From Pedobacter endophyticus (lineage in GTDB: Bacteria > Bacteroidota > Bacteroidia > Sphingobacteriales > Sphingobacteriaceae), in assembly GCF_015679185.1 (NCBI RefSeq), contig NZ_CP064939.1:1736001-1800000 (forward strand): DNA of 64,000 nt, given 5' to 3'. The translations under genes and the position numbers were made by a program. Under the pieces are notes generated by a model. The model saw nothing but the letters and a program-made list of their open reading frames with translations. It did not search any database and was not told where the DNA came from. This document shows, one piece after another, positions 1 through 64,000 of the stretch. Positions within the stretch are counted from its first letter, which is position 1. Every line of letters begins with the position of its first letter.

Positions 1-366
1 GCTGCCAAAAACGCAAACACTTCTTTTAAAGATAACAGTGGAAAATTGGCTACTGCAAACACGAGCTTTGATGCGGAATTGACTGAAATGGCGGCATTGA
101 TCCAAAATGCAGCGTTAACTCAAACCAACTTTAATGCAGCAAAAGCCAAATTGCTGTTGAGCTTAAGGGCTCAGGATTATGATTACGACGAAACAGTTAC
201 GGAAGAATCGATCAACGAATTAACTTTTGCCGATATAAAAGAATTTTATGCGCAAATTTCTCCCGAAAAAACTTTTTTAACCATCGCCGGAAATGTTGAT
301 TTAAAATCGGCAAAGGCATCTGCCAAAAAAGCTTTCGAAAACTGGGGCGCTGTTAATATCGATTAA
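1..366 (+). CDS. M16 (insulinase-like) metallopeptidase, C-terminal fragment
   Basis: The reading frame is open from the first base of the window, so the 5' part of the gene lies outside; about 121 residues are visible and end at a TAA. The tail has a helical stretch followed by a segment resembling the strand 'FLTIAGNVDLKSAKASAKKAFENWG', which matches the end of an M16 half-domain. No HxxEH zinc motif is present in the fragment, so this would be the later, non-catalytic part of the protein. A strong terminator follows at 449. The family call rests only on this tail and is moderate; the TTG at 46 is an internal codon, not the start. Confidence 0.6.
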   Translation, partial: AAKNANTSFKDNSGKLATANTSFDAELTEMAALIQNAALTQTNFNAAKAKLLLSLRAQDYDYDETVTEESINELTFADIKEFYAQISPEKTFLTIAGNVDLKSAKASAKKAFENWGAVNID

Positions 367-448
367 AAGCCAGCCTAGTTAAATAGGTAAGTGCACGATA
401 ACATTCAGTTAAACACTTGCAGTTGTATTGTATTGCTAAACCAAGCGT

Positions 449-482
449 AAGGTTCCTTGATTTTTCAAGGGGCCTTTTTTTG
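449..482 (+). terminator. Intrinsic terminator after the M16 gene
   Basis: A 12-bp stem (449-460 with 465-476, two G-T type mismatches) closes a TTTT loop and is followed by a run of T to 481. It ends the transcript of the partial peptidase gene. Confidence 0.85.
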
Positions 483-596
483 TGTACACGCTGGATCATC
501 GATTTATTTTGATGTAACATCAATATCGACTTTTGTGTAGTGGTTTCGTTTTACAATGAATCATTCAATATCTTAGTGAGCAAAATTCTTCCATCG

Positions 597-1946
597 ATGA
601 AAAAACTTTTCCTATCCTTTTTTATAGTAGCTTTTTATCTATCACTTCAGGCGCAAACCATTGTTCAGCGCAATGCGGACATCGACAATATGGTAAAGGC
701 TGTAAATCAAGATTCGCTAAAATCGTACATCACTAAAATGGTTTCGTTCGGCACGAGAAACACGTTGAGCGATATTACGAGCAAAAGTAAGGGCATTGGT
801 GCAGCCAGAAATTGGGTGGTGGGCAAGTTTAACCAGTTTGCGGCGGGAAGCAACGGACGACTAACGGCCTACCTTGATACGGTAACAATAGCGCCGGACG
901 CGAAACGGGTAGACAAGCCTACGCTGTTGGGAAATGCAGTTGCCATTTTAAAGGGAACGGATGTAAGCGATAAACGGGTGTATGTGGTTAGTGGTCATTT
1001 AGATAGCCGGGTAACGGATGTAATGAACAGGACAAGCAATGCACCGGGTGCAAACGACGATGGAAGCGGGGTTGCTGGTGTTATTGAGGCGGCAAGGATT
1101 ATGAGCAAATATAACTTTCCGGCTACGATTATATTTGTTGCAGTTAGCGGCGAAGAACAATCGCTTTTAGGCTCGGGCTTTATGGCGAGAAAGGCAAAAA
1201 AAGAAAACTGGAATATCGACGCGATGCTTAATAACGACATGATTGGCAGTAACAACAGCAGCGAAACACAAATTATTGATAATACAAAACTCCGGGTTTT
1301 TAGCGAGGGCTTACCCAGTTTTGAGTTAGAAAAAAATGCAAAATACATTCGCCAGTTCGGATTAGAGAACGATGGAAAAAGCCGTCAGCTGGCACGGTAT
1401 GTTAAGGAAATCGGCGAGCGTTATGTAGACCAGCTGGAAGTTAAACTAATTTACCGAAACGACAGGTTTCTGCGTGGCGGCGATCACTCTCCATTTGTAG
1501 AGAACGGCTTTACCGCAGTGCGGATTACGGAAATGAACGAGAACTTCGATCATCAACATCAAGACTTAAGAACTGAAAACGGTGTACGCTACGGAGATTT
1601 GCAAGAATTTATGGACTTTGAATACCTGCGGAAAAATACGGCGGTTAACATTGCGGTGTTAGCCAATTTGGCCAAAGCCCCAACCTCGCCAATTGATGTA
1701 AAAATAGATGTGAAAAACCTGAGCAATTCATCTTTCTTATACTGGAAAGCGCCCGAAAAAGGAAAGGTAAAAGGCTATTATGTGTTGATGCGTGAAACCA
1801 GTAGTCCAACCTGGGAAAAGAAATTTTATACCACTGCAACGGAGCTAAGGATTCCTTATAGTAAGGATAATTACCTGTTTGCTGTGCAAAGCGTAGGAAT
1901 TGACGATAACGAAAGTTTGCCTATGGTGCCTGGGATTGGACGGTGA
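597..1946 (+). CDS. Secreted M28 family zinc aminopeptidase
   Basis: 449 residues. The start at 597 is preferred over the GTG at 540 because it places a clean signal peptide at the N-terminus (MKK, hydrophobic core, cleavage after LQA about residue 19). The M28 metal-binding pattern is visible: H134 in HLDS, D154 in ANDDGSG, the catalytic Glu pair E186-E187 in SGEEQS, D214 in NDMIG, and a later Asp-His in GGDHSPF. The last about 85 residues form a fibronectin-III-like beta domain. It probably trims peptides in the periplasm or outside the cell. It is monocistronic between a terminator and a repeat array that begins right at its stop codon. Confidence 0.9.
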   Translation: MKKLFLSFFIVAFYLSLQAQTIVQRNADIDNMVKAVNQDSLKSYITKMVSFGTRNTLSDITSKSKGIGAARNWVVGKFNQFAAGSNGRLTAYLDTVTIAPDAKRVDKPTLLGNAVAILKGTDVSDKRVYVVSGHLDSRVTDVMNRTSNAPGANDDGSGVAGVIEAARIMSKYNFPATIIFVAVSGEEQSLLGSGFMARKAKKENWNIDAMLNNDMIGSNNSSETQIIDNTKLRVFSEGLPSFELEKNAKYIRQFGLENDGKSRQLARYVKEIGERYVDQLEVKLIYRNDRFLRGGDHSPFVENGFTAVRITEMNENFDHQHQDLRTENGVRYGDLQEFMDFEYLRKNTAVNIAVLANLAKAPTSPIDVKIDVKNLSNSSFLYWKAPEKGKVKGYYVLMRETSSPTWEKKFYTTATELRIPYSKDNYLFAVQSVGIDDNESLPMVPGIGR

Positions 1947-2040
1947 TGAGTTGGGAGTTGGGAGTTTTGAGTTGGGAGTTTTGAGTTGGGAGTTTTCAGT
2001 TCGCAGTTTTCAATGACCAATGAACTAATGACCAATTATT
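1947..2040 (+). repeat. Degenerate heptanucleotide tandem repeat
   Basis: Starting with the base after the stop codon, the sequence runs in strict 7-bp phase for about 12 units, for example GGAGTTT alternating with TGAGTTG, drifting to TCAATGA and CCAATGA. The same words continue between the palindromes of the next array. No gene is present here. Confidence 0.85.
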
Positions 2041-2046
2041 CACATA

Positions 2047-2358
2047 AGTCATCCGATGAATACTTGCATGTCGCTCTATATTCATCGGATGACTTACACG
2101 ACCAGTGACTAATGAACCAATGTAAGTCATCCGATGAATACTTGCATGCCGCTCTATATTCATCGGATGACTTACACGACCAAGGAACTAATGACTAATG
2201 AATCAATTATTCACATAAGTCATCCGATGAATACTTGCATGCCGCTCTATATTCATCGGATGACTAACACGACCAATGAACTAATGACTAATGAACCAAT
2301 TATTCACATAAGTCATCCGATAAATACTTGCATGCCGCTCTATATTCATCGGATGACT
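2047..2358. repeat. Array of four 48-bp palindromic elements
   Basis: Copies lie at 2047-2094, 2125-2172, 2218-2265 and 2311-2358. Each has a left arm AGTCATCCGATGAATA, a loop of about 14 nt, and the complementary right arm, with very few differences between copies. Spacers consist of heptad words. An 80-codon ORF across the array (2134-2376) only translates the repeats. The same element returns at 35347-35877, 39017 and 56731. Confidence 0.92.
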
Positions 2359-2438
2359 TACACGACCAATGACTAATGAACCAGTGACTAGTGAACCATT
2401 TCAAACAATTATTCTATAAAAGAGTTAAGTAATACAAC

Positions 2439-2912
2439 ATGAAATTTCGACCACTCGCATTTATAATCAATATTGCCATTACCTTAAGCATTGGCGCCCT
2501 GGGCGGCTGGGCTACGGCAACATCTGTTGAAACCTGGTATAAAACCATAAATAAACCATCGTTTAATCCGCCAGACTGGTTGTTTGGCCCGGTGTGGACG
2601 AGCCTTTATATATTAATCGGCATCGCGGCTTATTTGGTGTGGACGAAAAGAGATACAATAACGCATTTTCCCCGCACGGTTGCCATTTATTTAATACAGC
2701 TGATTTTGAACCTGGCCTGGTCTTTCATTTTCTTTTACCTGCACGAAATCGGGTTTGCACTGGCCGAGATTATTCTTTTGCTCATCATTATTGTTATCAA
2801 TGCGCTTATGTTTTATAAAATCCATAAATGGGCGGGTCTGCTTTTTATCCCTTACATCTTATGGGTAAGTTTTGCTTCGGTTTTAAATTACAACATCTTT
2901 ATATTGAACTAA
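2439..2912 (+). CDS. tspO: TspO/MBR family membrane protein
   Basis: 157 residues with five predicted membrane helices. The family's aromatic-rich signature is present in the first half: a Trp and Tyr pair followed by NKPSFNPPDWLFGPVWTSLY (about residues 37-56). TspO proteins bind porphyrins and related ligands in the membrane and are linked to stress or photooxidative responses; the physiological ligand here is not evident. The gene stands between the palindrome array and the patatin gene, which starts 30 bp after its stop and may be co-transcribed. Length is normal for the family. Confidence 0.92.
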   Translation: MKFRPLAFIINIAITLSIGALGGWATATSVETWYKTINKPSFNPPDWLFGPVWTSLYILIGIAAYLVWTKRDTITHFPRTVAIYLIQLILNLAWSFIFFYLHEIGFALAEIILLLIIIVINALMFYKIHKWAGLLFIPYILWVSFASVLNYNIFILN

Positions 2913-2941
2913 TTTTAAAATAAAAACTCCTATTTTTAGGG

Positions 2942-5260
2942 GTGGTAACTTTTAAAGGATTTCTGCTTGCTCTTTTTGTTTTATGTGTTGCGCAGTTACA
3001 TGCGCAAAAAGTTGGGCTTGTTTTCAGTGGTGGCGGCGCAAAGGGCCTGGCACATATTGGCACGTTAAAAGCGCTTGAGCAAAATCACATTCCTATCGAT
3101 TACATTACCGGTACATCGATGGGTGGCATTGTAGGCGCCATGTATGCAGCGGGCTACTCTCCTGCCGAGATCGAAGAAATTGCCGTAAGCAAAGACTTCC
3201 AAAACTGGGTAAATGGCCGCTACACCAGCGATTATACTTTTTACTTTCAAAAAAATGCACCGAATGCATCGATGATTACGGCAAAGGTTGCAATTGATAC
3301 CGGCTTCCATTTAAATTTCCGATCGAACCTGATCAATGATATTCCCTTAAATTTTGCGTTCCTCGAGCTGTTTGCCCAGGCCTCAGCGGTTTCGAAAGAT
3401 AACTTCGATAATCTTTTTGTGCCCTTTCGGTGTATGGTTGCCGATGTACTTTCGCAAAAAAGCATTACCGTAAGCAAGGGCAGTTTGGCCGAAGCAGTGC
3501 GGGCTACTATGACGGTTCCGATTATTTACCGCCCCATAAAACTCGAAGGAAAATATGTGTTCGATGGTGGTTTATACAATAACTTCCCTGCCGATGTGAT
3601 GGAGCGGGATTTTAAACCCGATTACATTATTGGCGCCAATGTATCTTCGAAAATTTACAACGAATACCCAAAAAATATCGACGAGCGGTTAATGAATCGG
3701 TTTTTAGTATACATGTTCCTGTCCAAGTCTGATTCGACAATGATTGGAAAAAACGGGATTTATATTCAGCCCGATTTAGCAGATTATAGCGTCACCAATT
3801 TTGCACCCGTCGAAGAATTGATCAAAAAGGGGTATGATGCCACCATGGCCGACATGCCACGGATAAAACAGTTGATTGCCAAAAGGGTTGATTCGGGTGA
3901 GCTGGAAAGACGAAGGGCAGCGTTTAATAAGCGGAAACCCGATCTTAAGTTCAGTAATGTTATGGTATCGGGCGTTAATAATCAGCAGAAAAGATATGTA
4001 GAAAGGCTTTTTAAAAGCAATAAGGCAAATTTCGATCTTCAGGATATTAAGCGGGGCTACTACAAGCTCGTTGCCGATCAAACCTTCGAAACCGTTTACC
4101 CAAAAATCTCTTATCAGGCCGCAACAGATAGTTATACTTTCGAGGTGGTGGCCCAGCCGAAGAAAAGCTTCAAACTCGATTTGGGCGGAAACATCTCTAC
4201 GCGGCCAATTAGCAATGTTTTTTTGGGTGCAGAATACAATTACCTCAACAGAAAGGCCTACACCTTCGGAACGAGCTTTTATTCAGGCCGTTTTTATGAG
4301 TCGGTACAGGTAAACGGTCGCGTTGATTACCCAACCAAATTGCCGATTTTTTTAGGTGCCGAGCTTACTTATAATCACTGGAATTTCTACAACACCAGCC
4401 AAATCTTCATCGAAAACCCCCACCCTGTTTACATCGAACAATCAGACCGGAAAATAGATTTAATGGCTGGTTTTCCGCTAAATTACAATACCAAGATTGT
4501 GCTGCATTCGGCTTTGATAAACAACACAGATAGATATAGTCCAAATAACACCTTTAATGTTGGCGATTTGCTGGATAGAACGGTTTTTAACGGCTTTAAA
4601 AGCTCAATTAATTTTGAAAAGAATGCCTTAAACCGAAAACAATATGCCACTAAGGGGCAAAGCTTTTTACTCAGCCTTAACTTCACTAACGGGCGAGAAA
4701 AGTACACCCAGGGAAATATCTTTCGCAACGCTCCTGGTTTCGCAAACAGCCCCGAATACAGCAAGTTACACCATTGGGGAACGATTAAGCTGACGCAAGA
4801 AAACTATTTCTTCCATTACAAAAAATACACTTTGGGCTATTTGATCGAAGGCGTAATTTCTAACCAACCGCTGTTTGGCACCTATTATGCAACATTGCTA
4901 ACTGCACCTACATTTTATCCAATGCAAGATAGCCGCTCGCTTTTTTTAGATAAATTTAGGGCAACAACCTACGCGGCAGGCGGAATAAAAAATATTTACA
5001 GCGTTAAAAAGAACCTCGATTTGAGGTTAGAAGGCTTTTTATTTTTGCCACACAAAGAGTTTGAGCGCAGCAACTTTCAAGATGTTAACTATGCGAGACC
5101 GATTTCAAAACTCCGCTATGCGGCTACAGCCGGCATGGTTTATCATAGTCCGCTCGGGCCTGTTAGCTTAAGTTATAATTTATATAATGATGCAGTTAAA
5201 AGAAATGGCGTATTATTGCATATCGGTTATTTAATTTACAACAAACGTTCACTAGAATGA
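2942..5260 (+). CDS. Patatin-like phospholipase with C-terminal Omp85-type barrel
   Basis: 772 residues. The likely start is the GTG at 2942, giving a signal peptide that ends at LHAQ (about residue 22). The patatin domain follows directly: oxyanion loop GGGAKG at 30-35, nucleophile S59 in GTSMG, and the dyad Asp D208 in DGG. Residues about 340-420 look like a POTRA-type linker and the last about 350 residues are beta-rich and resemble an Omp85/D15 barrel ending in an aromatic-rich strand. This is the architecture of PlpD-type type Vd lipases, so it probably sits in the outer membrane with the lipase domain exposed or released. It overlaps the next gene by 4 bp. Confidence 0.88.
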   Translation: MVTFKGFLLALFVLCVAQLHAQKVGLVFSGGGAKGLAHIGTLKALEQNHIPIDYITGTSMGGIVGAMYAAGYSPAEIEEIAVSKDFQNWVNGRYTSDYTFYFQKNAPNASMITAKVAIDTGFHLNFRSNLINDIPLNFAFLELFAQASAVSKDNFDNLFVPFRCMVADVLSQKSITVSKGSLAEAVRATMTVPIIYRPIKLEGKYVFDGGLYNNFPADVMERDFKPDYIIGANVSSKIYNEYPKNIDERLMNRFLVYMFLSKSDSTMIGKNGIYIQPDLADYSVTNFAPVEELIKKGYDATMADMPRIKQLIAKRVDSGELERRRAAFNKRKPDLKFSNVMVSGVNNQQKRYVERLFKSNKANFDLQDIKRGYYKLVADQTFETVYPKISYQAATDSYTFEVVAQPKKSFKLDLGGNISTRPISNVFLGAEYNYLNRKAYTFGTSFYSGRFYESVQVNGRVDYPTKLPIFLGAELTYNHWNFYNTSQIFIENPHPVYIEQSDRKIDLMAGFPLNYNTKIVLHSALINNTDRYSPNNTFNVGDLLDRTVFNGFKSSINFEKNALNRKQYATKGQSFLLSLNFTNGREKYTQGNIFRNAPGFANSPEYSKLHHWGTIKLTQENYFFHYKKYTLGYLIEGVISNQPLFGTYYATLLTAPTFYPMQDSRSLFLDKFRATTYAAGGIKNIYSVKKNLDLRLEGFLFLPHKEFERSNFQDVNYARPISKLRYAATAGMVYHSPLGPVSLSYNLYNDAVKRNGVLLHIGYLIYNKRSLE

Positions 5261-5787
5261 AACGAATCCTCTTTTTGCTATCGCTTTGTTTAATCGGCTT
5301 TTGCAGTTCGGCGCAAAATGCAGCAATAAACAATTTTCTTGTTAAAGAAAACCTCTTAAAGAACAATAAACTGGCAATTATCGCCGCCGATTCGCTAAAC
5401 GTGCCCAACGAAAACATTAACGGAATTTATACCTTTAGCGTAAGCGGATTTACCCAGGAACTAAAATTTAATGACGGTATTGCGGTTCTGCCATTGCCTA
5501 TTGCTAAATCAACATTTGTTTACATCAAACATAAAAACGATTCGGGCAACCACAGCAAACTCGTGTATGTATACAAAAAGGAATCCGATTTGAGCCCTTA
5601 TACCATCAACAGCCTGTGGTTGTTCATTATCCCGGTGTTGTTTGTAATTATCGCCTTTGCTTTCAGAAAGCTCATTATTTTTGTGGTGATTGCATTTCTG
5701 CTATTTGTATATTTTAACCACAGCGCCGGCTTAAACCTGAGTACATTTTTCGAAAGCATATTCGACGCATTGCGAAACCTGTTTTAA
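5257..5787 (+). CDS. Hypothetical membrane-anchored periplasmic protein
   Basis: 176 residues, family not recognised. It has a signal peptide (MKR, cleavage near CSSAQ about residue 19), a polar region of about 90 residues with beta character, then two hydrophobic helices (about residues 118-155) and a short amphipathic tail. The start codon overlaps the stop of the patatin-Omp85 gene (ATGA), so the two are translationally coupled. A supporting role for that lipase is an inference from the coupling only. Confidence 0.75.
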   Translation: MKRILFLLSLCLIGFCSSAQNAAINNFLVKENLLKNNKLAIIAADSLNVPNENINGIYTFSVSGFTQELKFNDGIAVLPLPIAKSTFVYIKHKNDSGNHSKLVYVYKKESDLSPYTINSLWLFIIPVLFVIIAFAFRKLIIFVVIAFLLFVYFNHSAGLNLSTFFESIFDALRNLF

Positions 5788-6230
5788 AGTTTTAACGTCG
5801 TCATATCGATAACCGACCCTTCGTCGGCTGAGATATCTGTAACCAACTAGCAGAAACAGGGGTAAAAAAAATCATCATTTGGACCTAAGTGCTCCAATGG
5901 AGCTGCTGTGGAGGAGAAATCTTTGAACCCCAAATAGAGATTTAGCTGCGCTGAGCACTTCGTGGTTCTCGGCTGCCTGCCCGTCCCAATGCTATTAAAT
6001 TAAGGATAAAGCGAAAAAATATTGTCATCCTGAGCGGAGTCGAAGGACAGATATTTTTCGTTTTATCCTATAGAAAAGGTCTTCGACTGAGTTTATCTTG
6101 AGCGAAGTCTAAAGGCTCAGACTGACAACTGACAGGCTTAACTTAATAGCATAGCTGCCCGTCCGGTCAGGCGGGCGCCCGAAACTACGACTTCTTCCAT
6201 TTACTGGTCGCCTTCTCGTGTAACCAGTTA
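5788..6230. other. Gene-free repeat-bearing interval
   Basis: No credible gene. It holds fragments of dispersed families: a 'CATCCTGAGCGGAGTCGAAGG' type hairpin word near 6027, its inverted relative near 6080, a GTGCTCCAATGGAGC palindrome near 5889, and GTCCGGTCAGGCGGGC near 6164. A MITE-like element occupies 5991-6150. Confidence 0.7.
5991..6150. mobile_element. MITE-like element A with terminal inverted repeats
   Basis: The left end GCTATTAAATTAAGGAT (5991-6007) is matched by the right end at 6134-6150 read in reverse complement at 14 of 17 positions. Nearly the same ends bound a second segment at 49865-50161. The flanks just outside share a short direct repeat (TGCCCGTCC). There is no coding capacity. 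The call as a mobile element is inference; it could also be a composite of repeat fragments. Confidence 0.45.
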
Positions 6231-8651
6231 TTAAAAAGGCATACCGATACCAAAGTTATACTGAATAAATCGGTAAGTATCGGGCGAATGTGTGGCGTTA
6301 AAGTCGTTTCTAAACTGCTTTCCACCAGATAAAAACTTACTAATCACCCATTGGTCTGAACCTGAAAACTGCGGATCTTTAAGCTTTAAGCCCACATCAA
6401 ACCTGAAAACAAAATACTGCACATCATATCTGAGCCCTAAACCTGTACCAATGGCCACTTGTTGCGCCAGTTTGCTGAGCTTAAAAACTATCTTTTCATT
6501 GTCAAAGGGTGTTGCACCATCCATTGCCGATATTTTAGTTACGTTCCAAACGTTACCGGCATCAACAAACGCAGCACCTTTTAGCGTTGCGCCAAAAAAT
6601 TTCTTGGTCAGCGTAAACCGATATTCAAGGTTACTCTCAATGCGCATCTCTCCAAGCTGATCTAAACCGAAGAAGCTTTGTCGTTGCTTCTCATTCAGTA
6701 CTTCCCGGTTATAATTTCCGGGGCCAAGTGTACGTGCCTGCCATGCCCTTACACCACTAGATCCGCCGGCGAAAAACAATTTATCGAGCGGAATGCCAGA
6801 TAAAAAAGAATTGCCATAGGCGTAAGCCAGACCCATATTTAAGCGGGCAATAAACTGTTTATCGCCGCCGAGGTGCTTATACCATCTGATATCTACTTCT
6901 GGTCTGATATACTGATTGAAAGGCAATCCTAAAATTTTCGCAGGATTACCGTTTGCAGCATCACTATTAGAGCCCGTTAATTTAGATACACCTTGTAGCA
7001 GGTTACCCGCTATTTCGGTGCCCGCCCTTAAATAAACAAAACTTCTCAAATCGTTTAGTTTGTTCGCATTTAAAGTATAATAATACTTCATGCCCACCGT
7101 AATATCCTTTCTGGCTAATAAGGCAGCATAATACAAATTGTTTGCCAGCACAGTGGTATCGATGCCTTCTTCGAGATTACCAAACCGATATTCGAAGTTT
7201 AAGGGCGTAAATGAATGCAACTTGGATTTGGTTTCAGACCAATCGTAAGTAACCGAATTAATGAAAATTCGCCTCACTGTAACATCTTTCTGCAGGGCGT
7301 AGATGTAACTCGATGAAAAAGTGGTATGTGGCATCCCGTTCTTTCCCAAAGTTGGGTTGTAAAACGGAATCAATAAACGAGGAACCGTAATGCTTGCACT
7401 TACCGAGAAATCGCGTTGATAAATATCCTTGAAAGGTGACGTCCCATTTCCTATTCTCGATCGCAGTCCGCCCTTAACCTGAAGCTCAAACCGTTCTGCA
7501 CCTCTAAATAAATTATTATTCGTGTAAGTATTACTTAAATCGAACCCAACCGTACCCCCATTAAACGGCACCTCGCCTTCAATACGGTTACTCATCACCT
7601 TTTGAGGTGTCAACAAAATAATCGTGTTTATTTTATTTGATGTACTGTCTCTCCGGTAGTAATCTATCTTTACATTTTTAAAAATGTTGAGCTCATACAG
7701 CCTATCGTAAGTTAAGTTTTCCTTTCTAATATCGTAAAGTTCACCTTGCTTTAAAAAATCATAGCGTACGATTGGGTTTCGCCTGTAGCGCCTAGAAAAA
7801 TCAGTGTAAATGATGCCGTTAAGCGTATCCTTGCTTAATTTGTACCGTGCAGAATCTGGCAAACCATCCGGACTTGGCGCAATTAATAAATGGGTATAGC
7901 CAATATAGAATTGCTTATGTGGGCCATTCGCGGGATCGGTAACATTCAGGTTCAAATCGATCTTGTTGGTTTTCGAACTCGCCTCGGCGCCATAAACATC
8001 AAAGTTTACATACGGCCTTAAAAAATAGAAGTAGCCGTTCTCCTTCATTACGCGATAAATCTGTTCCCGCTCGTACGTCAGCGAATCCTCATCGTACTGC
8101 ATCCCTTTATGCAAATGCGTTATGCCAGGTTTATTTTGCTCATAAAGCTTTTTAATGTTTTGGTTGGGAATAGAATCACTTAATTTGTCGATGAAATAAG
8201 CCGGGCCGGGGTTTGCCTTAAACTTGATTTCTGCCTTCTTGTCTTCAACCTTAATATCTGATGTTACCTTGGCCTGAAAATAACCCTTGCTCTTTAAGAA
8301 CTTTTCTATCTGCGTTCTCGAAATCTCAACCAAAGTACTATCTAAAATTGCAGGCGGCGTACCAAATGGCTTAATATCGCTCGTTTTATATCGGCCATCC
8401 TTTGTATTAAAGAAATTATACAAAGGTACGTTGATACTTAGTTTCGAGGCCGGACGAATGTCTTTCTGAACATAATTATAGGCTTGTTCCTCAAATTTGC
8501 CGTCGATACTGTCTATAGTAACTTTTTTTACGATCGATTGATAGTCGGCAATATATTTAGTTGATGAGCAAGCCTGCATTAAAACAATAATTAATAGTAA
8601 TATTGCAGTGCTTTTCAGTTTAATATTTATCAAGTATTGGTATGCTTTCAA
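6231..8651 (-). CDS. tamL: Lipid-modified Omp85 family protein (TamL type)
   Basis: 806 residues from the outermost possible start (TTG at 8651); a second TTG at 8633 gives a shorter leader and is equally possible, and no ATG exists upstream of the lipobox. The N-terminus is a lipoprotein signal with lipobox LMQAC (Cys about residue 28). POTRA-like repeats follow (about 110-330), then a C-terminal 16-strand-type barrel with VRAW-like GVRAWQARTLGPG and a terminal strand ending in Phe. In Bacteroidota such lipidated TamA homologues (TamL) work with TamB-like proteins in envelope biogenesis. It overlaps the divergent TrmH gene by 10 bp at the start, or clears it if 8633 is used. Confidence 0.85.
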   Translation of the reverse strand: MKAYQYLINIKLKSTAILLLIIVLMQACSSTKYIADYQSIVKKVTIDSIDGKFEEQAYNYVQKDIRPASKLSINVPLYNFFNTKDGRYKTSDIKPFGTPPAILDSTLVEISRTQIEKFLKSKGYFQAKVTSDIKVEDKKAEIKFKANPGPAYFIDKLSDSIPNQNIKKLYEQNKPGITHLHKGMQYDEDSLTYEREQIYRVMKENGYFYFLRPYVNFDVYGAEASSKTNKIDLNLNVTDPANGPHKQFYIGYTHLLIAPSPDGLPDSARYKLSKDTLNGIIYTDFSRRYRRNPIVRYDFLKQGELYDIRKENLTYDRLYELNIFKNVKIDYYRRDSTSNKINTIILLTPQKVMSNRIEGEVPFNGGTVGFDLSNTYTNNNLFRGAERFELQVKGGLRSRIGNGTSPFKDIYQRDFSVSASITVPRLLIPFYNPTLGKNGMPHTTFSSSYIYALQKDVTVRRIFINSVTYDWSETKSKLHSFTPLNFEYRFGNLEEGIDTTVLANNLYYAALLARKDITVGMKYYYTLNANKLNDLRSFVYLRAGTEIAGNLLQGVSKLTGSNSDAANGNPAKILGLPFNQYIRPEVDIRWYKHLGGDKQFIARLNMGLAYAYGNSFLSGIPLDKLFFAGGSSGVRAWQARTLGPGNYNREVLNEKQRQSFFGLDQLGEMRIESNLEYRFTLTKKFFGATLKGAAFVDAGNVWNVTKISAMDGATPFDNEKIVFKLSKLAQQVAIGTGLGLRYDVQYFVFRFDVGLKLKDPQFSGSDQWVISKFLSGGKQFRNDFNATHSPDTYRFIQYNFGIGMPF

Positions 8652-9388
8652 AGTCTCAGATTAGTTTTATTAAGTCGTTACATCAAAAAAAATATCGCAA
8701 GGAACATGGTTTATTTTTGGTTGAGGGCATAAAATCAATTACCGAATTTATTAAGTCAAGCTACCAAATCCATTCCGTTTTCTACAACAGCGAACAAGCG
8801 CATTTGTTACCCGAATTGTCCGCAAATATAAACTTATTTGAAGTAAACAACGTTGAATTAGGTAAGATTAGTACTTTACAAACGCCGCAAGGCTTTTTAG
8901 CGGTGATTAACATCCCGAAAAATAAAAAATTGGAGCACAATGAATTAAGAAATCAATTTACGCTGGTTTTAGATGGTGTGCAAGATCCGGGCAATATGGG
9001 CACCATTATAAGAACGGCAGACTGGTTTGGCTTTAAAAAAATCATCTGCTCTGACGATTGTGTTGAGGTATTTAACCCCAAAACGGTTCAGGCTACGATG
9101 GGCTCGCTGGCAAGGGTAGAAATTTATACCGGCGATTTGGCTGCGATTTTAAGTAAGAGCAACATTCCCGTTTTCGGGGCGCTGTTAAACGGCGAATCTA
9201 TTTATAATGTTGATTGGGGCAACGAGGGCTTCGTTATTTTGGGTAACGAGGGAAAAGGAATAACCCCGGCGGTTATCGAAAAAGTGAACAAGCCGGTTAC
9301 CATACCGCGGGTTGGTGAGGCCGAGTCGTTAAATGTGGCTGTAAGCGCCGCAATCTTTTGTGCTGAACTGGTGAGAGTTAAAAATTAA
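8642..9388 (+). CDS. TrmH/SpoU family RNA 2'-O-methyltransferase
   Basis: 248 residues. An N-terminal substrate-binding part (KSLHQKKYRKEHGLFLVEG) precedes the SPOUT knot domain with its three motifs: DPGNMGTIIRTADWFG (about 115-130), the middle LGNEGKGI (about 200-207), and the C-terminal SLNVAVSAAIFCAEL (about 228-242), which form the SAM-binding trefoil knot. It transfers a methyl group from SAM to a ribose 2'-OH in rRNA or tRNA; the exact target cannot be read from sequence. It is divergent from tamL with no intergenic space, so each gene's promoter must lie inside the other's coding region. Confidence 0.92.
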   Translation: MLSKSQISFIKSLHQKKYRKEHGLFLVEGIKSITEFIKSSYQIHSVFYNSEQAHLLPELSANINLFEVNNVELGKISTLQTPQGFLAVINIPKNKKLEHNELRNQFTLVLDGVQDPGNMGTIIRTADWFGFKKIICSDDCVEVFNPKTVQATMGSLARVEIYTGDLAAILSKSNIPVFGALLNGESIYNVDWGNEGFVILGNEGKGITPAVIEKVNKPVTIPRVGEAESLNVAVSAAIFCAELVRVKN

Positions 9389-9410
9389 AAACAGAATTAT
9401 CAATATAATA

Positions 9411-9441
9411 TTTGCGGACTAACTAATAATTGTTATTTTTG
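9411..9441 (+). promoter_or_regulatory. Consensus Bacteroidota promoter for tRNA-Cys
   Basis: TTTG (9411-9414) is separated by exactly 19 bp from TATTTTTG (9434-9441), fitting the -33 TTTG / -7 TAnnTTTG consensus. Transcription would begin about 9446, 12 bp ahead of the mature tRNA. Confidence 0.85.
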
Positions 9442-9457
9442 CAGCCTTGAATTTAAG

Positions 9458-9531
9458 GGTCGAGTGGCCGAGTGGCTAGGCAGAGGTCTGCAAAACCTTC
9501 TACAGCGGTTCGAATCCGCTCTCGACCTCCA
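9458..9531 (+). tRNA. tRNA-Cys (anticodon GCA)
   Basis: A full cloverleaf can be drawn: acceptor stem GGTCGAG (9458-9464) with CTCGACC (9521-9527), D-arm, anticodon arm with GCA at 9490-9492, T-arm containing GGTTCGAATCC, discriminator U and encoded CCA (9529-9531). U73 and GCA are the cysteine identity elements. It is followed after 34 bp by a small protein gene with a shared terminator. Confidence 0.97.
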
Positions 9532-9565
9532 TTTGTACAAATAAAATAATTAAAAGGTTATTACC

Positions 9566-9736
9566 ATGGCAGTTACCAGATTAAAAAGAAAAGACAGAAG
9601 AAATAAAAATACAGCTCACCAAGAGGTGGCATTTTTAAAAAGAGCAACTAACATTGAGTTAGGAAGCCGCTCTGCTCAACCTAAAAACGATCAATTAGCT
9701 AAAAACAACGCTGTTTTAGCTAGTTTAGCAAAATAG
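9566..9736 (+). CDS. Small highly basic conserved-looking protein
   Basis: 56 residues (MAVTRLKRKDRRNKN...), with nine Lys/Arg in the first 14 positions and a second half rich in Asn, Ala and Leu. An AAAAGG sequence lies 9 bp before the ATG. It lies between tRNA-Cys and a strong terminator, so the tRNA promoter may drive both. The N-terminus suggests nucleic-acid or ribosome binding, but no known family is recognised and the function is unknown. The ORF is short; the positioned start, the positively charged composition and the terminator after the stop support it as real. Confidence 0.75.
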   Translation: MAVTRLKRKDRRNKNTAHQEVAFLKRATNIELGSRSAQPKNDQLAKNNAVLASLAK

Positions 9737-9764
9737 TTTTTAGCTCGTTCTTCTTTAAGATTTA

Positions 9765-9796
9765 AAGCATCCTTCTGATCAAAGGATGCTTTTTTG
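9765..9796 (+). terminator. Intrinsic terminator of the tRNA-Cys/small protein unit
   Basis: Perfect 10-bp stem AAGCATCCTT / AAGGATGCTT (9765-9774, 9782-9791) with a 7-nt loop and a T run to 9795. Confidence 0.93.
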
Positions 9797-9909
9797 TTTT
9801 ATAGTTTTTTTAGCTCGAAACTCCGGACTGTTGGAATTGCCCTTCGACTACGCTCAGGGTGACAAGCGATACGATATTTAAGATCAATAAAAAACTGGTT
9901 TTTAGTTTG

Positions 9910-9986
9910 CCACTTGGGACTTTGGACTACCGACTCCGGACTTAAGACTCACGACTCACGACTTCGAACTCCCAACTCAAACCGAC
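9910..9986 (+). repeat. Degenerate heptanucleotide tandem repeat
   Basis: About 11 units in constant 7-bp phase with the core GACT, for example GGACTTT, CGACTCC, AGACTCA. It lies between the terminator at 9796 and the hscA promoter. A fragment of the CTTCGACTACGCTCAGG dispersed family precedes it at 9842. Confidence 0.85.
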
Positions 9987-10026
9987 TTCTTTACAACATT
10001 AAAACAATTTTAAAACAACAATTGCG

Positions 10027-10034
10027 TAAATTTG
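10027..10034 (+). promoter_or_regulatory. -7 element abutting the hscA-like start
   Basis: TAAATTTG matches TAnnTTTG and ends 4 bp before the ATG at 10039. With the usual start site about 5 nt downstream of this element, transcription would begin at or next to the A of the ATG. No good -33 TTTG is seen at the expected distance. A leaderless transcript is an inference. Confidence 0.55.
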
Positions 10035-10038
10035 CGGC

Positions 10039-11895
10039 ATGGCAAAAATATCCATCAACCTGGCCACGGGCTCACTGCAAAAAGAAGAAATAATAGTCGG
10101 TATCGACTTAGGCACAACCAATAGTTTGGTAGCGTTTATTAACCCTGATAAAAACCCTCAGGTGATTAACGACGCTGGTAAAGGTGTGCTGGTTCCTTCC
10201 ATCGTGTATTTCAACGGCCAAAGCGAAGCCATTATTGGTAACGAGGCGAAAGAATTTTTGACCACAGATCCGGCAAATACCATCTTTTCGGTGAAACGAT
10301 TGCTCGGTCGTTCTTACAAGGATGTTGCCGAACATAAAGATATCTTTTCTTATAAAGTTATTGATGATGATACCGATGCCCTTGTTAAAATTCAGGCAGG
10401 GAATCGCTTTTATACGCCGATTGAGTTATCGGCAGAAATATTAAAGGAGTTGAAAGCAAGGGCCGAACATGCGCTTAAAACTCCGGTAAACAGGGCTGTA
10501 ATTACTGTTCCGGCTTATTTTAACGATAGCCAGCGCCAGGCAACACGCGATGCGGGCAAACTTGCAGGCTTAGATGTAATGCGAATTGTAAACGAGCCGA
10601 CTGCAGCAAGTCTGGCTTATGGAATCGGCCTCGACCCCACGCAGCAAAAAACAATTGCGGTTTACGATTTGGGCGGCGGTACTTTCGACGTTTCCATCTT
10701 GCAAATCCAAAATGGAATTTTTGAAGTGCTGGCAACAAACGGCAATACTTATTTGGGTGGCGACGATTTCGACCGTGCCATTTTGAGCTATTGGATGGAG
10801 AAGAACAATTTAGATAAGGCTGAGGTTGCCCAAAACACGGTGTTGATGCAAACATTACGTTTGCAGGCCGAAGCAGCAAAGAAAGCTTTATCTTCTCAAA
10901 ATTTATACAACGAGCAGGTTGGCGAAATCTGGTGTACGTTGGATAAACAGACTTTTGAGCAGTTGATTAGCGAGAAAGTTCAGGAAACCATTACTGCCTG
11001 CAAAAATGCGTTGAAAGATGCCGAGTTAACGGTTGCCGATATTGATGAAGTGATACTGGTTGGCGGCTCTACACGTACGCCTTTTGTAAAGCAATCCGTA
11101 GAGAATTTCTTCGGCAAAAAGCCGCAGGATAACATCAATCCCGACGAAGTTGTGGCGCTTGGTGCCGCCATTCAGGCTGATGTTTTGGCCGGAAACCGCT
11201 CAGATATTTTGCTGCTTGATGTTACCCCACTCTCTTTGGGTATTGAAACCATGGGCGGTTTAATGGATGTAATTATTGCCCGCAACAGCAAGGTGCCTAC
11301 AAAAGCTGGCCGTCAGTACACCACCTCGATAGATGGGCAGGTGAACATGAAGATTTCTGTTTATCAGGGCGAGCGTGACCTGGTAAAAGAGAATCGCAAA
11401 CTGGCCGAGTTCGATTTAAAAGGAATTCCGGCAATGCCTGCGGGCTTGCCAAAGGTTGATATTAATTTTCTACTTAATGCCGATGGAATTTTGACCGTTC
11501 AGGCCATTGAACTACGCTCGGGTGTTAAACAGGAGATAGAAATTACGCCAAGTTACGGCCTGAGTGATGATACCGTGGAAAAAATGCTGATTGATAGCAT
11601 CACCAACGCAAAAAGCGATGTGGAGCAACGCATGTTGATTGAGGCCCGCAGTGAAGGCGAACAATTGCGCTACACCGCAGAACGTTTTATTGAGAAGCAT
11701 GCGCAACACCTTACCGAACAAGAAATTACCGAAACCAAAGCGCACATCGAAGCGCTAAAAACTGCTTTGACATCGCAGGAAAAAGATACCATTTTAAAGA
11801 AAGCAGACGAATTGAACGAATTTACCCGCCCCTTTGCCGAACGCGTAATGGATGCGGCAATTTCTACAGCAATGAAAGGCAAGAAAATAGATTAA
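10039..11895 (+). CDS. hscA: HscA-like Hsp70 family chaperone
   Basis: 618 residues with a complete Hsp70 ATPase domain: phosphate-1 motif [13 protein letters not shown] (about 20-33), [25 protein letters not shown] (about 155-180), [16 protein letters not shown] (about 210), and [10 protein letters not shown] (about 337). A substrate-binding domain and helical lid follow. The N-terminal extension [15 protein letters not shown] before the first strand resembles HscA, the partner of IscU in Fe-S cluster assembly, rather than DnaK. No hscB, iscU or ferredoxin gene is nearby, so the substrate assignment rests on sequence type alone. No co-chaperone gene is visible in the operon. Confidence 0.8.
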
Positions 11896-12264
11896 CCGCA
11901 ATGATTATTCGCGATGAAATCGCAACAATAATCGTGGCAGCGCAAATTTTATATACAACCTTTAAGAGTAAACACATCGCTTTATTCCGTGCATATTTGC
12001 GTAGAATTTCGTATATTTGTAACTCCTATTGTTAGAAAACACTCCTATCGTTTACAATTATCACATTGTACCACAAATTTCAATTTATAGCTTTTTAGGT
12101 GGCTTTATGCTGTCGCGATTCTACTGATTTGAATGGACATTTAATGTTGCGAATACTTGCTTGCTGCGAAAACAATTTTGGCCCCGAGCGTGTTGCAGCG
12201 CCTAAATGTGCAGGGTGCTCGTGATAATATCAAATCAAAAATTCACTTTAAAAAACAAACGATC
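11896..12264. other. Gene-free interval with hairpin and possible promoter
   Basis: No credible gene. An imperfect hairpin at about 11901-11932 (GATTATT...AATAATC) may end the hscA transcript but lacks a T run. A TATATTTG (12012-12019) fits the -7 consensus but is 246 bp ahead of the next start. Confidence 0.5.
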
Positions 12265-12660
12265 ATGAGGAGCGCACAAATTTTAGCAACACTAGTTTTA
12301 TTTCTATTTATTACATCTTGTTCGTCGACAGCACAATTCCCAATTTCGCGTATTGTGCCTGCGGCCGAAATTAAGGCTAAAAAAACCACTAACAGTAACA
12401 ACAATCACGTTCTTGAGCTAAAAATCAGGAATCTAGCGAGTGCCGACCGACTTAACCCGGCGGGTAACAATTACAGTGTTTGGGTGGTTACCAAAGATAA
12501 CGGCGTTAGAAACGTTGGTCAACTCAATGTCGACAATGCAGAGCAATCTTCCTTCGAGGCAACAACTCCATTCGATTTTGACGAGATCTTTATCACCGTT
12601 GAAGAGCAGGGTAATTTGGCCTCGCCAAAGGGAAGGGAAATTTCCAGAACGAAAATTTAA
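12265..12660 (+). CDS. Small lipoprotein with anti-sigma-K (RskA)-like domain
   Basis: 131 residues from the ATG at 12265, chosen because it gives a lipoprotein signal with lipobox ITSC (Cys about residue 19). The rest is a beta-rich domain with the pattern NYSVWVVTKDNGVRNVGQL followed by FEATTPFDFDEIFITVEEQG, which resembles the C-terminal part of RskA-type proteins common in this phylum. No sigma factor gene is adjacent, so a regulatory role is unproven. An intrinsic terminator follows at once. The longer upstream extension in this frame (from 12157) lacks a signal and is unlikely. Confidence 0.7.
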   Translation: MRSAQILATLVLFLFITSCSSTAQFPISRIVPAAEIKAKKTTNSNNNHVLELKIRNLASADRLNPAGNNYSVWVVTKDNGVRNVGQLNVDNAEQSSFEATTPFDFDEIFITVEEQGNLASPKGREISRTKI

Positions 12661-12666
12661 AACACG

Positions 12667-12701
12667 AACCGTTGATTGAAAAATTAACGGTTTTCTTTTT
12701 T
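12667..12701 (+). terminator. Intrinsic terminator
   Basis: AACCGTT (12667-12673) pairs with AACGGTT (12686-12692), followed by a pyrimidine/T tract to 12701. Confidence 0.85.
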
Positions 12702-12765
12702 CTTAACATACATCAAACACGCTTTGAGCTTAAGCTGTTAACTTTGTTAAATAAATTTAGCAAGT

Positions 12766-13797
12766 ATGGAATTAGGTATCGGCATGTTCGGCGATTTGCA
12801 GATTGATGCAAAAGGCGAAATTCAACCCGCAAAGCAAAGGCTACAAGAAATTATTGAAGAAATTAAATTGATGGATGAAGTCGGTTTAGATTTCTACGGA
12901 ATTGGCGAGCATCACCGTCCTGATTATGCCGTTTCGAGTCCCGAAATTATTTTAGCGGCCGCAGCAACTGTTACCAAAAACATTAAATTGAGCAGTGCAG
13001 TTTCTGTATTAAGCTCTTCAGATCCTGTAAAACTTTATCAAAACTTCGCAACAATAGATTTAATCTCGAATGGAAGGGCCGAGTTAATGGCGGGCAGAGG
13101 AAGCTTTATCGAATCGTTCCCCCTATTTGGCTACAAACTCAGCGATTATGATGAGCTTTATGAAGAAAAATTAGAATTACTTTTAAAAATCAACAAGGAA
13201 CCTAAAATAACATGGAAAGGTAAATTCCGCCCGGAGTTGGCTAACCAGGAGATTTTGCCACGTGCGGTCGACAATAATCTAAAGATCTGGGTGGCCGTTG
13301 GCGGTACACCAGAATCTGTAGAAAGAGCCGGAAGATTAGGTTTGCCGGTGATGTTTGCCATTATTGGCGGTCAACCAGTTCAATTTAAGCCGCTGTTCGA
13401 CTATTATAAAAAAGTTTACGAGGCTTACGGCCACGACATGAATAAATTCGAGGTTGGCGTACACATGCATTCGTTATTTGGCGAAAACAGTGAGGAGGTT
13501 TCTGACTATTATTTTCCGCTATACTCCGCTCAAATGAATAGAATTGGTGCAACCCGTGGTTGGCCCCCATTCCAACGGAACCAATTTGAGGCCGGAAGAG
13601 GTAGCAACGGCGCTTTAATTATTGGTGACGCAAATGAAGCTGTGAATAAGATTTTAGCATTGGAAGAAACTTTCGGTTTAACGCGTTTCTCGGCACACAT
13701 GGATGTTGGCGGACCGTCTCACGCAGCCATGATGAAAACGATAGAAATCTTCGGAACGCAGATTGCACCAAAGGTTAGAAAAGCGCTGGAAAAATGA
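12766..13797 (+). CDS. LLM-class flavin-dependent oxidoreductase (luciferase-like)
   Basis: 343 residues forming a single bacterial-luciferase-like TIM barrel. Family landmarks are GIGEHHRPDYAVSSPEIILAAAA (about 45-67), the strand ending AVSVLSSSDPVKLYQNFATIDLISNGRAELMAGRG (about 78-112), and ARAGRLGLPVMFAIIGG-type segments (about 185-205). Members use FMN or F420 and oxidise or monooxygenate small organic substrates; this group is close to alkanal-monooxygenase-like proteins annotated generally. The substrate is unknown. It is monocistronic between a terminator and an AT-rich gap. Confidence 0.88.
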   Translation: MELGIGMFGDLQIDAKGEIQPAKQRLQEIIEEIKLMDEVGLDFYGIGEHHRPDYAVSSPEIILAAAATVTKNIKLSSAVSVLSSSDPVKLYQNFATIDLISNGRAELMAGRGSFIESFPLFGYKLSDYDELYEEKLELLLKINKEPKITWKGKFRPELANQEILPRAVDNNLKIWVAVGGTPESVERAGRLGLPVMFAIIGGQPVQFKPLFDYYKKVYEAYGHDMNKFEVGVHMHSLFGENSEEVSDYYFPLYSAQMNRIGATRGWPPFQRNQFEAGRGSNGALIIGDANEAVNKILALEETFGLTRFSAHMDVGGPSHAAMMKTIEIFGTQIAPKVRKALEK

Positions 13798-13997
13798 AAT
13801 ACTTAAAGGGTTGACCATATAGAAATCCTATAGCTTTTGTCGTCTCGCAAAACGCCATAATGAAACGCAGCAAAAGCTTAAAAACCGACCATATAGGTAT
13901 ATAGTTCACATAATTTCTTTTGTTGCATACTGCAACGCGTTTTGTTCTATGTGCCTATGTGTTTGATATGAAGGCTGATTAAAGGTTAAACTAAATG

Positions 13998-14435
13998 TTA
14001 GTGATTTCTCTTACTAAGATTTATAAACGTGTAAACGTAACAACCAACACAAACCCCGAATAAGCTTTCGAGTAGTGCAAAAACGATCAGTACTGAAGTG
14101 AGGATAAATGCTGCAGTGAAAAAGCTGAATGTAGATGTTGCGATAATTAGAATACAAAAAGCAAATCCCATTATTGCAGCAAATTTTTTAGGCGCCATAT
14201 CGGTCATCTTCGGCTTCAAATTCAGGGCTTTTGTAACTTTAAGTGCAATAAACTTCAAGAAACTATATTTTCCTGAGTTGAATGCTCGCATAGCAAAATC
14301 GAAAATCAAAAATAACATTGCCCAATAGTTGGAGAATAAAATACAAGCGATAGCTATCAAAGCAACCATGAGGGCGATGATTCGCACGGCGTTTTCATTA
14401 ATCCTTTCAGCTGAAACTGGGCAAGATAATTCCAT
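13998..14435 (-). CDS. DUF4395 family membrane protein
   Basis: 145 residues with four predicted membrane helices. The N-terminal CPVSAERINENAVRIIA and the C-terminal GVCVGCYVYTF motif with two Cys are the hallmarks of DUF4395. Members are often found near sulfur or thioredoxin-like proteins, but none is adjacent here. The function is unknown. It converges with the LLM gene and is divergent from the small membrane protein at 14569. Confidence 0.85.
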   Translation of the reverse strand: MELSCPVSAERINENAVRIIALMVALIAIACILFSNYWAMLFLIFDFAMRAFNSGKYSFLKFIALKVTKALNLKPKMTDMAPKKFAAIMGFAFCILIIATSTFSFFTAAFILTSVLIVFALLESLFGVCVGCYVYTFINLSKRNH

Positions 14436-14568
14436 TATACGTGTTTTTTATGGCAAAAATAGTAATTCTGGATTGAGGTTAGTACTTTCGAGGAACTTAA
14501 ACCAATGGTAAAAGTTCAAAAGTAATTGCTACGACGCTGAAACTGCTCTCAAATTTTATTTTTAAGAT

Positions 14569-14931
14569 ATGATTAGAAAAATTTTATCAATAATCGCCGG
14601 GTATTCGGTTTTCGTCATCTCGTCACTGCTACTTTTCGAATTATCGGGGCAGAAGCCACATGAAGACGCGATTAACCTTTTTATTATCTTCGCCGCGATA
14701 TATGGTGCTTTTTTCTCTATTGTTGCGGGCTATATTACCCGATTAATAGCAAAATCCGAAACCCTGAACATCAATTACATACTTGCCGTAATTATTGCCG
14801 GCTTTGCTTTGTTCTCGCTTGTCGGCTCTGATGGAAGGCATTGGACACAAATTCTCGCTATTGTAATTTTTGCACCAATTTCTATTGTTGGCGGAATGTT
14901 AGGCAAAAGTAAAATGCCTCTTCATAAATAG
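14569..14931 (+). CDS. Hypothetical small integral membrane protein
   Basis: 120 residues with four hydrophobic helices (about 5-25, 38-60, 70-88, 97-115) and almost no soluble part. No family is recognised. It is 22 bp upstream of the phospholipase/nuclease-like gene, so the two could be co-transcribed. Confidence 0.7.
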   Translation: MIRKILSIIAGYSVFVISSLLLFELSGQKPHEDAINLFIIFAAIYGAFFSIVAGYITRLIAKSETLNINYILAVIIAGFALFSLVGSDGRHWTQILAIVIFAPISIVGGMLGKSKMPLHK

Positions 14932-14953
14932 CAAAAATTCAGTACCTTCCACT

Positions 14954-15910
14954 ATGAAAAGATTAACGATTTTAATTGCGTTAATCATCCCAACAATCCT
15001 TTGCACATCGTGGGGATTTTTTGCACACCAAAAAATCAACAATCTGGCAGTTTTTACATTGCCGACCGGCATGATCAGTTTCTATAAAAAGAACATCAAG
15101 TACATCACCGAACATGCTGTCGACCCTGATAAACGCCGTTACGCCGATACTTTGGAAGCGCCAAGGCATTACCTTGATGTTGAAAATTATGAAACACATA
15201 TCGATAGTATTCCGGAGAAATACAATGATGCTGTAGCTAAATATGGCTTGAAGCGTTTGAGTGCAAATGGCATTGTACCATGGCAAATTCAACGAACTTA
15301 TTATAGCCTGGTTAAAGCGTTTAAAACGAGAGATTCGATTAAGATTTTAAAATATTCGGCCGATCTGGGGCACTACATCGGCGATGCCCATGTACCGCTG
15401 CACACCACCAATAACCACAACGGGCAACTAACCAATCAGGTTGGCATCCATGCTTTTTGGGAGAGCCGCTTGCCTGAGCTTTTCTCCGTTAAATATAACT
15501 TTGTTGTGGGTAAGGCCAACTATATCGAAAATCCATTAAAAGAGGCCTGGAAAATAGTGAAGCATACGCATAGTTTGGTAGATACCGTTTTAACTTTCGA
15601 GGCACAGCTATCAGCCTCCTTTCCATCTGATAAGAAATTCAGCTTCAGCGAAAGAAATAACGCCGTTTTAAAGCAATATTCGGTGGCTTATGCCAAGGCT
15701 TATCATGATAAGATGAACAGTATGGTAGAAAAACAAATGCGAAGCTCAATCTTGGCAATCGGATCGTTCTGGTATTCTGCATGGGTTGATGCAGGACAGC
15801 CTGATTTGAAAAACCTGATCAAGATTGATTTGGAACCAGACGATAAAATAATGAATGAGGATACCGAGAAAAAATTCGAGACCGGAGCACTAATCGGACG
15901 AGAGATTTAG
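14954..15910 (+). CDS. Zinc-dependent phospholipase C / S1-P1 nuclease-like protein
   Basis: 318 residues. A signal peptide ends just before WGFFAHQKIN, which provides the typical mature Trp and first His ligand. Further zinc-site residues are in HAVDPDKRR, APRHYLDVE, LGHYIGDAHVPLHTTNNHNG (about 137-156) and VGIHAFWESRLPE. This is the all-helical trinuclear-zinc fold shared by phospholipase C and S1/P1 nucleases; which activity applies cannot be told. It is secreted or periplasmic. A long heptad repeat follows directly. Confidence 0.82.
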   Translation: MKRLTILIALIIPTILCTSWGFFAHQKINNLAVFTLPTGMISFYKKNIKYITEHAVDPDKRRYADTLEAPRHYLDVENYETHIDSIPEKYNDAVAKYGLKRLSANGIVPWQIQRTYYSLVKAFKTRDSIKILKYSADLGHYIGDAHVPLHTTNNHNGQLTNQVGIHAFWESRLPELFSVKYNFVVGKANYIENPLKEAWKIVKHTHSLVDTVLTFEAQLSASFPSDKKFSFSERNNAVLKQYSVAYAKAYHDKMNSMVEKQMRSSILAIGSFWYSAWVDAGQPDLKNLIKIDLEPDDKIMNEDTEKKFETGALIGREI

Positions 15911-15923
15911 GCTACTTATTGGT

Positions 15924-16093
15924 GAATTGTTGAATTGGCTAATTGGTTATTGCGAATTGCCTATCGCTAATTGATTATTGCTAATTGGATATTGTTAATT
16001 GATTATTGCTAATTGGCTATCGCGAACTGCTAACCGTAAATTGCAAACTGTAAACTGCTAACCGCAAACTGCTAACTGCTAACTGCTAACTGC
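15924..16093 (+). repeat. Long degenerate heptanucleotide tandem repeat
   Basis: About 24 units in unbroken 7-bp phase. Units drift along the array from GCTAATT and GATTATT at the left to GCAAACT and GCTAACT at the right, ending in three identical GCTAACT units. It fills the space between two convergent genes and touches the dedA stop codon. Confidence 0.92.
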
Positions 16094-16774
16094 CTATTTC
16101 GAATCCTCTCCTTCGATTATTTCTTCAATCTTTTTTGGTTGTAAACGACTCTTAATCGCAGCCCATATCGCTGGTACGAACGTTACCGTAGCGATGGTTA
16201 AGATCACGATTTCGAAGTTATTCTTGATGATCGGAATGTTGCCCAACAACCAGCCTCCAACTAACAAAGAGAAAATCCAGGCAAGCCCGCCTAAAACATT
16301 ATAATATGTAAAACGGCCAAATGGCATTTTAGCAATACCTGCAACAAATGGCGCAATTGTTCTGAAAATTGGCAAAAATCTGCTTAGCATAATGGCTTTG
16401 CCACCATGTTTTTCGAAAAACTCGTGAGATTGATGATAATACTTAAGCTTCAATATCTTGTTATCTTCTTTAAATACGCCCGAGCCCAGCACCGTACCCA
16501 GTTTATAATTGAGCGTGTTGCCTGTAATAGCGGCTACAACTAAAATAAAAAGCATTAACCAGATATTCAAGCCCGTGTTTCCGCCTGCAATTAAAGCGCC
16601 AGCAGCAAACAACAAAGAATCACCTGGTAAAAACGGCGTAACAACGAAGCCCGTCTCAGCAAAAATAATCAAGAATAAAATGAGGTAAGTCCAAGTTTGG
16701 TAATCGCGAATGATTTCGGCTAAATGAACATCTATGTGGGCAATAAAATCCCAGAGTTGCTGTAGTATTTCCAA
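16094..16774 (-). CDS. DedA family membrane protein
   Basis: 226 residues. It shows the DedA/SNARE-associated signature: ETGFVVTPFLPGDSLLFAAGAL (about 41-62), NTLNYKLGTVLG, and the second conserved region FFEKHGGKAIMLSRFLPIFRTIAPFVAGIAKM (about 117-148) with its reentrant-loop Pro/Arg residues, plus membrane helices on both sides. DedA proteins affect membrane lipid homeostasis, and some flip undecaprenyl phosphate. Length is standard. It is likely monocistronic. Confidence 0.93.
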   Translation of the reverse strand: MEILQQLWDFIAHIDVHLAEIIRDYQTWTYLILFLIIFAETGFVVTPFLPGDSLLFAAGALIAGGNTGLNIWLMLFILVVAAITGNTLNYKLGTVLGSGVFKEDNKILKLKYYHQSHEFFEKHGGKAIMLSRFLPIFRTIAPFVAGIAKMPFGRFTYYNVLGGLAWIFSLLVGGWLLGNIPIIKNNFEIVILTIATVTFVPAIWAAIKSRLQPKKIEEIIEGEDSK

Positions 16775-16837
16775 TTTTTCTGATTTTATGCAAAAGTAGG
16801 TATATCTGTTGGATTAATTAGTGATTCTTCGGAACAA

Positions 16838-17542
16838 TTAATTGTTTGCTACGAGGCGCTCTTTCAGCTTGCCCCGGCTCGTTCCCTCGATGATTACGGT
16901 ATACACTTTTCCCTTTGCGAGACCTTTATATGAGATGGAATCGACAACGCCAACAGAATCGACAAGGTTTAAAAAAATCGTTGCCGCGTTAGTGTCAACG
17001 TCACTGATTTTAAGGTATTCTGTAAATTTCCCACGGCCGATAGTTTCCTTATAGTTGCCACCTCTATCGGTTATCATTACGTCAGACCCCAAGGTATAGC
17101 CCATATTAATGAACTTAATTTGAGCCATGTTTGCGTTTGGCCTTACCAAATCCTCATAAACAATCAATTGCGGTTTTGTGGTAGGTAAATTATCTGCCTT
17201 TGTATAAAAAATAGAATAATTTTTGCCCAGACCAAAGTTATAATCTACAGCACTGTTCGAAACCCCTGTTATGCTGTTTCTGGCATCAACGGAGTAATCA
17301 CGATCGGCAACCACCACAAAATAAGCCGAATTTGCGCCCGTTGATAATGCGCTTTGACCGGTTGCACCTGCAAACAAACCGTTGTTGAAGAAGAAATTTC
17401 TTGCGGTATCAGATATCACAGTATTGAAGATCCGTACTTTTGCATCGCCGATGATAGTCCCATCATTCTTGATACATGAACTAACGATCAGAATGAAGAA
17501 AGATAAAATAAATATTTTGGTAAATATCTTTGGGTTCTTCAT
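16838..17542 (-). CDS. DUF4397 domain lipoprotein
   Basis: 234 residues. A lipoprotein signal with lipobox VSSC (Cys about residue 23) is followed by two beta-rich DUF4397-like segments (KVRIFNTVISDTARNFFFNNG and AQIKFINMGYTLGSDVMITDRGG). Such lipoproteins are common surface or periplasmic proteins in Bacteroidota and their role is unknown. It lies downstream of the dnaN terminator hairpin. Confidence 0.82.
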   Translation of the reverse strand: MKNPKIFTKIFILSFFILIVSSCIKNDGTIIGDAKVRIFNTVISDTARNFFFNNGLFAGATGQSALSTGANSAYFVVVADRDYSVDARNSITGVSNSAVDYNFGLGKNYSIFYTKADNLPTTKPQLIVYEDLVRPNANMAQIKFINMGYTLGSDVMITDRGGNYKETIGRGKFTEYLKISDVDTNAATIFLNLVDSVGVVDSISYKGLAKGKVYTVIIEGTSRGKLKERLVANN

Positions 17543-17607
17543 ACAAAAACTAAAATGTTAAAACGTAAAGATAGCATAAAGCGTATTAAAGAAGTGGGTT
17601 TTAGCAA

Positions 17608-17636
17608 AGAAGTCAAGTTGTAAAAACTTGACTTCT
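17608..17636 (-). terminator. Hairpin after dnaN
   Basis: Perfect 12-bp stem AGAAGTCAAGTT / AACTTGACTTCT with a 5-nt loop, 33 bp after the dnaN stop. The T run on the minus strand is weak (CTTCTTTGC). Confidence 0.7.
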
Positions 17637-17668
17637 CCAATTTCATCATTTTTGATCTTAAAAACAGC

Positions 17669-18793
17669 TTAATAGCTATTATTTAGCATTACCGGCATCA
17701 CCAACATCAGCACATCTTCATTTTCATCATTGGTTTGAGGAATCAAAAGTCCTGCACGGTTTGGCGTAGACAGCTCTAAAGTCACTTCATCGCCGCTTAA
17801 ATTAGTTAGCATTTCGATCAAAAAGCGTGCGTTGAAGCCAATTTCCAGGTCTTCACCATCGTATTGGCAGCTCAAACGCTCATGCGCCTCATTAGCGAAA
17901 TCTAAATCCTCAGAAGAAATATTGAGTTCACTTCCGCTGATTTTTAATCTAACCTGATGCGTGGTTTTGTTCGCAAAAATTACTACACGACGTAACGTAT
18001 TTAAAAACAAACCTCTATCGATAATCAACTTATTTGGATTATTTTGAGGAATTACCGCTTCATAATCAGGGTAGCGTTCATCTATTAAACGACATACCAA
18101 ATTGATATTTTCAAACTTAAAAAATGCGCTTGTTGCATTGTAATCGACCGAAACATTGATATCAGTTGATGGTAAAGCCGCTTTTAAAAGCGTTAAAGCC
18201 TTTTTAGGTAGAATAAATGAAGTGGCCTTATCAGCTTTGCTATCCATTCGGCGGTAACGCACCAACTTGTGGGCATCTGTAGCTACAAAAGTAATGTGTT
18301 GTGGAGATAACTGGCAAAATACGCCCGTCATTGCTGGTCGCAACTCATCGTTACTTACCGCAAAAATGGTTTTCGTAATCGCCTCAGTTAAAACCGACGC
18401 TGGCAAGTTTACTGAAGATGCATTTTCAACAACTGGAATCTTTGGAAAATCGTCTCCGTTTTCGCCACTTAATTTATATTTTCCGTCTCCGGCACTAATT
18501 TCGATTGCAAATGTAGAATCATCTATATTAAACGCTATCGGCTGATCGGGTAAGGTTTTAAGTGTATCTAACAAAATTTTTGATGGAACAGCCACTTTGC
18601 CTTCTTCCTTTGATTCTACCGCCAGCGCAGTAGTCATGCTCGTTTGTAAATCGGTAGCAGAAATCGTTAGGTTTCCCTCCTTAATCTCAAAAAGAAAATT
18701 TTCTAGTATAGGTAAAACCGTACTGCTGCTAGAGGCACCATTTACGGTTTGTAAATGTTTTAATAAGGTTGATGTGGATACAATAAATCTCAT
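17669..18793 (-). CDS. dnaN: DNA polymerase III beta subunit (sliding clamp)
   Basis: 374 residues in three clamp domains of about 120 residues each. The start MRFIVSTSTLLKHLQTVNG, SGENGDDFPKIPV near 110, LRPAMTGVFCQL near 157 and the C-terminal LMLVMPVMLNNSY (the M-P-M-(R/L) tail) are typical of DnaN. It forms the homodimeric ring that tethers polymerases to DNA. It follows gldG by 33 bp on the same strand, the gldF-gldG-dnaN order known in this phylum, and has its own -7 element at 18813. Confidence 0.97.
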   Translation of the reverse strand: MRFIVSTSTLLKHLQTVNGASSSSTVLPILENFLFEIKEGNLTISATDLQTSMTTALAVESKEEGKVAVPSKILLDTLKTLPDQPIAFNIDDSTFAIEISAGDGKYKLSGENGDDFPKIPVVENASSVNLPASVLTEAITKTIFAVSNDELRPAMTGVFCQLSPQHITFVATDAHKLVRYRRMDSKADKATSFILPKKALTLLKAALPSTDINVSVDYNATSAFFKFENINLVCRLIDERYPDYEAVIPQNNPNKLIIDRGLFLNTLRRVVIFANKTTHQVRLKISGSELNISSEDLDFANEAHERLSCQYDGEDLEIGFNARFLIEMLTNLSGDEVTLELSTPNRAGLLIPQTNDENEDVLMLVMPVMLNNSY

Positions 18794-18812
18794 GATGTTA
18801 TTTAGTCTTCTT

Positions 18813-18820
18813 CAAAAATA
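18813..18820 (-). promoter_or_regulatory. -7 element for dnaN
   Basis: On the minus strand TATTTTTG fits TAnnTTTG, 19 bp ahead of the dnaN ATG and in the last bases of gldG. A -33 TTTG is not clear. Confidence 0.45.
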
Positions 18821-18826
18821 TAAAAA

Positions 18827-20512
18827 TTATTTAGCGTACTTGTATTTGCGGTAATAATGTTGAAAAATTGCGAAGAATATTAACAATAACAATGGCGCTG
18901 CAATATTTATCAGCTGCCATTTGTTTTTTTCCAGCTTTATCTTCGCCTTATCCAACAGTCTAATCTTCACTTCCTTGTTTCGCAGGGCGATCAGATTATC
19001 ATCATCCGTAAAGTAATCTATAATATTTAACAAAAGCGCTTTATTTCCAAAGGTTTGTTGCGTGTAGCGATCAAAACCCAAAGGATAGGGTAAGCCATCT
19101 TTTTCAGCAACCTGATTCTTAAAGATATCGCCATCGCCGATCACGATCATTTTTGCAGGTTTGCTGCTGCCGGCGTTGGTGAAGGGTGCACTAATCCCCT
19201 CGGGCAGAGGTCGCCCGGCAAATACCGACGGAAAACTTCCCTCAAGCATCAGGCCAACATGTTGAGGCACGCTTTGAAACGCCCGGGGATCGAGCTGATC
19301 GGCAACCATTTGCAAGCTGAACATTTTCGGGGTGTTAAAAACCTTATTAAACGGCGAAGTGGTCAAAATGTAAGACTTCGTCACTCCCCTGGCCCCAATG
19401 GTATCAACTGTGCTCGGAAACTCCGATTTTACGCCATCAAGCTTCTTTACAACGCTATGAACGGTGTCGGGCAACAAAATCGGGTAATAAATCCAGGGTA
19501 CCAGCTGCATTTGATTTGCACCGCCTACCAAGCCCGTTGATACGGGAATTTCGGCTGAGTTGGCCGGGTCTGCTATAATGTTATAATTAATGCGTGCACC
19601 ATACATAAAAAGCATGTCGTCCAAATTCAGGCTTTTGTTAGTGGCCAGCTCGCCTCCCCCATTTCTCAGGCTGTCGAGCTCTGCCGTAACCTGATCGATA
19701 CTCCACAGTACCCTGCCACCGTTCATTACAAAATAGTTGATTTTGTATTTTTCGGTTTCAGTAAAAGGATTTTGCGGTTTTGCAATAACCATTACATTGA
19801 GTTTATCTAACCCAGCTTTGTCAATCGTTCCCAAATCTACACGACCAACCTCGTAACTTGCCGAAAGCGTGCGTATGGCATCGTCCAGCTGTAAATCGTT
19901 AAGCTCTCCATTGGTTTCCGTAAAGCCGATCCGGGCGTTCCTTCCTGTTAATACTTTTTTTAGGCTCGAGGTAAAAACGTACTCCAAATTCTCGATAGAG
20001 CGATTGATGTTGTCCTCATAACTGCCCCTGGTATCTAAATTTTGAAAAAGCCTGACAGGAAATTCGTTTCCATTACTTTCGAGCATCGCCATCGGAAAAA
20101 CGAGTTTTTGTGTTAACCCGGCCTCTGTTTTTACACTGAGGTTTGTGGCCTCAATGCCTCTTTCGTACAAGTTATCAATTACCGTTTTCTGGTCAGCAAC
20201 GGTTAAGCCCGCTAATGGATCGACGAAAGATATTTTCACTTCAGTGTTTGCATAAGCCTTATAATCCGAAAGCAGGTCGCTAACGGCAGCTTGCAGGCGC
20301 TTAAAAGCAGGCGGCAACTCTCCGTTTAAGAAAACAGTAATTGTAATCGGCTGATGATTGGTTTGAAGTAAACGTGTTGTTTTCTCGCTCAGGGTGAAGC
20401 GCCTATCTTCAGTAAAATCGAACCGATGAAAAAAAAATTGACTGATGATATTAATCCCCACTACGGCGATTAGGGCGACAGCTAAACTGATCCATTTTTT
20501 CTTATTCCGCAT
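18827..20512 (-). CDS. gldG: Gliding motility ABC transporter substrate-binding-like subunit GldG
   Basis: 561 residues. One N-terminal membrane helix, a large extracytoplasmic ABC-type_uncharacterised domain (FDFTEDRRFTLSEKTTRLL near 29-47, then the NILISA-like segments), and a C-terminal membrane helix. This layout is that of GldG/MlaD-less auxiliary exporter subunits. With GldF (permease) and GldA (ATPase) it forms the Gld ABC transporter. Its ATG overlaps the gldF stop (TAATG), indicating translational coupling. Many Bacteroidota carry gldFG without showing gliding, so motility is not implied. Confidence 0.92.
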   Translation of the reverse strand: MRNKKKWISLAVALIAVVGINIISQFFFHRFDFTEDRRFTLSEKTTRLLQTNHQPITITVFLNGELPPAFKRLQAAVSDLLSDYKAYANTEVKISFVDPLAGLTVADQKTVIDNLYERGIEATNLSVKTEAGLTQKLVFPMAMLESNGNEFPVRLFQNLDTRGSYEDNINRSIENLEYVFTSSLKKVLTGRNARIGFTETNGELNDLQLDDAIRTLSASYEVGRVDLGTIDKAGLDKLNVMVIAKPQNPFTETEKYKINYFVMNGGRVLWSIDQVTAELDSLRNGGGELATNKSLNLDDMLFMYGARINYNIIADPANSAEIPVSTGLVGGANQMQLVPWIYYPILLPDTVHSVVKKLDGVKSEFPSTVDTIGARGVTKSYILTTSPFNKVFNTPKMFSLQMVADQLDPRAFQSVPQHVGLMLEGSFPSVFAGRPLPEGISAPFTNAGSSKPAKMIVIGDGDIFKNQVAEKDGLPYPLGFDRYTQQTFGNKALLLNIIDYFTDDDNLIALRNKEVKIRLLDKAKIKLEKNKWQLINIAAPLLLLIFFAIFQHYYRKYKYAK

Positions 20513-21237
20513 TACTTCTTGCCTCCTATTACCAGATTTGTAAAAATTAAAAAGAGAAAAGAAAAAGTGATAAAATAAATTAGATCTCTGGTATCTAAAA
20601 CGCCCCGGCTAATTGAGGTGTAATGTTGATTAATACCCAAATTGGCCACTGATGCCTGCACGGACGATAAGCCGCCGATTTGGCTTGAATAATCGAAGCC
20701 CAAAAAAGCAAAAGCACACAAGCCAGCGCAAATAACAAATGCAATTACCTGATTTTGAGTTAATGAAGACGAAAAAATACCAATCGCGGTAAAGGAAGCG
20801 CCCAATAAAAAAAGCCCGATATAAGAGCCAATTACCGCTCCGGAATCTATATTTCCTTGAGGAAAACCCAATTGCGAAATTGAATAATAGTAGACAAGTG
20901 TAGGAAGTAAGGCAAAAAGCACCAGGGTTAAACTTGCAAAGTACTTGGCGAAAATAATTTGCCACAAACCAATTGGGCGGGTAATCAAAAGCTCGAATGT
21001 TCCTTCACGTCTTTCTTCAGCAAAGGAGCGCATGGTGATTGCGGGAATCAGGAACATAAAAAGATAAGGAACCAAACTGAAGAAACCCGCAAGCTCGGCG
21101 TAACCATAATCCAGAATGGAGGTATCGGGGAAAAACCAAAGCAGTAAGCCAGATACCAATAAGAAAATGCCGATGGTAATATAGGCAACCATCGAACTTA
21201 GGAAACTAAATAATTCGCGTTTGAAAACTGCGTACAT
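20512..21237 (-). CDS. gldF: Gliding motility ABC transporter permease GldF
   Basis: 241 residues with six membrane helices in the ABC-2 permease pattern; AITMRSFAEERREGTFELLITRPIGLWQIIFAKYFASL (about 65-101) is the characteristic cytoplasmic loop. First gene of gldF-gldG-dnaN, coupled to gldG by a one-base overlap of stop and start. The ATPase gene gldA lies 1.8 kb upstream on the same strand, separated by two barrel-protein genes and terminators, so it is a separate transcript. Confidence 0.93.
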   Translation of the reverse strand: MYAVFKRELFSFLSSMVAYITIGIFLLVSGLLLWFFPDTSILDYGYAELAGFFSLVPYLFMFLIPAITMRSFAEERREGTFELLITRPIGLWQIIFAKYFASLTLVLFALLPTLVYYYSISQLGFPQGNIDSGAVIGSYIGLFLLGASFTAIGIFSSSLTQNQVIAFVICAGLCAFAFLGFDYSSQIGGLSSVQASVANLGINQHYTSISRGVLDTRDLIYFITFSFLFLIFTNLVIGGKK

Positions 21238-21329
21238 GTACTTTTAAAATGTCGAAGTTAGCTATTTAATTCGAGCAAATTAAACTTAAAACATCAAAAA
21301 ACCAGATTCGTAAAATTTGTAATTAACAA

Positions 21330-21357
21330 AAAAGTCGTGATCAAAATCACGACTTTT
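21330..21357 (-). terminator. Strong minus-strand hairpin terminator
   Basis: Perfect 12-bp stem AAAAGTCGTGAT / ATCACGACTTTT with a CAAA loop; on the minus strand it is followed by TTTTTTG. It insulates gldF from upstream transcripts. Confidence 0.85.
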
Positions 21358-21572
21358 AAATCAGTTTCTGTTGATTTTAGCGGGAAAAACCGGGGCCTGC
21401 CAAAAATACTTTGTGCTTAATTTTGCAACCATCACTTTCCGAACGCTTACTAAGATCGTTCAACCCAGTGCAGAATGCTAAGGCCATTGCCTAATCGAAT
21501 ACTCTTTTAAGTACAATGCAACAGCAGCCCTTTGCACTTATTTTAACAATTGGTGCTTAAACCAGCAAAAAA

Positions 21573-21602
21573 AAGGGGACTGACAAAATTGCCAACCCCC
21601 TT
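21573..21602 (-). terminator. Terminator of the 21.6 kb barrel-protein gene
   Basis: On the minus strand AAGGGG pairs with CCCCTT (21573-21578, 21597-21602) and a run of eight T follows. It lies 18 bp after the stop codon. Confidence 0.8.
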
Positions 21603-21620
21603 AAGAGCAGTTAAAATTAA

Positions 21621-22196
21621 CTATCTTCTACCGCCTCCAAAAAAGGCTCCTATTTTAAATCCCAGGTAATTATACTTGATATTATCATCTTTACCAGCGA
21701 AGTTATACTCGATGGCTGCACGGAAGTGGCCCAATTCTGCACCCACTCTTGGAGCAAAGCCAAATTTTGTACTTGATGCAACAGTATTGGTTTGCAAGCT
21801 GCTGTTATCGCTGCTGAAGCTAGCACCAGCAACACTGTAAATACCCACACCTAAACCGGCAAATGGTCTTACTTTATTAGTATTGAACATGTAGTCGGCG
21901 GTTGCTAAATATGAACCTGTTGATTTAATATCGCCAGCATAAGACACACCGTCTTTTTCGATTGAATAAGCAGTTAAAGCCCATTCCATTCTCAAACCTA
22001 GTGTGAGTTGATCGCTCATCGAATATTTTGGCTCTACTGCAAATAAAATACCAGCTTTGCTTCCTGAACCTGAAGGAGCAGCATAACCTAGCGCTACGTC
22101 CACTTTGAATGCTTTAAATGTTTCAGATTGTGCTTTTGCCTTAAAAGCAGAAAACGAAACGAGTAAAAGTAGAGTAGCGATTTTTAGACTTTTCAT
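21621..22196 (-). CDS. Outer-membrane beta-barrel protein
   Basis: 191 residues. The signal peptide ends at KAKAQ (about residue 23). The mature part is built of alternating amphipathic strands (VDVALGYAAPSG, GLRMEWALTAY, PFAGLGVGIYSV, AAIEYNFAG) and ends LGFKIGAFFGGGRR, fitting an eight-stranded barrel of the OmpW/PorT-like type. No specific function is evident. It has its own terminator. Confidence 0.8.
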   Translation of the reverse strand: MKSLKIATLLLLVSFSAFKAKAQSETFKAFKVDVALGYAAPSGSGSKAGILFAVEPKYSMSDQLTLGLRMEWALTAYSIEKDGVSYAGDIKSTGSYLATADYMFNTNKVRPFAGLGVGIYSVAGASFSSDNSSLQTNTVASSTKFGFAPRVGAELGHFRAAIEYNFAGKDDNIKYNYLGFKIGAFFGGGRR

Positions 22197-22454
22197 GTTT
22201 GTTTGAGTTTTGGTTTTGTTATTAATTTACACTTGCCTAGACAAAGCCGATGCCAATAGAACAAAACCAGAACAGATCGCCTAAAAAATTAGTTATCCAT
22301 TTGATAATCAAGTTGAAAATTTTTATCCATTTTAAGAATAAAAAATTTGTAACTCAGCTGTTAAACAAATAATTATGGATTTATTTCTACAAAATATTTG
22401 TGCGCTCCACACTTTGGGGAAAATAAGCCACACAACCAAAGATTGTAAATCGGG

Positions 22455-22997
22455 TTAATTGAAATTGAAGAGATAAGCGAATCGGATACCTAAAAACCCT
22501 TTGGTATTTGATGACTGTGAGAGTACCACAACCTGATCGTTTTTCCCTGTCCACCCCTCATACCTGATACCCAGATCCAATCGGTTCTTGCCCGATATTT
22601 TAAATACGTTGCCAAAGCCCGGCGCCCACACCAAAAGTGTTTTTTGTCCATCGTTTAATGGAAAACCAGCACCGATTTGCCCTTCGGCATAAAAACTCTC
22701 ACTCAATTGGTATTTCAACCCTGCCTTTACAGGGAGATAAGTAAAGTCTTTAACATTTTGCAGGTAATTGTGCTTACCGAAAAAGTTCATAAAGCCGCCA
22801 TGAAGCGTTAAGGCAAAATTGGCTGATACGGGCACATCAATTTTCAGCGACGCACCTAACCCAACTCCAGATACATTGGCGAAGTTTCCAGATGGTAAAC
22901 CCAGTTCTGGCCCAATGCCAATGTTGGGAGCATGCTGAGCCATACTGCTTACAAAGAAAGATACAAGGCAAAAAGTTGAGACCAAAAGTTTAAACAT
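22455..22997 (-). CDS. Outer-membrane beta-barrel protein downstream of gldA
   Basis: 180 residues. The signal peptide is cleaved near SSMAQ (about residue 20), and the rest is an eight-strand-type barrel (IGPELGLPSG, VGLGASLKIDVP, LTLHGGFMNFFG, YQLSESFYAEGQIGAGFP, GIRFAYLFNFN) ending in aromatic residues. The start is only 3 bp after the gldA stop, so it is probably co-transcribed with gldA. Whether it functions with the Gld transporter is unknown. Confidence 0.8.
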   Translation of the reverse strand: MFKLLVSTFCLVSFFVSSMAQHAPNIGIGPELGLPSGNFANVSGVGLGASLKIDVPVSANFALTLHGGFMNFFGKHNYLQNVKDFTYLPVKAGLKYQLSESFYAEGQIGAGFPLNDGQKTLLVWAPGFGNVFKISGKNRLDLGIRYEGWTGKNDQVVVLSQSSNTKGFLGIRFAYLFNFN

Positions 22998-23000
22998 AAA

Positions 23001-23708
23001 TTACGCCGTAAGTTTTCTAAAAATTTCTTCCAATGAGTTTTCGTTGTGGGCCTGTTTTATGCCCTCAAGCGTATTGTTTGCCACAATTTTGCCTTTATTG
23101 ATTATGATAATATCATCACAAATGGCTTCAACCTCTTGCATGATGTGCGTTGAAATTACAACGGTTTTGTTTCTACCCAGCGCTTTAATCAACGCCCTGA
23201 TATCCACCAGTTGGTTTGGGTCGAGGCCCGAGGTGGGCTCATCAAGAATCAGTACTTCGGGGTTGTGAATAATGGCCTGTGCCAACCCTACACGTTGCCG
23301 ATAGCCCTTTGAAAGTGTACCAATCTTTTTATGTTGCTCGGGCGTTAAACCTACCATTTCAATTACCGCTGCAACGCGGTGCGAAAGGTTTTTTAATTTA
23401 TAGGTGCTGCCAACAAAGTTGAGGAACTCTTTAACATACATTTCAGAATACAGGGGCGTATTTTCGGGCAGGTAACCAATGTGTTTTTTCGCCTCAATGC
23501 CTTCCGTTAAGATATTTTTATCAGCAATTTTGGCAATGCCTGATGTTGGCTCAAGGTACCCGGTAAGCATGCGCATGGTAGTCGATTTTCCCGCCCCATT
23601 TGGGCCCAGAAAACCCAAAATACGACCCGGCCGGGCATCAAAACTAATCGAATCAACAGCCTTTTGCTTATCGTAGTGTTTAGAAAGGTTTTTTACTGAA
23701 ATACTCAC
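23001..23708 (-). CDS. gldA: Gliding motility ABC transporter ATP-binding protein GldA
   Basis: 235 residues from the GTG at 23708, which gives MSISVKNLSKHYDKQKAVDS like other ABC ATPases. A longer form from the ATG at 23750 would begin inside a terminator hairpin and is rejected. Walker A GPNGAGKST (about 35-43), Q-loop region, signature LSKGYRQRVGLAQA (about 130-143), Walker B VLILDEP (about 152-158) and switch His in STHIMQEVE are all present. It energises the GldFG complex. Gene order gldA plus barrel protein is a separate unit from gldFG. Confidence 0.9.
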   Translation of the reverse strand: MSISVKNLSKHYDKQKAVDSISFDARPGRILGFLGPNGAGKSTTMRMLTGYLEPTSGIAKIADKNILTEGIEAKKHIGYLPENTPLYSEMYVKEFLNFVGSTYKLKNLSHRVAAVIEMVGLTPEQHKKIGTLSKGYRQRVGLAQAIIHNPEVLILDEPTSGLDPNQLVDIRALIKALGRNKTVVISTHIMQEVEAICDDIIIINKGKIVANNTLEGIKQAHNENSLEEIFRKLTA

Positions 23709-23737
23709 AATCAAATATGCGATTATTTCGGACATAA

Positions 23738-23768
23738 AAAAAGGATACATCTGCTGATGTACCCTTTT
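23738..23768 (-). terminator. Terminator between the 23.8 kb barrel gene and gldA
   Basis: On the minus strand AAAAGGGTACATC pairs with GATGTATCCTTTT around an AGCA loop, followed by more T. It follows the stop codon at 23790 by about 20 bp. Confidence 0.88.
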
Positions 23769-23789
23769 CTGGCGTCTCTAACCCTCAAG

Positions 23790-24371
23790 TTAGTTAAAAT
23801 CCTTTTCAACTTTTTTGGCGGTTGCCCTGCCTGGAAGATAGATCTGGAAACCTACACCTAGGTTTAGGTTATGTGCATATGCACTGCTACCAAATCCCAC
23901 TACACCTTCGTACTTTAACAAGGTTTCTAAACCAACATTTCTGGTGATAAAGTAAGTAAAGCCTGGGCCAAAGCTAAAGCCCAATCCGTTAGTAGATCCG
24001 CCACCAGATAAGTTTCTGCCCGAAACCCCTACTGTTGCTTCTCCGAAAAAACGAGTATGGTTGGCCAATTCATTTGCTCCTTTAGCGCCATAGTAACGAC
24101 CAAGGGCACCAATACCATAATTAATGGTTGTACCAAGGCCCTTACCTGCTGTTTCTACGCCGAAAGAAACATCACCACCCAGTGCCAAACCATCCTGAAT
24201 AAACCAGGCCGCTTTTGGGTTAAGGGCAAAACTGAAGGCGTTCGGCTTATCTAAGGCAAAATTAATGTCTGAGATGTTCGCTCCTATCATCACATCGCCC
24301 TTAGATATTTGGGCATTTGCTGAAAGGGTAATTACTGAAGCCGTAAAAAGTGTAAACAATAGTTTTTTCAT
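23790..24371 (-). CDS. Outer-membrane beta-barrel protein
   Basis: 193 residues. The signal peptide is cleaved near LSANAQ (about residue 20). Strands MIGANISDINFAL, FALNPKAAWFIQDG, GGDVSFGVET, YGIGALGRYYG, FFGEATVGVSG, LGFSFGPGFTYFI and LNLGVGFQIYLPG form a small porin-like barrel. Similar to but not recently duplicated from the two other barrel genes in this block. It is monocistronic with a strong terminator. Confidence 0.8.
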   Translation of the reverse strand: MKKLLFTLFTASVITLSANAQISKGDVMIGANISDINFALDKPNAFSFALNPKAAWFIQDGLALGGDVSFGVETAGKGLGTTINYGIGALGRYYGAKGANELANHTRFFGEATVGVSGRNLSGGGSTNGLGFSFGPGFTYFITRNVGLETLLKYEGVVGFGSSAYAHNLNLGVGFQIYLPGRATAKKVEKDFN

Positions 24372-24612
24372 AATGAAATGTTTTAGGTAAATATTTATTT
24401 TAGAAGATCTATATAAAACAACAATTGCGCCAGAAATGTTACAATTGAAATAAAAACGTAAACAGCCGATCGAATACTAGTTTACAGTTAGCGCACACCA
24501 CGTCAATAAAAACGATTATCCAGCCGCCATTTTATCCACAAAAAGTATACTACGAGAAGAAAATTGATAGTAAGCAAACGAGCACATTGCACCAAGTGCA
24601 GGTATTTACTGC

Positions 24613-25533
24613 TTAATTGATGTATGGTGAACTCAGCTTTTTGTTATACCTGAATTTATTGAGTTGTTCGGCTGCTTGTTCGATATTATCACCCGATAAG
24701 ATGTCGGCACCATTATTTACTAAATGATAATACAAATTTCTGGCTGGACTGGCCATGGCGCTCTTGTCGATGTTACCCATTGTGCCCAAAATAGTCGTTA
24801 TCCCTTTATCGTGAAGAAATTTATACAATTCCTTGTCCGGAGCAGCTACCCCGACAAAAGCTACAATTCTATTGTTTGGAATTCCCAGATCATTTAATCT
24901 TTTTAATTCAGCCTTTTTTTGAACTGAGGCCGAGATCATTAAATCGGGCGCTAACTGATGAACCTCTTGTGCCTGATTTGCGGTATAAGTGATGATGATG
25001 GAATTACTTTCGACCTTATACTGGCGCACCTTTTCTATTACTTTAGCATAAGAAACTCCTTTTTTTAAATCGATGGTCAAAAGCACCTTTCCTTTGCTCC
25101 AGCTTAAAACGCTATCTAACGTCGGGATTTTAAAACCGGTCTCCTTGCCTTCATTGTCCTTCAAATTAAAAGCATTTAACTCATTATAGGTATAATCGCT
25201 CACTGCACCCTTACCTGTTGATGTTCTATCCAGTTTATCATCGTGCATAATTACCATTACCGAATCTTTGCTGTAAGCGATATCAAATTCGATAACCATT
25301 GGATTATACGTGGTTGCATTTTCGAATGTTTCTATGCAGTTTTCGGGAAAGCCGGGCATTGGTCCGCCCCTATGTGCACTAATTAAAGGGAAACGATTCT
25401 CGGGCGTCCATTTCAGGAACTGATGTAACTCATCAACCTTATTAAACCTAATGTAATGATGCATTTTATTTTCCAGCTTGCACGAAACAAGAATTGTTAT
25501 TGAGGCAAGAGAAAGCAAATAATGGAATTTCAT
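24613..25533 (-). CDS. Glycerophosphodiester phosphodiesterase family lipoprotein
   Basis: 306 residues. The lipobox VSC puts the lipidated Cys at about residue 18. The GDPD TIM barrel follows with catalytic residues visible: H54 in SAHRGG, E82/D84 in VIEFDIAYSKD, and H97 in MHDDKLDRTSTGKG. It would hydrolyse glycerophosphodiesters to glycerol-3-phosphate and an alcohol in the periplasm or at the cell surface. It is monocistronic. Confidence 0.9.
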   Translation of the reverse strand: MKFHYLLSLASITILVSCKLENKMHHYIRFNKVDELHQFLKWTPENRFPLISAHRGGPMPGFPENCIETFENATTYNPMVIEFDIAYSKDSVMVIMHDDKLDRTSTGKGAVSDYTYNELNAFNLKDNEGKETGFKIPTLDSVLSWSKGKVLLTIDLKKGVSYAKVIEKVRQYKVESNSIIITYTANQAQEVHQLAPDLMISASVQKKAELKRLNDLGIPNNRIVAFVGVAAPDKELYKFLHDKGITTILGTMGNIDKSAMASPARNLYYHLVNNGADILSGDNIEQAAEQLNKFRYNKKLSSPYIN

Positions 25534-25571
25534 GGTTCAAAAGTAGGAAAAAATGGAAGATAGAAGCGGTA

Positions 25572-25620
25572 AAACGTTCCAGAGGTTAAGTGGTTAATTG
25601 TTCAAATCGGTTAATTGCCT
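25572..25620. repeat. Short heptad-phased repeat
   Basis: About seven units in 7-bp phase (for example AAGTGGT, TAATTGT, GGTTAAT). It is weaker than the other arrays. GGTTAATTGTT at 25591 and AACAATTAACC at 25662 are inverted copies. Confidence 0.4.
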
Positions 25621-25673
25621 AAGCTACTGTCTCAAATATCATTTACAGTTCTATAGTTTAACAATTAACCAAA

Positions 25674-26306
25674 CTAGGCAAATCCGTTCTTAATGGCAAA
25701 AACAGCCAATCCAACCCTGGTTTTTAGCTCGAGTTTTTCGCAAAGGTTATCTCGATAGCTTTCTACTGTTCGGGGGCTGCAAAACATCTTATCGGCTATT
25801 TCCTTGTAATTTAACTCTGTAACCGTGTATTTAAGAAATTCCCTTTCTCTTTCCGAAATTTTAATCTCGGGTTCTTTGGATTTATTGAGGCTCGAAAACA
25901 GAATTTTAGATGCCCAATCTGGGTAAAAGAAACCATTGATCGTTAGTTTGGTTAATGCGCTTTCCAATTCTACTGGGTGAGCGTTCTTTAATAAATACCC
26001 CATGGCCCCATTGCTTACCATTTTGATTACGCTTTTTTCCTCGCCTTGCATGCTTAGTGCCATTACCTTAATTTCTGGGTGATGTTCTTTTAACCAACAT
26101 ACGGTTTCGAAACCATTCATAACGGGCATACTAATATCCAACAGAACTATATTGGGAATTTGATGGGGCGACTGAAGTTTTTCGATAAGCTCCTTACCAT
26201 TTTCACACACATAAATTACCTCAAAGTTTGCAAAATTACTAATTATGGTTTGAAGTGCATTCGCTATCAAAATATGATCATCAACAACAACAATAGTATT
26301 TTTCAT
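25674..26306 (-). CDS. NarL/LuxR-type response regulator
   Basis: 210 residues. The receiver domain has D9-D10, phospho-acceptor D57 in LLDISMP and K106-region 'LLKNA'. The C-terminal LuxR HTH is ISEREREFLKYTVTELNYKEIADKMFCSPRTVESYRDNL (about 152-190). Its start overlaps the kinase gene's stop by 4 bp, so the pair is translationally coupled. It ends the four-gene operon running from 28366. Targets are unknown; the divergent subtilase operon is a plausible one. Confidence 0.93.
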   Translation of the reverse strand: MKNTIVVVDDHILIANALQTIISNFANFEVIYVCENGKELIEKLQSPHQIPNIVLLDISMPVMNGFETVCWLKEHHPEIKVMALSMQGEEKSVIKMVSNGAMGYLLKNAHPVELESALTKLTINGFFYPDWASKILFSSLNKSKEPEIKISEREREFLKYTVTELNYKEIADKMFCSPRTVESYRDNLCEKLELKTRVGLAVFAIKNGFA

Positions 26307-27088
26307 ATTTGGTTATCTAAAATAATGGTCAGTTTTGTTCCAAAATTTGGCCTGCTCTCCAGCATAAATTGCCCGCCGATTATCTCGGTTCTTTTTTTCA
26401 TGTTCGCCAGCCCAATACCGTCAGATTTGATGTTTGCATATTCGAATCCCAACCCATCATCCTCAAGTGTTAAGGTTAAGTAAACCTCGGGCGATGAAGT
26501 AAGCTTAATATTAATGTTACGGCAATCGGCATGTTTTAAGCTGTTTTGGAGAAACTCTTGTGTTATCCTTAACAATACGTTTTTCTTAACAAACTCCAGA
26601 TCAAAACTTTCTTTATCGTAATTAAAAGTGACGGCACATTTTTTCAGCGCATTAACATTGTTTACTTCTTCTTGTATTAAAGTTACAATTTCATTTTCAC
26701 TTATGTTATCGTTGGTGAGGTTTTTTGATAAACTCCTCAAGTCTTCTAATGATGAATTGATGATTTGACAGATTTGTTCTATCCTATCGCTCACCTGCGG
26801 AACTTTTTGCTCATAAACCAATTGTTGGGCGTAAAGGCTTGCCAGTGTAAGCTTTTGTCCAATATTATCGTGCAAATCCCGCCCCAATTGTTGCATGGTT
26901 ATTTGCTGTATTTCGAGCTGAGTGGTTAACAGCTCTTTCTGATGAATTTCGTTGGTAACCTTAATCTCGTTTTGGTATTCCCTTTTCCGTAGCCTGTATT
27001 TTTTTATGTAGACCATTATTGCGGCAACAAACAGCACAAAAAACAAGTTGAAAAGAATAATCGTGATTAAGAGCTCGGTCTTCCCCAT
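26303..27088 (-). CDS. Sensor histidine kinase (HisKA_3 type)
   Basis: 261 residues from the ATG at 27088. That start places one membrane helix (about 6-27) right at the N-terminus, and a longer frame from 27199 would overlap the upstream gene heavily. The phospho-acceptor is H73 in LGRDLHDNIGQKL, and the ATPase domain has DDGLGFE and GIGLANMKKRTEIIGG. There is no extracytoplasmic sensor domain, so sensing probably depends on the membrane protein encoded just upstream, whose gene overlaps it by 22 bp. It phosphorylates the regulator at 25674. Confidence 0.9.
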   Translation of the reverse strand: MGKTELLITIILFNLFFVLFVAAIMVYIKKYRLRKREYQNEIKVTNEIHQKELLTTQLEIQQITMQQLGRDLHDNIGQKLTLASLYAQQLVYEQKVPQVSDRIEQICQIINSSLEDLRSLSKNLTNDNISENEIVTLIQEEVNNVNALKKCAVTFNYDKESFDLEFVKKNVLLRITQEFLQNSLKHADCRNINIKLTSSPEVYLTLTLEDDGLGFEYANIKSDGIGLANMKKRTEIIGGQFMLESRPNFGTKLTIILDNQI

Positions 27089-27717
27089 ATAAATGAAATT
27101 GAAAAGAGAACGTACATTGCAATACCAGAAAGGAGAAAGTAATCGAAATAAATGTTCCAGATCTGCATGTATTGTAACAACTGATAGTAGAATGTCCAAA
27201 AAGGCAATGTGCCGATATAAAACAGTGTTACGCCCAAATTAATGTAAAACATCCTGTTTCTGTCAAAATTAACAATATCGGCAGATGTAATTTGCTTATA
27301 ATATTCCATCACCACAAGGATCATTAAAATGAGGCTTCCGAAGGTATAATTAAACGAAAAGATAATCTTATTTTCCCTAAAATAAAATTCGCTTGGAATA
27401 AATGAGACTAAGTACAGCAAGGAACAGATGACGAATAAACCCCTCTTTTTCAACGATTTAAAAGCATATAGCCAGTAAAAAAAGAGGAACTGCAAAGGAA
27501 TCACGAAGTAATTGTAAAAATGGGCCTTCGAAAAGCCGATCCAGTTCCATCCGTATTTGGCCAAAAGCTCGCAGGTAAACACAAGCACCAGATAACAAGA
27601 AAAATATCCCCAAAAGTTTTTAACAGCTCCCTTGAGGTAGAAAAAGAGAGCTATTATTGCGGCCAACCCTTCTACCCATAAAAGGGCATCGCTTAAAAAA
27701 ACCTGAGAACTGGACAT
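27067..27717 (-). CDS. Multi-pass membrane protein, probable sensor partner of the kinase
   Basis: 216 residues with six or seven hydrophobic helices and short loops; no enzyme motif. The family is not recognised with certainty. It lies between a one-helix protein gene (13 bp upstream) and the kinase gene (22 bp overlap). Since the kinase lacks a sensor domain, this protein may supply signal reception, a role inferred from gene order only. Confidence 0.7.
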   Translation of the reverse strand: MSSSQVFLSDALLWVEGLAAIIALFFYLKGAVKNFWGYFSCYLVLVFTCELLAKYGWNWIGFSKAHFYNYFVIPLQFLFFYWLYAFKSLKKRGLFVICSLLYLVSFIPSEFYFRENKIIFSFNYTFGSLILMILVVMEYYKQITSADIVNFDRNRMFYINLGVTLFYIGTLPFWTFYYQLLQYMQIWNIYFDYFLLSGIAMYVLFSISFIWGRPSS

Positions 27718-27730
27718 TTCTCGATAACCA

Positions 27731-28366
27731 TTAATAGGATTGTTGATCTATTTGTGCTGGGGGTATAAGCTGTCCGTGGTTTTGCGCCATTACCTCACGC
27801 GACTGATCTTCATTCGAGGTCATTGCCATCATTTGAATTGGCTGGTCAAGATTGCGCTCGTTCCTGGTGTAGGTAGAACTATCTAATGGATTAAAATCAT
27901 AGTCGAGGAAATTCCCGTTGGCATTCTTTATTTTTAAGGTGGGAATCATAACAAGGGTATGTTTCTCAGCATAGTTCTTGCCAATCAATTTTTCGCTCTC
28001 CAGGTTTTTCAATTGCTCCTCTTTTGGATAAGCGGCATAATAAAATCGAATACCCAAGGCACTTTCAGTAATACGCGGATTTACTTTTTTAGTGTAAAAC
28101 TCAATATCGGCAATAAAGTTCTTTAAGGTTTTTAAACAAAAAGAGACCGATTGTGCATCTTCGATGCCCAGTACCTTGCTAATTGCGCTTAAATGATTAC
28201 TACGATAATTGGCTACCATTTGCCGAATTACCGCAGCATCCATGGTTTTTGGGGGCCGCTTGCTTTCATTCTTATTTAACGAGTTAAGCAAGCGCTGCGC
28301 AAGATAATAGGCCAGCACTCCACACAAAAACACTAAAAGATAGATTAGAAAATGTTGCATTTCCAT
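27731..28366 (-). CDS. Hypothetical single-pass membrane protein, first gene of the two-component operon
   Basis: 211 residues: an N-terminal membrane helix (about 5-24), a basic stretch, and a soluble domain without recognised motifs (FYTKKVNPRITESALGIRFYYAAYPKEEQ is the most distinctive part). The C-terminus is rich in Asn, Gln and Met. It probably faces the cytoplasm. It opens the operon that ends with the response regulator and is divergent from the subtilase gene. Confidence 0.7.
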   Translation of the reverse strand: MEMQHFLIYLLVFLCGVLAYYLAQRLLNSLNKNESKRPPKTMDAAVIRQMVANYRSNHLSAISKVLGIEDAQSVSFCLKTLKNFIADIEFYTKKVNPRITESALGIRFYYAAYPKEEQLKNLESEKLIGKNYAEKHTLVMIPTLKIKNANGNFLDYDFNPLDSSTYTRNERNLDQPIQMMAMTSNEDQSREVMAQNHGQLIPPAQIDQQSY

Positions 28367-28628
28367 AGTTTGTCAGATTTAATTAAAGATAAGTATTTTT
28401 CAAATGTGATAAAACTTTCCTCGAAACAAGACAGGGTTTTCCCCATTTTTTAATGTTGTTTCTACTGTGTGAAGTTATGTGCCTACCACCATTGGTTTTT
28501 AGTGGTTTAACTGCTGTTTTTGTACTCAAACTATTAGAATTTTGGATGTATTAATCGTTAAGAAAAACCAAAAGGAAACGGCCGAAAATCCTTGAACGAG
28601 TAGGCATTATTTATTTAAACTAAAAACC
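28367..28628. promoter_or_regulatory. Divergent promoter region between two-component operon and subtilase
   Basis: This 262-bp AT-rich interval has no gene. It must contain the start signals for both operons. A hairpin-like CCACCATTGGTTTTTAGTGG lies at about 28487-28506. No perfect TTTG-N19-TAnnTTTG pair was found. Confidence 0.5.
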
Positions 28629-30020
28629 ATGTCAAAAACCTTAGAAAAACAAGAAAAACCAGAGTACACAGGAAGATATCTTGTACTCTTGCCTGAAGGC
28701 TCAAACACTTCAGATGCCATTAGCCAAATTAGTTCGATAAGCGGGCTAAGCTTAAAAAGCTCATTGGAATTCGAAAACGAATTCTTTACCGACCAAGACC
28801 TTTCAAAGACGGATGGAATAGTACTCGACAAATTGGGAATTGCCATTGTGAACGAAAAACCAAAAATGGAAAATGCAATTGCTGGCTTTGGAGAGAACGA
28901 AATGATTGTAGAAAAAGAAAGGGTGGTGTATGCCATCGGGATGGTGGATGAAAGTACCCAGAATTATGTAGAGGGCTACAGAGATGCGATTAACCACATG
29001 ACGAGTGCCTTGGTAGGCCCGGAGCTAGAAGAATTTGATTATGAAGATCAACAGGCAGAGGTTGAATCTGTTGGGGCAACCTGGGGATTAAAAGCGACTA
29101 ATGTGGTGCCTACCAGCATTTTAAGATACAATCCTTATAACGGAACGGGAATTAAGGTTGCTATTTTAGATACTGGCTTGGACTGTAACCATCCAGATTT
29201 TGCCGATCGCGATATTACACATAAAAGTTTTATTTCGGGAGAAAGTACCCAAGATGGGCATGGCCACGGCACCCATTGTACCGGCACAGCGTGTGGCCCC
29301 CTAAGTTCGCCAGCTGCTGCCGAAAGGTATGGCATCGCCTACGCCGCAAAAATCTTTATTGGCAAGGTGCTAAACAATGGTGGCTCGGGTGGCGATGGTG
29401 GCATTTTGGCCGGCATTAACTGGGCAATTGCAAACCGTTGCGAGGTGGTGAGCATGTCGTTAAGGGGCTTGCATAATGGTACCGGCTATTCAGCTGTTTT
29501 CGAAACTGCAGCAGCAAGAGCCTTGGCACAGGGAACCTTAATTATTGCGGCGGCAGGCAACGATTCTTCCCGACCTGGAACTGTACGACAAGTAATGCAC
29601 CCGGCAAATTGCCCATCTATAATGGCCGTGGGCGCCATAGATGTAAACATGCGTATAGCCAGTTTCTCTAATGGAGGCCTTTACCCCACTTATGGTGCCG
29701 TAGATATTGCTGCGCCTGGCGTAAATGTTTATTCCTCTACTAAACTGCCAACCAAATATGCCAGCTGGAACGGAACAAGTATGGCAACGCCACATGTTGC
29801 GGGCATTGCGGCCCTGTGGGCGCAGGCATCGGGACTTAGGGGCATTAATTTGTGGAAGAAATTAACTTCGACAGCTAAGGCCCTATCCTTACCAGCAAGA
29901 GATGTGGGCGCCGGATTGGTACAAGCGCCTGCAAAAAACAGGTTTGGGCCATTTGAAGGATTTCCGATCTTGAGAAATCCAAAATTCCCGATTGACCCTA
30001 TTACTCCCATTGAAAAATAA
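28629..30020 (+). CDS. Leaderless S8 family serine peptidase (subtilase)
   Basis: 463 residues. The catalytic triad is intact: D181 in ILDTGLD, H213 in GHGHGTHCTG, S384 in NGTSMATPHVAG, with oxyanion N311 in AAAGNDS. Residues about 14-104 look like an in-cis propeptide of the I9 type (GRYLVLLP strand, helix, then GIVLDKLGIAIV). There is no signal peptide or membrane helix, so the protein seems to be cytoplasmic or exported by an unknown route. It is followed by 4 bp and a gene for a stand-alone I9-like protein. It is divergent from a two-component operon. Confidence 0.93.
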   Translation: MSKTLEKQEKPEYTGRYLVLLPEGSNTSDAISQISSISGLSLKSSLEFENEFFTDQDLSKTDGIVLDKLGIAIVNEKPKMENAIAGFGENEMIVEKERVVYAIGMVDESTQNYVEGYRDAINHMTSALVGPELEEFDYEDQQAEVESVGATWGLKATNVVPTSILRYNPYNGTGIKVAILDTGLDCNHPDFADRDITHKSFISGESTQDGHGHGTHCTGTACGPLSSPAAAERYGIAYAAKIFIGKVLNNGGSGGDGGILAGINWAIANRCEVVSMSLRGLHNGTGYSAVFETAAARALAQGTLIIAAAGNDSSRPGTVRQVMHPANCPSIMAVGAIDVNMRIASFSNGGLYPTYGAVDIAAPGVNVYSSTKLPTKYASWNGTSMATPHVAGIAALWAQASGLRGINLWKKLTSTAKALSLPARDVGAGLVQAPAKNRFGPFEGFPILRNPKFPIDPITPIEK

Positions 30021-30024
30021 GACA

Positions 30025-30228
30025 ATGAAAAAGAAATGGTTAATATCTGTAAAGGATGATGCGATGGACAAGGTTGCCGATGCACTTCAAAAAATGGGTG
30101 CCCTAAATATAGAAAGGCTCGATTCGATAGGTGTAATCATGATCATGCCTGAAAATCAGGATATTGCAGATGTAAGGAAAATCGATGGGGTATCAAATGT
30201 TGATGAAGAAAATGATGTAAGCATTTAA
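30025..30228 (+). CDS. Stand-alone I9-like (subtilisin propeptide-like) inhibitor
   Basis: 67 residues from the ATG at 30025. Predicted order is strand KWLISVK, helix MDKVADALQKMG, strand LNIERLDSI, strand GVIMIMPE, helix DIADVRKID, strand VSNVDEEND, i.e. the beta-alpha-beta-beta-alpha-beta fold of subtilase propeptides and of I9 inhibitors such as fungal Pbi2. No signal peptide. It begins 4 bp after the subtilase stop and shares its terminator, so a chaperone or inhibitor of that protease is likely. The fold assignment is by eye. Confidence 0.75.
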   Translation: MKKKWLISVKDDAMDKVADALQKMGALNIERLDSIGVIMIMPENQDIADVRKIDGVSNVDEENDVSI

Positions 30229-30272
30229 GCCTCCTATTTAATATTATCCATCTCTAAATTCTACCTCTAAGT

Positions 30273-30307
30273 AAACGGTGTTGCTAAAATTTAGCTTCAC
30301 CGTTTTT
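30273..30307 (+). terminator. Terminator of the subtilase/inhibitor operon
   Basis: AAACGGTG pairs with CACCGTTT (30273-30280, 30298-30305), with inner pairing GCTAAA/TTTAGC, followed by T. Confidence 0.9.
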
Positions 30308-30407
30308 GTGCTATGTAAATCACCTGATTGCTTTGTGCTTCGGTTTTCCTGCTTTTACACCAAGGTTTTTGTTTTCAGTTATCTGCTAGCTTTGGTCTTT
30401 TATCCCC

Positions 30408-30433
30408 ACCCAACCTCCCCAAAGGGGAGGGGT
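30408..30433. repeat. CCTCCCC-AAA-GGGGAGG hairpin of a dispersed family
   Basis: Cytosine-rich palindrome preceded by CCCCACCCAA. Relatives occur at about 41510, 41590-41660, 51926-51960, 58608 and 58712. Confidence 0.65.
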
Positions 30434-30450
30434 TAGCAATAGGCTAGTAT

Positions 30451-30612
30451 TTCCCTTTGACCTTTCGACTTTGGTCTTTCCGCTCTGGTCTTTTCCCAAA
30501 GGGATGCCTTTGGCACAGCTTCAGCTTTATGCTTAAAAACCCTCTGCCTTACACCTTTTAACCCACTACCTTTTTCCTTTAAACCCTCCACCTTTTTACT
30601 ATCTTTGCTTCC
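30451..30612 (+). repeat. Pyrimidine-rich heptad repeats upstream of glyS
   Basis: Two stretches in 7-bp phase, 30451-30496 (units such as GACCTTT, CGACTTT) and 30531-30612 (units such as CCTTACA, CACCTTT). They flank a segment with AAGGGATGCCTTTGGCAC, which recurs in inverted form near 41620. The array runs into the glyS -7 element. Confidence 0.75.
30600..30607 (+). promoter_or_regulatory. -7 element of glyS
   Basis: TATCTTTG fits TAnnTTTG and ends 8 bp before the ATG, so the 5' leader would be only about 4 nt. It appears to have arisen within the last heptad units. Confidence 0.5.
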
Positions 30613-30615
30613 ATT

Positions 30616-32259
30616 ATGGCTCAAAAAAATAACGACGAACAATTTAAAAATGTAATATCACACGCTAAGGAATACGGTTTTGTATTTCAAAGCAGCGAAA
30701 TATATGACGGCCTGAGTGCCGTTTACGATTACGGCCAATTGGGTGCCGAGTTAAAGAATAACATTAAAACCTATTGGTGGAAAGCCATGGTACAAATGCA
30801 CGAAAATATTGTTGGCATCGATGCCGCAATTTTTATGCACCCAAAGGTTTGGAAAGCAAGTGGCCATGTTGATGGCTTTAACGATCCCATGATCGATAAT
30901 AAGGACTCGAACAAGCGTTATCGTGCCGATCAGTTATTGGAAAATAAAATTGATGAATTGTATTCTGAGCTTGCAAATTTCAGTGATGAAAATAAAAGTA
31001 AATTTCAAGAGTTTCAGCAAGAAATTTTAGGCTTGAGTGATGAGGGGCAGGCAAGCTGGGTGCCAAGCTTTAAGGATGAAACCTCGATTTTAGATCAGGC
31101 CAAATATCCTTTTATCGACGAAGCCAGCTGGCGATTTGTAAAAAAGGGCCTTGCACTGGAAGTTGAAATGAACCTGGCACTTAAATCGGAGAATTTGGCT
31201 CAGCTGAAAGATTTAATTGTTGATTACAAAGTGATTTGCCCGATCTCCAAAACTTCCAATTGGACAGATGTACGCCAGTTTAACCTGATGTTTAGCACGC
31301 AATTTGGTGCCATGGCCGAAGGTAGCGACGAGGTGTATCTACGCCCGGAAACAGCACAAGGTATTTTCGTAAACTTTTTAAACGTACAAAAGTCGGGCAG
31401 GATGAAAATTCCTTTCGGTATTGCACAAATAGGAAAAGCATTTAGAAACGAAGTAATTGCTCGTCAGTTCATTATGCGGATGCGCGAATTTGAACAAATG
31501 GAAATGCAATTCTTTGTGCGCCCCGGTGAAGACAAAAAATGGTTTGAGTACTGGAAAGAGGCTCGCCTGAAATGGCACCAGGCGCTTGGAACAAATCCCG
31601 AAAAATACCGTTACCACGACCACGTTAAATTAGCACATTATGCTAACGCAGCAACCGATATTGAGTTTGAGTTTCCATTCGGGTTTAAGGAAGTTGAAGG
31701 TATTCATAGCCGCACCGACTTCGATTTGAAGCAGCATCAAGAATATTCTGGCAAGAAAATGCAATATTTTGATAACGACTTGAACGAAGAAGGCAAACCT
31801 TATGGAAATTATGTTCCATATGTTATTGAAACGTCAATCGGATTGGATCGGATGTTTTTACTTACCTTAATTAATGCGTTGGAAGAGCAAGACCTGAGCA
31901 CCGACGAGAAACAAGACAGCCGCACGCTATTGCGCCTGCACCCTGCTTTGGCTCCATATAAAGTTGCGGTTTTTCCGTTGACCAAAAAAGATGGTTTGCC
32001 AGAGAAAGCCCGCGAGATTATGGATACGCTGAAATTCGATTTCAACTGTATTTATGAGGAGAAAGACGCCATTGGTAAGCGCTATCGCCGTCAGGATGCG
32101 GTTGGAACACCTTTCTGCATTACGGTAGATCACCAAAGTTTAGAAGATAATACCGTTACCATCCGCCACCGCGATAGCATGGAACAGGAACGTGTTGCAA
32201 TGGCCGATTTAAGCACTATCGTAGGCAAAGCGGTAAGCTGGAAAACACTTTTGGCATAG
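30616..32259 (+). CDS. glyS: Glycyl-tRNA synthetase (alpha2 type)
   Basis: 547 residues, class II aminoacyl-tRNA synthetase of the homodimeric type. Recognisable blocks are the N-terminal GFVFQSSEIYDGLSAVYDYGQLGAELKNNI (about 21-50), motif 2 region AQIGKAFRNEVIARQFIMRMREFEQMEMQFF (about 270-300), motif 3 ETSIGLDRMFL (about 405-415) and a C-terminal anticodon-binding domain. It charges tRNA-Gly. It is monocistronic with a strong terminator. Confidence 0.96.
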   Translation: MAQKNNDEQFKNVISHAKEYGFVFQSSEIYDGLSAVYDYGQLGAELKNNIKTYWWKAMVQMHENIVGIDAAIFMHPKVWKASGHVDGFNDPMIDNKDSNKRYRADQLLENKIDELYSELANFSDENKSKFQEFQQEILGLSDEGQASWVPSFKDETSILDQAKYPFIDEASWRFVKKGLALEVEMNLALKSENLAQLKDLIVDYKVICPISKTSNWTDVRQFNLMFSTQFGAMAEGSDEVYLRPETAQGIFVNFLNVQKSGRMKIPFGIAQIGKAFRNEVIARQFIMRMREFEQMEMQFFVRPGEDKKWFEYWKEARLKWHQALGTNPEKYRYHDHVKLAHYANAATDIEFEFPFGFKEVEGIHSRTDFDLKQHQEYSGKKMQYFDNDLNEEGKPYGNYVPYVIETSIGLDRMFLLTLINALEEQDLSTDEKQDSRTLLRLHPALAPYKVAVFPLTKKDGLPEKAREIMDTLKFDFNCIYEEKDAIGKRYRRQDAVGTPFCITVDHQSLEDNTVTIRHRDSMEQERVAMADLSTIVGKAVSWKTLLA

Positions 32260-32310
32260 AAAACGCCATGTTTTAAAATTTAAAATCCATAGTTTGATTT
32301 TATAAAATTG

Positions 32311-32338
32311 AGTCGCGGGTTTTGACCCGCGACTTTTT
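32311..32338 (+). terminator. Terminator of glyS
   Basis: Perfect 10-bp GC-rich stem AGTCGCGGGT / ACCCGCGACT with TTTG loop, then TTTT. Confidence 0.93.
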
Positions 32339-32349
32339 ACGTTAAAGAG

Positions 32350-33030
32350 ATGAGCTTAGCCGATCATTACAATCATTTGTACACTGCCTCCGTCACGAAA
32401 ATTGCCGCGGGGGATTACGAAATTGATTCGATGATCGATGACAAAACGGACAATCGTTTCGGCATTACGCTCGTTATCAGACCGGACCAGGCGACAAAAA
32501 ACAAGATTCAAAACTTCCTCGCAGCGGTGAAGCAAATCGAGCCAGATCAGTATTACTATCAAAATTCGGATCTGCACATCACCGTAATGTCGATCATTTC
32601 TTGTTATGATGGCTTCTCGCTTCGCGATATCGATGTAGAAGCGTACATTACGCTGATCAGGAAGATTTTATCGCCGCACAAAAAATTCAGCATCCATTTT
32701 AAAGGGCTTACTGCTTCTCCATCGTGCATTTTAACGCAGGGTTTTGCAGGCGAGTTTTTAAATTCTATCAGAAATGACATCCGAAGCGGCTTTAAGGATT
32801 CGAAGTTACAGCAGAGTTTAGATAAACGCTACACCATCCAAACGGCGCACTCCACCATAATGCGGTTCAAAGCGCCTTTAAAAAACCCCGATAGGCTTCT
32901 ACAGCTTATTGCGCAATACCGCGATTTCGATTTCGGCACTTTCAAGGTTAATGCCATCCAATTGGTTTATAACGATTGGTATCAGAGAGACCAATTTGTA
33001 AAAAAACTTTTTGAGTTTGAGCTGAGTTAA
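32350..33030 (+). CDS. 2H phosphoesterase / 2'-5' RNA ligase-like protein
   Basis: 226 residues carrying two H-x-T motifs, H76-I-T in SDLHITVMS and H167-S-T in AHSTIMRF, about 90 residues apart, which define the 2H superfamily. Members open cyclic phosphodiesters or ligate RNA ends; the specific substrate cannot be named. No partner gene is evident. It starts 12 bp after the glyS terminator. Confidence 0.82.
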   Translation: MSLADHYNHLYTASVTKIAAGDYEIDSMIDDKTDNRFGITLVIRPDQATKNKIQNFLAAVKQIEPDQYYYQNSDLHITVMSIISCYDGFSLRDIDVEAYITLIRKILSPHKKFSIHFKGLTASPSCILTQGFAGEFLNSIRNDIRSGFKDSKLQQSLDKRYTIQTAHSTIMRFKAPLKNPDRLLQLIAQYRDFDFGTFKVNAIQLVYNDWYQRDQFVKKLFEFELS

Positions 33031-33139
33031 TTTATCAATCGTTTGAAACTCGCCAGAAAAGCAATTGGGATAATTTTGCCCATTTAAAATTCAAAATTGC
33101 GGCAGGTTTAAATAACTTTATTGAAGTAAAACTAACCAA

Positions 33140-33976
33140 ATGCTCAAATCTATCCTTACCTGTATCATTTTGGCAGCGTCAACGCTACTTTCTGCACAGC
33201 AAAGCAAGCCGAAGTTTAATATTATTGCTTTTTATACCGCAAAAAATGATCAGGCGCACATCAGTTTCGTGCATGAGGCCAACCAGTGGTTTTCTAAAAT
33301 TGCCAAAAAATACCGTTTCAGCTACGATTCGACCGCCAATTGGGATAATCTCAATGCCAAATTCCTTGCGAAGTACCAGGTGGTTATATTTTTAGATACG
33401 CGGCCAGAAAAACCCGAACAGCGGGCCGCATTCCAAACCCATATCGAAAACGGCGGCGCATGGATGGGATTCCATTTTTCGGCTTTTGCATTAGCCAAAT
33501 CAGCTTATGATACGAACTGGGATTGGTACCACAACACTTTTTTGGGATCGGGAGCATATGCAAGCAACACCTGGCGACCCACTTCGGCTATACTAAGGGT
33601 AGAGAACGGGAAACACCCGATCACAAAAAAGCTTCCTCAAACATTTAAGGCACAGCCGAACGAGTGGTATCGGTGGCAAAACGATCTGAGAAAAAATCCC
33701 GACATCAATATCTTATTGTCTATTGATTCGACAAGTTTTCCACTCGGAACCGGACCAAAGCAGCACGAAATATGGACCAGCGGATATTATCCTGTAGTTT
33801 GGAGCAATAAAAATTTCAAAATGGTGTATATCAACATGGGGCACAACGATATTGACTACGAGCATAAATACGGCGATACGGAAAAAACCCTCTCTCAAAC
33901 GTTTGGAAACAAAATACAGAACCAGATGATTTTAAATTGCTTAATGTGGCTGGGCTCGGGAAAGCAAACCAAATAA
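33140..33976 (+). CDS. Secreted ThuA domain protein
   Basis: 278 residues. A signal peptide is cleaved near LLSAQ (about residue 20). The ThuA/GATase-like domain shows VVIFLDTRPEKPEQRAAFQTHIENGGAWMGFHFSAF (about 76-111), the HPITKKLPQTF and NEWYRW segments, and the closing YINMGHNDIDYE. ThuA proteins are linked with trehalose or other sugar use and are abundant in Bacteroidota, often as periplasmic hydrolases or isomerase partners. No sugar operon is nearby. Confidence 0.88.
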   Translation: MLKSILTCIILAASTLLSAQQSKPKFNIIAFYTAKNDQAHISFVHEANQWFSKIAKKYRFSYDSTANWDNLNAKFLAKYQVVIFLDTRPEKPEQRAAFQTHIENGGAWMGFHFSAFALAKSAYDTNWDWYHNTFLGSGAYASNTWRPTSAILRVENGKHPITKKLPQTFKAQPNEWYRWQNDLRKNPDINILLSIDSTSFPLGTGPKQHEIWTSGYYPVVWSNKNFKMVYINMGHNDIDYEHKYGDTEKTLSQTFGNKIQNQMILNCLMWLGSGKQTK

Positions 33977-34067
33977 CTTTTGCGTCATAAAAAAGAAGTA
34001 AGCGCTTGCGATTTCGTTTTTGAACGGCTACAACATTATATTTGCTTACCATCAAAGCAAAATAGAA

Positions 34068-34475
34068 ATGAAAATTCCTGAAAAGTTCTTTGCCCGCCGA
34101 CACGAGATTGCTGCCGATTATTTAAAGGAACTGGATAAACATCTGGACGATATTGTATCGGGCCGGGCAACGGAAATGTTCGAAGTCAGAGATTTTGCCG
34201 AGCTGATTCATGTTCACCCTACGCACCTCAGCAACACCATTAAGGCCGCAACAGGCCACTCTCCATGCTTCTTTTTCGAAGAGCGCTTAATGGAAATCTC
34301 GAAATCGATGCTGCAAAACGTAAGCACGCCCATTGCAGAAATTGCCCGAACGTTAACTTACGATCCTTCTAACTTTACCAAGTTTTTTAAGCACTTTTCC
34401 GGCCAAACGCCAAAGCAGTATCGCGAAGCTTATTTCAAATCGCTGACCGAAAAAAAGGAAATCTTCACCATATAA
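34068..34475 (+). CDS. Stand-alone AraC-family DNA-binding regulator
   Basis: 135 residues from the ATG at 34068; the longer frame from 34020 lacks a good start context. Almost the whole protein is a double-HTH AraC domain (FAELIHVHPTHLSNTIKAATGHSP for the first, ISTPIAEIARTLTYDPSNFTKFFKHFSGQTPKQYREAY-like for the second). It has no ligand-binding domain of its own, as in SoxS/MarA-like regulators. It precedes an SDR gene by 85 bp containing three phased direct repeats, the probable operator. Confidence 0.88.
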   Translation: MKIPEKFFARRHEIAADYLKELDKHLDDIVSGRATEMFEVRDFAELIHVHPTHLSNTIKAATGHSPCFFFEERLMEISKSMLQNVSTPIAEIARTLTYDPSNFTKFFKHFSGQTPKQYREAYFKSLTEKKEIFTI

Positions 34476-34515
34476 AACTTAAACTGTCACCATTATAACT
34501 TAACTACTCACCATT
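34466..34515 (+). promoter_or_regulatory. Three phased CACCATW direct repeats, probable AraC operator
   Basis: CACCATA at 34466, CACCATT at 34488 and CACCATT at 34509, spaced 22 and 21 bp, i.e. two helical turns. The first two continue with similar AT-rich tails ending ACTTAA. They end 20 bp upstream of the -7 element of the SDR gene, typical for an AraC-type activator. Confidence 0.65.
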
Positions 34516-34534
34516 TTAGTGATGGGGTTTACCT

Positions 34535-34542
34535 TAATTTTG
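34535..34542 (+). promoter_or_regulatory. -7 element of the SDR gene
   Basis: TAATTTTG fits TAnnTTTG, 18 bp before the ATG. The -33 position holds only a T-rich stretch, so activation by the upstream repeats would make sense. Confidence 0.55.
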
Positions 34543-34560
34543 TTTTAAATAAATAGAAAA

Positions 34561-35325
34561 ATGGAAACACAAAATAAAATTGCCTTAATTACTGGCGGTA
34601 GCCGTGGTTTAGGAAAAAACGCTGCACTAAAAATTGCAGCAAAGGGAATTGATGTTATCGTAACCTATCAATCGAAAAAAGACGATGCAGAAAATACAGT
34701 TGAAGAAGTTAAAAAACTCGGTGTAAATGCCGCAGCCCTACAATTAGATGTTGCCAATGCCGCAGGGTTCGATGCTTTTTTTACCGAACTTAAAACAGTT
34801 TTGAAATCGGTTTTTAATGCCGATAAATTTGATTTTCTAGTGAACAATGCTGGTACTGGCCTTCACGCTGCATTTGCCGAAACCAAAATGGAAGATTTCG
34901 ATAACCTGGTAAACATCCACTTTAAAGGACCATTTTTTATCACTCAGAAAGCATTGCCACTTTTAAACGATGGCGGAGGAATTATAAACATTTCAAGCGG
35001 CCTTGCACGCTTCAGCTTACCCGGCTCGTCGGCTTATGGCTCGATGAAAGGCGCTATGGAGGTGTTGACAAGATATCAGGCTAAAGAATTAGGTTCGCGG
35101 GGAATCAGATCGAATATTGTAGCGCCGGGGGCCATTGAAACCGATTTTAGCGGCGGAGCTGTTCGGGATAATGCCGATTTGAACAAAACAATCGCCAGCC
35201 AAACCGCTTTGGGCCGCGTAGGCTTACCAGACGATATCGGCGGCTTGGTTGCCTTTTTATGCACCGAAGATGCGAGGTGGATTAACGCCCAACGCATCGA
35301 GGCCTCAGGAGGTATGTTCTTGTAA
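34561..35325 (+). CDS. Short-chain dehydrogenase/reductase
   Basis: 254 residues, classical SDR. Cofactor motif TGGSRGLG (residues 11-18), NNAG at 95-98, catalytic S145-S146, Y159 and K163 in YGSMK, and the PGAIETDF segment. An NADP-dependent oxidoreductase with unknown substrate. It is the likely target of the adjacent AraC-type regulator. Repeat arrays follow immediately. Confidence 0.92.
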   Translation: METQNKIALITGGSRGLGKNAALKIAAKGIDVIVTYQSKKDDAENTVEEVKKLGVNAAALQLDVANAAGFDAFFTELKTVLKSVFNADKFDFLVNNAGTGLHAAFAETKMEDFDNLVNIHFKGPFFITQKALPLLNDGGGIINISSGLARFSLPGSSAYGSMKGAMEVLTRYQAKELGSRGIRSNIVAPGAIETDFSGGAVRDNADLNKTIASQTALGRVGLPDDIGGLVAFLCTEDARWINAQRIEASGGMFL

Positions 35326-35940
35326 GAACTCGTTCATTGGTTCATCAGTCATCGGATGAATACCTAGAACGCTCGCTATATTCATCCGATGACTATTTTG
35401 CTTATTGGTTTTTGTTCATTGGTCATTGGTTTTTCAGTCATCGGATGAATACCTAGAACGCTCGCTATATTCATCCGATGACTCTTTTGTTTATATTTTG
35501 CTTATTGGTTTTTGTTCATTGGTCATTGTTTCATCAGTCATCGGATGAATACCTAGAACGCTTGCTATATTCATCCGATGACTATTTTGCTTATATTTTG
35601 GTTATTGGTTTTTGTTCATTGGTCACTGGTTCATCAGTCATCGGATGAATACCTAGAAGGCTCGCTATATTCATCCGATGACTATTTTGTTTATATTTTG
35701 TTCATTGGTCATTGGTTCATTGGTTCGTCAGTCATCGGATGAATACCTAGAACGCTCGCTATATTCATCCGATGACTATTTTGTTTATATTTTGGTTATT
35801 GGTTTTTGTTCATAGGTCATTGGTTCGTCAGTCATCGGATGAATACCTAGAACGCTCGCTATATTCATCCGATGACTCTTTTGTTTATATTTTGCTTATT
35901 GGTTTTTGTTCATTGGTCATTGCTAACTGCCAACTGCTAA
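35326..35940 (+). repeat. Heptad-repeat matrix carrying six palindromes
   Basis: The spacers between and around the palindromes are made of 7-bp words such as TCATTGG, TTATTGG and TTTTTGT, in repeating order from one spacer to the next. It ends about 25 bp before the stop codon of the convergent NlpC/P60 gene. Confidence 0.85.
35347..35877. repeat. Array of six 48-bp palindromic elements
   Basis: Copies at 35347-35394, 35436-35483, 35536-35583, 35636-35683, 35730-35777 and 35830-35877, period 89-100 bp. Each has left arm AGTCATCGGATGAATA and the complementary right arm; copies differ at one or two loop positions only. The arms carry G where the array at 2047 carries C, with the opposite arm changed to match. 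Confidence 0.93.
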
Positions 35941-35964
35941 TTGCAAACTAATGAAACCAATTAA

Positions 35965-37170
35965 CTACTCTCGTCCATACCATTCATGCTGGTCTACTCT
36001 CGTAATTTCGTTAGTGCCAATGTGCTTTAAATACCTTTTGGCGCTTACCAAACTCCTATACTCCCGCTCATCGAAGTTCGGCGCACGGGGGTTTAAACTG
36101 TTTATCCTCACCATCCCCGCCGACTGTATAAATTCACCGTCGCCCATGTAAATTGCTGTGTGGGTTACCCTTCCGTTTGATGCTCCCCTCAATTTCGCCG
36201 CTGCAAAAAACAGTAAATCTCCGGCCTGAAGGTTTTTTAAACATTTTTCGATGCTGGTAGAATCATTTTCGAGCACCTCAACATCCTCTCCAACTAAAGC
36301 CTGTTGCGAGGCATCGCGGGGAATGATAATGCCGTTTAAAAAGTAGCTCGTCTTTGTAAAGCCACTACAATCTACTCCCTTAACCGATGTTCCGCCCCAT
36401 AAATACGGCACGCCCAATAAGGTTTTGGCCATAGTTAAAATGGCTTCGGCATTTGGGTTTACTCTGGCCTGCCATTTGTCGAACATTCCCGCCTCTTTTT
36501 TACTCACGTAGCCCAGTCGCTTATCAGGAAACAAAACATGATAAAACGCCCCTTCTTCACCCTTAATCTCTAAAATATTTCCTTTTACCAAATCAGATAC
36601 CCGCATCGATTTCTCGCTCGCTTTGCTAAAAGCATGCCCATAATCCTCCAGATAAATCATTCGTTTTGATTTTTTCCAGGCTTCAAAATCAACTTTATTC
36701 ATTAAGCTCACCGCCGTTCCGTCAGTCCATGATAAATAACCATCCGGTGTTCTAACCAGATAAAAACCACCTTGTTTTTTTAACACCTCAACAGGCGTTC
36801 CCATAATCATCTGCGTCATCATTTCTGCTGCATTTTGTGGTGCAGCCCGGTTATTGCAAACCGATAAGTTGGCCAGCCCATAATTAAAACCGTTCAACTC
36901 AGCTAGCGGAAGCAGTTTATTTATAAGCAACAAGCCCGCAACGCCCTTCGCCTTTGCACTCAGTGCCTTTAACGCATTTTGCGAAGTGCTTTCTACCAGC
37001 GCCGTATCGCCCTTAAGCTGCATATTAAAATAAACAGATCGCCTGTCTGGAGCCCATTCAGTTTTTACCTCATTAAAGATTTTTCTAAAGCCCAGCGTGT
37101 CTATCTGCGCATTAACTGCATTGCAAAACGCCAGCAAGGCGCAAAAAAGAAGTAGTTTTCTCATTAACAA
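35965..37170 (-). CDS. Secreted NlpC/P60 (C40) peptidase with SH3-like domains
   Basis: 401 residues; MLMRK or, two codons on, MRKLL starts a signal peptide cleaved near NAVNAQ. Two bacterial SH3-like segments (about 115-160 and 190-228) precede the C40 domain with C268 in GVDCSGF, H337 in VTHTAIYMG and the third polar residue soon after. It probably cleaves the D-Glu-diaminopimelate bond of peptidoglycan stem peptides in the periplasm, as in YkfC-like enzymes. It converges with the SDR gene across the palindrome array. Confidence 0.92.
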   Translation of the reverse strand: MLMRKLLLFCALLAFCNAVNAQIDTLGFRKIFNEVKTEWAPDRRSVYFNMQLKGDTALVESTSQNALKALSAKAKGVAGLLLINKLLPLAELNGFNYGLANLSVCNNRAAPQNAAEMMTQMIMGTPVEVLKKQGGFYLVRTPDGYLSWTDGTAVSLMNKVDFEAWKKSKRMIYLEDYGHAFSKASEKSMRVSDLVKGNILEIKGEEGAFYHVLFPDKRLGYVSKKEAGMFDKWQARVNPNAEAILTMAKTLLGVPYLWGGTSVKGVDCSGFTKTSYFLNGIIIPRDASQQALVGEDVEVLENDSTSIEKCLKNLQAGDLLFFAAAKLRGASNGRVTHTAIYMGDGEFIQSAGMVRINSLNPRAPNFDEREYRSLVSAKRYLKHIGTNEITRVDQHEWYGRE

Positions 37171-37314
37171 TAGGAAAGCCTAAAACTACAAAAAATCATG
37201 CTTCAATAACATTTCAACGTTGTAACTTATCGCTTACCGAGTCAAAACACCATAAAAACCAACAAGTCAAAAATAAATGTTTTTTATTGGCGTTATCCTT
37301 TCAAATCGTTCCCG

Positions 37315-38004
37315 ATGTACAAACAAACTTTATTGCTTATTTCGCTGATCTTTCTCGGCCTCTCCACTTATGCCCAAAAATGGACTGATGCCGAATTGAG
37401 GCGGGCAAATACCGCGGCAAACGCAGATTATTTAACCAACGAGGAGAAAGACATTGTGCTATACCTCAACCTTGTGCGCATAGATGGTGAGAAATTTTAC
37501 TACACTTTTTTAGAAGATTACATCAACAATTATAACGCAAAGGTTAAACAGTACCGCAATTACAATGAGCTGAAAATTACGAGGACAAACCCGTACTACA
37601 CTTCGTTACTTAAGCACTTACGACCAGTAAAAAACCTGCAGCTATTTTATCCCGACGAGAAATTAACGGCATTGAGCCGCGGCCATGCACAAGATTTGAA
37701 CCGAAACAACTTAGAATCGCACGACAGCAGCAATGGCGACAAATTCTCGAAAAGGCTCTCAAAATATTTTCCCAACAAGGCTATGAGCGAAAATATCGAT
37801 TTCGGCTATTCAACCAGTTTGGAAATCGTTTGTCATTTATTGCTCGATTGTGGCGTACCGGCACTTGGGCACCGCTTCAACATCATCGATCAAAAGTATA
37901 AGCTAAACACAGTTGGCGTAAGCATACAACCGCATCCGGCTTACTCGTGGTGCGCTGTGATGGATTTTGTAGCCCAACCCGTTTTTTACAGTAACAACCG
38001 CTAA
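37315..38004 (+). CDS. Secreted CAP (SCP/PR1) domain protein
   Basis: 229 residues. A signal peptide is cleaved near TYAQ (about residue 21). The CAP core is seen in LTALSRGHAQDLNRNNLESHDSSNG (about 120-144), MSENIDFGY and GHRFNIIDQKYKLNTVGVSI (about 183-202), with the paired His and Glu of the family cleft. Function in bacteria is not settled. It is divergent from the NlpC/P60 gene. Confidence 0.87.
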   Translation: MYKQTLLLISLIFLGLSTYAQKWTDAELRRANTAANADYLTNEEKDIVLYLNLVRIDGEKFYYTFLEDYINNYNAKVKQYRNYNELKITRTNPYYTSLLKHLRPVKNLQLFYPDEKLTALSRGHAQDLNRNNLESHDSSNGDKFSKRLSKYFPNKAMSENIDFGYSTSLEIVCHLLLDCGVPALGHRFNIIDQKYKLNTVGVSIQPHPAYSWCAVMDFVAQPVFYSNNR

Positions 38005-38093
38005 ACTATCCACCGCCGTTCTACCTCGAATAAAATTCGAAGCGATTTTTTATTAAAAAAACTACCTTTGCTGCTAACCAACGATTACGATAC

Positions 38094-38597
38094 ATGCGTC
38101 AGGCGATTTTAGCTTTTATAGATTTTTTTTATCCCCCGTTTAAAAAATATATTTCCCCACATAATTTCAGGTACATGGCAACCGGCGGCGGAACGCTGCT
38201 TTTAGGCATTTTAAGCTATTACTTTGCTTATTTTTTCATCTTTAAGGCCGAGGAAGTCGACTTTGGCATTATTGTGCTGCAACGAGAAACCGCCTGCCTG
38301 CTGGTCGATTATTGCATTGCCATTCCCACCAGTTTCTTGCTCAACAAATACCTTATTTTTACGCATAGCGAATTACGAGGCCGCGTGCAGCTTTTTAGGT
38401 TCTTAAATCTCCAGTTGATCAACATTCTGGCAAACTATGTGCTGCTGAAGTTTTTGCTTGAGCTTTTAAGGGATTATCCAACGTTGTCAATGCTTTCGCG
38501 GATTTTGGTTTCGGTACTCATGGCCCTGTTCAGCTACCTTTATCAGCACTATTTCACATTTAGCGTAAAGAAGATTGGACGCGGGAAAGACAGTTGA
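38094..38597 (+). CDS. GtrA family membrane protein
   Basis: 167 residues with four membrane helices. The first helix region FRYMATGGGTLLLGILSYYFAYFF and the loop NKYLIFTH followed by a basic stretch fit GtrA. Such proteins flip or assist transfer of polyprenyl-linked sugars for surface glycans. No glycosyltransferase partner is adjacent. A short heptad repeat follows the stop codon. Confidence 0.85.
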   Translation: MRQAILAFIDFFYPPFKKYISPHNFRYMATGGGTLLLGILSYYFAYFFIFKAEEVDFGIIVLQRETACLLVDYCIAIPTSFLLNKYLIFTHSELRGRVQLFRFLNLQLINILANYVLLKFLLELLRDYPTLSMLSRILVSVLMALFSYLYQHYFTFSVKKIGRGKDS

Positions 38598-38665
38598 ACA
38601 GGTTAGTTGTTTTGATTGTTGAATTAGTTATTTGGTTAATTGCCAATTGTCTGCTTGCTTACACT
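38598..38665 (+). repeat. Heptad-phased repeat after gtrA-like gene
   Basis: About nine units in 7-bp phase from the stop codon onward (for example AGTTGTT, AGTTATT, TTGCCAA). Confidence 0.65.
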
Positions 38666-39016
38666 AATTTTTAAACAACAGTTTTTGATCAAACTTTTTT
38701 TTGAAGGCTTTTGAATGTTGCTAACGAGCCGCTGTTCTTGAACCTGATAGCGCCAGATAGCCCGGAGCGAGCGAGGTCTGTGGCGTGGCCAAGCGAGGAC
38801 TATAGGCAATAGCGGGACTTAAAGCCGCCAAAACCTACCGAATGTTCATTTTCCATGAAAAAGGAATTTACGCTTATCGCAAAAATCCAATCAAAACCGC
38901 TGTTTATGAAGTTTGTGTTATGAAGGTAAATATTCAGACTACTGTTCTTCGATAGCGCATTCGGTCTTGTCAAATCTCAACTGATAAACCTCTGGTGCCT
39001 TGACCTGTTAATAGTC
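38666..39016. other. Gene-free interval with GC-rich dispersed repeat
   Basis: No gene. At about 38735-38850 there is a GC-rich block around CTGATAGCGCCAGATAGCCC and GGAGCGAGCGAGG, resembling dispersed intergenic repeats of Bacteroidota. The rest is AT-rich without recognisable structure. Confidence 0.5.
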
Positions 39017-39063
39017 AGTCATCCGATGAATCTAAACTGGTAGCCCATATTCATCGGATGACT
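39017..39063. repeat. Single palindromic element upstream of the phenylalanine hydroxylase promoter
   Basis: 47-bp copy with arms AGTCATCCGATGAAT and ATTCATCGGATGACT around a different loop. It ends 25 bp before the -33 element of the downstream gene. Confidence 0.9.
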
Positions 39064-39088
39064 AATAAACTATTTATCTTCATGCCGA

Positions 39089-39120
39089 TTTGTCAACATA
39101 AAAACAACACGCTAACTTAG
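39089..39120 (+). promoter_or_regulatory. Promoter of the phenylalanine hydroxylase gene
   Basis: TTTG (39089-39092), 20-bp spacer, TAACTTAG (39113-39120), close to the TTTG-N19-TAnnTTTG consensus; the start codon is 26 bp further on. Confidence 0.65.
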
Positions 39121-39146
39121 CCGATGACTAACTTATTTCATAACCG

Positions 39147-40916
39147 ATGAGCCATTTCAACGATTTTAACAATGCGCAGGTAGCGAAGTTGCCCCGCCAT
39201 TTAAAACAATTTATTGTAGCCCAGAACTATGAAAAGTACACGCCAATCGATCAGGCGGTTTGGCGGTATGTTATGCGCCAAAACTATAGCTACCTCAAAA
39301 ATGTGGCGTACTATCCGTACATTAAAGGGCTCCAGCGGGCGGGGTTAAGTATAGAGTATATTCCCGATTTGCAAACCATGAACGATAATTTAGGCAAAAT
39401 TGGTTGGGGTGCCGTTACCGTTGATGGCTTTATTCCGCCGGCTGCGTTTATGGAATATCAGGCTTATCGGGTGTTGGTTATTGCGGCCGATATCCGTCAG
39501 ATTAATCATATCGAGTACACGCCTGCACCAGATATTATTCACGAAAGTGCTGGCCACGCTCCTATTATTGCCGATACCAATTATAACAATTACTTAAGTT
39601 ACTTCGGCTCAATTGGTGCAAAGGCCATGTTTTCGGCAAAAGATTTTGAGTTATATGAGGCCATTAGAAAGCTATCGATATTAAAGGAAGCAGCAGATGC
39701 CGATGAAACGGAGATTGCCAAAGCGGAAAAAGAACTCCGGTTCATTAGCGAAAATATGGGCGAACCGTCTGAAATGGCCTTGTTGGGCCGCCTGCATTGG
39801 TGGACGGTAGAATACGGCTTAATCGGAACATTAGAAGACCCAAAAATTTATGGTGCTGGCTTACTTTCTTCTATCGGCGAAAGCGCCACTTGTATGCAGC
39901 CTGATGTAAAAAAGCTTTGGTACAATATTGATACGTTAAACTATACCTACGATATTACTAAAACGCAACCACAGTTGTTCGTTACCGAAACATTTCAAAA
40001 CTTGATTGACGTTTTGGAGCAATTTGCCGATACAATGGCCTTTAGGCGTGGCGGAACGGAAAGTATTATGAAAGCGATTGCCTGCAAAAATACTTCGACA
40101 GCTGTTTACAGTTCGGGCTTGCAGGTTACGGGAATATTTACTGATATTGGCATCAGCGCCAGCGACGAGGTTACATTTATTAAAACTACAGGCCCATCGG
40201 CTTTGGCCTTAAATGGAAAACAGTTAACGGGCCATGGCAAAAACTACCATAAAGATGGTTTTTCATCGCCCGTGGGCAGGCTTAAAGGCGCCGTGAAGCC
40301 ATTAGAAGATTATAGTGAACAGGAAGTTGAAGCCTTAAGGCACAGCGCTAATGGCGCAAAGCTTGTTTTCGAAAGCGGAATTGCAGTTGAGGGACTGATA
40401 ATTGATGTATTAAGGGAAAACGGAAAGGTATTGTTGATTAAGTTTACTAATTGTACTGTTACCGAAAGCAATAAAAATGTGTTATTTAAGCCCGAGTGGG
40501 GCGATTATGATATGGCTGTGGGTGAAAAAATAGTTTCGGTTTTTAACGGCGCAGCTGATAAGGATGCCTTTGAGGAAATTACCTTGATTAGTAACGAGAA
40601 AACGCACAAAATTACGTACGATAACAAAACGTTACAACTGCACAAATTGTATCAACGGGTGCGTGAAATTCGGGAAAGCGGCGAAAACTTGAGTGAATTA
40701 ACCGAAATTTTTAAGGAACTGAAAGCAAATCATCGGCAAGATTGGCTCTGTGCCCTCGAAGTATTGGAGATTGTTTATCATAAAAAGATGCATCATCAGC
40801 TGGAAAGGGAAGTTCAGGTTTATTTGGAAATTAAGGCAAGTAAAGAGCCCGATCATACCAAGCTGATTAGCGATGGCCTGCATGTGATCAAAAATCCGGT
40901 TAGCCAACAGTTGTAG
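39147..40916 (+). CDS. phhA: Phenylalanine 4-hydroxylase (long form)
   Basis: 589 residues. The biopterin-dependent aromatic amino acid hydroxylase core is in residues about 30-300 with iron ligands H132 and H137 in PDIIHESAGHAP and E222 in WTVEYGLIG. It converts Phe to Tyr with a pterin cofactor and O2. The C-terminal about 280 residues are an extra beta-rich plus helical region absent from classical 260-300-residue bacterial enzymes; its role is unknown. It feeds the tyrosine-degradation genes at 45-53 kb. Confidence 0.92.
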   Translation: MSHFNDFNNAQVAKLPRHLKQFIVAQNYEKYTPIDQAVWRYVMRQNYSYLKNVAYYPYIKGLQRAGLSIEYIPDLQTMNDNLGKIGWGAVTVDGFIPPAAFMEYQAYRVLVIAADIRQINHIEYTPAPDIIHESAGHAPIIADTNYNNYLSYFGSIGAKAMFSAKDFELYEAIRKLSILKEAADADETEIAKAEKELRFISENMGEPSEMALLGRLHWWTVEYGLIGTLEDPKIYGAGLLSSIGESATCMQPDVKKLWYNIDTLNYTYDITKTQPQLFVTETFQNLIDVLEQFADTMAFRRGGTESIMKAIACKNTSTAVYSSGLQVTGIFTDIGISASDEVTFIKTTGPSALALNGKQLTGHGKNYHKDGFSSPVGRLKGAVKPLEDYSEQEVEALRHSANGAKLVFESGIAVEGLIIDVLRENGKVLLIKFTNCTVTESNKNVLFKPEWGDYDMAVGEKIVSVFNGAADKDAFEEITLISNEKTHKITYDNKTLQLHKLYQRVREIRESGENLSELTEIFKELKANHRQDWLCALEVLEIVYHKKMHHQLEREVQVYLEIKASKEPDHTKLISDGLHVIKNPVSQQL

Positions 40917-41064
40917 CAGCCATCCATTACAAGTTGCTAATAACTGTATACGTTTTGTTGATGCCGTAGAACGGCTTACCTCTAGTTCGCCAATGGTGTA
41001 GATGCTTTTCTGTTCAACCAGTCGTGATCGTCAGAGATTAGTTTTAGAAAAATAAAGGAGTTGA

Positions 41065-41210
41065 GATGACAAGTTTTTCACCGAATCGTTATTGCCAAGC
41101 TGGGTTCGTGCCTTTCGGCTACGCTCAAGATAAACTCAGCTGAAGCAATCTGATTTACGAAATGAGATTGCTTCCGAAAAATCGGGCCTGGCTGTGCCTC
41201 GCAATGTCGA
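41065..41210. repeat. Dispersed repeat, BOX-like family, copy 1 with nested insertion
   Basis: It aligns with 55727-55850 (shared GAAGCAATCTGATTTACGAA and CCTCGCAATG...). This copy carries about 25 extra bp (CTTTCGGCTACGCTCAAGAT...) of another dispersed family at the point where the other copy reads straight through. Confidence 0.75.
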
Positions 41211-41224
41211 TCTTTCTTATTTCT

Positions 41225-41310
41225 GTCATTGGTAGCTTGACTGGGAATCGTAATGCGCTAAAATTGGTTGCCGAGCATTAAGATTCCCGCCTGCGCGGGA
41301 ATGACGGCGG
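41225..41310. repeat. Dispersed repeat ending in TTCCCGC/GCGGGAA hairpin, copy 1
   Basis: It begins GTCATTGGTAGCTTG and ends GCGGGAATGACGGCG; the same layout is at 56468-56568. Its terminal hairpin also occurs alone near 49950 and 63552. Confidence 0.75.
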
Positions 41311-41876
41311 AGAAATAAAGATGTGTCCACATGATAAGACTTCTGGGGAAAGCACCGGCTTCTTATACACTACCAAGCTTGCCCACACAATGTACCGTTT
41401 TTTTGGTAGTGGAATTTTGGGTTTTGGGTTCCATCGCTTGGGGATCCTTTATTACGCTACCATTAACTTTTTTTTTTCAACATACTGATAAACAGCACTA
41501 ATAGCTAACCACCCTAACCCCCTCCTAAATTAAGAGGAGAGTCGCAACTGCACAACCATCTGACCTCAGATACCATCAAAGTTCGCACTGTCCAACTCCT
41601 CCCGATTTCTTCGGGAGGCAAGTGCCAAAGGCATCCCTTTAGGGAGGTGGTTGCTTTTTACGTCATTCATATTGATTTTTTTGAAAAACCTGCCCGTCCG
41701 GTCAGACGGGAGTTAAAGCTCTGCATGACGGCACTAAATCTATAGCATTCAATTTTTCGTTTTTTAAAAAACCAGAGTTGGAGCTTAGTCTAAACCGTGA
41801 ATTAAACCCAATTTTATTTAGCAGTTTGTTTTGTCGCAAAAAGATCTGATTTTTACAGCGTCACAATTCAATACAA

Positions 41877-42578
41877 ATGAACATTATAATTACCGGCGCA
41901 AGCAGTGGCATTGGTTTCGAAACTGCTTTGGAATTTAGTTTACAAAAAGAGAATAAAGTAGTTGCAATTGCCCGTTCGGCAGATAAACTGCGTAAGCTTT
42001 TAGAAATTGCAAGAGGCATAAACCCCGACTGTACCTTGCTACCGGTTGAGTTCGACATTGTAAACGACGACTATGCCGCACTTATTCCCTTTTTGCAAGA
42101 ACGTCTTGGAACTATCGATATTTTAATTAATAATGCGGGCGCCCTGGTTAACAAACCGTTTTTAGAAACTACCGAGGTAGACCTGGGCGAAATGCTGCAA
42201 AGCAACGTAATATCGCACTTCAGGATGATCCAAAACACCTTGCCTTTAATGCAAAGCGGAAGCCATATTGTGAATATCGGTAGCATGGGCGGCTTTCAGG
42301 GTAGCGTAAAATTCTCCGGCTTATCGGCGTATTCGGCAAGTAAGGCCGCTTTACATACTTTAACCGAATGTTTGGCTTTTGAGCTGGCAGAAACCGGAAT
42401 TAAAGTAAATTGCCTGGCGCTGGGTTCGGCACAAACCGAGATGTTGGAGGCGGCTTTCCCCGGTTACCAGAGTCCGGTTATGGCCTTTGAAATGGGCAAG
42501 TACATTGCCGATTTCGCCAAAACGGGCCATAAATTTTTTAACGGAAAAATTCTGCCAGTTGCGGTGACTACCCCATAA
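41877..42578 (+). CDS. Short-chain dehydrogenase/reductase
   Basis: 233 residues, classical SDR. Cofactor motif TGASSGIG (6-13), NNAG at 85-88, catalytic S136, Y152 and K156 in YSASK. It is a little short for the family and lacks a long C-terminal extension. The substrate is unknown. It may be co-expressed with the DUF4870-like gene 85 bp downstream, though that gene has its own AT-rich leader. Confidence 0.9.
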   Translation: MNIIITGASSGIGFETALEFSLQKENKVVAIARSADKLRKLLEIARGINPDCTLLPVEFDIVNDDYAALIPFLQERLGTIDILINNAGALVNKPFLETTEVDLGEMLQSNVISHFRMIQNTLPLMQSGSHIVNIGSMGGFQGSVKFSGLSAYSASKAALHTLTECLAFELAETGIKVNCLALGSAQTEMLEAAFPGYQSPVMAFEMGKYIADFAKTGHKFFNGKILPVAVTTP

Positions 42579-42663
42579 TAAATTTTTTTATCCAAATCAT
42601 TTTCAGTATCTTGGTAACAGTTTCCCTATTTGTTTACATCCGCTTAAACTAACTTTAAAAAAT

Positions 42664-43026
42664 ATGGAAACGAATACCCCTCTTAAAAGTACAGACAATG
42701 GTAAAATGGCCGCAATTGTGAGCTATATTACTGTTTTTGGTTGGCTGATTTCTTATTTTGCGCTGTACAAGGGTAAAAAGACTTCATTATCAACGTACCA
42801 TTTAAGGCAATCGTTATTACTTCATTTGGCTACCTTCGTTATTTGGGGCGCTTTATCGGTAATTGGTACAATTTTGGCGGCAGGCATTATAGCCTATTTG
42901 GGCTACGCATTTTCCATTGTTTCTCTTATCTACATTGTTTTGGGCATATTAATTGCAAACAACAGCCAGCAGAGACCACTCCCGTTTATGGGTGAAAGTG
43001 CACAAAAAATGTTTTCAACAATCTAG
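42664..43026 (+). CDS. DUF4870-like small membrane protein
   Basis: 120 residues with three or four helices; the layout (KMAAIVSYITVFGWLISYFA, then HLRQSLLLH, and IYIVLGILIANN) fits DUF4870/Tic20-like proteins. The function is unknown. A terminator follows directly. Confidence 0.75.
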   Translation: METNTPLKSTDNGKMAAIVSYITVFGWLISYFALYKGKKTSLSTYHLRQSLLLHLATFVIWGALSVIGTILAAGIIAYLGYAFSIVSLIYIVLGILIANNSQQRPLPFMGESAQKMFSTI

Positions 43027-43049
43027 TCTTCATTTATCTTAAAATAAAA

Positions 43050-43086
43050 AAAGCTGCTTCGGACTTACCCAAGGCGGCTTTTTTTA
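43050..43086 (+). terminator. Intrinsic terminator
   Basis: Stem AAGCTGCTT/AAGGCGGCTT (with a G-T pair) around an about 14-nt loop, followed by a run of seven T. Confidence 0.8.
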
Positions 43087-43127
43087 TACTCATTTTCAAC
43101 ATTATGAGCGGCTTTGGATATTTTTTC

Positions 43128-43135
43128 TATCTTTG
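43128..43135 (+). promoter_or_regulatory. -7 element of the small NlpC/P60 gene
   Basis: TATCTTTG fits TAnnTTTG and ends 10 bp before the ATG, giving a leader of about 6 nt. No clear -33 TTTG lies at the usual distance. Confidence 0.45.
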
Positions 43136-43145
43136 AAACCAACAT

Positions 43146-43691
43146 ATGAAGAAAATAATATTCCCGATTTTGTTTTTCATTTTGTTTGTTACAACAGCAA
43201 AAGCCCAAACAATACTCCCACCACAATACCAGGAACTGGTTAAGCATTTAGCAACAAATTTGCCGAAAGAGGTCAAAGTTATTGAAAAGGAGCAGGAAAC
43301 CAGCTCTGAATCGTTGATCGATTTTGCCAAAAGCATGCTTGGCATTCCTTACCGCTATGCAACCAGTAACCCTAAAGTTGGCTTCGATTGTTCGGGTTTT
43401 GTGAGCTACGTATTCAGTAATTTCGGCTTCAAAGTTCCCCGTTCATCACGGGAGTTTAGCTACGCAGGGAAAGAAACCACTTTAAAAGATGCTAAAGTTG
43501 GCGATGTATTGATTTTTACCGGAAGCAATTCCAAAATAAGAAGAATAGGCCATGTCGGCATTGTTTATTCGATTGATGACGATGGGATCAAGTTTATTCA
43601 CGCATCGTCGGGCAAGGCCCATGGCGTAACCATTACACCGCTAAACGGCCATTATCAAAACCGGTTTCTTAAAATTGTTAGTATTATTTAA
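43146..43691 (+). CDS. Small secreted NlpC/P60 (C40) peptidase
   Basis: 181 residues. The signal peptide is cleaved after AKA (about residue 20). A short linker precedes the C40 domain: C82 in GFDCSGF, H136 in GHVGIV and the later H/N polar residue in FIHASSG. This is the minimal single-domain form, unlike the SH3-bearing enzyme at 35965. It cleaves peptidoglycan peptides in the periplasm. A heptad array begins at its stop codon. Confidence 0.92.
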   Translation: MKKIIFPILFFILFVTTAKAQTILPPQYQELVKHLATNLPKEVKVIEKEQETSSESLIDFAKSMLGIPYRYATSNPKVGFDCSGFVSYVFSNFGFKVPRSSREFSYAGKETTLKDAKVGDVLIFTGSNSKIRRIGHVGIVYSIDDDGIKFIHASSGKAHGVTITPLNGHYQNRFLKIVSII

Positions 43692-43775
43692 GTATCAAGA
43701 CATAAGTATCAAGTATCACGACAACTCACAACTCACAACTGAAGACTCCCAACTCCCGACTCAAGACTCCCCTCT
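43691..43775 (+). repeat. Heptanucleotide tandem repeat starting at the stop codon
   Basis: Twelve units in constant phase from the last base of the stop codon: AGTATCA-type units first, then TCACAAC and finally TCCCGAC-type units. It fills the gap to the convergent YdeI-like gene. Confidence 0.92.
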
Positions 43776-44379
43776 ACTTCAAATACTTCCACATTCGCGG
43801 CTTTCCCTCCGCAATCCACTCAATAGCAGTTTGTAGTCTTTTTTGCTTTGTTGCTTCGGTTTTAGCTTCCTCGAGCCACATAACGTATTCCTTTTTGTTC
43901 GATTGGCTAAAATTCTGAAATACGGCCATTGCTTTCGAATCTTGCTGCAGGGCATCGATAAAATATTCAGGAATAATAAGTGGTGTCGATTCTGCCTTTT
44001 TGGTTTTGGGAGGCAGTTTGATGTTGTCTTCGTTTAACTGAATGGCTTCTTGAATATAGGCAAGCAAAATCTCATCGCTGGGCAAGTCGTTAAATGATGT
44101 TATTTTGCCCAATGTACCCATTGCGGTGCTTTTATCGCTAAACAGTTTGTGCTCATCCTGCATCAGCGAAGCTTTCCAGAAACCGAATGCGCAGTGGTTC
44201 TTAAACGCAGCGATATGACAAACCGGGCCTTTTAATTCGAAAAATGGCATTCCCCATTTTATTTTTTCCTCAATGCGGGCATCAGCCTGATGAACGAGGT
44301 TACGCAAATGGTCTAAAATAGGAATGGCAAATTCCGCCGATTTGATAATGTATTGATCTACCTGAACACTGGTATGCAT
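43774..44379 (-). CDS. YdeI/OmpD-associated family protein (DUF1801-like)
   Basis: 201 residues. An N-terminal DUF1801-like fold (LRNLVHQADARIEEKIKWGMPFFELKGPVCHIAAFKNHCAFGFWKA, about 25-70) is followed by the helical YdeI tail with the signature IPEYFIDALQQDSKAMAVFQNFSQSNKKEYVMWLEEAKTEATKQKRL (about 134-182). Such proteins are cytoplasmic and poorly understood. It converges with the NlpC/P60 gene. Confidence 0.85.
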   Translation of the reverse strand: MHTSVQVDQYIIKSAEFAIPILDHLRNLVHQADARIEEKIKWGMPFFELKGPVCHIAAFKNHCAFGFWKASLMQDEHKLFSDKSTAMGTLGKITSFNDLPSDEILLAYIQEAIQLNEDNIKLPPKTKKAESTPLIIPEYFIDALQQDSKAMAVFQNFSQSNKKEYVMWLEEAKTEATKQKRLQTAIEWIAEGKPRMWKYLK

Positions 44380-44404
44380 ATCGATTGTTTTTTGAATGCT
44401 TAAG

Positions 44405-45292
44405 TTAAAGTAAAACTATTTTTAATGCAAGCTCCACATCGCCTTGCTGGAGGAATTTTTTCGCCAGCTCATGCAGCTCCCTTTCTCTGTTCGTCGCATC
44501 GCCAATAGTTGCATCCAAAACCTCTTTTACCTCGGTATGCAAACCAATTAAATCTATGTCGTCGTCACTCGGCAAATGCTCAACATTGCCCAGCATACCT
44601 AAATCGTTACCCGTTAAAACTTTCGATAAACGCACCGACTGAGGCAAACTATCAACGCCGATTCCCAATTTGGCCAAAGGTTTAGCAACCTTGAATAAGT
44701 TGGCATCGGTAACGCGGCAATACCAATCGCCACCAAGGCGAGCCACCAAATCTATTTTTTTCTGGTCTATTTTGCCATCATCGCCCAAAATATCCTCGTT
44801 AATATGAATCAACTTAATTTCGGCTAAAACCAAATTCCCTGCACCATTGGTGTTTCCCAAAGAGATTACCTCATTAATTACGCATTCGAACTGAACAGGT
44901 GCTTCGGCCACCCGCGGTGGCCTGACAATTTCAGATTTCAACATGGTAAAGCCAGATTTTTCAAACTCGTTAATCCCTTTCGCATATTCGGTGCTCGCGA
45001 GGCTCATTTGTTGCACCATATTGTAGTTTACAACATTAATAACACATTCTTTTACCTGTAAAACGTTCTCCAAGGTATGTTTTATGGTGTTATCCCTTAC
45101 ACGCCGGGCCGGAGAAAAAATGCAAATCGGCGGTTTGGTGCTAAACATATTGAAAAAGCTGAAAGGGCTTAGATTGACATTTCCATCAGCATCGATGGTA
45201 GAAGCAAAACAAATTGGACGTGGCGCAATGGCATACTGCAAGTAATTTTGCAGTTCAACAGCGCTTAAGTCTTCCGTTTTTAGTGTGAGCAC
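44405..45292 (-). CDS. Flavin reductase family protein in the tyrosine-degradation region
   Basis: 295 residues from the GTG at 45292, which gives MLTLKTEDLSAVELQNYLQYAIAPRPICFASTIDADGNVNLSPFSFFN; a longer frame from 45391 has no homologous N-terminus. The split-barrel FMN-binding fold covers about 15-200 (SPFSFFNMFS, CVINVV, SGFTMLKSEIVRPPRVAEAPVQFEC). A helical C-terminal extension of about 90 residues follows. It is 203 bp downstream of the fumarylacetoacetase-like gene on the same strand; in Bacteroidota this pairing is seen near homogentisate genes, but its reaction is unknown. Confidence 0.82.
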   Translation of the reverse strand: MLTLKTEDLSAVELQNYLQYAIAPRPICFASTIDADGNVNLSPFSFFNMFSTKPPICIFSPARRVRDNTIKHTLENVLQVKECVINVVNYNMVQQMSLASTEYAKGINEFEKSGFTMLKSEIVRPPRVAEAPVQFECVINEVISLGNTNGAGNLVLAEIKLIHINEDILGDDGKIDQKKIDLVARLGGDWYCRVTDANLFKVAKPLAKLGIGVDSLPQSVRLSKVLTGNDLGMLGNVEHLPSDDDIDLIGLHTEVKEVLDATIGDATNRERELHELAKKFLQQGDVELALKIVLL

Positions 45293-45495
45293 GATATAAA
45301 AAAATTGAAAGTGTACGATGTTTTGAAAAGCGGTTGCACCTTTTCTAAAGGCAGTCTCACCATCTGCATTGTCTCTGAAAAGCAGATGCAAGATTGCTCT
45401 TCCGAAGGTGCTCCTATGGAGCGCTTCGGTTGAAAAGACAAATTTTCATCAATGCGAACGCTCTTGCTTACAATCGATCTTGTATTTAAGGATTA
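45293..45495. other. Spacer with a palindromic repeat fragment
   Basis: The sequence around 45404-45430 is a hairpin, CGAAGGTGCTCC-TA-GGAGCGCTTCGG, related to the GTGCTCCAATGGAGC palindrome at 5889. No gene. Confidence 0.5.
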
Positions 45496-46491
45496 CTATT
45501 TCTTTAAGGCCAGAATAGAAAAATCGGTATCAGCCCTGGTAATATTATTCGTTAGCGCTCCCAAGCCGGTTATTTCCATTTCTACAATGTCGCCCGGTTG
45601 CAACCATTGCGCTTTATAGTTGGCGTCGTTAAACAAACCCGTACCATTTAGCTCAAGAAAACAGCCTGTGCCTACCGTTCCCGATCCGATTACATCACCT
45701 GGTAAAATATCAACACCATAGGCACAACGCTCAATAATTTCGGCGAAGGTCCAATCCATATCGGCAGCATTTCCTTTCGATACCTCAATGCCGTTTACGC
45801 GGCAGGTCATTTTTAAATCGTAAGCATTGCCAACGTGTCCTTCTTTCGCCGGCACCTTGTACTTTTCCAGTTCATCGGGCGTAACCAGCCATGGCCCAAT
45901 AGCGGTGCAAAAATCTTTGCCTTTGGCCGGGCCAAGGTTCAGCACCATCTCTTCCATTTGCAAAGTTCGGGCGCTCATATCGTTCATAATCATATAACCG
46001 GCAATGTAACTGTCGGCATCAGCAGCTTTAACATTTCTGCCTTTTTTGCCGATAACGATGGCCAGTTCGAGTTCGAAATCGAGCTTTTCGAAATGATCGG
46101 GCATACACTCAATTTCGCCGTTGCCTTGAATGGAATTATGGTTGGTAAAATAAAAAATCGGGTATTCATCGTACTGTGGAATCATATCAACCTTTCGGTT
46201 ACGGCGAGCCGCAGCTACATGTTGCCTAAACGCATATGCATCGCGGCAGCTTGTTGGATTTGGAACAGGTGCCAAAAGCTCATAAAAAACTTCTTCTTTC
46301 GCTGTTAAGCCTCCGTTTTTGATGTCGGTATCTACCTTTTTTGCACGATCCATTAGTACTTCCCCGCCCTGCAAAAACTCACTCATGTTATCAGGGATCA
46401 ACTTATCACAACTGTTTAGGTTGTAAATATGCCCATCTATAAACAGGCCCAAATGTGCACTATCTTCGGTTTTGTACGATACTAATTTCAT
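45496..46491 (-). CDS. Fumarylacetoacetate hydrolase family protein
   Basis: 331 residues. The FAH fold is clear from about residue 85 on: YAFRQHVAAARRNRK, the metal-binding E...E pattern in DFELELAIVIGKKGRNV (about 137-153), MNDMSARTLQ (about 168) with Asp ligand, and GTGCFLELNG near 275. Together with homogentisate dioxygenase it would complete tyrosine breakdown to fumarate and acetoacetate. Its size and opening MKLVSYKTEDSAHLGLFIDG fit the fumarylacetoacetase-like branch. No maleylacetoacetate isomerase gene is in the window. It is divergent from the DUF3800 islet. Confidence 0.88.
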   Translation of the reverse strand: MKLVSYKTEDSAHLGLFIDGHIYNLNSCDKLIPDNMSEFLQGGEVLMDRAKKVDTDIKNGGLTAKEEVFYELLAPVPNPTSCRDAYAFRQHVAAARRNRKVDMIPQYDEYPIFYFTNHNSIQGNGEIECMPDHFEKLDFELELAIVIGKKGRNVKAADADSYIAGYMIMNDMSARTLQMEEMVLNLGPAKGKDFCTAIGPWLVTPDELEKYKVPAKEGHVGNAYDLKMTCRVNGIEVSKGNAADMDWTFAEIIERCAYGVDILPGDVIGSGTVGTGCFLELNGTGLFNDANYKAQWLQPGDIVEMEITGLGALTNNITRADTDFSILALKK

Positions 46492-46731
46492 AAAAAATTT
46501 GGTTAAAAGGTGTTGGCAAAGCTACGGAAATATGCTAAAGCACCAATAAAGTTAAAAAATTTATGGCTTTTGCGCTAACGGATATTTTTTATTCATATAT
46601 TAGATTTTACAACTTATAGGAATTTCTACCGCATTAATAACGGGTACCAATAATCAATATTCAGCAGTTGTGTTCAGACAATCTGTCTAATTTTAAGAAG
46701 CTAACAGCAATATAAACAACAACCTTGTACC

Positions 46732-47598
46732 ATGAGCATATTTTTTGGATTCAGCGATGAATGTGGGGCCTATCAGACAGAAAAAACCATTAAGCACGTT
46801 GCTGTGCACCCATATTATATTAGATGTACCTTAATAATAAAAGCGGATGACTGGAAAAAAATCAATACGCTTTTCCGTGATTTAAAAGTAGAATACGATC
46901 TACCATTGGAACGAGAAATAAAATGGGCTTATTTATGGCAGCTAAGAAAGTTCCAAAAGGAAAAAAAAGAAATTCCAAAAAATAAAGATTTCAAATTCTT
47001 AGAGCACCACAGTTACAAGTCGCTGATTGAGTTTGTTGATAGCAGTTTAAGCCTCTTGAATTATATTGACTACAAAAAGATTATTATTACTCACACAGAA
47101 AACCGAACCTGTCCAAAGATTAATGAAAAGGCGATGTTAAAAATGCATCTCCAGGAGCACATGCAACGTGTAGAAATGGAAACTCAGGCAAGGGACGGAC
47201 AAAATTTAGCTGTAATGTTTTTTGACCCAGTATGTGAAAATACAGACAAATACTTGAGAGATATCTATTTTGACCTTTTTAGTTCTGGTGACTTCATTAG
47301 TTCTTATAAACACATTAAGGACAGTTTAAATATCGAATATTCGCATCAAAGTGTTGGGATTCAACTAACAGATTTCATTTCGGGAGCTTTTTCGTCGATT
47401 TTAAAGGGCTTAAAGTCTAACAACTATGAAATGGGGAAAATCATGTTTTACGACTACATCTATCCAAATTTGAGGTGTCATAAACAAACAGTGTGGGGAG
47501 CAGGCATAAGAGAGGTCCCTAGCGATATGTGCTATAGAAACAAACTCACTAAAGAGCTATTAGCCGATTTGGAAAAAATGAAAAGGAATAGGGACTGA
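46732..47598 (+). CDS. DUF3800 family protein
   Basis: 288 residues. It begins with an RNase-H-like strand FGFSDECG (D9, E10) and has the late signature SVGIQLTDFISGAFSSILKG (about 205-224), the DUF3800 pattern of acidic residues. Members occur in mobile and defence contexts; activity is not established. Codons are AT-rich compared with neighbours. The gene interrupts the tyrosine-degradation region and is followed by a coiled-coil gene and a decayed ORF. Confidence 0.85.
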   Translation: MSIFFGFSDECGAYQTEKTIKHVAVHPYYIRCTLIIKADDWKKINTLFRDLKVEYDLPLEREIKWAYLWQLRKFQKEKKEIPKNKDFKFLEHHSYKSLIEFVDSSLSLLNYIDYKKIIITHTENRTCPKINEKAMLKMHLQEHMQRVEMETQARDGQNLAVMFFDPVCENTDKYLRDIYFDLFSSGDFISSYKHIKDSLNIEYSHQSVGIQLTDFISGAFSSILKGLKSNNYEMGKIMFYDYIYPNLRCHKQTVWGAGIREVPSDMCYRNKLTKELLADLEKMKRNRD

Positions 47599-47765
47599 AC
47601 CAACTAATGATTCGTGAGGACAAAAAGTAGCATAGGTCTCCACCACGAATAACAGGCATAAAATCCTCTGGTTAAAAATAAAAGCAAATGAAAGAACAAA
47701 AAAACATCAAAAAAAAAGAAAATGAAGCTTAAGAATCTAGTCACGATGAAACATATTGTTTTACC

Positions 47766-48203
47766 ATGTTTATTTTTCGCCATAATAAATATAAGTTTGC
47801 TCAACAAAAAAAGCCTGTGCCTAAATCGTCGTTATCTCAGCAAAAAGTGGCGACTTCAACGGTCACTATCGCTAGTTTATCAAGAAAAATAGCCGAAATA
47901 AGCGAGCAGTATGAGCAACAAAAGCAAAAAATTGCTGGATTAGAAAGCAAAGTTGAAGATTTGAAGAACGGCTTGGAAACAAGTGAAGATAACTTTAAGA
48001 AGCTAAAAGGAGCTGTTTATGAGTTAAGGGAGCTAAAAAGTAGTGTTCAAGATTTAAAGGGAGATGTTAAAATAATGAAAGATGGAGCTTACAGCACTAG
48101 CGATAGAGAAAGAAGCATGGACGGAATGTGGGATAGAATCGAAAAATTATCCAAAGCTACCGATGATTTAAAAGCAGACGTAGAGAAATTGAAAAGAAAT
48201 TGA
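47766..48203 (+). CDS. Coiled-coil protein of unknown function
   Basis: 145 residues. A basic N-terminal part with Ser/Thr residues is followed by a long heptad-like coiled coil (about 35-145: SRKIAEISEQYEQQKQKIAGLESKVEDL...). No signal peptide or membrane helix. Together with the adjacent DUF3800 gene it forms a small AT-rich islet; no function is recognised. The ATG at 47766 is the only good start in frame. Confidence 0.6.
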   Translation: MFIFRHNKYKFAQQKKPVPKSSLSQQKVATSTVTIASLSRKIAEISEQYEQQKQKIAGLESKVEDLKNGLETSEDNFKKLKGAVYELRELKSSVQDLKGDVKIMKDGAYSTSDRERSMDGMWDRIEKLSKATDDLKADVEKLKRN

Positions 48204-48290
48204 TTTACTATTATACGTAAAAAAAAGGGCGAGCCACTACAGCGCATCTTTCGAAAAGTAAAGGAAATTGAGAAATAAAAAATATTTAGC

Positions 48291-48467
48291 TCACGCATTT
48301 CAACTTTATCTACTGGAGCGTTGTTGGGCTTTATTGTGCCTGTATGGCCGACATATTATCGAGGCTTCCTAAATTATATTAACGGAAACTGGCGACCAAC
48401 AACAGGTGTTGGAGTAGGAATTTGAGTTGCAATAGCAGTAGCAATCGCTTTTTTCGTAAAACACTAA
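48291..48467 (+). pseudogene. Decayed small membrane-protein ORF with in-frame TGA
   Basis: Reading in this frame from 48291 gives a hydrophobic stretch (STLSTGALLGFIVPVWPTYYRGFLNYINGN...) up to a TGA at 48423, then 13 further sensible hydrophobic codons (VAIAVAIAFFVKH) to TAA at 48465. There is no start codon upstream in frame (TAA at 48277). It looks like a remnant of a protein of two membrane helices. Confidence 0.45.
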
Positions 48468-48612
48468 CCCAAATGGACAAAACAATAAAAAAATGTGGCC
48501 AGCCAAAACACCTGTTCAACGAATATGACGGTTGATGCATCGAAGCTTTCTATTAAACCCAAACTAACCGGCCATAAATGAAAGATGACATCGAAATGGC
48601 GCACAACAAACG

Positions 48613-48620
48613 TAAATTTG
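48613..48620 (+). promoter_or_regulatory. -7 element of msrB
   Basis: TAAATTTG fits TAnnTTTG, 25 bp before the msrB ATG. No clear -33 element. Confidence 0.45.
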
Positions 48621-48645
48621 CGTAAATATAGCAAAAGAAAAAATC

Positions 48646-49098
48646 ATGATAAACTGGAACGACGTTATCAAATATACGAACCAGGGCAATCCTACGCCCG
48701 ATAAAAGAGTGGAGAAGACGGAAGCTGAATGGAAAGCCTTGCTTACGCCCGAACAATTTAGGATTACGCGTTTAAAAGGTACCGAGCCAGCCGGTAGTGG
48801 CGCTTTTTGCCATGCACATGATGCAGGTAAGTACAAATGCATCTGCTGTGATAACGAACTGTTTGATTCGACCATTAAATTCAGTTCTAGCAGTGGGTGG
48901 CCAAGTTTTACACAGCCGATAAGAGAGAACGCAATAAAATACGAAAAAGACACCACGTACGGAATGATTCGTGTGGAGGTGATGTGCAATAATTGCGACG
49001 GACATTTGGGGCATGTATTCCCCGATGGACCTGAGCCCAGCGGTTTAAGGTATTGCATTAATTCAGAATCGATCGATTTGATCAAAATAGGAGCTTAA
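48646..49098 (+). CDS. msrB: Peptide-methionine (R)-S-oxide reductase
   Basis: 150 residues. The zinc site C65-x-x-C68 and C114-x-x-C117, SSGWPSF (83-89), GHLGHVFPDGP (119-129) and catalytic C137 in RYCINS identify MsrB. It reduces methionine-R-sulfoxide in proteins. No signal peptide, so it acts in the cytoplasm. It is followed after 66 bp by msrA on the same strand; together they cover both sulfoxide stereoisomers. Confidence 0.95.
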   Translation: MINWNDVIKYTNQGNPTPDKRVEKTEAEWKALLTPEQFRITRLKGTEPAGSGAFCHAHDAGKYKCICCDNELFDSTIKFSSSSGWPSFTQPIRENAIKYEKDTTYGMIRVEVMCNNCDGHLGHVFPDGPEPSGLRYCINSESIDLIKIGA

Positions 49099-49164
49099 TT
49101 CCCCAAACAGATCTATTTACAGATCCTTAAAAAAATTCGCAATTTAAATTCAATAACAAAAAAA

Positions 49165-49803
49165 ATGAAAATGAAGATATTCAGCTTATTATCGCCATTC
49201 TTTTTGCTGGTAACCTTTGTGGCGTGCGGCACAACAGACAGTAACCAAAAAGCGAAGCAGGAAGCAAACAATCAAATTAAACCATTGGCCACCAAAAACC
49301 TAAAAAACGCTAAACGAGCGTATATTGCGGGCGGTTGCTTTTGGGGAATGGAAGAACTTTTTAGAAAACAAAAAGGTGTGCTCGATACAGAAGTCGGTTA
49401 TATAGGCGGCGATAATCAAAACCCAACTTATGACAACCATCCGGGACATGCAGAGGCGCTTGAAATAACCTACGACTCAACAGCGACGAATTTCAGAGAA
49501 ATATTGGACTATTTCTATCGCATACATAATCCAACCACCGTAGATAGACAAGGAAATGATCGGGGTTCGAGCTACCGTTCGGCTATTTTTTATCAAAATG
49601 AAGCAGAAAAGAAGATAGCCCAGGAAGTAATCGGCATTGTAGATCAATCGAAAAGATGGGATGGAAAAGTAGTAACCAAGCTGGAGCCCTATGTAAAGTT
49701 TTGGCCGGCAGAAGAAGAACATCAAGATTATTTATTAAAGCACCCGAATGGTTATACCTGTCATTATGAGCGGTTTGGTTCTTTTTTGGATAGAAAGGAA
49801 TAA
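49165..49803 (+). CDS. msrA: Lipoprotein peptide-methionine (S)-S-oxide reductase
   Basis: 212 residues. The lipobox VACG puts the lipid-modified Cys at about residue 21. The MsrA core follows: catalytic C58 in GGCFWG, GYIGGDNQNPTYDNHPGHAEALEITYD, and the acidic EEEHQDYL near 190. It acts at the envelope on methionine-S-sulfoxide while the partner MsrB has no export signal, an uneven pairing. The two genes are probably one operon. Confidence 0.94.
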   Translation: MKMKIFSLLSPFFLLVTFVACGTTDSNQKAKQEANNQIKPLATKNLKNAKRAYIAGGCFWGMEELFRKQKGVLDTEVGYIGGDNQNPTYDNHPGHAEALEITYDSTATNFREILDYFYRIHNPTTVDRQGNDRGSSYRSAIFYQNEAEKKIAQEVIGIVDQSKRWDGKVVTKLEPYVKFWPAEEEHQDYLLKHPNGYTCHYERFGSFLDRKE

Positions 49804-49864
49804 AGAACCGGGTGGATACAAATGGCATCCACCCAAAATCCCTGCTCGTGGTAGCGCCTCCAAT

Positions 49865-50161
49865 GCTATTGAGTTAAGCTATTTATTGACATTATAAAAA
49901 GGATTTAGGCATTAGCTTAATAGGAATGACCTTTATTCTTGCCGTCTTTCCCGCGCAGGCGGTACCGAAACTTCGGGAATTAATCTAAATGTATTAGGCT
50001 TTGCATTAAGATCCCCAGCCAAGCTGAGGATGACAACCGTTCATAGTTGGCGCTACCATTGACGTTTTTACTACTTTGGGCTTAACGCACTGGCTCACTG
50101 TCTCCCCCCTTGTCGTAGCGTCTCGCTACAGACTGACAATTGACAAGCTTAACTTAATAGC
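49865..50161. mobile_element. MITE-like element B with terminal inverted repeats
   Basis: Left end GCTATTGAGTTAAGCTA (49865-49881) and right end AAGCTTAACTTAATAGC (50145-50161) match as inverted repeats at 15 of 17 positions. The right end with the preceding GACTGACAATTGAC is nearly the same as in element A. The inside includes a CTTTCCCGCGCAGGCGG fragment. Transposition is not proven. Confidence 0.45.
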
Positions 50162-50288
50162 ACTGGTAGCGTCTCGCTACAACAAATGTAACTCATTTGG
50201 AAAAAAGCATACAATCACTTCTATTCAACTGCTCGCTTAAATCTATCAAAAATTGGAATGCGTTTACTCCGCCCCAAAACAACATTAG

Positions 50289-50319
50289 TTTGCTTTTCAT
50301 AAAAAAAATCCTAAATTAG
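50289..50319 (+). promoter_or_regulatory. Promoter for hmgA
   Basis: TTTG (50289-50292), exactly 19 bp, TAAATTAG (50312-50319). It would give a leader of about 200 nt before the ATG at 50524, longer than for other genes here. Confidence 0.55.
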
Positions 50320-50523
50320 CGGTAACAAACCATGATTTTAAAAGCATTACATATCCACTTAGTTAACGATGCCATCGCTGCACGCCGTTACAAGATGCTT
50401 TCCAAATTGATCATGGCTCAGTATTCACTATAGTATTCCTGCTATTTCTCCAGATTGGAACGCATTCGCGTTTTACCTTTCTTCCTGTTAAGCTATTTTC
50501 TTTCTAACCATAATTTTATAGTT

Positions 50524-51681
50524 ATGCCTGTTTATCATAAATTAGGCCAAATTCCTGCAAAGCGACATACGGTTTTTCGTAAGCCCGATGGAAATCTTTA
50601 CGCCGAGGAATTGGTTTCGACCGAGGGTTTTTCGAGCCTCTACTCATTGGTTTATCATTGCCACCCGCCAACTATTGTGAAACATTTGGGCGAACCCTAC
50701 AATGTTGAGCCTAAAATTGCACGCGAAAAGCACTTAAAACACACCAGCCTGATTGGTTTTAATATCAAACCCGAGGATGACTTTTTAAAAAGCCGAAAAC
50801 CTGTGTTGGTCAACAGCGATTTGCATGTGGTTTTGGCCGCTCCGAGAAAGTCGATGACCGATTATTTTTATAAAAATAGTCAGGCCGACGAAATGATCTT
50901 CGTACACGAGGGCTCAGGGAAACTAAAAACGGGTTTTGGCGAAATTAAATTCGGATATGGCGATTATCTGATCATTCCGAGGGGAACAATTTATCAAATG
51001 GAGTTTGATAATGAGACAAATCGGCTGTTCATTGTAGAAAGTTTTAGTCCGCTGAGGGCGCCAAAACGTTACCTCAACCAATACGGCCAACTTATGGAGC
51101 ATGCGCCTTACTGTGAGCGTGACCTGCGCCTGCCCGAAAACCTTCAAACTCACGATGAATACGGCGATTTTAAAGTGCTGATTAAAAAGCAGGGTTTAAT
51201 TTATCCATATACCTACGGCACGCACCCTTTCGATTATATTGGCTGGGACGGTTATCATTATCCTTACGCTTTTTCAATACACGATTTTGAGCCGATTACG
51301 GGACGTTTACATCAACCGCCGCCAGTGCATCAAACCTTTGAAGGGCACAATTTTGTGGTCTGCTCATTTGTTCCCCGCAAATACGACTACCACCCCGACT
51401 CTATTCCGGCACCTTACAACCACAGTAATGTAGATAGCGATGAGGTTTTATATTATGTTGATGGCGATTTTATGAGTAGAAAAAGCGTAGTAAAAGGACA
51501 AATTACGCTGCATCCGGGCGGAATTCCGCATGGGCCTCATCCCGGCACAGTAGAGAAATCGATCGGTAAGGAAAAGACAGATGAACTTGCGGTAATGATC
51601 GATCCGTTTAGGCCACTGATGCTTACACAAGAAGCCCTCGAAATTGAAGACGAAAATTATTATAAAAGCTGGAGTAGTTAG
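50524..51681 (+). CDS. hmgA: Homogentisate 1,2-dioxygenase
   Basis: 385 residues from the ATG at 50524, which yields MPVYHKLGQIPAKRHTVFRKPDG, the usual N-terminus of bacterial members; an upstream in-frame extension (50455) is unlikely. The Fe(II) ligands are recognisable as H300 (YNHSN), E307 (DSDEV) and H336 (GGIPHGPHPG). It opens the ring of homogentisate to maleylacetoacetate. The gene precedes hppD on the same strand with a heptad array between them. Confidence 0.95.
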   Translation: MPVYHKLGQIPAKRHTVFRKPDGNLYAEELVSTEGFSSLYSLVYHCHPPTIVKHLGEPYNVEPKIAREKHLKHTSLIGFNIKPEDDFLKSRKPVLVNSDLHVVLAAPRKSMTDYFYKNSQADEMIFVHEGSGKLKTGFGEIKFGYGDYLIIPRGTIYQMEFDNETNRLFIVESFSPLRAPKRYLNQYGQLMEHAPYCERDLRLPENLQTHDEYGDFKVLIKKQGLIYPYTYGTHPFDYIGWDGYHYPYAFSIHDFEPITGRLHQPPPVHQTFEGHNFVVCSFVPRKYDYHPDSIPAPYNHSNVDSDEVLYYVDGDFMSRKSVVKGQITLHPGGIPHGPHPGTVEKSIGKEKTDELAVMIDPFRPLMLTQEALEIEDENYYKSWSS

Positions 51682-51895
51682 TCGGGAAGGCCGAAAGTCG
51701 GGAGTCGGGAGTCCGGAGTCCGGAGAGCAAAGCTGAAAGACTAAAGCGGTATGGTTAAAGCTGAAAGACCAAAGGCAAAGCGAGTGGTTAGTCCAAAGTC
51801 GCGAAGTCTGAAGAGCAAAGCAGAAGATGAAAGCTAAAAGCGGAAAGACTAAAGCTGAAAGACCCCAGAGATGAAAGACTAAAACTAAAAAGAAA
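51682..51895 (+). repeat. Longest heptad array, between hmgA and hppD
   Basis: It begins on the base after the hmgA stop and runs about 28 purine-rich units in 7-bp phase with one phase slip near 51793: AGTCGGG and AGTCCGG units first, then AGCTGAA and AGACTAA units. The following 51896-52014 holds a GGGGAGGGTTGGGTGGGG repeat fragment. Confidence 0.9.
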
Positions 51896-52014
51896 ATTTA
51901 TGGCCACGCCGTGTATGCAAAATGCTAAGCTCTCCCTTCTGGGGAGGGTTGGGTGGGGCTTAAAATCATCCGATTTCGGAACTCCGACTTTCGGACTTAA
52001 AAAAATAAAAAAAC

Positions 52015-53145
52015 ATGGAAACATTAACATTTGCAGAAAAAATATCAAAAGCACAAGATTTCCTGCCTATAAACGGTACAGACTACATTGAATTTTATGT
52101 GGGAAACGCCAAACAATCGGCACATTATTACAAAACTGCCTTCGGCTTTCAGAGCGTAGCTTATGCCGGTCCCGAAACAGGCATTCGCGATCAGGCATCG
52201 TACGTTTTGCAGCAGGGAAAAATCAGATTAATTTTAACAACGGCGTTAAAATCTGACCACCTTATTGCCGAGCATGTAAAAAAACATGGCGATGGTGTAA
52301 AAGTGCTGGCCCTTTGGGTAGATGATGCCTACAGCGCATTTGAAGAGACAACCAAGCGTGGCGCCAGGCCTTACCTCGAGCCCAAAACGCTTACTGATGA
52401 GCATGGAGAAGTTAAAATCAGCGGAATTTATACTTATGGTGAAACTGTGCACATGTTTGTTGAGCGCAAGAACTATAACGGGCCTTTTATGCCGGGTTAC
52501 GAAGAATGGAAAAGTGATTACCAGCCAACTGATACCGGCTTGCTTTATATCGACCACTGTGTGGGCAATGTAGGTTGGAACCGCATGAACGAGGCCGTAC
52601 AGTGGTACGAAGATGTAATGGGTTTCGTTAACATCCTTTCTTTTGACGACAAACAAATCAACACCGAGTATTCAGCGCTGATGAGCAAGGTGATGAGCAA
52701 CGGCAACGGTTACTCTAAATTCCCGATCAACGAACCAGCAGAAGGAAAAAAGAAATCGCAAATTGAAGAATACCTTGAATATTACGAGGGCGAAGGCGTG
52801 CAACACATTGCTGTTGCCACAAACGATATTGTAAAAACGGTTAAGGAATTAAAATCTCGTGGAGTAGAATTTCTGAGCGCACCGCCCGAGGCTTATTACG
52901 ATATGATGCCGCAACGGGTGGGTAAAATAGATGAAGAAATTTCACTATTAGAAAGTTTGGGTATTTTGGTCGATTGCGATGAGGAAGGTTACTTATTGCA
53001 AATCTTCACAAAGCCAGTTGAAGATCGCCCAACACTTTTCTTTGAAATTATTCAGCGAAAAGGAGCTCAAAGTTTTGGTGCTGGTAACTTCAAGGCACTT
53101 TTTGAATCGCTGGAGCGTGAGCAAGAATTGAGGGGAAATCTGTAA
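52015..53145 (+). CDS. hppD: 4-Hydroxyphenylpyruvate dioxygenase
   Basis: 376 residues in two vicinal-oxygen-chelate domains. Iron ligands are H181 (YIDHCVGNV), H264 (GVQHIAVAT) and E344 (LFFEIIQRKG). The tail GAGNFKALFESLEREQELRGNL is the conserved C-terminal gate. It makes homogentisate from 4-hydroxyphenylpyruvate with O2. With phhA, hmgA and the FAH-family gene it covers most of Phe/Tyr degradation; the aminotransferase and isomerase are elsewhere. A strong terminator lies at 53358. Confidence 0.97.
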   Translation: METLTFAEKISKAQDFLPINGTDYIEFYVGNAKQSAHYYKTAFGFQSVAYAGPETGIRDQASYVLQQGKIRLILTTALKSDHLIAEHVKKHGDGVKVLALWVDDAYSAFEETTKRGARPYLEPKTLTDEHGEVKISGIYTYGETVHMFVERKNYNGPFMPGYEEWKSDYQPTDTGLLYIDHCVGNVGWNRMNEAVQWYEDVMGFVNILSFDDKQINTEYSALMSKVMSNGNGYSKFPINEPAEGKKKSQIEEYLEYYEGEGVQHIAVATNDIVKTVKELKSRGVEFLSAPPEAYYDMMPQRVGKIDEEISLLESLGILVDCDEEGYLLQIFTKPVEDRPTLFFEIIQRKGAQSFGAGNFKALFESLEREQELRGNL

Positions 53146-53148
53146 ATG

Positions 53149-53222
53149 TTAGTCCTTAGTCTGAAGTCCAAAGTCCTCAGTCTATGCCGACTAAAGACTT
53201 CCGACTAGGGACTTTGGACTCT
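53149..53222. repeat. Heptad array with mirror-inverted halves
   Basis: The left half uses AGTC units (TTAGTCC, GAAGTCC), the right half GACT units (TTCCGACT, TTGGACT), so the two halves can pair as a long imperfect hairpin around TATGCC. Confidence 0.8.
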
Positions 53223-53357
53223 TTCCAACTTCTTCACCAAAACTTCATAAATGAAATGCACCTTTGACTTAACGAAACACCAGAAGCGATTTCCGTTTTG
53301 TTAAATTCTAAAAACTCATAATTAGTTTTTTAGTTTTCCGGTTACCCTTATCTGATG

Positions 53358-53390
53358 CCTCATGTATTGAAAAATACATGAGGTTTTTTT
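53358..53390 (+). terminator. Terminator of hppD
   Basis: Perfect 11-bp stem CCTCATGTATT / AATACATGAGG with a GAAA loop and seven T. Confidence 0.95.
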
Positions 53391-53453
53391 GTTGAGCTGT
53401 ACTTTGCCAGGTAACGGGCGCAGTAATAGTGAGTACTTAATAGATCAGTGTGG

Positions 53454-53972
53454 TTACTTGGTACTTTCTTGAAGCATCTGATAAAGATCAGTAGCTCCAC
53501 CATCGAATTTGGTGCCGTTTACATAAAAAGATGGCGTACCGTTTACACCACTTCTCACACCGCTTTCAAAATCATTATCAATTTTCTCCTTAACTGTATC
53601 TGCCGCGGAATCGGATCTGAACTTTTCGGGGTCTAGGCCAATCGTTTCGGCAAGTTCATCAAACAAATCTTCACTCAACCGATATTGATTATCGAACAAG
53701 GCGTCGTGCATTTCCCAATACTTGCCCTGCAAACCGGCTGCTTCGGCAGCAATTGCAGCGGGCAGCGCCAGCTCATGTATTTCCTGTAACGGAAAATTAC
53801 GAAATACAAAATTCACCTGATCGCCGAATGTTTCTTCAATCTCTTTCAAAATTGGATGTGCATTTCCACAATGTGGACATTGATAATCGCCAAATTCTAC
53901 AATTGTAATCGCAGCAGATTTACCTCCTTGAGCATGATCCTGGCTGCCTACTTCTGGTTTTAAGTTACTCAT
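53454..53972 (-). CDS. DsbA-like thioredoxin-fold protein
   Basis: 172 residues. The active site C32-P-H-C35 is followed by a helical insertion and the cis-Pro loop VNGTPSF near residue 147, the layout of DsbA/FrnE-like thiol oxidoreductases. There is no signal peptide, so it probably acts in the cytoplasm. It starts 5 bp after the stop of the peroxiredoxin gene on the same strand and may act with it in thiol redox balance (inference from coupling). Confidence 0.88.
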   Translation of the reverse strand: MSNLKPEVGSQDHAQGGKSAAITIVEFGDYQCPHCGNAHPILKEIEETFGDQVNFVFRNFPLQEIHELALPAAIAAEAAGLQGKYWEMHDALFDNQYRLSEDLFDELAETIGLDPEKFRSDSAADTVKEKIDNDFESGVRSGVNGTPSFYVNGTKFDGGATDLYQMLQESTK

Positions 53973-53977
53973 TGTGT

Positions 53978-54439
53978 TTATTTTTTATCCAATTCTTCCA
54001 AAGCTTCCAAAATTCCATCCGCACCGGGATTAACCGCAGTCGGCGAGGTGTAGCTCCATGCAATATTTCCTTCCTTATCGATCACAAAAAGCGCTCTTTT
54101 GCTTTCTCCGGTTTGCTCATCGTAAATACCATAAGCTTTAGAAACCTCGCCCTTTGGTTCAAAATCGGCCAGTAGGGGGAAATGTAGTTTTCTATCTTTC
54201 GAAAAAGCAAGATGACACCAAACACTATCGACAGATATGCCGAGCATTTGTGCATCGTGTTTAGCAAAAAATTTCAGCATTTCATTGTAAAGGGCCATTT
54301 GATCGCTGCAAACGGGGCTCCAATCGGCTGGATAGAACGCCAATATGACGTTTTTACCCAGAAAATCGCTGAGCTTTATCTTTTGATCGGGGGTAGCGTT
54401 CAATTCAAAGTCGGGCGCTTTAATACCTTTTTCTAACAT
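53978..54439 (-). CDS. Peroxiredoxin (AhpC/TSA redoxin family)
   Basis: 153 residues. Peroxidatic C44 lies in FYPADWSPVCSDQ (usual PxxxS/TxxC), and a possible second Cys is C75 in DSVWCHLAF, which fits AhpE-/bacterioferritin-comigratory-like or 1-Cys types. It reduces peroxides at the expense of thiols. First gene of a two-gene operon with the DsbA-like protein. Confidence 0.9.
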   Translation of the reverse strand: MLEKGIKAPDFELNATPDQKIKLSDFLGKNVILAFYPADWSPVCSDQMALYNEMLKFFAKHDAQMLGISVDSVWCHLAFSKDRKLHFPLLADFEPKGEVSKAYGIYDEQTGESKRALFVIDKEGNIAWSYTSPTAVNPGADGILEALEELDKK

Positions 54440-54516
54440 ATTGAAGAGTTTTAATAAGCATTTAGTCTATTTTTAACATCGCTTGCGGCCAGTTGTTTGC
54501 GCAAAGCACGTAAACA

Positions 54517-55434
54517 TTATCCCAATTTCTGGCGTTTGATCAAATAGGCTTGAAGAATCGGAAAAAAACCCCGGTTAATATCGGCATCAATTAAATCGAT
54601 TTTATATTGCGCACACTTCAATGCAATTTCCTGCCGGTAGCTCGAAACCGCTGCAGTATAATTTTCCTTCACCTGATTGGTGTGCACTTTAATGGCGTCG
54701 CCGGTTTCCATATCAATGAACTGATAAGGCCGGTTTTCGAAGGCAAAATCGACTTCTTTTAATTTATCAACCACATTGAAAACCACCACTTCGTGCTTGT
54801 TAAACTTTAAGTGTTGAAGCGCGTCGAACAATTCATCGGTTTTTTCGGCATTTGTTTGGGTATTGAAGAGATCGCTGAAAATGACAACTAAAGAGCGCTT
54901 ATGAATGAGCTCTGCAACCTGATGCAAAGCCTCGCTCAAATTGGTTTGTGCATTTATTTTCGGTTTTTGCAGTAAATCCTCAAGCTGCGTAAACAGGTAC
55001 TTTTGATGCACAGTTGTCGACTTCGCCGGCGAATTCAGCACAATTTCGTCGGTAAAAAGGCTCAGCCCGAATGCGTCTCTTTGTCTTTTGAGCAGATACA
55101 TCAGCGCTGCCACCGCCTCGATAGAAAAAGTAAGTTTATTATCTTTCGGCTCGGGAAAGTACATTGACGAAGAAACATCGATCACAAATTGACAGCGAAG
55201 ATTGGTTTCTTCTTCAAAACGCTTACTATAAAGCTTGTCTGTTTTGGCAAAAAGTTTCCAATCGATATTTTTAACGTTATCGCCATTGTTGTACTGACGA
55301 TGCTCTGCAAACTCGACCGAAAAGCCATGGAACGGGCTTTTATGCAAACCTGTAATGAAGCCCTCTACCACTTGCTTTGCCAATAACTCGAGGTTGCCAA
55401 AGCTGGTTTCGTTTTCGTAGTTTATTGTTTGCAT
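54517..55434 (-). CDS. DUF58 domain protein with vWA fold
   Basis: 305 residues. The DUF58 signature is FHGFSVEFAEHRQYNNGDNVKNIDWKLFAKTDKLYSKRFEEE (about 35-76), followed by a vWA domain whose MIDAS motif D86-V-S88-S-S90 is intact. Such proteins are usually encoded next to a MoxR ATPase, but none is adjacent here, so the partner must be elsewhere. The function is unknown. Confidence 0.88.
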   Translation of the reverse strand: MQTINYENETSFGNLELLAKQVVEGFITGLHKSPFHGFSVEFAEHRQYNNGDNVKNIDWKLFAKTDKLYSKRFEEETNLRCQFVIDVSSSMYFPEPKDNKLTFSIEAVAALMYLLKRQRDAFGLSLFTDEIVLNSPAKSTTVHQKYLFTQLEDLLQKPKINAQTNLSEALHQVAELIHKRSLVVIFSDLFNTQTNAEKTDELFDALQHLKFNKHEVVVFNVVDKLKEVDFAFENRPYQFIDMETGDAIKVHTNQVKENYTAAVSSYRQEIALKCAQYKIDLIDADINRGFFPILQAYLIKRQKLG

Positions 55435-55506
55435 ATCGTAAAGCTAAGAAACAATTTGGACATTGAGATGAGCAAATTCAAAGCGGCTAAATTAATTTTT
55501 TAAATG

Positions 55507-55742
55507 ATTTGGAAAGCAATTGCATTGGCATTTGGGTCGGTGCAGCCCCGCCCCCGCTTCTGCCGATTCTTCATCGGAGCTACAACGGACAGCGGGACTA
55601 AAATTGCGATGAAAAGCAGAACGTTTGTTTCCAAATCCAGCAAATGGAATTACGGTCAACTTTATGGCTTTATCTAAGAACGGCCGTCATCCTCATAGCC
55701 AGTTTTTGAAAACACAAACGAGTCGGGATGACAAGTTTTTTC
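55507..55742 (+). repeat. Direct duplication, copy A
   Basis: Begins ATTTGGAAAGCAATTGCA and runs through GTCGGTGCAGCCCCGCCCC, GAAAAGCAGAACGTTTGTT and CGGCCGTCATCCTCATAGCC. It corresponds to copy B with a gap of about 90 bp. Confidence 0.85.
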
Positions 55743-55850
55743 GGCGAATCGTCATTGCGAGGCCGGGTTTGTGCGAGCCGAAGCAATCTGATTTACGAAA
55801 TGAGATCGCTTTCCCGAGAAATCGGGACAGGCTGTACCTCGCAATGACGA
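55727..55850. repeat. BOX-like dispersed repeat, copy 2
   Basis: CGTCATTGCGAGG at the left and CCTCGCAATGACG at the right are perfect inverted ends; the inside matches 41065-41210 without the nested insertion. Confidence 0.75.
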
Positions 55851-55938
55851 ATTCCCTATCGGCTGGTGTAACCATCAGCCGAATGCAGATTAATTTTTTT
55901 CGCAGATTGGCGGTCGGTGAGCACCATCAGGAAAAATA

Positions 55939-56279
55939 ATTTGGAAAGCAATTGCAGTGGCATTTGGGTCGGTGCAGCCCCGCCCCCGCTTCTGCCGATG
56001 AAGAATCGGCATCTCGCTACGGTCGGGTTTAAGTGGCGCAGGCAGTGCTACTGACCAGGGTTAGTAAACCTGATGGCAGTGGCAGCCTCCGATTCTTCAT
56101 CGGAGCTACAACGGACAGCGGGACTAAAATTGCGATGAAAAGCAGAACGTTTGTTTCCCATCCAGCAAAGACCGAGAATAGTTGGAATTACGGTCAACTT
56201 TATCGCATTATCTAAAAACGGCCGTCATCCTCATAGCCAGTTTCCGAAAAAACAAAGAAGTTGGGATGACAGGTTTTTT
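55939..56279 (+). repeat. Direct duplication, copy B with internal insertion
   Basis: Same order as copy A but with about 90 extra bp after CGCTTCTGCCGAT (to about 56090), and a further short insertion near 56170. The junction word GCCGAT...ATCGG is palindromic. Confidence 0.85.
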
Positions 56280-56467
56280 ACGCTGTCATCCTGAGTGCAA
56301 CGAAGGATCCCTGAGCGATGAAACGCACAGCGCTAACAACCCACTGCCAAAAAAAAGGCAAGTGAAGGGGGCAAGGACGGTGAGATGTAGGTTGCGGATG
56401 CTTTCCCGAGAATCCGATAGCTATTGGATCGGGACAGGCTGTTCCTCAGCATGACAAAACTGGTGGT

Positions 56468-56568
56468 GTCATTGGTAGCTTGTACCGATAGCTATCGGTA
56501 GGGGATCCTAATGTGCAAAAATTGAGTGCCTTGCATTAGGATTCCCGCCTGCGCGGGAATGACGCCGC
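56468..56568. repeat. GTCATTGGTAGC dispersed repeat, copy 2
   Basis: Same layout as 41225-41310, including the final TTCCCGCCTGCGCGGGAA hairpin, but with an 18-bp perfect palindrome (56483-56500) inserted near its left end. Confidence 0.75.
56483..56500. repeat. TACCGATAGCTATCGGTA palindrome
   Basis: Perfect 18-bp palindrome. The core CCGATAGCTATCGG occurs again at 63365-63378, and a decayed version near 56413. Confidence 0.8.
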
Positions 56569-56730
56569 AAAAAACGAGTTCTTTTATCGGCTGGTGTCCT
56601 CGGCAGCCCAAACTCCAACCGTCCAGAGTCTGCGTTTGAGCTTAATTTAAGGCAGTATTTCATCGCTTGCAGATTCTTCCTTCGTCAGAATGACAGCAAT
56701 GGGCTACTCCGGCCGCTAAAATTGCTGAAC

Positions 56731-56778
56731 ATTCATCCGATGAATAGCTGGCAACATGCCCATATTCATCGGATGAAT
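56731..56778. repeat. Single palindromic element after the sugar dehydrogenase gene
   Basis: Arms ATTCATCCGATGAATA and TATTCATCGGATGAAT around a 16-nt loop; both outer ends read AT/AT instead of AG/CT, again a matched change. It ends 13 bp from the stop codon of the minus-strand gene. Confidence 0.9.
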
Positions 56779-56791
56779 AATTGATTCATTT

Positions 56792-58006
56792 TCACTTCTT
56801 TGCAATCTTGTACAATTTACCTCCATCGGTTACGGTATACATTGCGCCATCTTTTTCAACCATATCGCGGAAGCGCTCACTTTTGCCTTCCATTAAACGT
56901 TCCTCGCCCACAATCTTGTTGTCTTTAATTACCAGGCGGATAATATGAGAGCCGCCTAAGGCGCCGACAAATAAATTTCCTTTCCACTCAGGAATGCTGG
57001 AACTATTATAAAAAGCAATGCAGCCCGGAGAAATACTTGGGTTCCAAAAATAAACGGGTTGTTCCATTCCTTCTTTTTGCTGGATGCCCTCGCCCACCTT
57101 TTTACCACTATATTCAGTTCCGTAGGTGATAATCGGCCAGCCGTAATTTTTGCCCGGCTTAATAATATTCACCTCGTCGCCCCCTTTAGGACCAAATTCG
57201 GCCTCCCATAAATCGCCCGTTTGTGGATTAATAGCTAAGCCATCGGGGTTACGTAAGCCAAGTGCATAAACTTCCGGACGAGCATCAGCTTTTCCGGCAA
57301 AGGGACCGTTTGCAACTGGTTTTCCGTCGGTGGTAAGATGAAGAATTTTTCCCAGTGACGAGTTTAAATATTGCGCCTGAATCCTGATATCGCCACCCGA
57401 ACGCTCACCTGTACTCACAAACATGTCGCCATTTTTATCGAAAACAATTCTCGAACCGTATTGCAACTTTCCGCCGTATGATGGCGTGGCACGATAAATT
57501 ACCTTTTGGTCTTCAATCGATGTTTCGCTAGTGGATAGTTTACCTTTGGCGATGGCCAACAAAACGCCTTTATCTTGTGGCTCGGAGTAGGCCCAGTAAA
57601 TGATTCGGTTTTTGGCAAAATTGGGGTCTAAAGTTACATCGAGCAAGCCGCCCTGACCAGAATCATCTACTTTTGGTAAGCCCTCAATTGTTTTGCTCAA
57701 CTGGCCATTGGCATTGAGAATAACCATGTTTCCGCCTTTTTGCGTAATCAAGAATCCGCCATTGGGGAGCACTGAAATGGCCCAGGGGCGATCGAGCTTC
57801 TCGTTTAGTACAGCAATTGATAAAGGGGTTTTCGTTTTTACGCCAGCAATGCGGGTTTGGCCTTGAAAAGCTGGTTTGTAATCGGCCGAAGGCTTATTGG
57901 TTTCTACAGGGTTCTGTGCCGATACGCAGGCTATATTTGCGCAGTTGAGCGTAAAGCCCGCCAACAACAGGCCTAATGTTTTATTAGTTAATAAGTTCAT
58001 AGACAT
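56792..58006 (-). CDS. PQQ-dependent aldose sugar dehydrogenase-like protein
   Basis: 404 residues (MSMNLL or, two codons on, MNLLTNK as start). A signal peptide is cleaved near CVSAQ (about residue 31). The six-bladed propeller shows LDRPWAISVLPNGGFLITQKGG (about 71-92), SGQGGLLDVTLDPNF, GERSGGDIRIQAQYLNSSLGKILHL (about 199-223), GLRNPDGLAINPQTGDLWEAEFGPKGGDEVN (about 253-283) and KNYGWP. It oxidises aldoses in the periplasm with PQQ; no pqq synthesis genes are nearby. Confidence 0.9.
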   Translation of the reverse strand: MSMNLLTNKTLGLLLAGFTLNCANIACVSAQNPVETNKPSADYKPAFQGQTRIAGVKTKTPLSIAVLNEKLDRPWAISVLPNGGFLITQKGGNMVILNANGQLSKTIEGLPKVDDSGQGGLLDVTLDPNFAKNRIIYWAYSEPQDKGVLLAIAKGKLSTSETSIEDQKVIYRATPSYGGKLQYGSRIVFDKNGDMFVSTGERSGGDIRIQAQYLNSSLGKILHLTTDGKPVANGPFAGKADARPEVYALGLRNPDGLAINPQTGDLWEAEFGPKGGDEVNIIKPGKNYGWPIITYGTEYSGKKVGEGIQQKEGMEQPVYFWNPSISPGCIAFYNSSSIPEWKGNLFVGALGGSHIIRLVIKDNKIVGEERLMEGKSERFRDMVEKDGAMYTVTDGGKLYKIAKK

Positions 58007-58050
58007 GATTAGATTTTAATTAAAGGAACAAAATTATTTCTGCAATAAAA

Positions 58051-58079
58051 AACCCGAATCCATTAAATGAATTCGGGTT
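58051..58079 (-). terminator. Terminator of trxA (bidirectional)
   Basis: AACCCGAAT pairs with ATTCGGGTT around an about 11-nt loop; T runs are present on both strands. It lies 72 bp after the trxA stop. Confidence 0.85.
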
Positions 58080-58150
58080 TTTGTAATATTATTAGTGCGG
58101 CTTTTGGATTGGGTTAAACCTTAACCACAAACCTTTTGCCGTTTACCGTA

Positions 58151-58471
58151 CTAAGCGATTTGTTTGTTCAACTTATCAGCCAATACCGATTTCGGCACCG
58201 CACCTACTTGTTTATCAACAACCTGACCATCTTTAAAGTATAACAACGCAGGGATGTTACGGATGCCAAATTGCATCGAAATCTGAGGGTTGTTATCAAC
58301 ATTCACTTTTCCAACGATTGCTTTGCCATCGTATTCTTTAGCGATTTCTTCAACAACTGGACCAACCATGCGACAAGGGCCACACCATTCTGCCCAAAAA
58401 TCTACTAATACGGGTTTATCTGATTTTAATACAAGCTCCTCGAAGTTTGCATCTGTGATTTCTAATGCCAT
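58151..58471 (-). CDS. trxA: Thioredoxin
   Basis: 106 residues. Active site W-C30-G-P-C33, cis-Pro loop [11 protein letters not shown] and the usual length identify cytoplasmic thioredoxin. It supplies electrons to ribonucleotide reductase, methionine sulfoxide reductases such as those at 48.6-49.8 kb, and peroxiredoxins. It has a recognisable promoter overlapped by two perfect palindromes. Confidence 0.97.
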
Positions 58472-58490
58472 AACTGTTTTCTTTTATTTT

Positions 58491-58519
58491 CAAATATATG
58501 TATTCAATTACAATGCCAA
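58491..58519 (-). promoter_or_regulatory. trxA promoter
   Basis: On the minus strand TTG (58519-58517), 18 bp, TATATTTG (58498-58491), then 19 bp to the ATG. It fits the phylum's consensus. Confidence 0.65.
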
Positions 58520-58546
58520 CTACATTGTAATGTCAATTTGACATTA
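58507..58546. promoter_or_regulatory. Two stacked perfect palindromes at the trxA promoter
   Basis: ATTACAATG / CATTGTAAT (58507-58515 and 58523-58531, 7-nt spacer) encloses the -33 element. TAATGTCAA-T-TTGACATTA (58528-58546) lies just upstream, sharing 4 bp. Both look like dimeric repressor or activator sites. Confidence 0.65.
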
Positions 58547-58776
58547 TTTTGAGGCTTTAGAAAACCCCTCTCTATCAAAGGTAGAATTTCGGCTTGTTCC
58601 TCTTTGTCTCTCCCCAAGAGGGAGAGATCTAAAGAACTGTGGTTTTAACCCGAGCCAACAATAAAAAGTTTGTACCCTAAACGGTTAATTTCACTTACAG
58701 AACCGTAAAAACCCTCTCCTCTGGAGAGGGAGGCTACAAACTTGCCCAACCACAATCTTTAATTGGGTGAGGCTCC
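58547..58776. repeat. CTCTCC/GGAGAG hairpins between trxA and dnaE
   Basis: CTCTCCCCAAGAGGGAGAG near 58608 and CCCTCTCCTCTGGAGAGGG near 58711 belong to the same family as the hairpin at 30408. They may end dnaE transcription. No gene. Confidence 0.6.
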
Positions 58777-61700
58777 TTAATTCAGCTTATAATTTACAAC
58801 ATTCAGCCCAACCAATTGGTCGAGGAACTTATTATTGGGGTTTATTTTCAGATTTTTCGATGGCAAATCCAACATAATCTGCTTTTCGCTATCAAAAACG
58901 GCGAAGTTAAGTTGGCAGTTCTGCTGCTCTGAGTTTGCCTTATTGTCTGCTAAAATCGCTTCAATTTCACGCATCAACTCGTCGTTAACCCGCTCAATCG
59001 GAACTTGTATGGTTAAGCTCTTGGCCAGTTTATCCCTCAACTCAGACATGAGGTTAATTGCTGTGATCTTAAATTCCCAATCGCCGGCCTTCCCGAAACG
59101 CTCCCCTACACGGCCTCTGATCTGTAAGAAATAGCCCTCGGTTAAGAACGACTTAAACTTAAGAAAATCTTCTCCGAACAGGGCCATTTCACAAGCGTCG
59201 TCGTAATCCTCAAAAACAAATATCCCGAACGGCTTACCGGTTTTGGTAATCCGCTGCGATGCCGAAACCACGAGGCCACCTACACAAAGTTCCCGGTTTT
59301 TAAGCTTCTCGAACTCTGCTAAAATATCTTCATTAGAATCGCCCATTCTCACTTTGTTGATAATACTAAGCTGCTTTACGGAGTGCGTACAGAAGCGATC
59401 GAGCTCCAGTTTATAATTATCCAGCGGATGGCCGGAAAGAAAAATCCCGATGGCATCTTTTTCGTATTTCAAGCGATCCATCAATGCCCATTCTGGCGAT
59501 ACTGGCAAGCTTGGCTCCAAAATAAGGTCGGCTTTTGAACCACCAAATAGCGAAGCTTGAGAGGTGCTTTCGTTATTTTGAAAATCGTTGGCAAACTTGA
59601 TGATCTTTTCTATCCCGTTCATCTTATCATGCGGACCAATATAAAAATATTGCGCCCTGTGGCCACCAAAAGCATCGAAAGCGCCGCTGTAAACAAAACT
59701 TTCGTAGGCTTTCTTATTTACAATTCGGGTGTTGGATCGCTTTGCGAAATCGTAAACCGAAGCATAAGGGCCGTTCAAGGTACGTTCTTCGATGATACTT
59801 TCTACGGCTTTCTCGCCTACACCCTTTACCGCCGACATACCAAAACGTACTTCGCCCTTTTGATTTACGGAAAACTTTAAATCAGATTCGTTAACATCAG
59901 GCCCCAATACGGTTACGCCCATTTGGCGACATTCTTCCATAAAGAACGCCACTTGTTTAATGTCGCTCATGTTGTTTGAAAGTACCGCAGCCATATATTC
60001 TGCCGGATAATGCGCTTTTAAATAGGCGGTTTGGTAGGCAATCCAGGCGTAGCAAGTGGAGTGCGATTTGTTAAAGGCATAAGATGCAAATGCTTCCCAG
60101 TCTTTCCAAATCTTCTCTAAAACCGATGCCTCATGGCCTTTTTCTGCCGCTTGTTTTACAAACTTCGGCTTCATTTTATCGAGAACGTCTTTTTGTTTCT
60201 TACCCATCGCCTTACGCAAAACGTCGGCCTCACCTTTGGTAAAACCAGCCAGTTTTTGCGATAAAAGCATCACCTGCTCCTGGTAAACAGTAATTCCGTA
60301 AGTCTCTTTCAGGTATTCTTCGCAGGCATCTAAATCGTATTGAATTTCTTCTTCGCCATTTTTACGGCGCACGAAACTTGGGATGTACTCCATCGGTCCG
60401 GGACGGTACAAGGCATTCATGGCAATTAAATCGTCGAAAACCGTCGGCTTCAACTCTTTCATGTACTTCTGCATCCCCGGACTCTCGTACTGGAAAATCC
60501 CGATGGTTTCGCCACGTTGAAAGAGTTCATAAGTCATTACGTCATCAATCGGAAAGTTATCCGGATTAAGCTCGATGCCGTGCCTTTTCCTCACCAGTTT
60601 AACGGTATCTTTAATCAGGGTTAAGGTTTTTAACCCCAAAAAGTCCATTTTCAGCAGGCCTGCGCTTTCTACTACCGAGTTGTCGAACTGTGTTACATAC
60701 AGATCAGAATCTTTCGCGGTAGCAACGGGCACGAAGTTGGTAATATCGCTAGGGGTAATAATTACACCACACGCATGGATGCCGGTATTTCGCAACGAAC
60801 CTTCTAAAACCTGTGCTTGTTGAATGGTTTCGGCACTTAAATCCTTAAGGCTTCCTAAATTCTTGAGTTCGACAACACGCTCATATTCATCGGGCCTTAA
60901 GGCTTCTTTTAAAGTCTTTTCGTCGAGGTTGAAGATTTTTGCCAGCTTCATATTCGGGATGAGCTTGGCGATTTTGTCGGCTTCGAACAAAGGCAAATCC
61001 AACACCCGGGCGGTATCGCGGATAGATGACTTGGCGGCCATGGTACCGTAAGTGATGATTTGCGCTACCTGACTGGATCCGTATTTATTGATCACGTATT
61101 CCATTACGCGGCCGCGGCCCTCATCATCGAAATCGATATCGATATCGGGCATGGACACACGATCGGGATTAAGAAAACGCTCAAAAAGCAGATCGTATTT
61201 GATAGGATCGATATTGGTGATCCACAAACAGTAAGCTACTACTGAACCCGCGGCCGAACCACGACCGGGACCCACAGAAACGTCGCGTCGGCGTGCTTCG
61301 GCAATAAAATCCTGTACGATCAAAAAGTATCCGGGATAACCTGTTTTTTCGATGGTGGCCAGCTCGAAATCTAAACGCTCAATTACTGGCAGCGTTAATT
61401 CGCCGTAACGAATCTTTGCGCCCTCGTAAGTGAGGTGCCTTAAAAATTTGTTTTCACCACGTTTTCCACCATCAAGTTCATCTTCGGGAACCAAAAATTC
61501 CTCCGGAATCTCGAATTTCGGTAAAAGTACTTCGCGGGCGAGCTTGTAGGTTTCAATTTTATCTACAATCTCCTGTATGTTTAAAATCGCTTCGGGCAGA
61601 TCGGCAAAAAGTGCCTTCATCTCGTCGCCCGATTTGAAATAGTATTCTTGATTTGGCAAGCCATAACGATAACCACGGCCACGGCCGATCGGTGTGGCTT

Positions 61701-63210
61701 GCTTTTCGCCGTCTTTTACGCAAAGCAAAATATCGTGTGCATTGGCGTCTTTCTTATTGATGTAATAGGTGTTATTGGTGGCCACCAGCTTCACATCGTG
61801 CTTTTTAGACAGGGCAATTAACGACTCATTTACCCGGTTTTCGTCTTCCTGATTATGGCGCATTACCTCGATGTAAAAATCATCGCCGAACTGTGCCTTC
61901 CACCATAGCAGGGCTTCTTCAGCCTGATTTTCGCCGAGATTTAAAATCTTGTTTGCAATCTCTCCGGAAAGGTTTCCCGACAATACGATGATATCATCTT
62001 TATATTGCTCAATAACGTTTCTATCGATCCTTGGCACATAATAAAAGCCTTTGGTATAGGCAATCGACGACATTTTGGCGAGGTTGTGGTAACCATTTTT
62101 ATTCTTGGCCAAAAGCACCATCTGGTAGCCATTATCTTTTGTAGTCCGATCGAGATGATTATCGCAAACGAAAAACTCAACCCCAACAATTGGCGTCATT
62201 ACTACTTCTGTAGGGCGTTTTCCGGCTTCAATGGCCTCGGCATTTTTAGCCTCAGCAGCTTTATTGTGATTTAATACGGCATTAACGAAATGGAAAGCCC
62301 CCATCATATTGGCATGATCGGTCATCGCTACGGCCGGCATTTTTTCGCTGGCTGCTGCCTTTACCAATGCAGGAATGCTAATGGTACTTTGCAAAACCGA
62401 AAATTGCGTGTGGTTATGCAAGTGTACAAAGGTTGCTCCTGCCAGTTCTTGCCTGTTTTCGGCCAGTTCTTGTTTAGATACGCCTCCGCCCTCGGCTTTT
62501 TGCAAGCGTTTGCGAATTTCATCGGAGGCGGCTTTTAGGTTAACATGAGGAATGCCAAAACTTGGAATGGAGCCGGGGTTAAATTCCCTGAAACGTGGAA
62601 AATATTCGGCATCAACAAGGAGTTCTTCTTTTTTGAATACATCCTTTTTTATCAGCTCCAGAAAGCACCGTGTTGTAGCTTCCACATCGGCAGTTGCATT
62701 ATGCGCCTCGTTAAAGGGTACACCAAATAAATAGGAATGCAGCTCGGTTAAAGTAGGCAATTTAAATTTACCTCCGCGACCGCCGGGAAGCTTTAAAAGC
62801 TCTGCTGTAATTTCGGTACAAGTATCTAAAACCGGCATTTCTGCCATCCTGTTTTCAATGCCAAAACGGTGAAACTCGCAGCCCATAATGTTAACATCGA
62901 AGCCCACATTTTGTCCAACAATAAATTTCGATTTGGATAAGGCGATATTGAATTTCTCTAATACCTCCAAAAGCGTTACGCCCTGTTCGGCTGCGAGCTC
63001 CGTTGAAATACCGTGAATCCTTTCCGCATCGTATGGAATGTTAAAACCCTCTGGCTTAACCAAATAATCTTGATGCTCAACCATCCTACCCATATCATCA
63101 TGCAGCTGCCACGCAATTTGAATACAACGCGGCCAGTTATCGGTATCGGTAATTGGTGCATTATAATTACGAGGCAAACCCGTGGTTTCGGTATCAAAAA
63201 TTAAGTACAT
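58777..63210 (-). CDS. dnaE: DNA polymerase III alpha subunit with N-terminal proofreading exonuclease
   Basis: 1477 residues. Residues 1-190 are a DnaQ-like DEDDh exonuclease with D6, E8, D105, H170 and D175 all present. A PHP domain starts near 260 (H263-L-H265, TDHANM near 298). The polymerase core has GPGRGSAAGS (648-657) and the catalytic MPDIDIDF with D689, D691 and D693. An OB-fold and C-terminal clamp-binding part follow. A replicative DnaE with a fused exonuclease is unlike the separate DnaQ of E. coli. It is a single gene. Confidence 0.95.
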   Translation of the reverse strand: MYLIFDTETTGLPRNYNAPITDTDNWPRCIQIAWQLHDDMGRMVEHQDYLVKPEGFNIPYDAERIHGISTELAAEQGVTLLEVLEKFNIALSKSKFIVGQNVGFDVNIMGCEFHRFGIENRMAEMPVLDTCTEITAELLKLPGGRGGKFKLPTLTELHSYLFGVPFNEAHNATADVEATTRCFLELIKKDVFKKEELLVDAEYFPRFREFNPGSIPSFGIPHVNLKAASDEIRKRLQKAEGGGVSKQELAENRQELAGATFVHLHNHTQFSVLQSTISIPALVKAAASEKMPAVAMTDHANMMGAFHFVNAVLNHNKAAEAKNAEAIEAGKRPTEVVMTPIVGVEFFVCDNHLDRTTKDNGYQMVLLAKNKNGYHNLAKMSSIAYTKGFYYVPRIDRNVIEQYKDDIIVLSGNLSGEIANKILNLGENQAEEALLWWKAQFGDDFYIEVMRHNQEDENRVNESLIALSKKHDVKLVATNNTYYINKKDANAHDILLCVKDGEKQATPIGRGRGYRYGLPNQEYYFKSGDEMKALFADLPEAILNIQEIVDKIETYKLAREVLLPKFEIPEEFLVPEDELDGGKRGENKFLRHLTYEGAKIRYGELTLPVIERLDFELATIEKTGYPGYFLIVQDFIAEARRRDVSVGPGRGSAAGSVVAYCLWITNIDPIKYDLLFERFLNPDRVSMPDIDIDFDDEGRGRVMEYVINKYGSSQVAQIITYGTMAAKSSIRDTARVLDLPLFEADKIAKLIPNMKLAKIFNLDEKTLKEALRPDEYERVVELKNLGSLKDLSAETIQQAQVLEGSLRNTGIHACGVIITPSDITNFVPVATAKDSDLYVTQFDNSVVESAGLLKMDFLGLKTLTLIKDTVKLVRKRHGIELNPDNFPIDDVMTYELFQRGETIGIFQYESPGMQKYMKELKPTVFDDLIAMNALYRPGPMEYIPSFVRRKNGEEEIQYDLDACEEYLKETYGITVYQEQVMLLSQKLAGFTKGEADVLRKAMGKKQKDVLDKMKPKFVKQAAEKGHEASVLEKIWKDWEAFASYAFNKSHSTCYAWIAYQTAYLKAHYPAEYMAAVLSNNMSDIKQVAFFMEECRQMGVTVLGPDVNESDLKFSVNQKGEVRFGMSAVKGVGEKAVESIIEERTLNGPYASVYDFAKRSNTRIVNKKAYESFVYSGAFDAFGGHRAQYFYIGPHDKMNGIEKIIKFANDFQNNESTSQASLFGGSKADLILEPSLPVSPEWALMDRLKYEKDAIGIFLSGHPLDNYKLELDRFCTHSVKQLSIINKVRMGDSNEDILAEFEKLKNRELCVGGLVVSASQRITKTGKPFGIFVFEDYDDACEMALFGEDFLKFKSFLTEGYFLQIRGRVGERFGKAGDWEFKITAINLMSELRDKLAKSLTIQVPIERVNDELMREIEAILADNKANSEQQNCQLNFAVFDSEKQIMLDLPSKNLKINPNNKFLDQLVGLNVVNYKLN

Positions 63211-63764
63211 ATTGTGTAGTAAAGAATGAGCCGCTGGAGAACATCAACGGTTCTTCAAAAATAAGAAATTTGAGAGCGGAATTTGTCAGTGACTTATCAA
63301 CAAAGTAAATGAAGGAATGAGTGAAAAAATGATTGGGTGAGTGATGCCTCTGCCCAGCTGTCATCCGATAGCTATCGGATCCGAGATACGAGGAATCTCT
63401 AACCGACCAGCACTGGCGCAGCCCACCCACTGCCCTTAATTGGCCTGTGCTATTATTAAGACAGCATTTTATCGCCTGGGGATTCTTCCTTCGTCAGAAT
63501 GACAGCCTCGCCCCAACCTTCCTTCCCACAGGCTTCAGCATGGCATTAAGATTCCCGCCTGCGCGGGAAAGACGACTGGAATAATTAACGTCATCCGTAT
63601 TGATTTTATCCAATAAATTACAATCAGAATGGCAAAAACAACCCAAATTTTAATCTGCTTAATCCATAAAACCTGCCAAAGTTTTTAAAAAGCATTTTTT
63701 AACCTTATATTTATTTCTACCTTCGATGGGTATTTAACAAATAAGGAAACTTAAATTATAATAT
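63211..63764. other. Gene-free interval upstream of dnaE and malate dehydrogenase
   Basis: No gene. It holds the dnaE upstream region with a minus-strand TATTTTTG (63256-63263), a short heptad-like stretch near 63307-63345, the ATCCGATAGCTATCGGAT palindrome (63363-63380) and a TTCCCGCCTGCGCGGGAA hairpin near 63552. Confidence 0.65.
63363..63380. repeat. ATCCGATAGCTATCGGAT palindrome
   Basis: Perfect 18-bp palindrome sharing its 14-bp core with 56485-56498. Confidence 0.8.
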
Positions 63765-64000
63765 ATGAAAGTAACGGTTGTTGGTGCGGGCGCAGTAGGC
63801 GCTACCTGCGCAGATAATATTGCCCGAAAAGAATTAGCTGATGAATTGGTTTTGTTAGATATTAAAGAAGGTTTTGCCGAAGGCAAGGCTATCGATATGA
63901 TGCAAACTGCAACCCTGTTGGGTTTTGACACCAAAATTACCGGGGTTACTGCCGATTATAGCAAAACAGCAGGCTCGGATGTGGTTGTGATCACCTCTGG
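63765..64000 (+). CDS. mdh: Malate dehydrogenase, N-terminal part
   Basis: 78 codons are visible before the window ends. The start MKVTVVGAGAVGATCADNIARKELADELVLLDI shows the Rossmann dinucleotide motif GAGAVG (7-12) and an acidic residue (D32) at the end of the second strand, which selects NAD. GKAIDMMQTA and TADYSKTAGSDVVVITSG are typical of LDH-like malate dehydrogenases. It oxidises malate in the TCA cycle. The 3' part is outside. Confidence 0.93.
   Translation, partial: MKVTVVGAGAVGATCADNIARKELADELVLLDIKEGFAEGKAIDMMQTATLLGFDTKITGVTADYSKTAGSDVVVITS

Follow-up and report, generated by a model that had tools for sequence, protein, structure and literature searches.

In marine Beggiatoaceae, Cyanobacteria and five Bacteroidetes, TAACTGA repeats mostly lie immediately before start codons and consist of near-exact units of one dominant word (MacGregor 2015, PMC4679880). 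The GGGAATC and GGGGA(C/T)T heptamers of Xanthomonas and Nostoc run in sense near stop codons and in antisense near start codons, with few copies between divergent genes (Rehm 2015, PMC4692102). According to Mrazek (2007), as summarized in PMC4679880, heptanucleotides are the most abundant long repeat unit in most genomes studied, and polymerase slippage was proposed for long simple sequence repeats. As described in that summary, those repeats are simple runs longer than expected, whereas the arrays described here are degenerate with a fixed core.

The arrays of Pedobacter endophyticus are best read as core-and-linker repeats of this known heptanucleotide kind (Beggiatoaceae, Xanthomonas, cyanobacteria), and the resemblance to cyanobacterial repeats proposed in a first-pass annotation of the window (the whole 64-kb stretch of DNA analysed here) holds. 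That annotation knew of no counterpart in Sphingobacteriaceae; no earlier description of these repeats in Pedobacter was found in the literature searched, but heptamers of some Bacteroidetes had already been described (PMC4679880). Read on the opposite strand, TAACTGA becomes TCAGTTA, which belongs to the CAGTTNN family of the Pedobacter arrays, and both have period 7; in the lone stop-flush Bacteroidetes set, that of F. litoralis, the orientation is as in the Pedobacter arrays (PMC4679880). TCAGTTA-type tandems at spacing 7 take the form of CAGTTAT arrays in three Bacteroidota genomes (G173, G231, G454) and of CAGTTNN arrays in P. endophyticus. Unlike the TAACTGA repeats, which mostly precede starts, the Pedobacter arrays lie mainly after stops, use several cores and carry variable linkers. 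They share sense-strand placement near stops with the Xanthomonas and Nostoc heptamers. The latter, however, have quadruplex-capable G-runs, whereas most Pedobacter cores (CAGTT, AAAG, CAAT, GAGAT) do not, and CAGTTNN, AAAGNNN and GAGATTT units do not each hold a run of at least three G. G-quadruplexes are rejected on this ground.

For detection, the sequence was scored against itself at each lag and high-scoring segments were taken (LLR), with a strict threshold of 14. All eight sites listed as clear arrays in the first-pass annotation are real; seven lie at or above the threshold and the one at 30451 is marginal, while 30451, 35326 and 53149 are weak by LLR. The arrays of the window are:

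1948..2038, + strand: GAGTTGG/GAGTTTT heptads beginning 1 bp past the stop of a peptidase M28 gene (540-1946); LLR 31
9896..9978, - strand: GACTNNN array (outward AAGTCNN) upstream of dnaK (10039-11895; DnaK/Hsp70); LLR 26
15911..16093, no strand assigned: main heptad array, which occupies the whole interval between two convergent stops; LLR 51.7 for segment 15934-16104
30455..30497, - strand: weak CTTT array (outward AAAG); LLR about 14, at threshold only if period 14 is allowed
35326..35964, no strand assigned: composite of TCATTGG/CAATTAG heptads and about six interleaved copies of a 50-bp inverted repeat (AGTCATCGGATGAATA...TATTCATCCGATGACT)
43704..43769, - strand: two-armed array between convergent genes; LLR 22
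51686..51896, + strand: GAGTCCG array turning into AAAGCTG/AAAGACT, beginning 4 bp past a stop codon; LLR 33
53149..53222, + strand: two-armed array of TAGTCCT-type units followed by a reverse-complement arm, beginning 3 bp past a stop; LLR 14, inverted arms visible

The main array is flanked by a left stop codon at 15908-15910 and by the convergent gene's stop at 16094. Its CAGTTAG/CAATTAG units run outward from the right-hand gene and ATTGTTGA-like units lie beside the left-hand gene; the gradual change from GCTAATT to GCTAACT along the array is seen as first described. At 43704..43769, AAGTATC units run outward from the left gene and GAGTTGT/GAGTCGG units from the right gene. The heptad pieces of the composite, within 35396-35949, score LLR 9-22. 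A short 22-bp-period array (30537-30594) adjoins the weak heptad array at 30455..30497 just before a gene start, and a Flavo-1 RNA (Rfam RF01705) lies at 56062-56129, above the gathering score.

The REP/BIME elements of enterobacteria are extragenic and lie near gene 3' ends. The Pedobacter arrays resemble them in both respects but differ in that most have no conserved palindrome. A separate element of about 50 bp with inverted repeats (AGTCATCSGATGAATA ... TATTCATCSGATGACT) forms tandem copies inside heptad arrays at 2045-2379 and 35334-35922, and has 31 copies genome-wide by a strict pattern, often clustered. This element (35.3 kb, 2.0 kb) looks REP-like and is a better REP candidate than the heptad arrays; one of the two Y1 transposase genes in the genome is possibly its partner.

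Period 7 dominates the intergenic DNA. The scan covered 1.664 Mb of the 5.43-Mb single-contig genome (the window, 1736001-1800000, plus 0-0.8 and 2.7-3.5 Mb) and used simple ORF calls, which give dependable stops but less dependable starts. It returned 55 intergenic period-7 segments, compared with 6, 0, 2, 19 and 1 at periods 4, 5, 6, 8 and 9, and with 0, 0, 3 and 2 at periods 10, 11, 12 and 13. The preference for unit length 7 over neighbouring lengths that marks the heptanucleotide class, and that the first-pass annotation expected over periods 5, 6, 8 and 9, is thus clear. Twenty first-order Markov shuffles of the window gave a best LLR of 12.8, and lags 4-13 other than 7 never exceed 14.6 within the window. 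Across the first 864 kb, 37 period-7 segments are intergenic and 3 coding, and Markov shuffles of the same DNA contain none. Scaled up by proportion from 1.664 Mb, the whole genome would hold roughly 180 arrays.

The repeat unit combines a contiguous core of about 4 bp (mostly NAGT, AAAG or CAAT) with a roughly 3-bp linker that varies. With no word chosen beforehand, 30 of 51 arrays have their three most variable phases (of seven) side by side, against 10.2 expected (p=1e-9, a somewhat optimistic value because two-unit duplications copy linker differences), and the variance between phases is double that obtained with permuted mismatches. Contiguity is weaker in a smaller set from other Pedobacter (8/21, 4.2 expected). 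In the 37 arrays aligned on AGT, conservation along NAGTYNN is 0.68, 0.82, 0.79, 0.84, 0.69, 0.54 and 0.61. Units are not exact head-to-tail copies: per phase, AGT arrays conserve about 55-60% of the linker and 80% of the core, and all 64 possible linkers are present. Linker identity falls from 0.47 at a lag of one unit to about 0.29 at five to seven units, and core identity from 0.76 to 0.52 over the same lags. This decay with distance is the signature expected of local one- or two-unit duplication with a retained core. The words, at first taken to be unrelated, fall for the most part into a few oriented families ([GCAT]AGT[TC], AAAG, CAAT, GAGAT), which recur in different arrays and in different Pedobacter species.

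Core and spacing are coupled. Four CAGTT words at spacing 7 occur in 65 of 395 Bacteroidota genomes, representing 27 of 170 genera sampled, and in 49 of 144 Pedobacter genomes. By comparison, 4/390 genomes have the same words at spacing 6, and 2/144 Pedobacter have them at spacing 8. The reversed CAGTT word is much rarer; for GAGT this control is compromised, since the reversed word TGAG forms an array family of its own. ATTGTT- and GAATGA-type words repeat at 8 instead. A period-specific process blind to the word, as originally suggested, is contradicted by these counts, and the coupling fits neither the spread of one sequence nor a period regardless of sequence.

Period 8 is a genuine minor companion of period 7. 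Its arrays (GAATGAGN, ATTGTTNA) occupy like sites in P. endophyticus and P. rhizosphaerae (L221-L227), sometimes run straight into period-7 arrays, and outnumber them in P. rhizosphaerae. The gap at 25534-25676, between co-directional genes (24613-25533 and 25674-26306), carries complementary GGTTAATTGTT / AACAATTAACC arms; several Pedobacter retain them, with octamer arrays that differ in length.

Placement relative to genes is equally specific. A stop codon lies within 12 bp of 37 of the 55 arrays in the 1.664 Mb, against 2.8 expected from random placement in gaps large enough, and divergent gaps hold 2 arrays where 10 are expected. Short ancestral gaps may explain part of this flushness, since the convergent gap at 15911-16093 measures only 0-60 bp in many relatives; arrays in gaps of 300-700 bp also adjoin the stop codon. 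Of the 46 array pieces lying no more than 15 bp from a stop, 44 have more G than C on the strand that runs 5'->3' away from the gene, a ratio of 44:2 that array-free gaps do not approach (147:120; Fisher p = 1.4e-8). Base composition follows the same trend, with G 0.316/C 0.125 in arrays and 0.195/0.187 in the comparison. Outward polarity at start codons, by contrast, is rejected as a special property: arrays give 12:2 and controls 234:65, which identifies it as background base composition before starts. The CAGTT core is nearly free of skew, yet in 21 of 29 non-coding Pedobacter cases and 16 of 18 across the phylum the CAGTT strand has its 5' side turned to the closer gene boundary, each sample including one locus of P. 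endophyticus. C-poverty therefore cannot alone cause the polarity. Stop-codon placement, strand polarity, the core-plus-linker unit and word-period coupling were all overlooked in the first-pass annotation.

Individual arrays turn over rapidly. At about 50 Pedobacter loci, the convergent gap orthologous to that of the 15924 array contains no heptad array; these gaps measure 0-60 bp or hold terminators or unrelated inserts. The simplest reading is that the array was gained in the P. endophyticus lineage. In the close pair P. kyungheensis and P. soli (about 95% identical), arrays common to both differ by indels of 14, 26 and 54 bp, those of 14 and 26 bp falling in a two-armed array. Divergence between the pair is 24% in array columns and 12% in other intergenic DNA, the former resting on few, poorly aligned columns. 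Purifying selection on array sequence is rejected on this faster divergence between close species, with the small numbers and poor alignment just noted.

We tentatively favor, at a probability of roughly 0.4, the reading that these are self-propagating heptanucleotide arrays, a degenerate long microsatellite grown by slippage and accumulating in ribosome-free transcribed DNA after stops. Polymerase slippage by one or two units would lengthen the array, and the core would be the short microhomology whose pairing a 7-nt slip requires; a core mutation would then halt propagation and a linker mutation would not. Post-stop DNA would be the first transcribed stretch whose nascent RNA is free of ribosomes, and arrays would accumulate there in an oriented manner. 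A C-poor transcript could re-hybridise to its template, which would allow the displaced strand to slip; such R-loop-assisted slippage is the preferred, though unproven, step. Elsewhere, arrays would be removed through the disruption of genes. Replication slippage is favored as the driver because linker similarity decays with distance and close species differ fast; slippage with the core as microhomology accounts for local homogenisation, the contrast between core and linker, and fast turnover. The period-7 excess, the scarcity of arrays in divergent gaps and the single CAGTT core held to spacing 7 across Bacteroidota also count in favor of this reading. C-poverty of the sense strand and post-stop placement suggest the link to ribosome-free transcription. 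Against slippage, indels of at least 5 bp are rarely multiples of 7 (1/3 in arrays, where they are few and alignment is poor, and 4/34 in other intergenic DNA). Slippage alone also leaves two things unexplained: the recurrence of the same cores (AGT, CAGTT) in distant lineages, and the fact that certain cores slip by 7 and others by 8.

The recurrence of the same core across lineages is better explained by the main rival, a functional 3'-UTR element, which we nonetheless consider unlikely. A putative nucleic-acid-binding protein would read AGT/AAAG cores spaced 7 nt apart on RNA that is free of ribosomes past the stop, the transcript would be stabilised, ended or regulated, and selection would keep core, phase and sense orientation. 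The contrast of core and linker, the sense polarity at stops and the return of a single core with constant spacing in 27 of the 170 genera are all consistent with this, as are the GACTT-type heptads that occupy the same place before dnaK in several Pedobacter species. Orthologous gaps are, however, array-free in most congeners, arrays diverge faster than other intergenic DNA, and several cores serve within one genome.

A word-family switch at one orthologous position (L294-L304), with AGCTTT heptads in P. kyungheensis and AACTCC in P. soli between near-identical flanks, would also suit the dispersal of founder arrays by recombination or gene conversion with slippage secondary, as would identical stretches such as GAGTTGGGAGTTTTGAGTTGG in several arrays. 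This is improbable, because array edges show no shared flanking sequence, target site or element and the empty site of the 15924 array differs by the array alone. Similarly speculative, and doubtful in our judgment, is the proposal that phased 7-nt core-linker arrays are landing sites of a Bacteroidota sequence-specific system on ribosome-free RNA or DNA after stops, the cyanobacterial, Beggiatoaceae and Xanthomonas heptamers being the same system with other cores.

In some arrays, complementary 7-periodic arms after the stop could pair in RNA and terminate transcripts arriving from either side. Inverted arms are clear at arrays 27155, 40890 and 568036 of this genome and at 53149 of the window, they recur at the 25.5-kb gap in several species, and fold z-scores reach about -5.5 at some arrays. 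Many arrays are nevertheless single-armed, and the mean fold z is -1.8 in arrays against -2.2 in array-free gaps. Stable stem-loops of the REP/BIME or intrinsic-terminator type are thus confined to the minority that fold, and a hairpin or bidirectional terminator is rejected as a general explanation and poorly favored overall.

Telomere-like healing, in which both broken ends were extended outward with heptads and then joined head to head, is highly improbable: paired arms, where present, do face each other and the G-rich strand does read outward from genes, but the model does not predict the pile-up at stop codons, the outward bias at starts does not exceed background, the many core families would demand many templates, and no telomerase-like enzyme was identified, RVT_1 hits being present. 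Two further ideas are set aside. All-frame stop codons as the purpose of a period that is not a multiple of 3 are rejected, as common units, GAGTTGG and AAAGCTT among them, contain none; Rho loading sites appear to fit badly, as CAGTT arrays read from the other side have no YC step in the core and tandem gaps would not match.

Several aspects are apparently new in the literature searched: the core-linker unit, the link between core and spacing, the wide occurrence of CAGTT at spacing 7 in Bacteroidota, and, from a controlled test, polarity above background at stops only. Strict post-stop placement of seven-base arrays likewise seems to be undescribed. Together, scattered reports of bacterial heptamers become one testable rule: a fixed core, a free linker, a spacing of exactly 7, a position flush with the stop and a C-poor sense strand. 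This leaves two options: translation imposes a strand bias on bacterial slippage, whose unit length is unexpected, or an as yet undescribed phased element resides at 3' ends.
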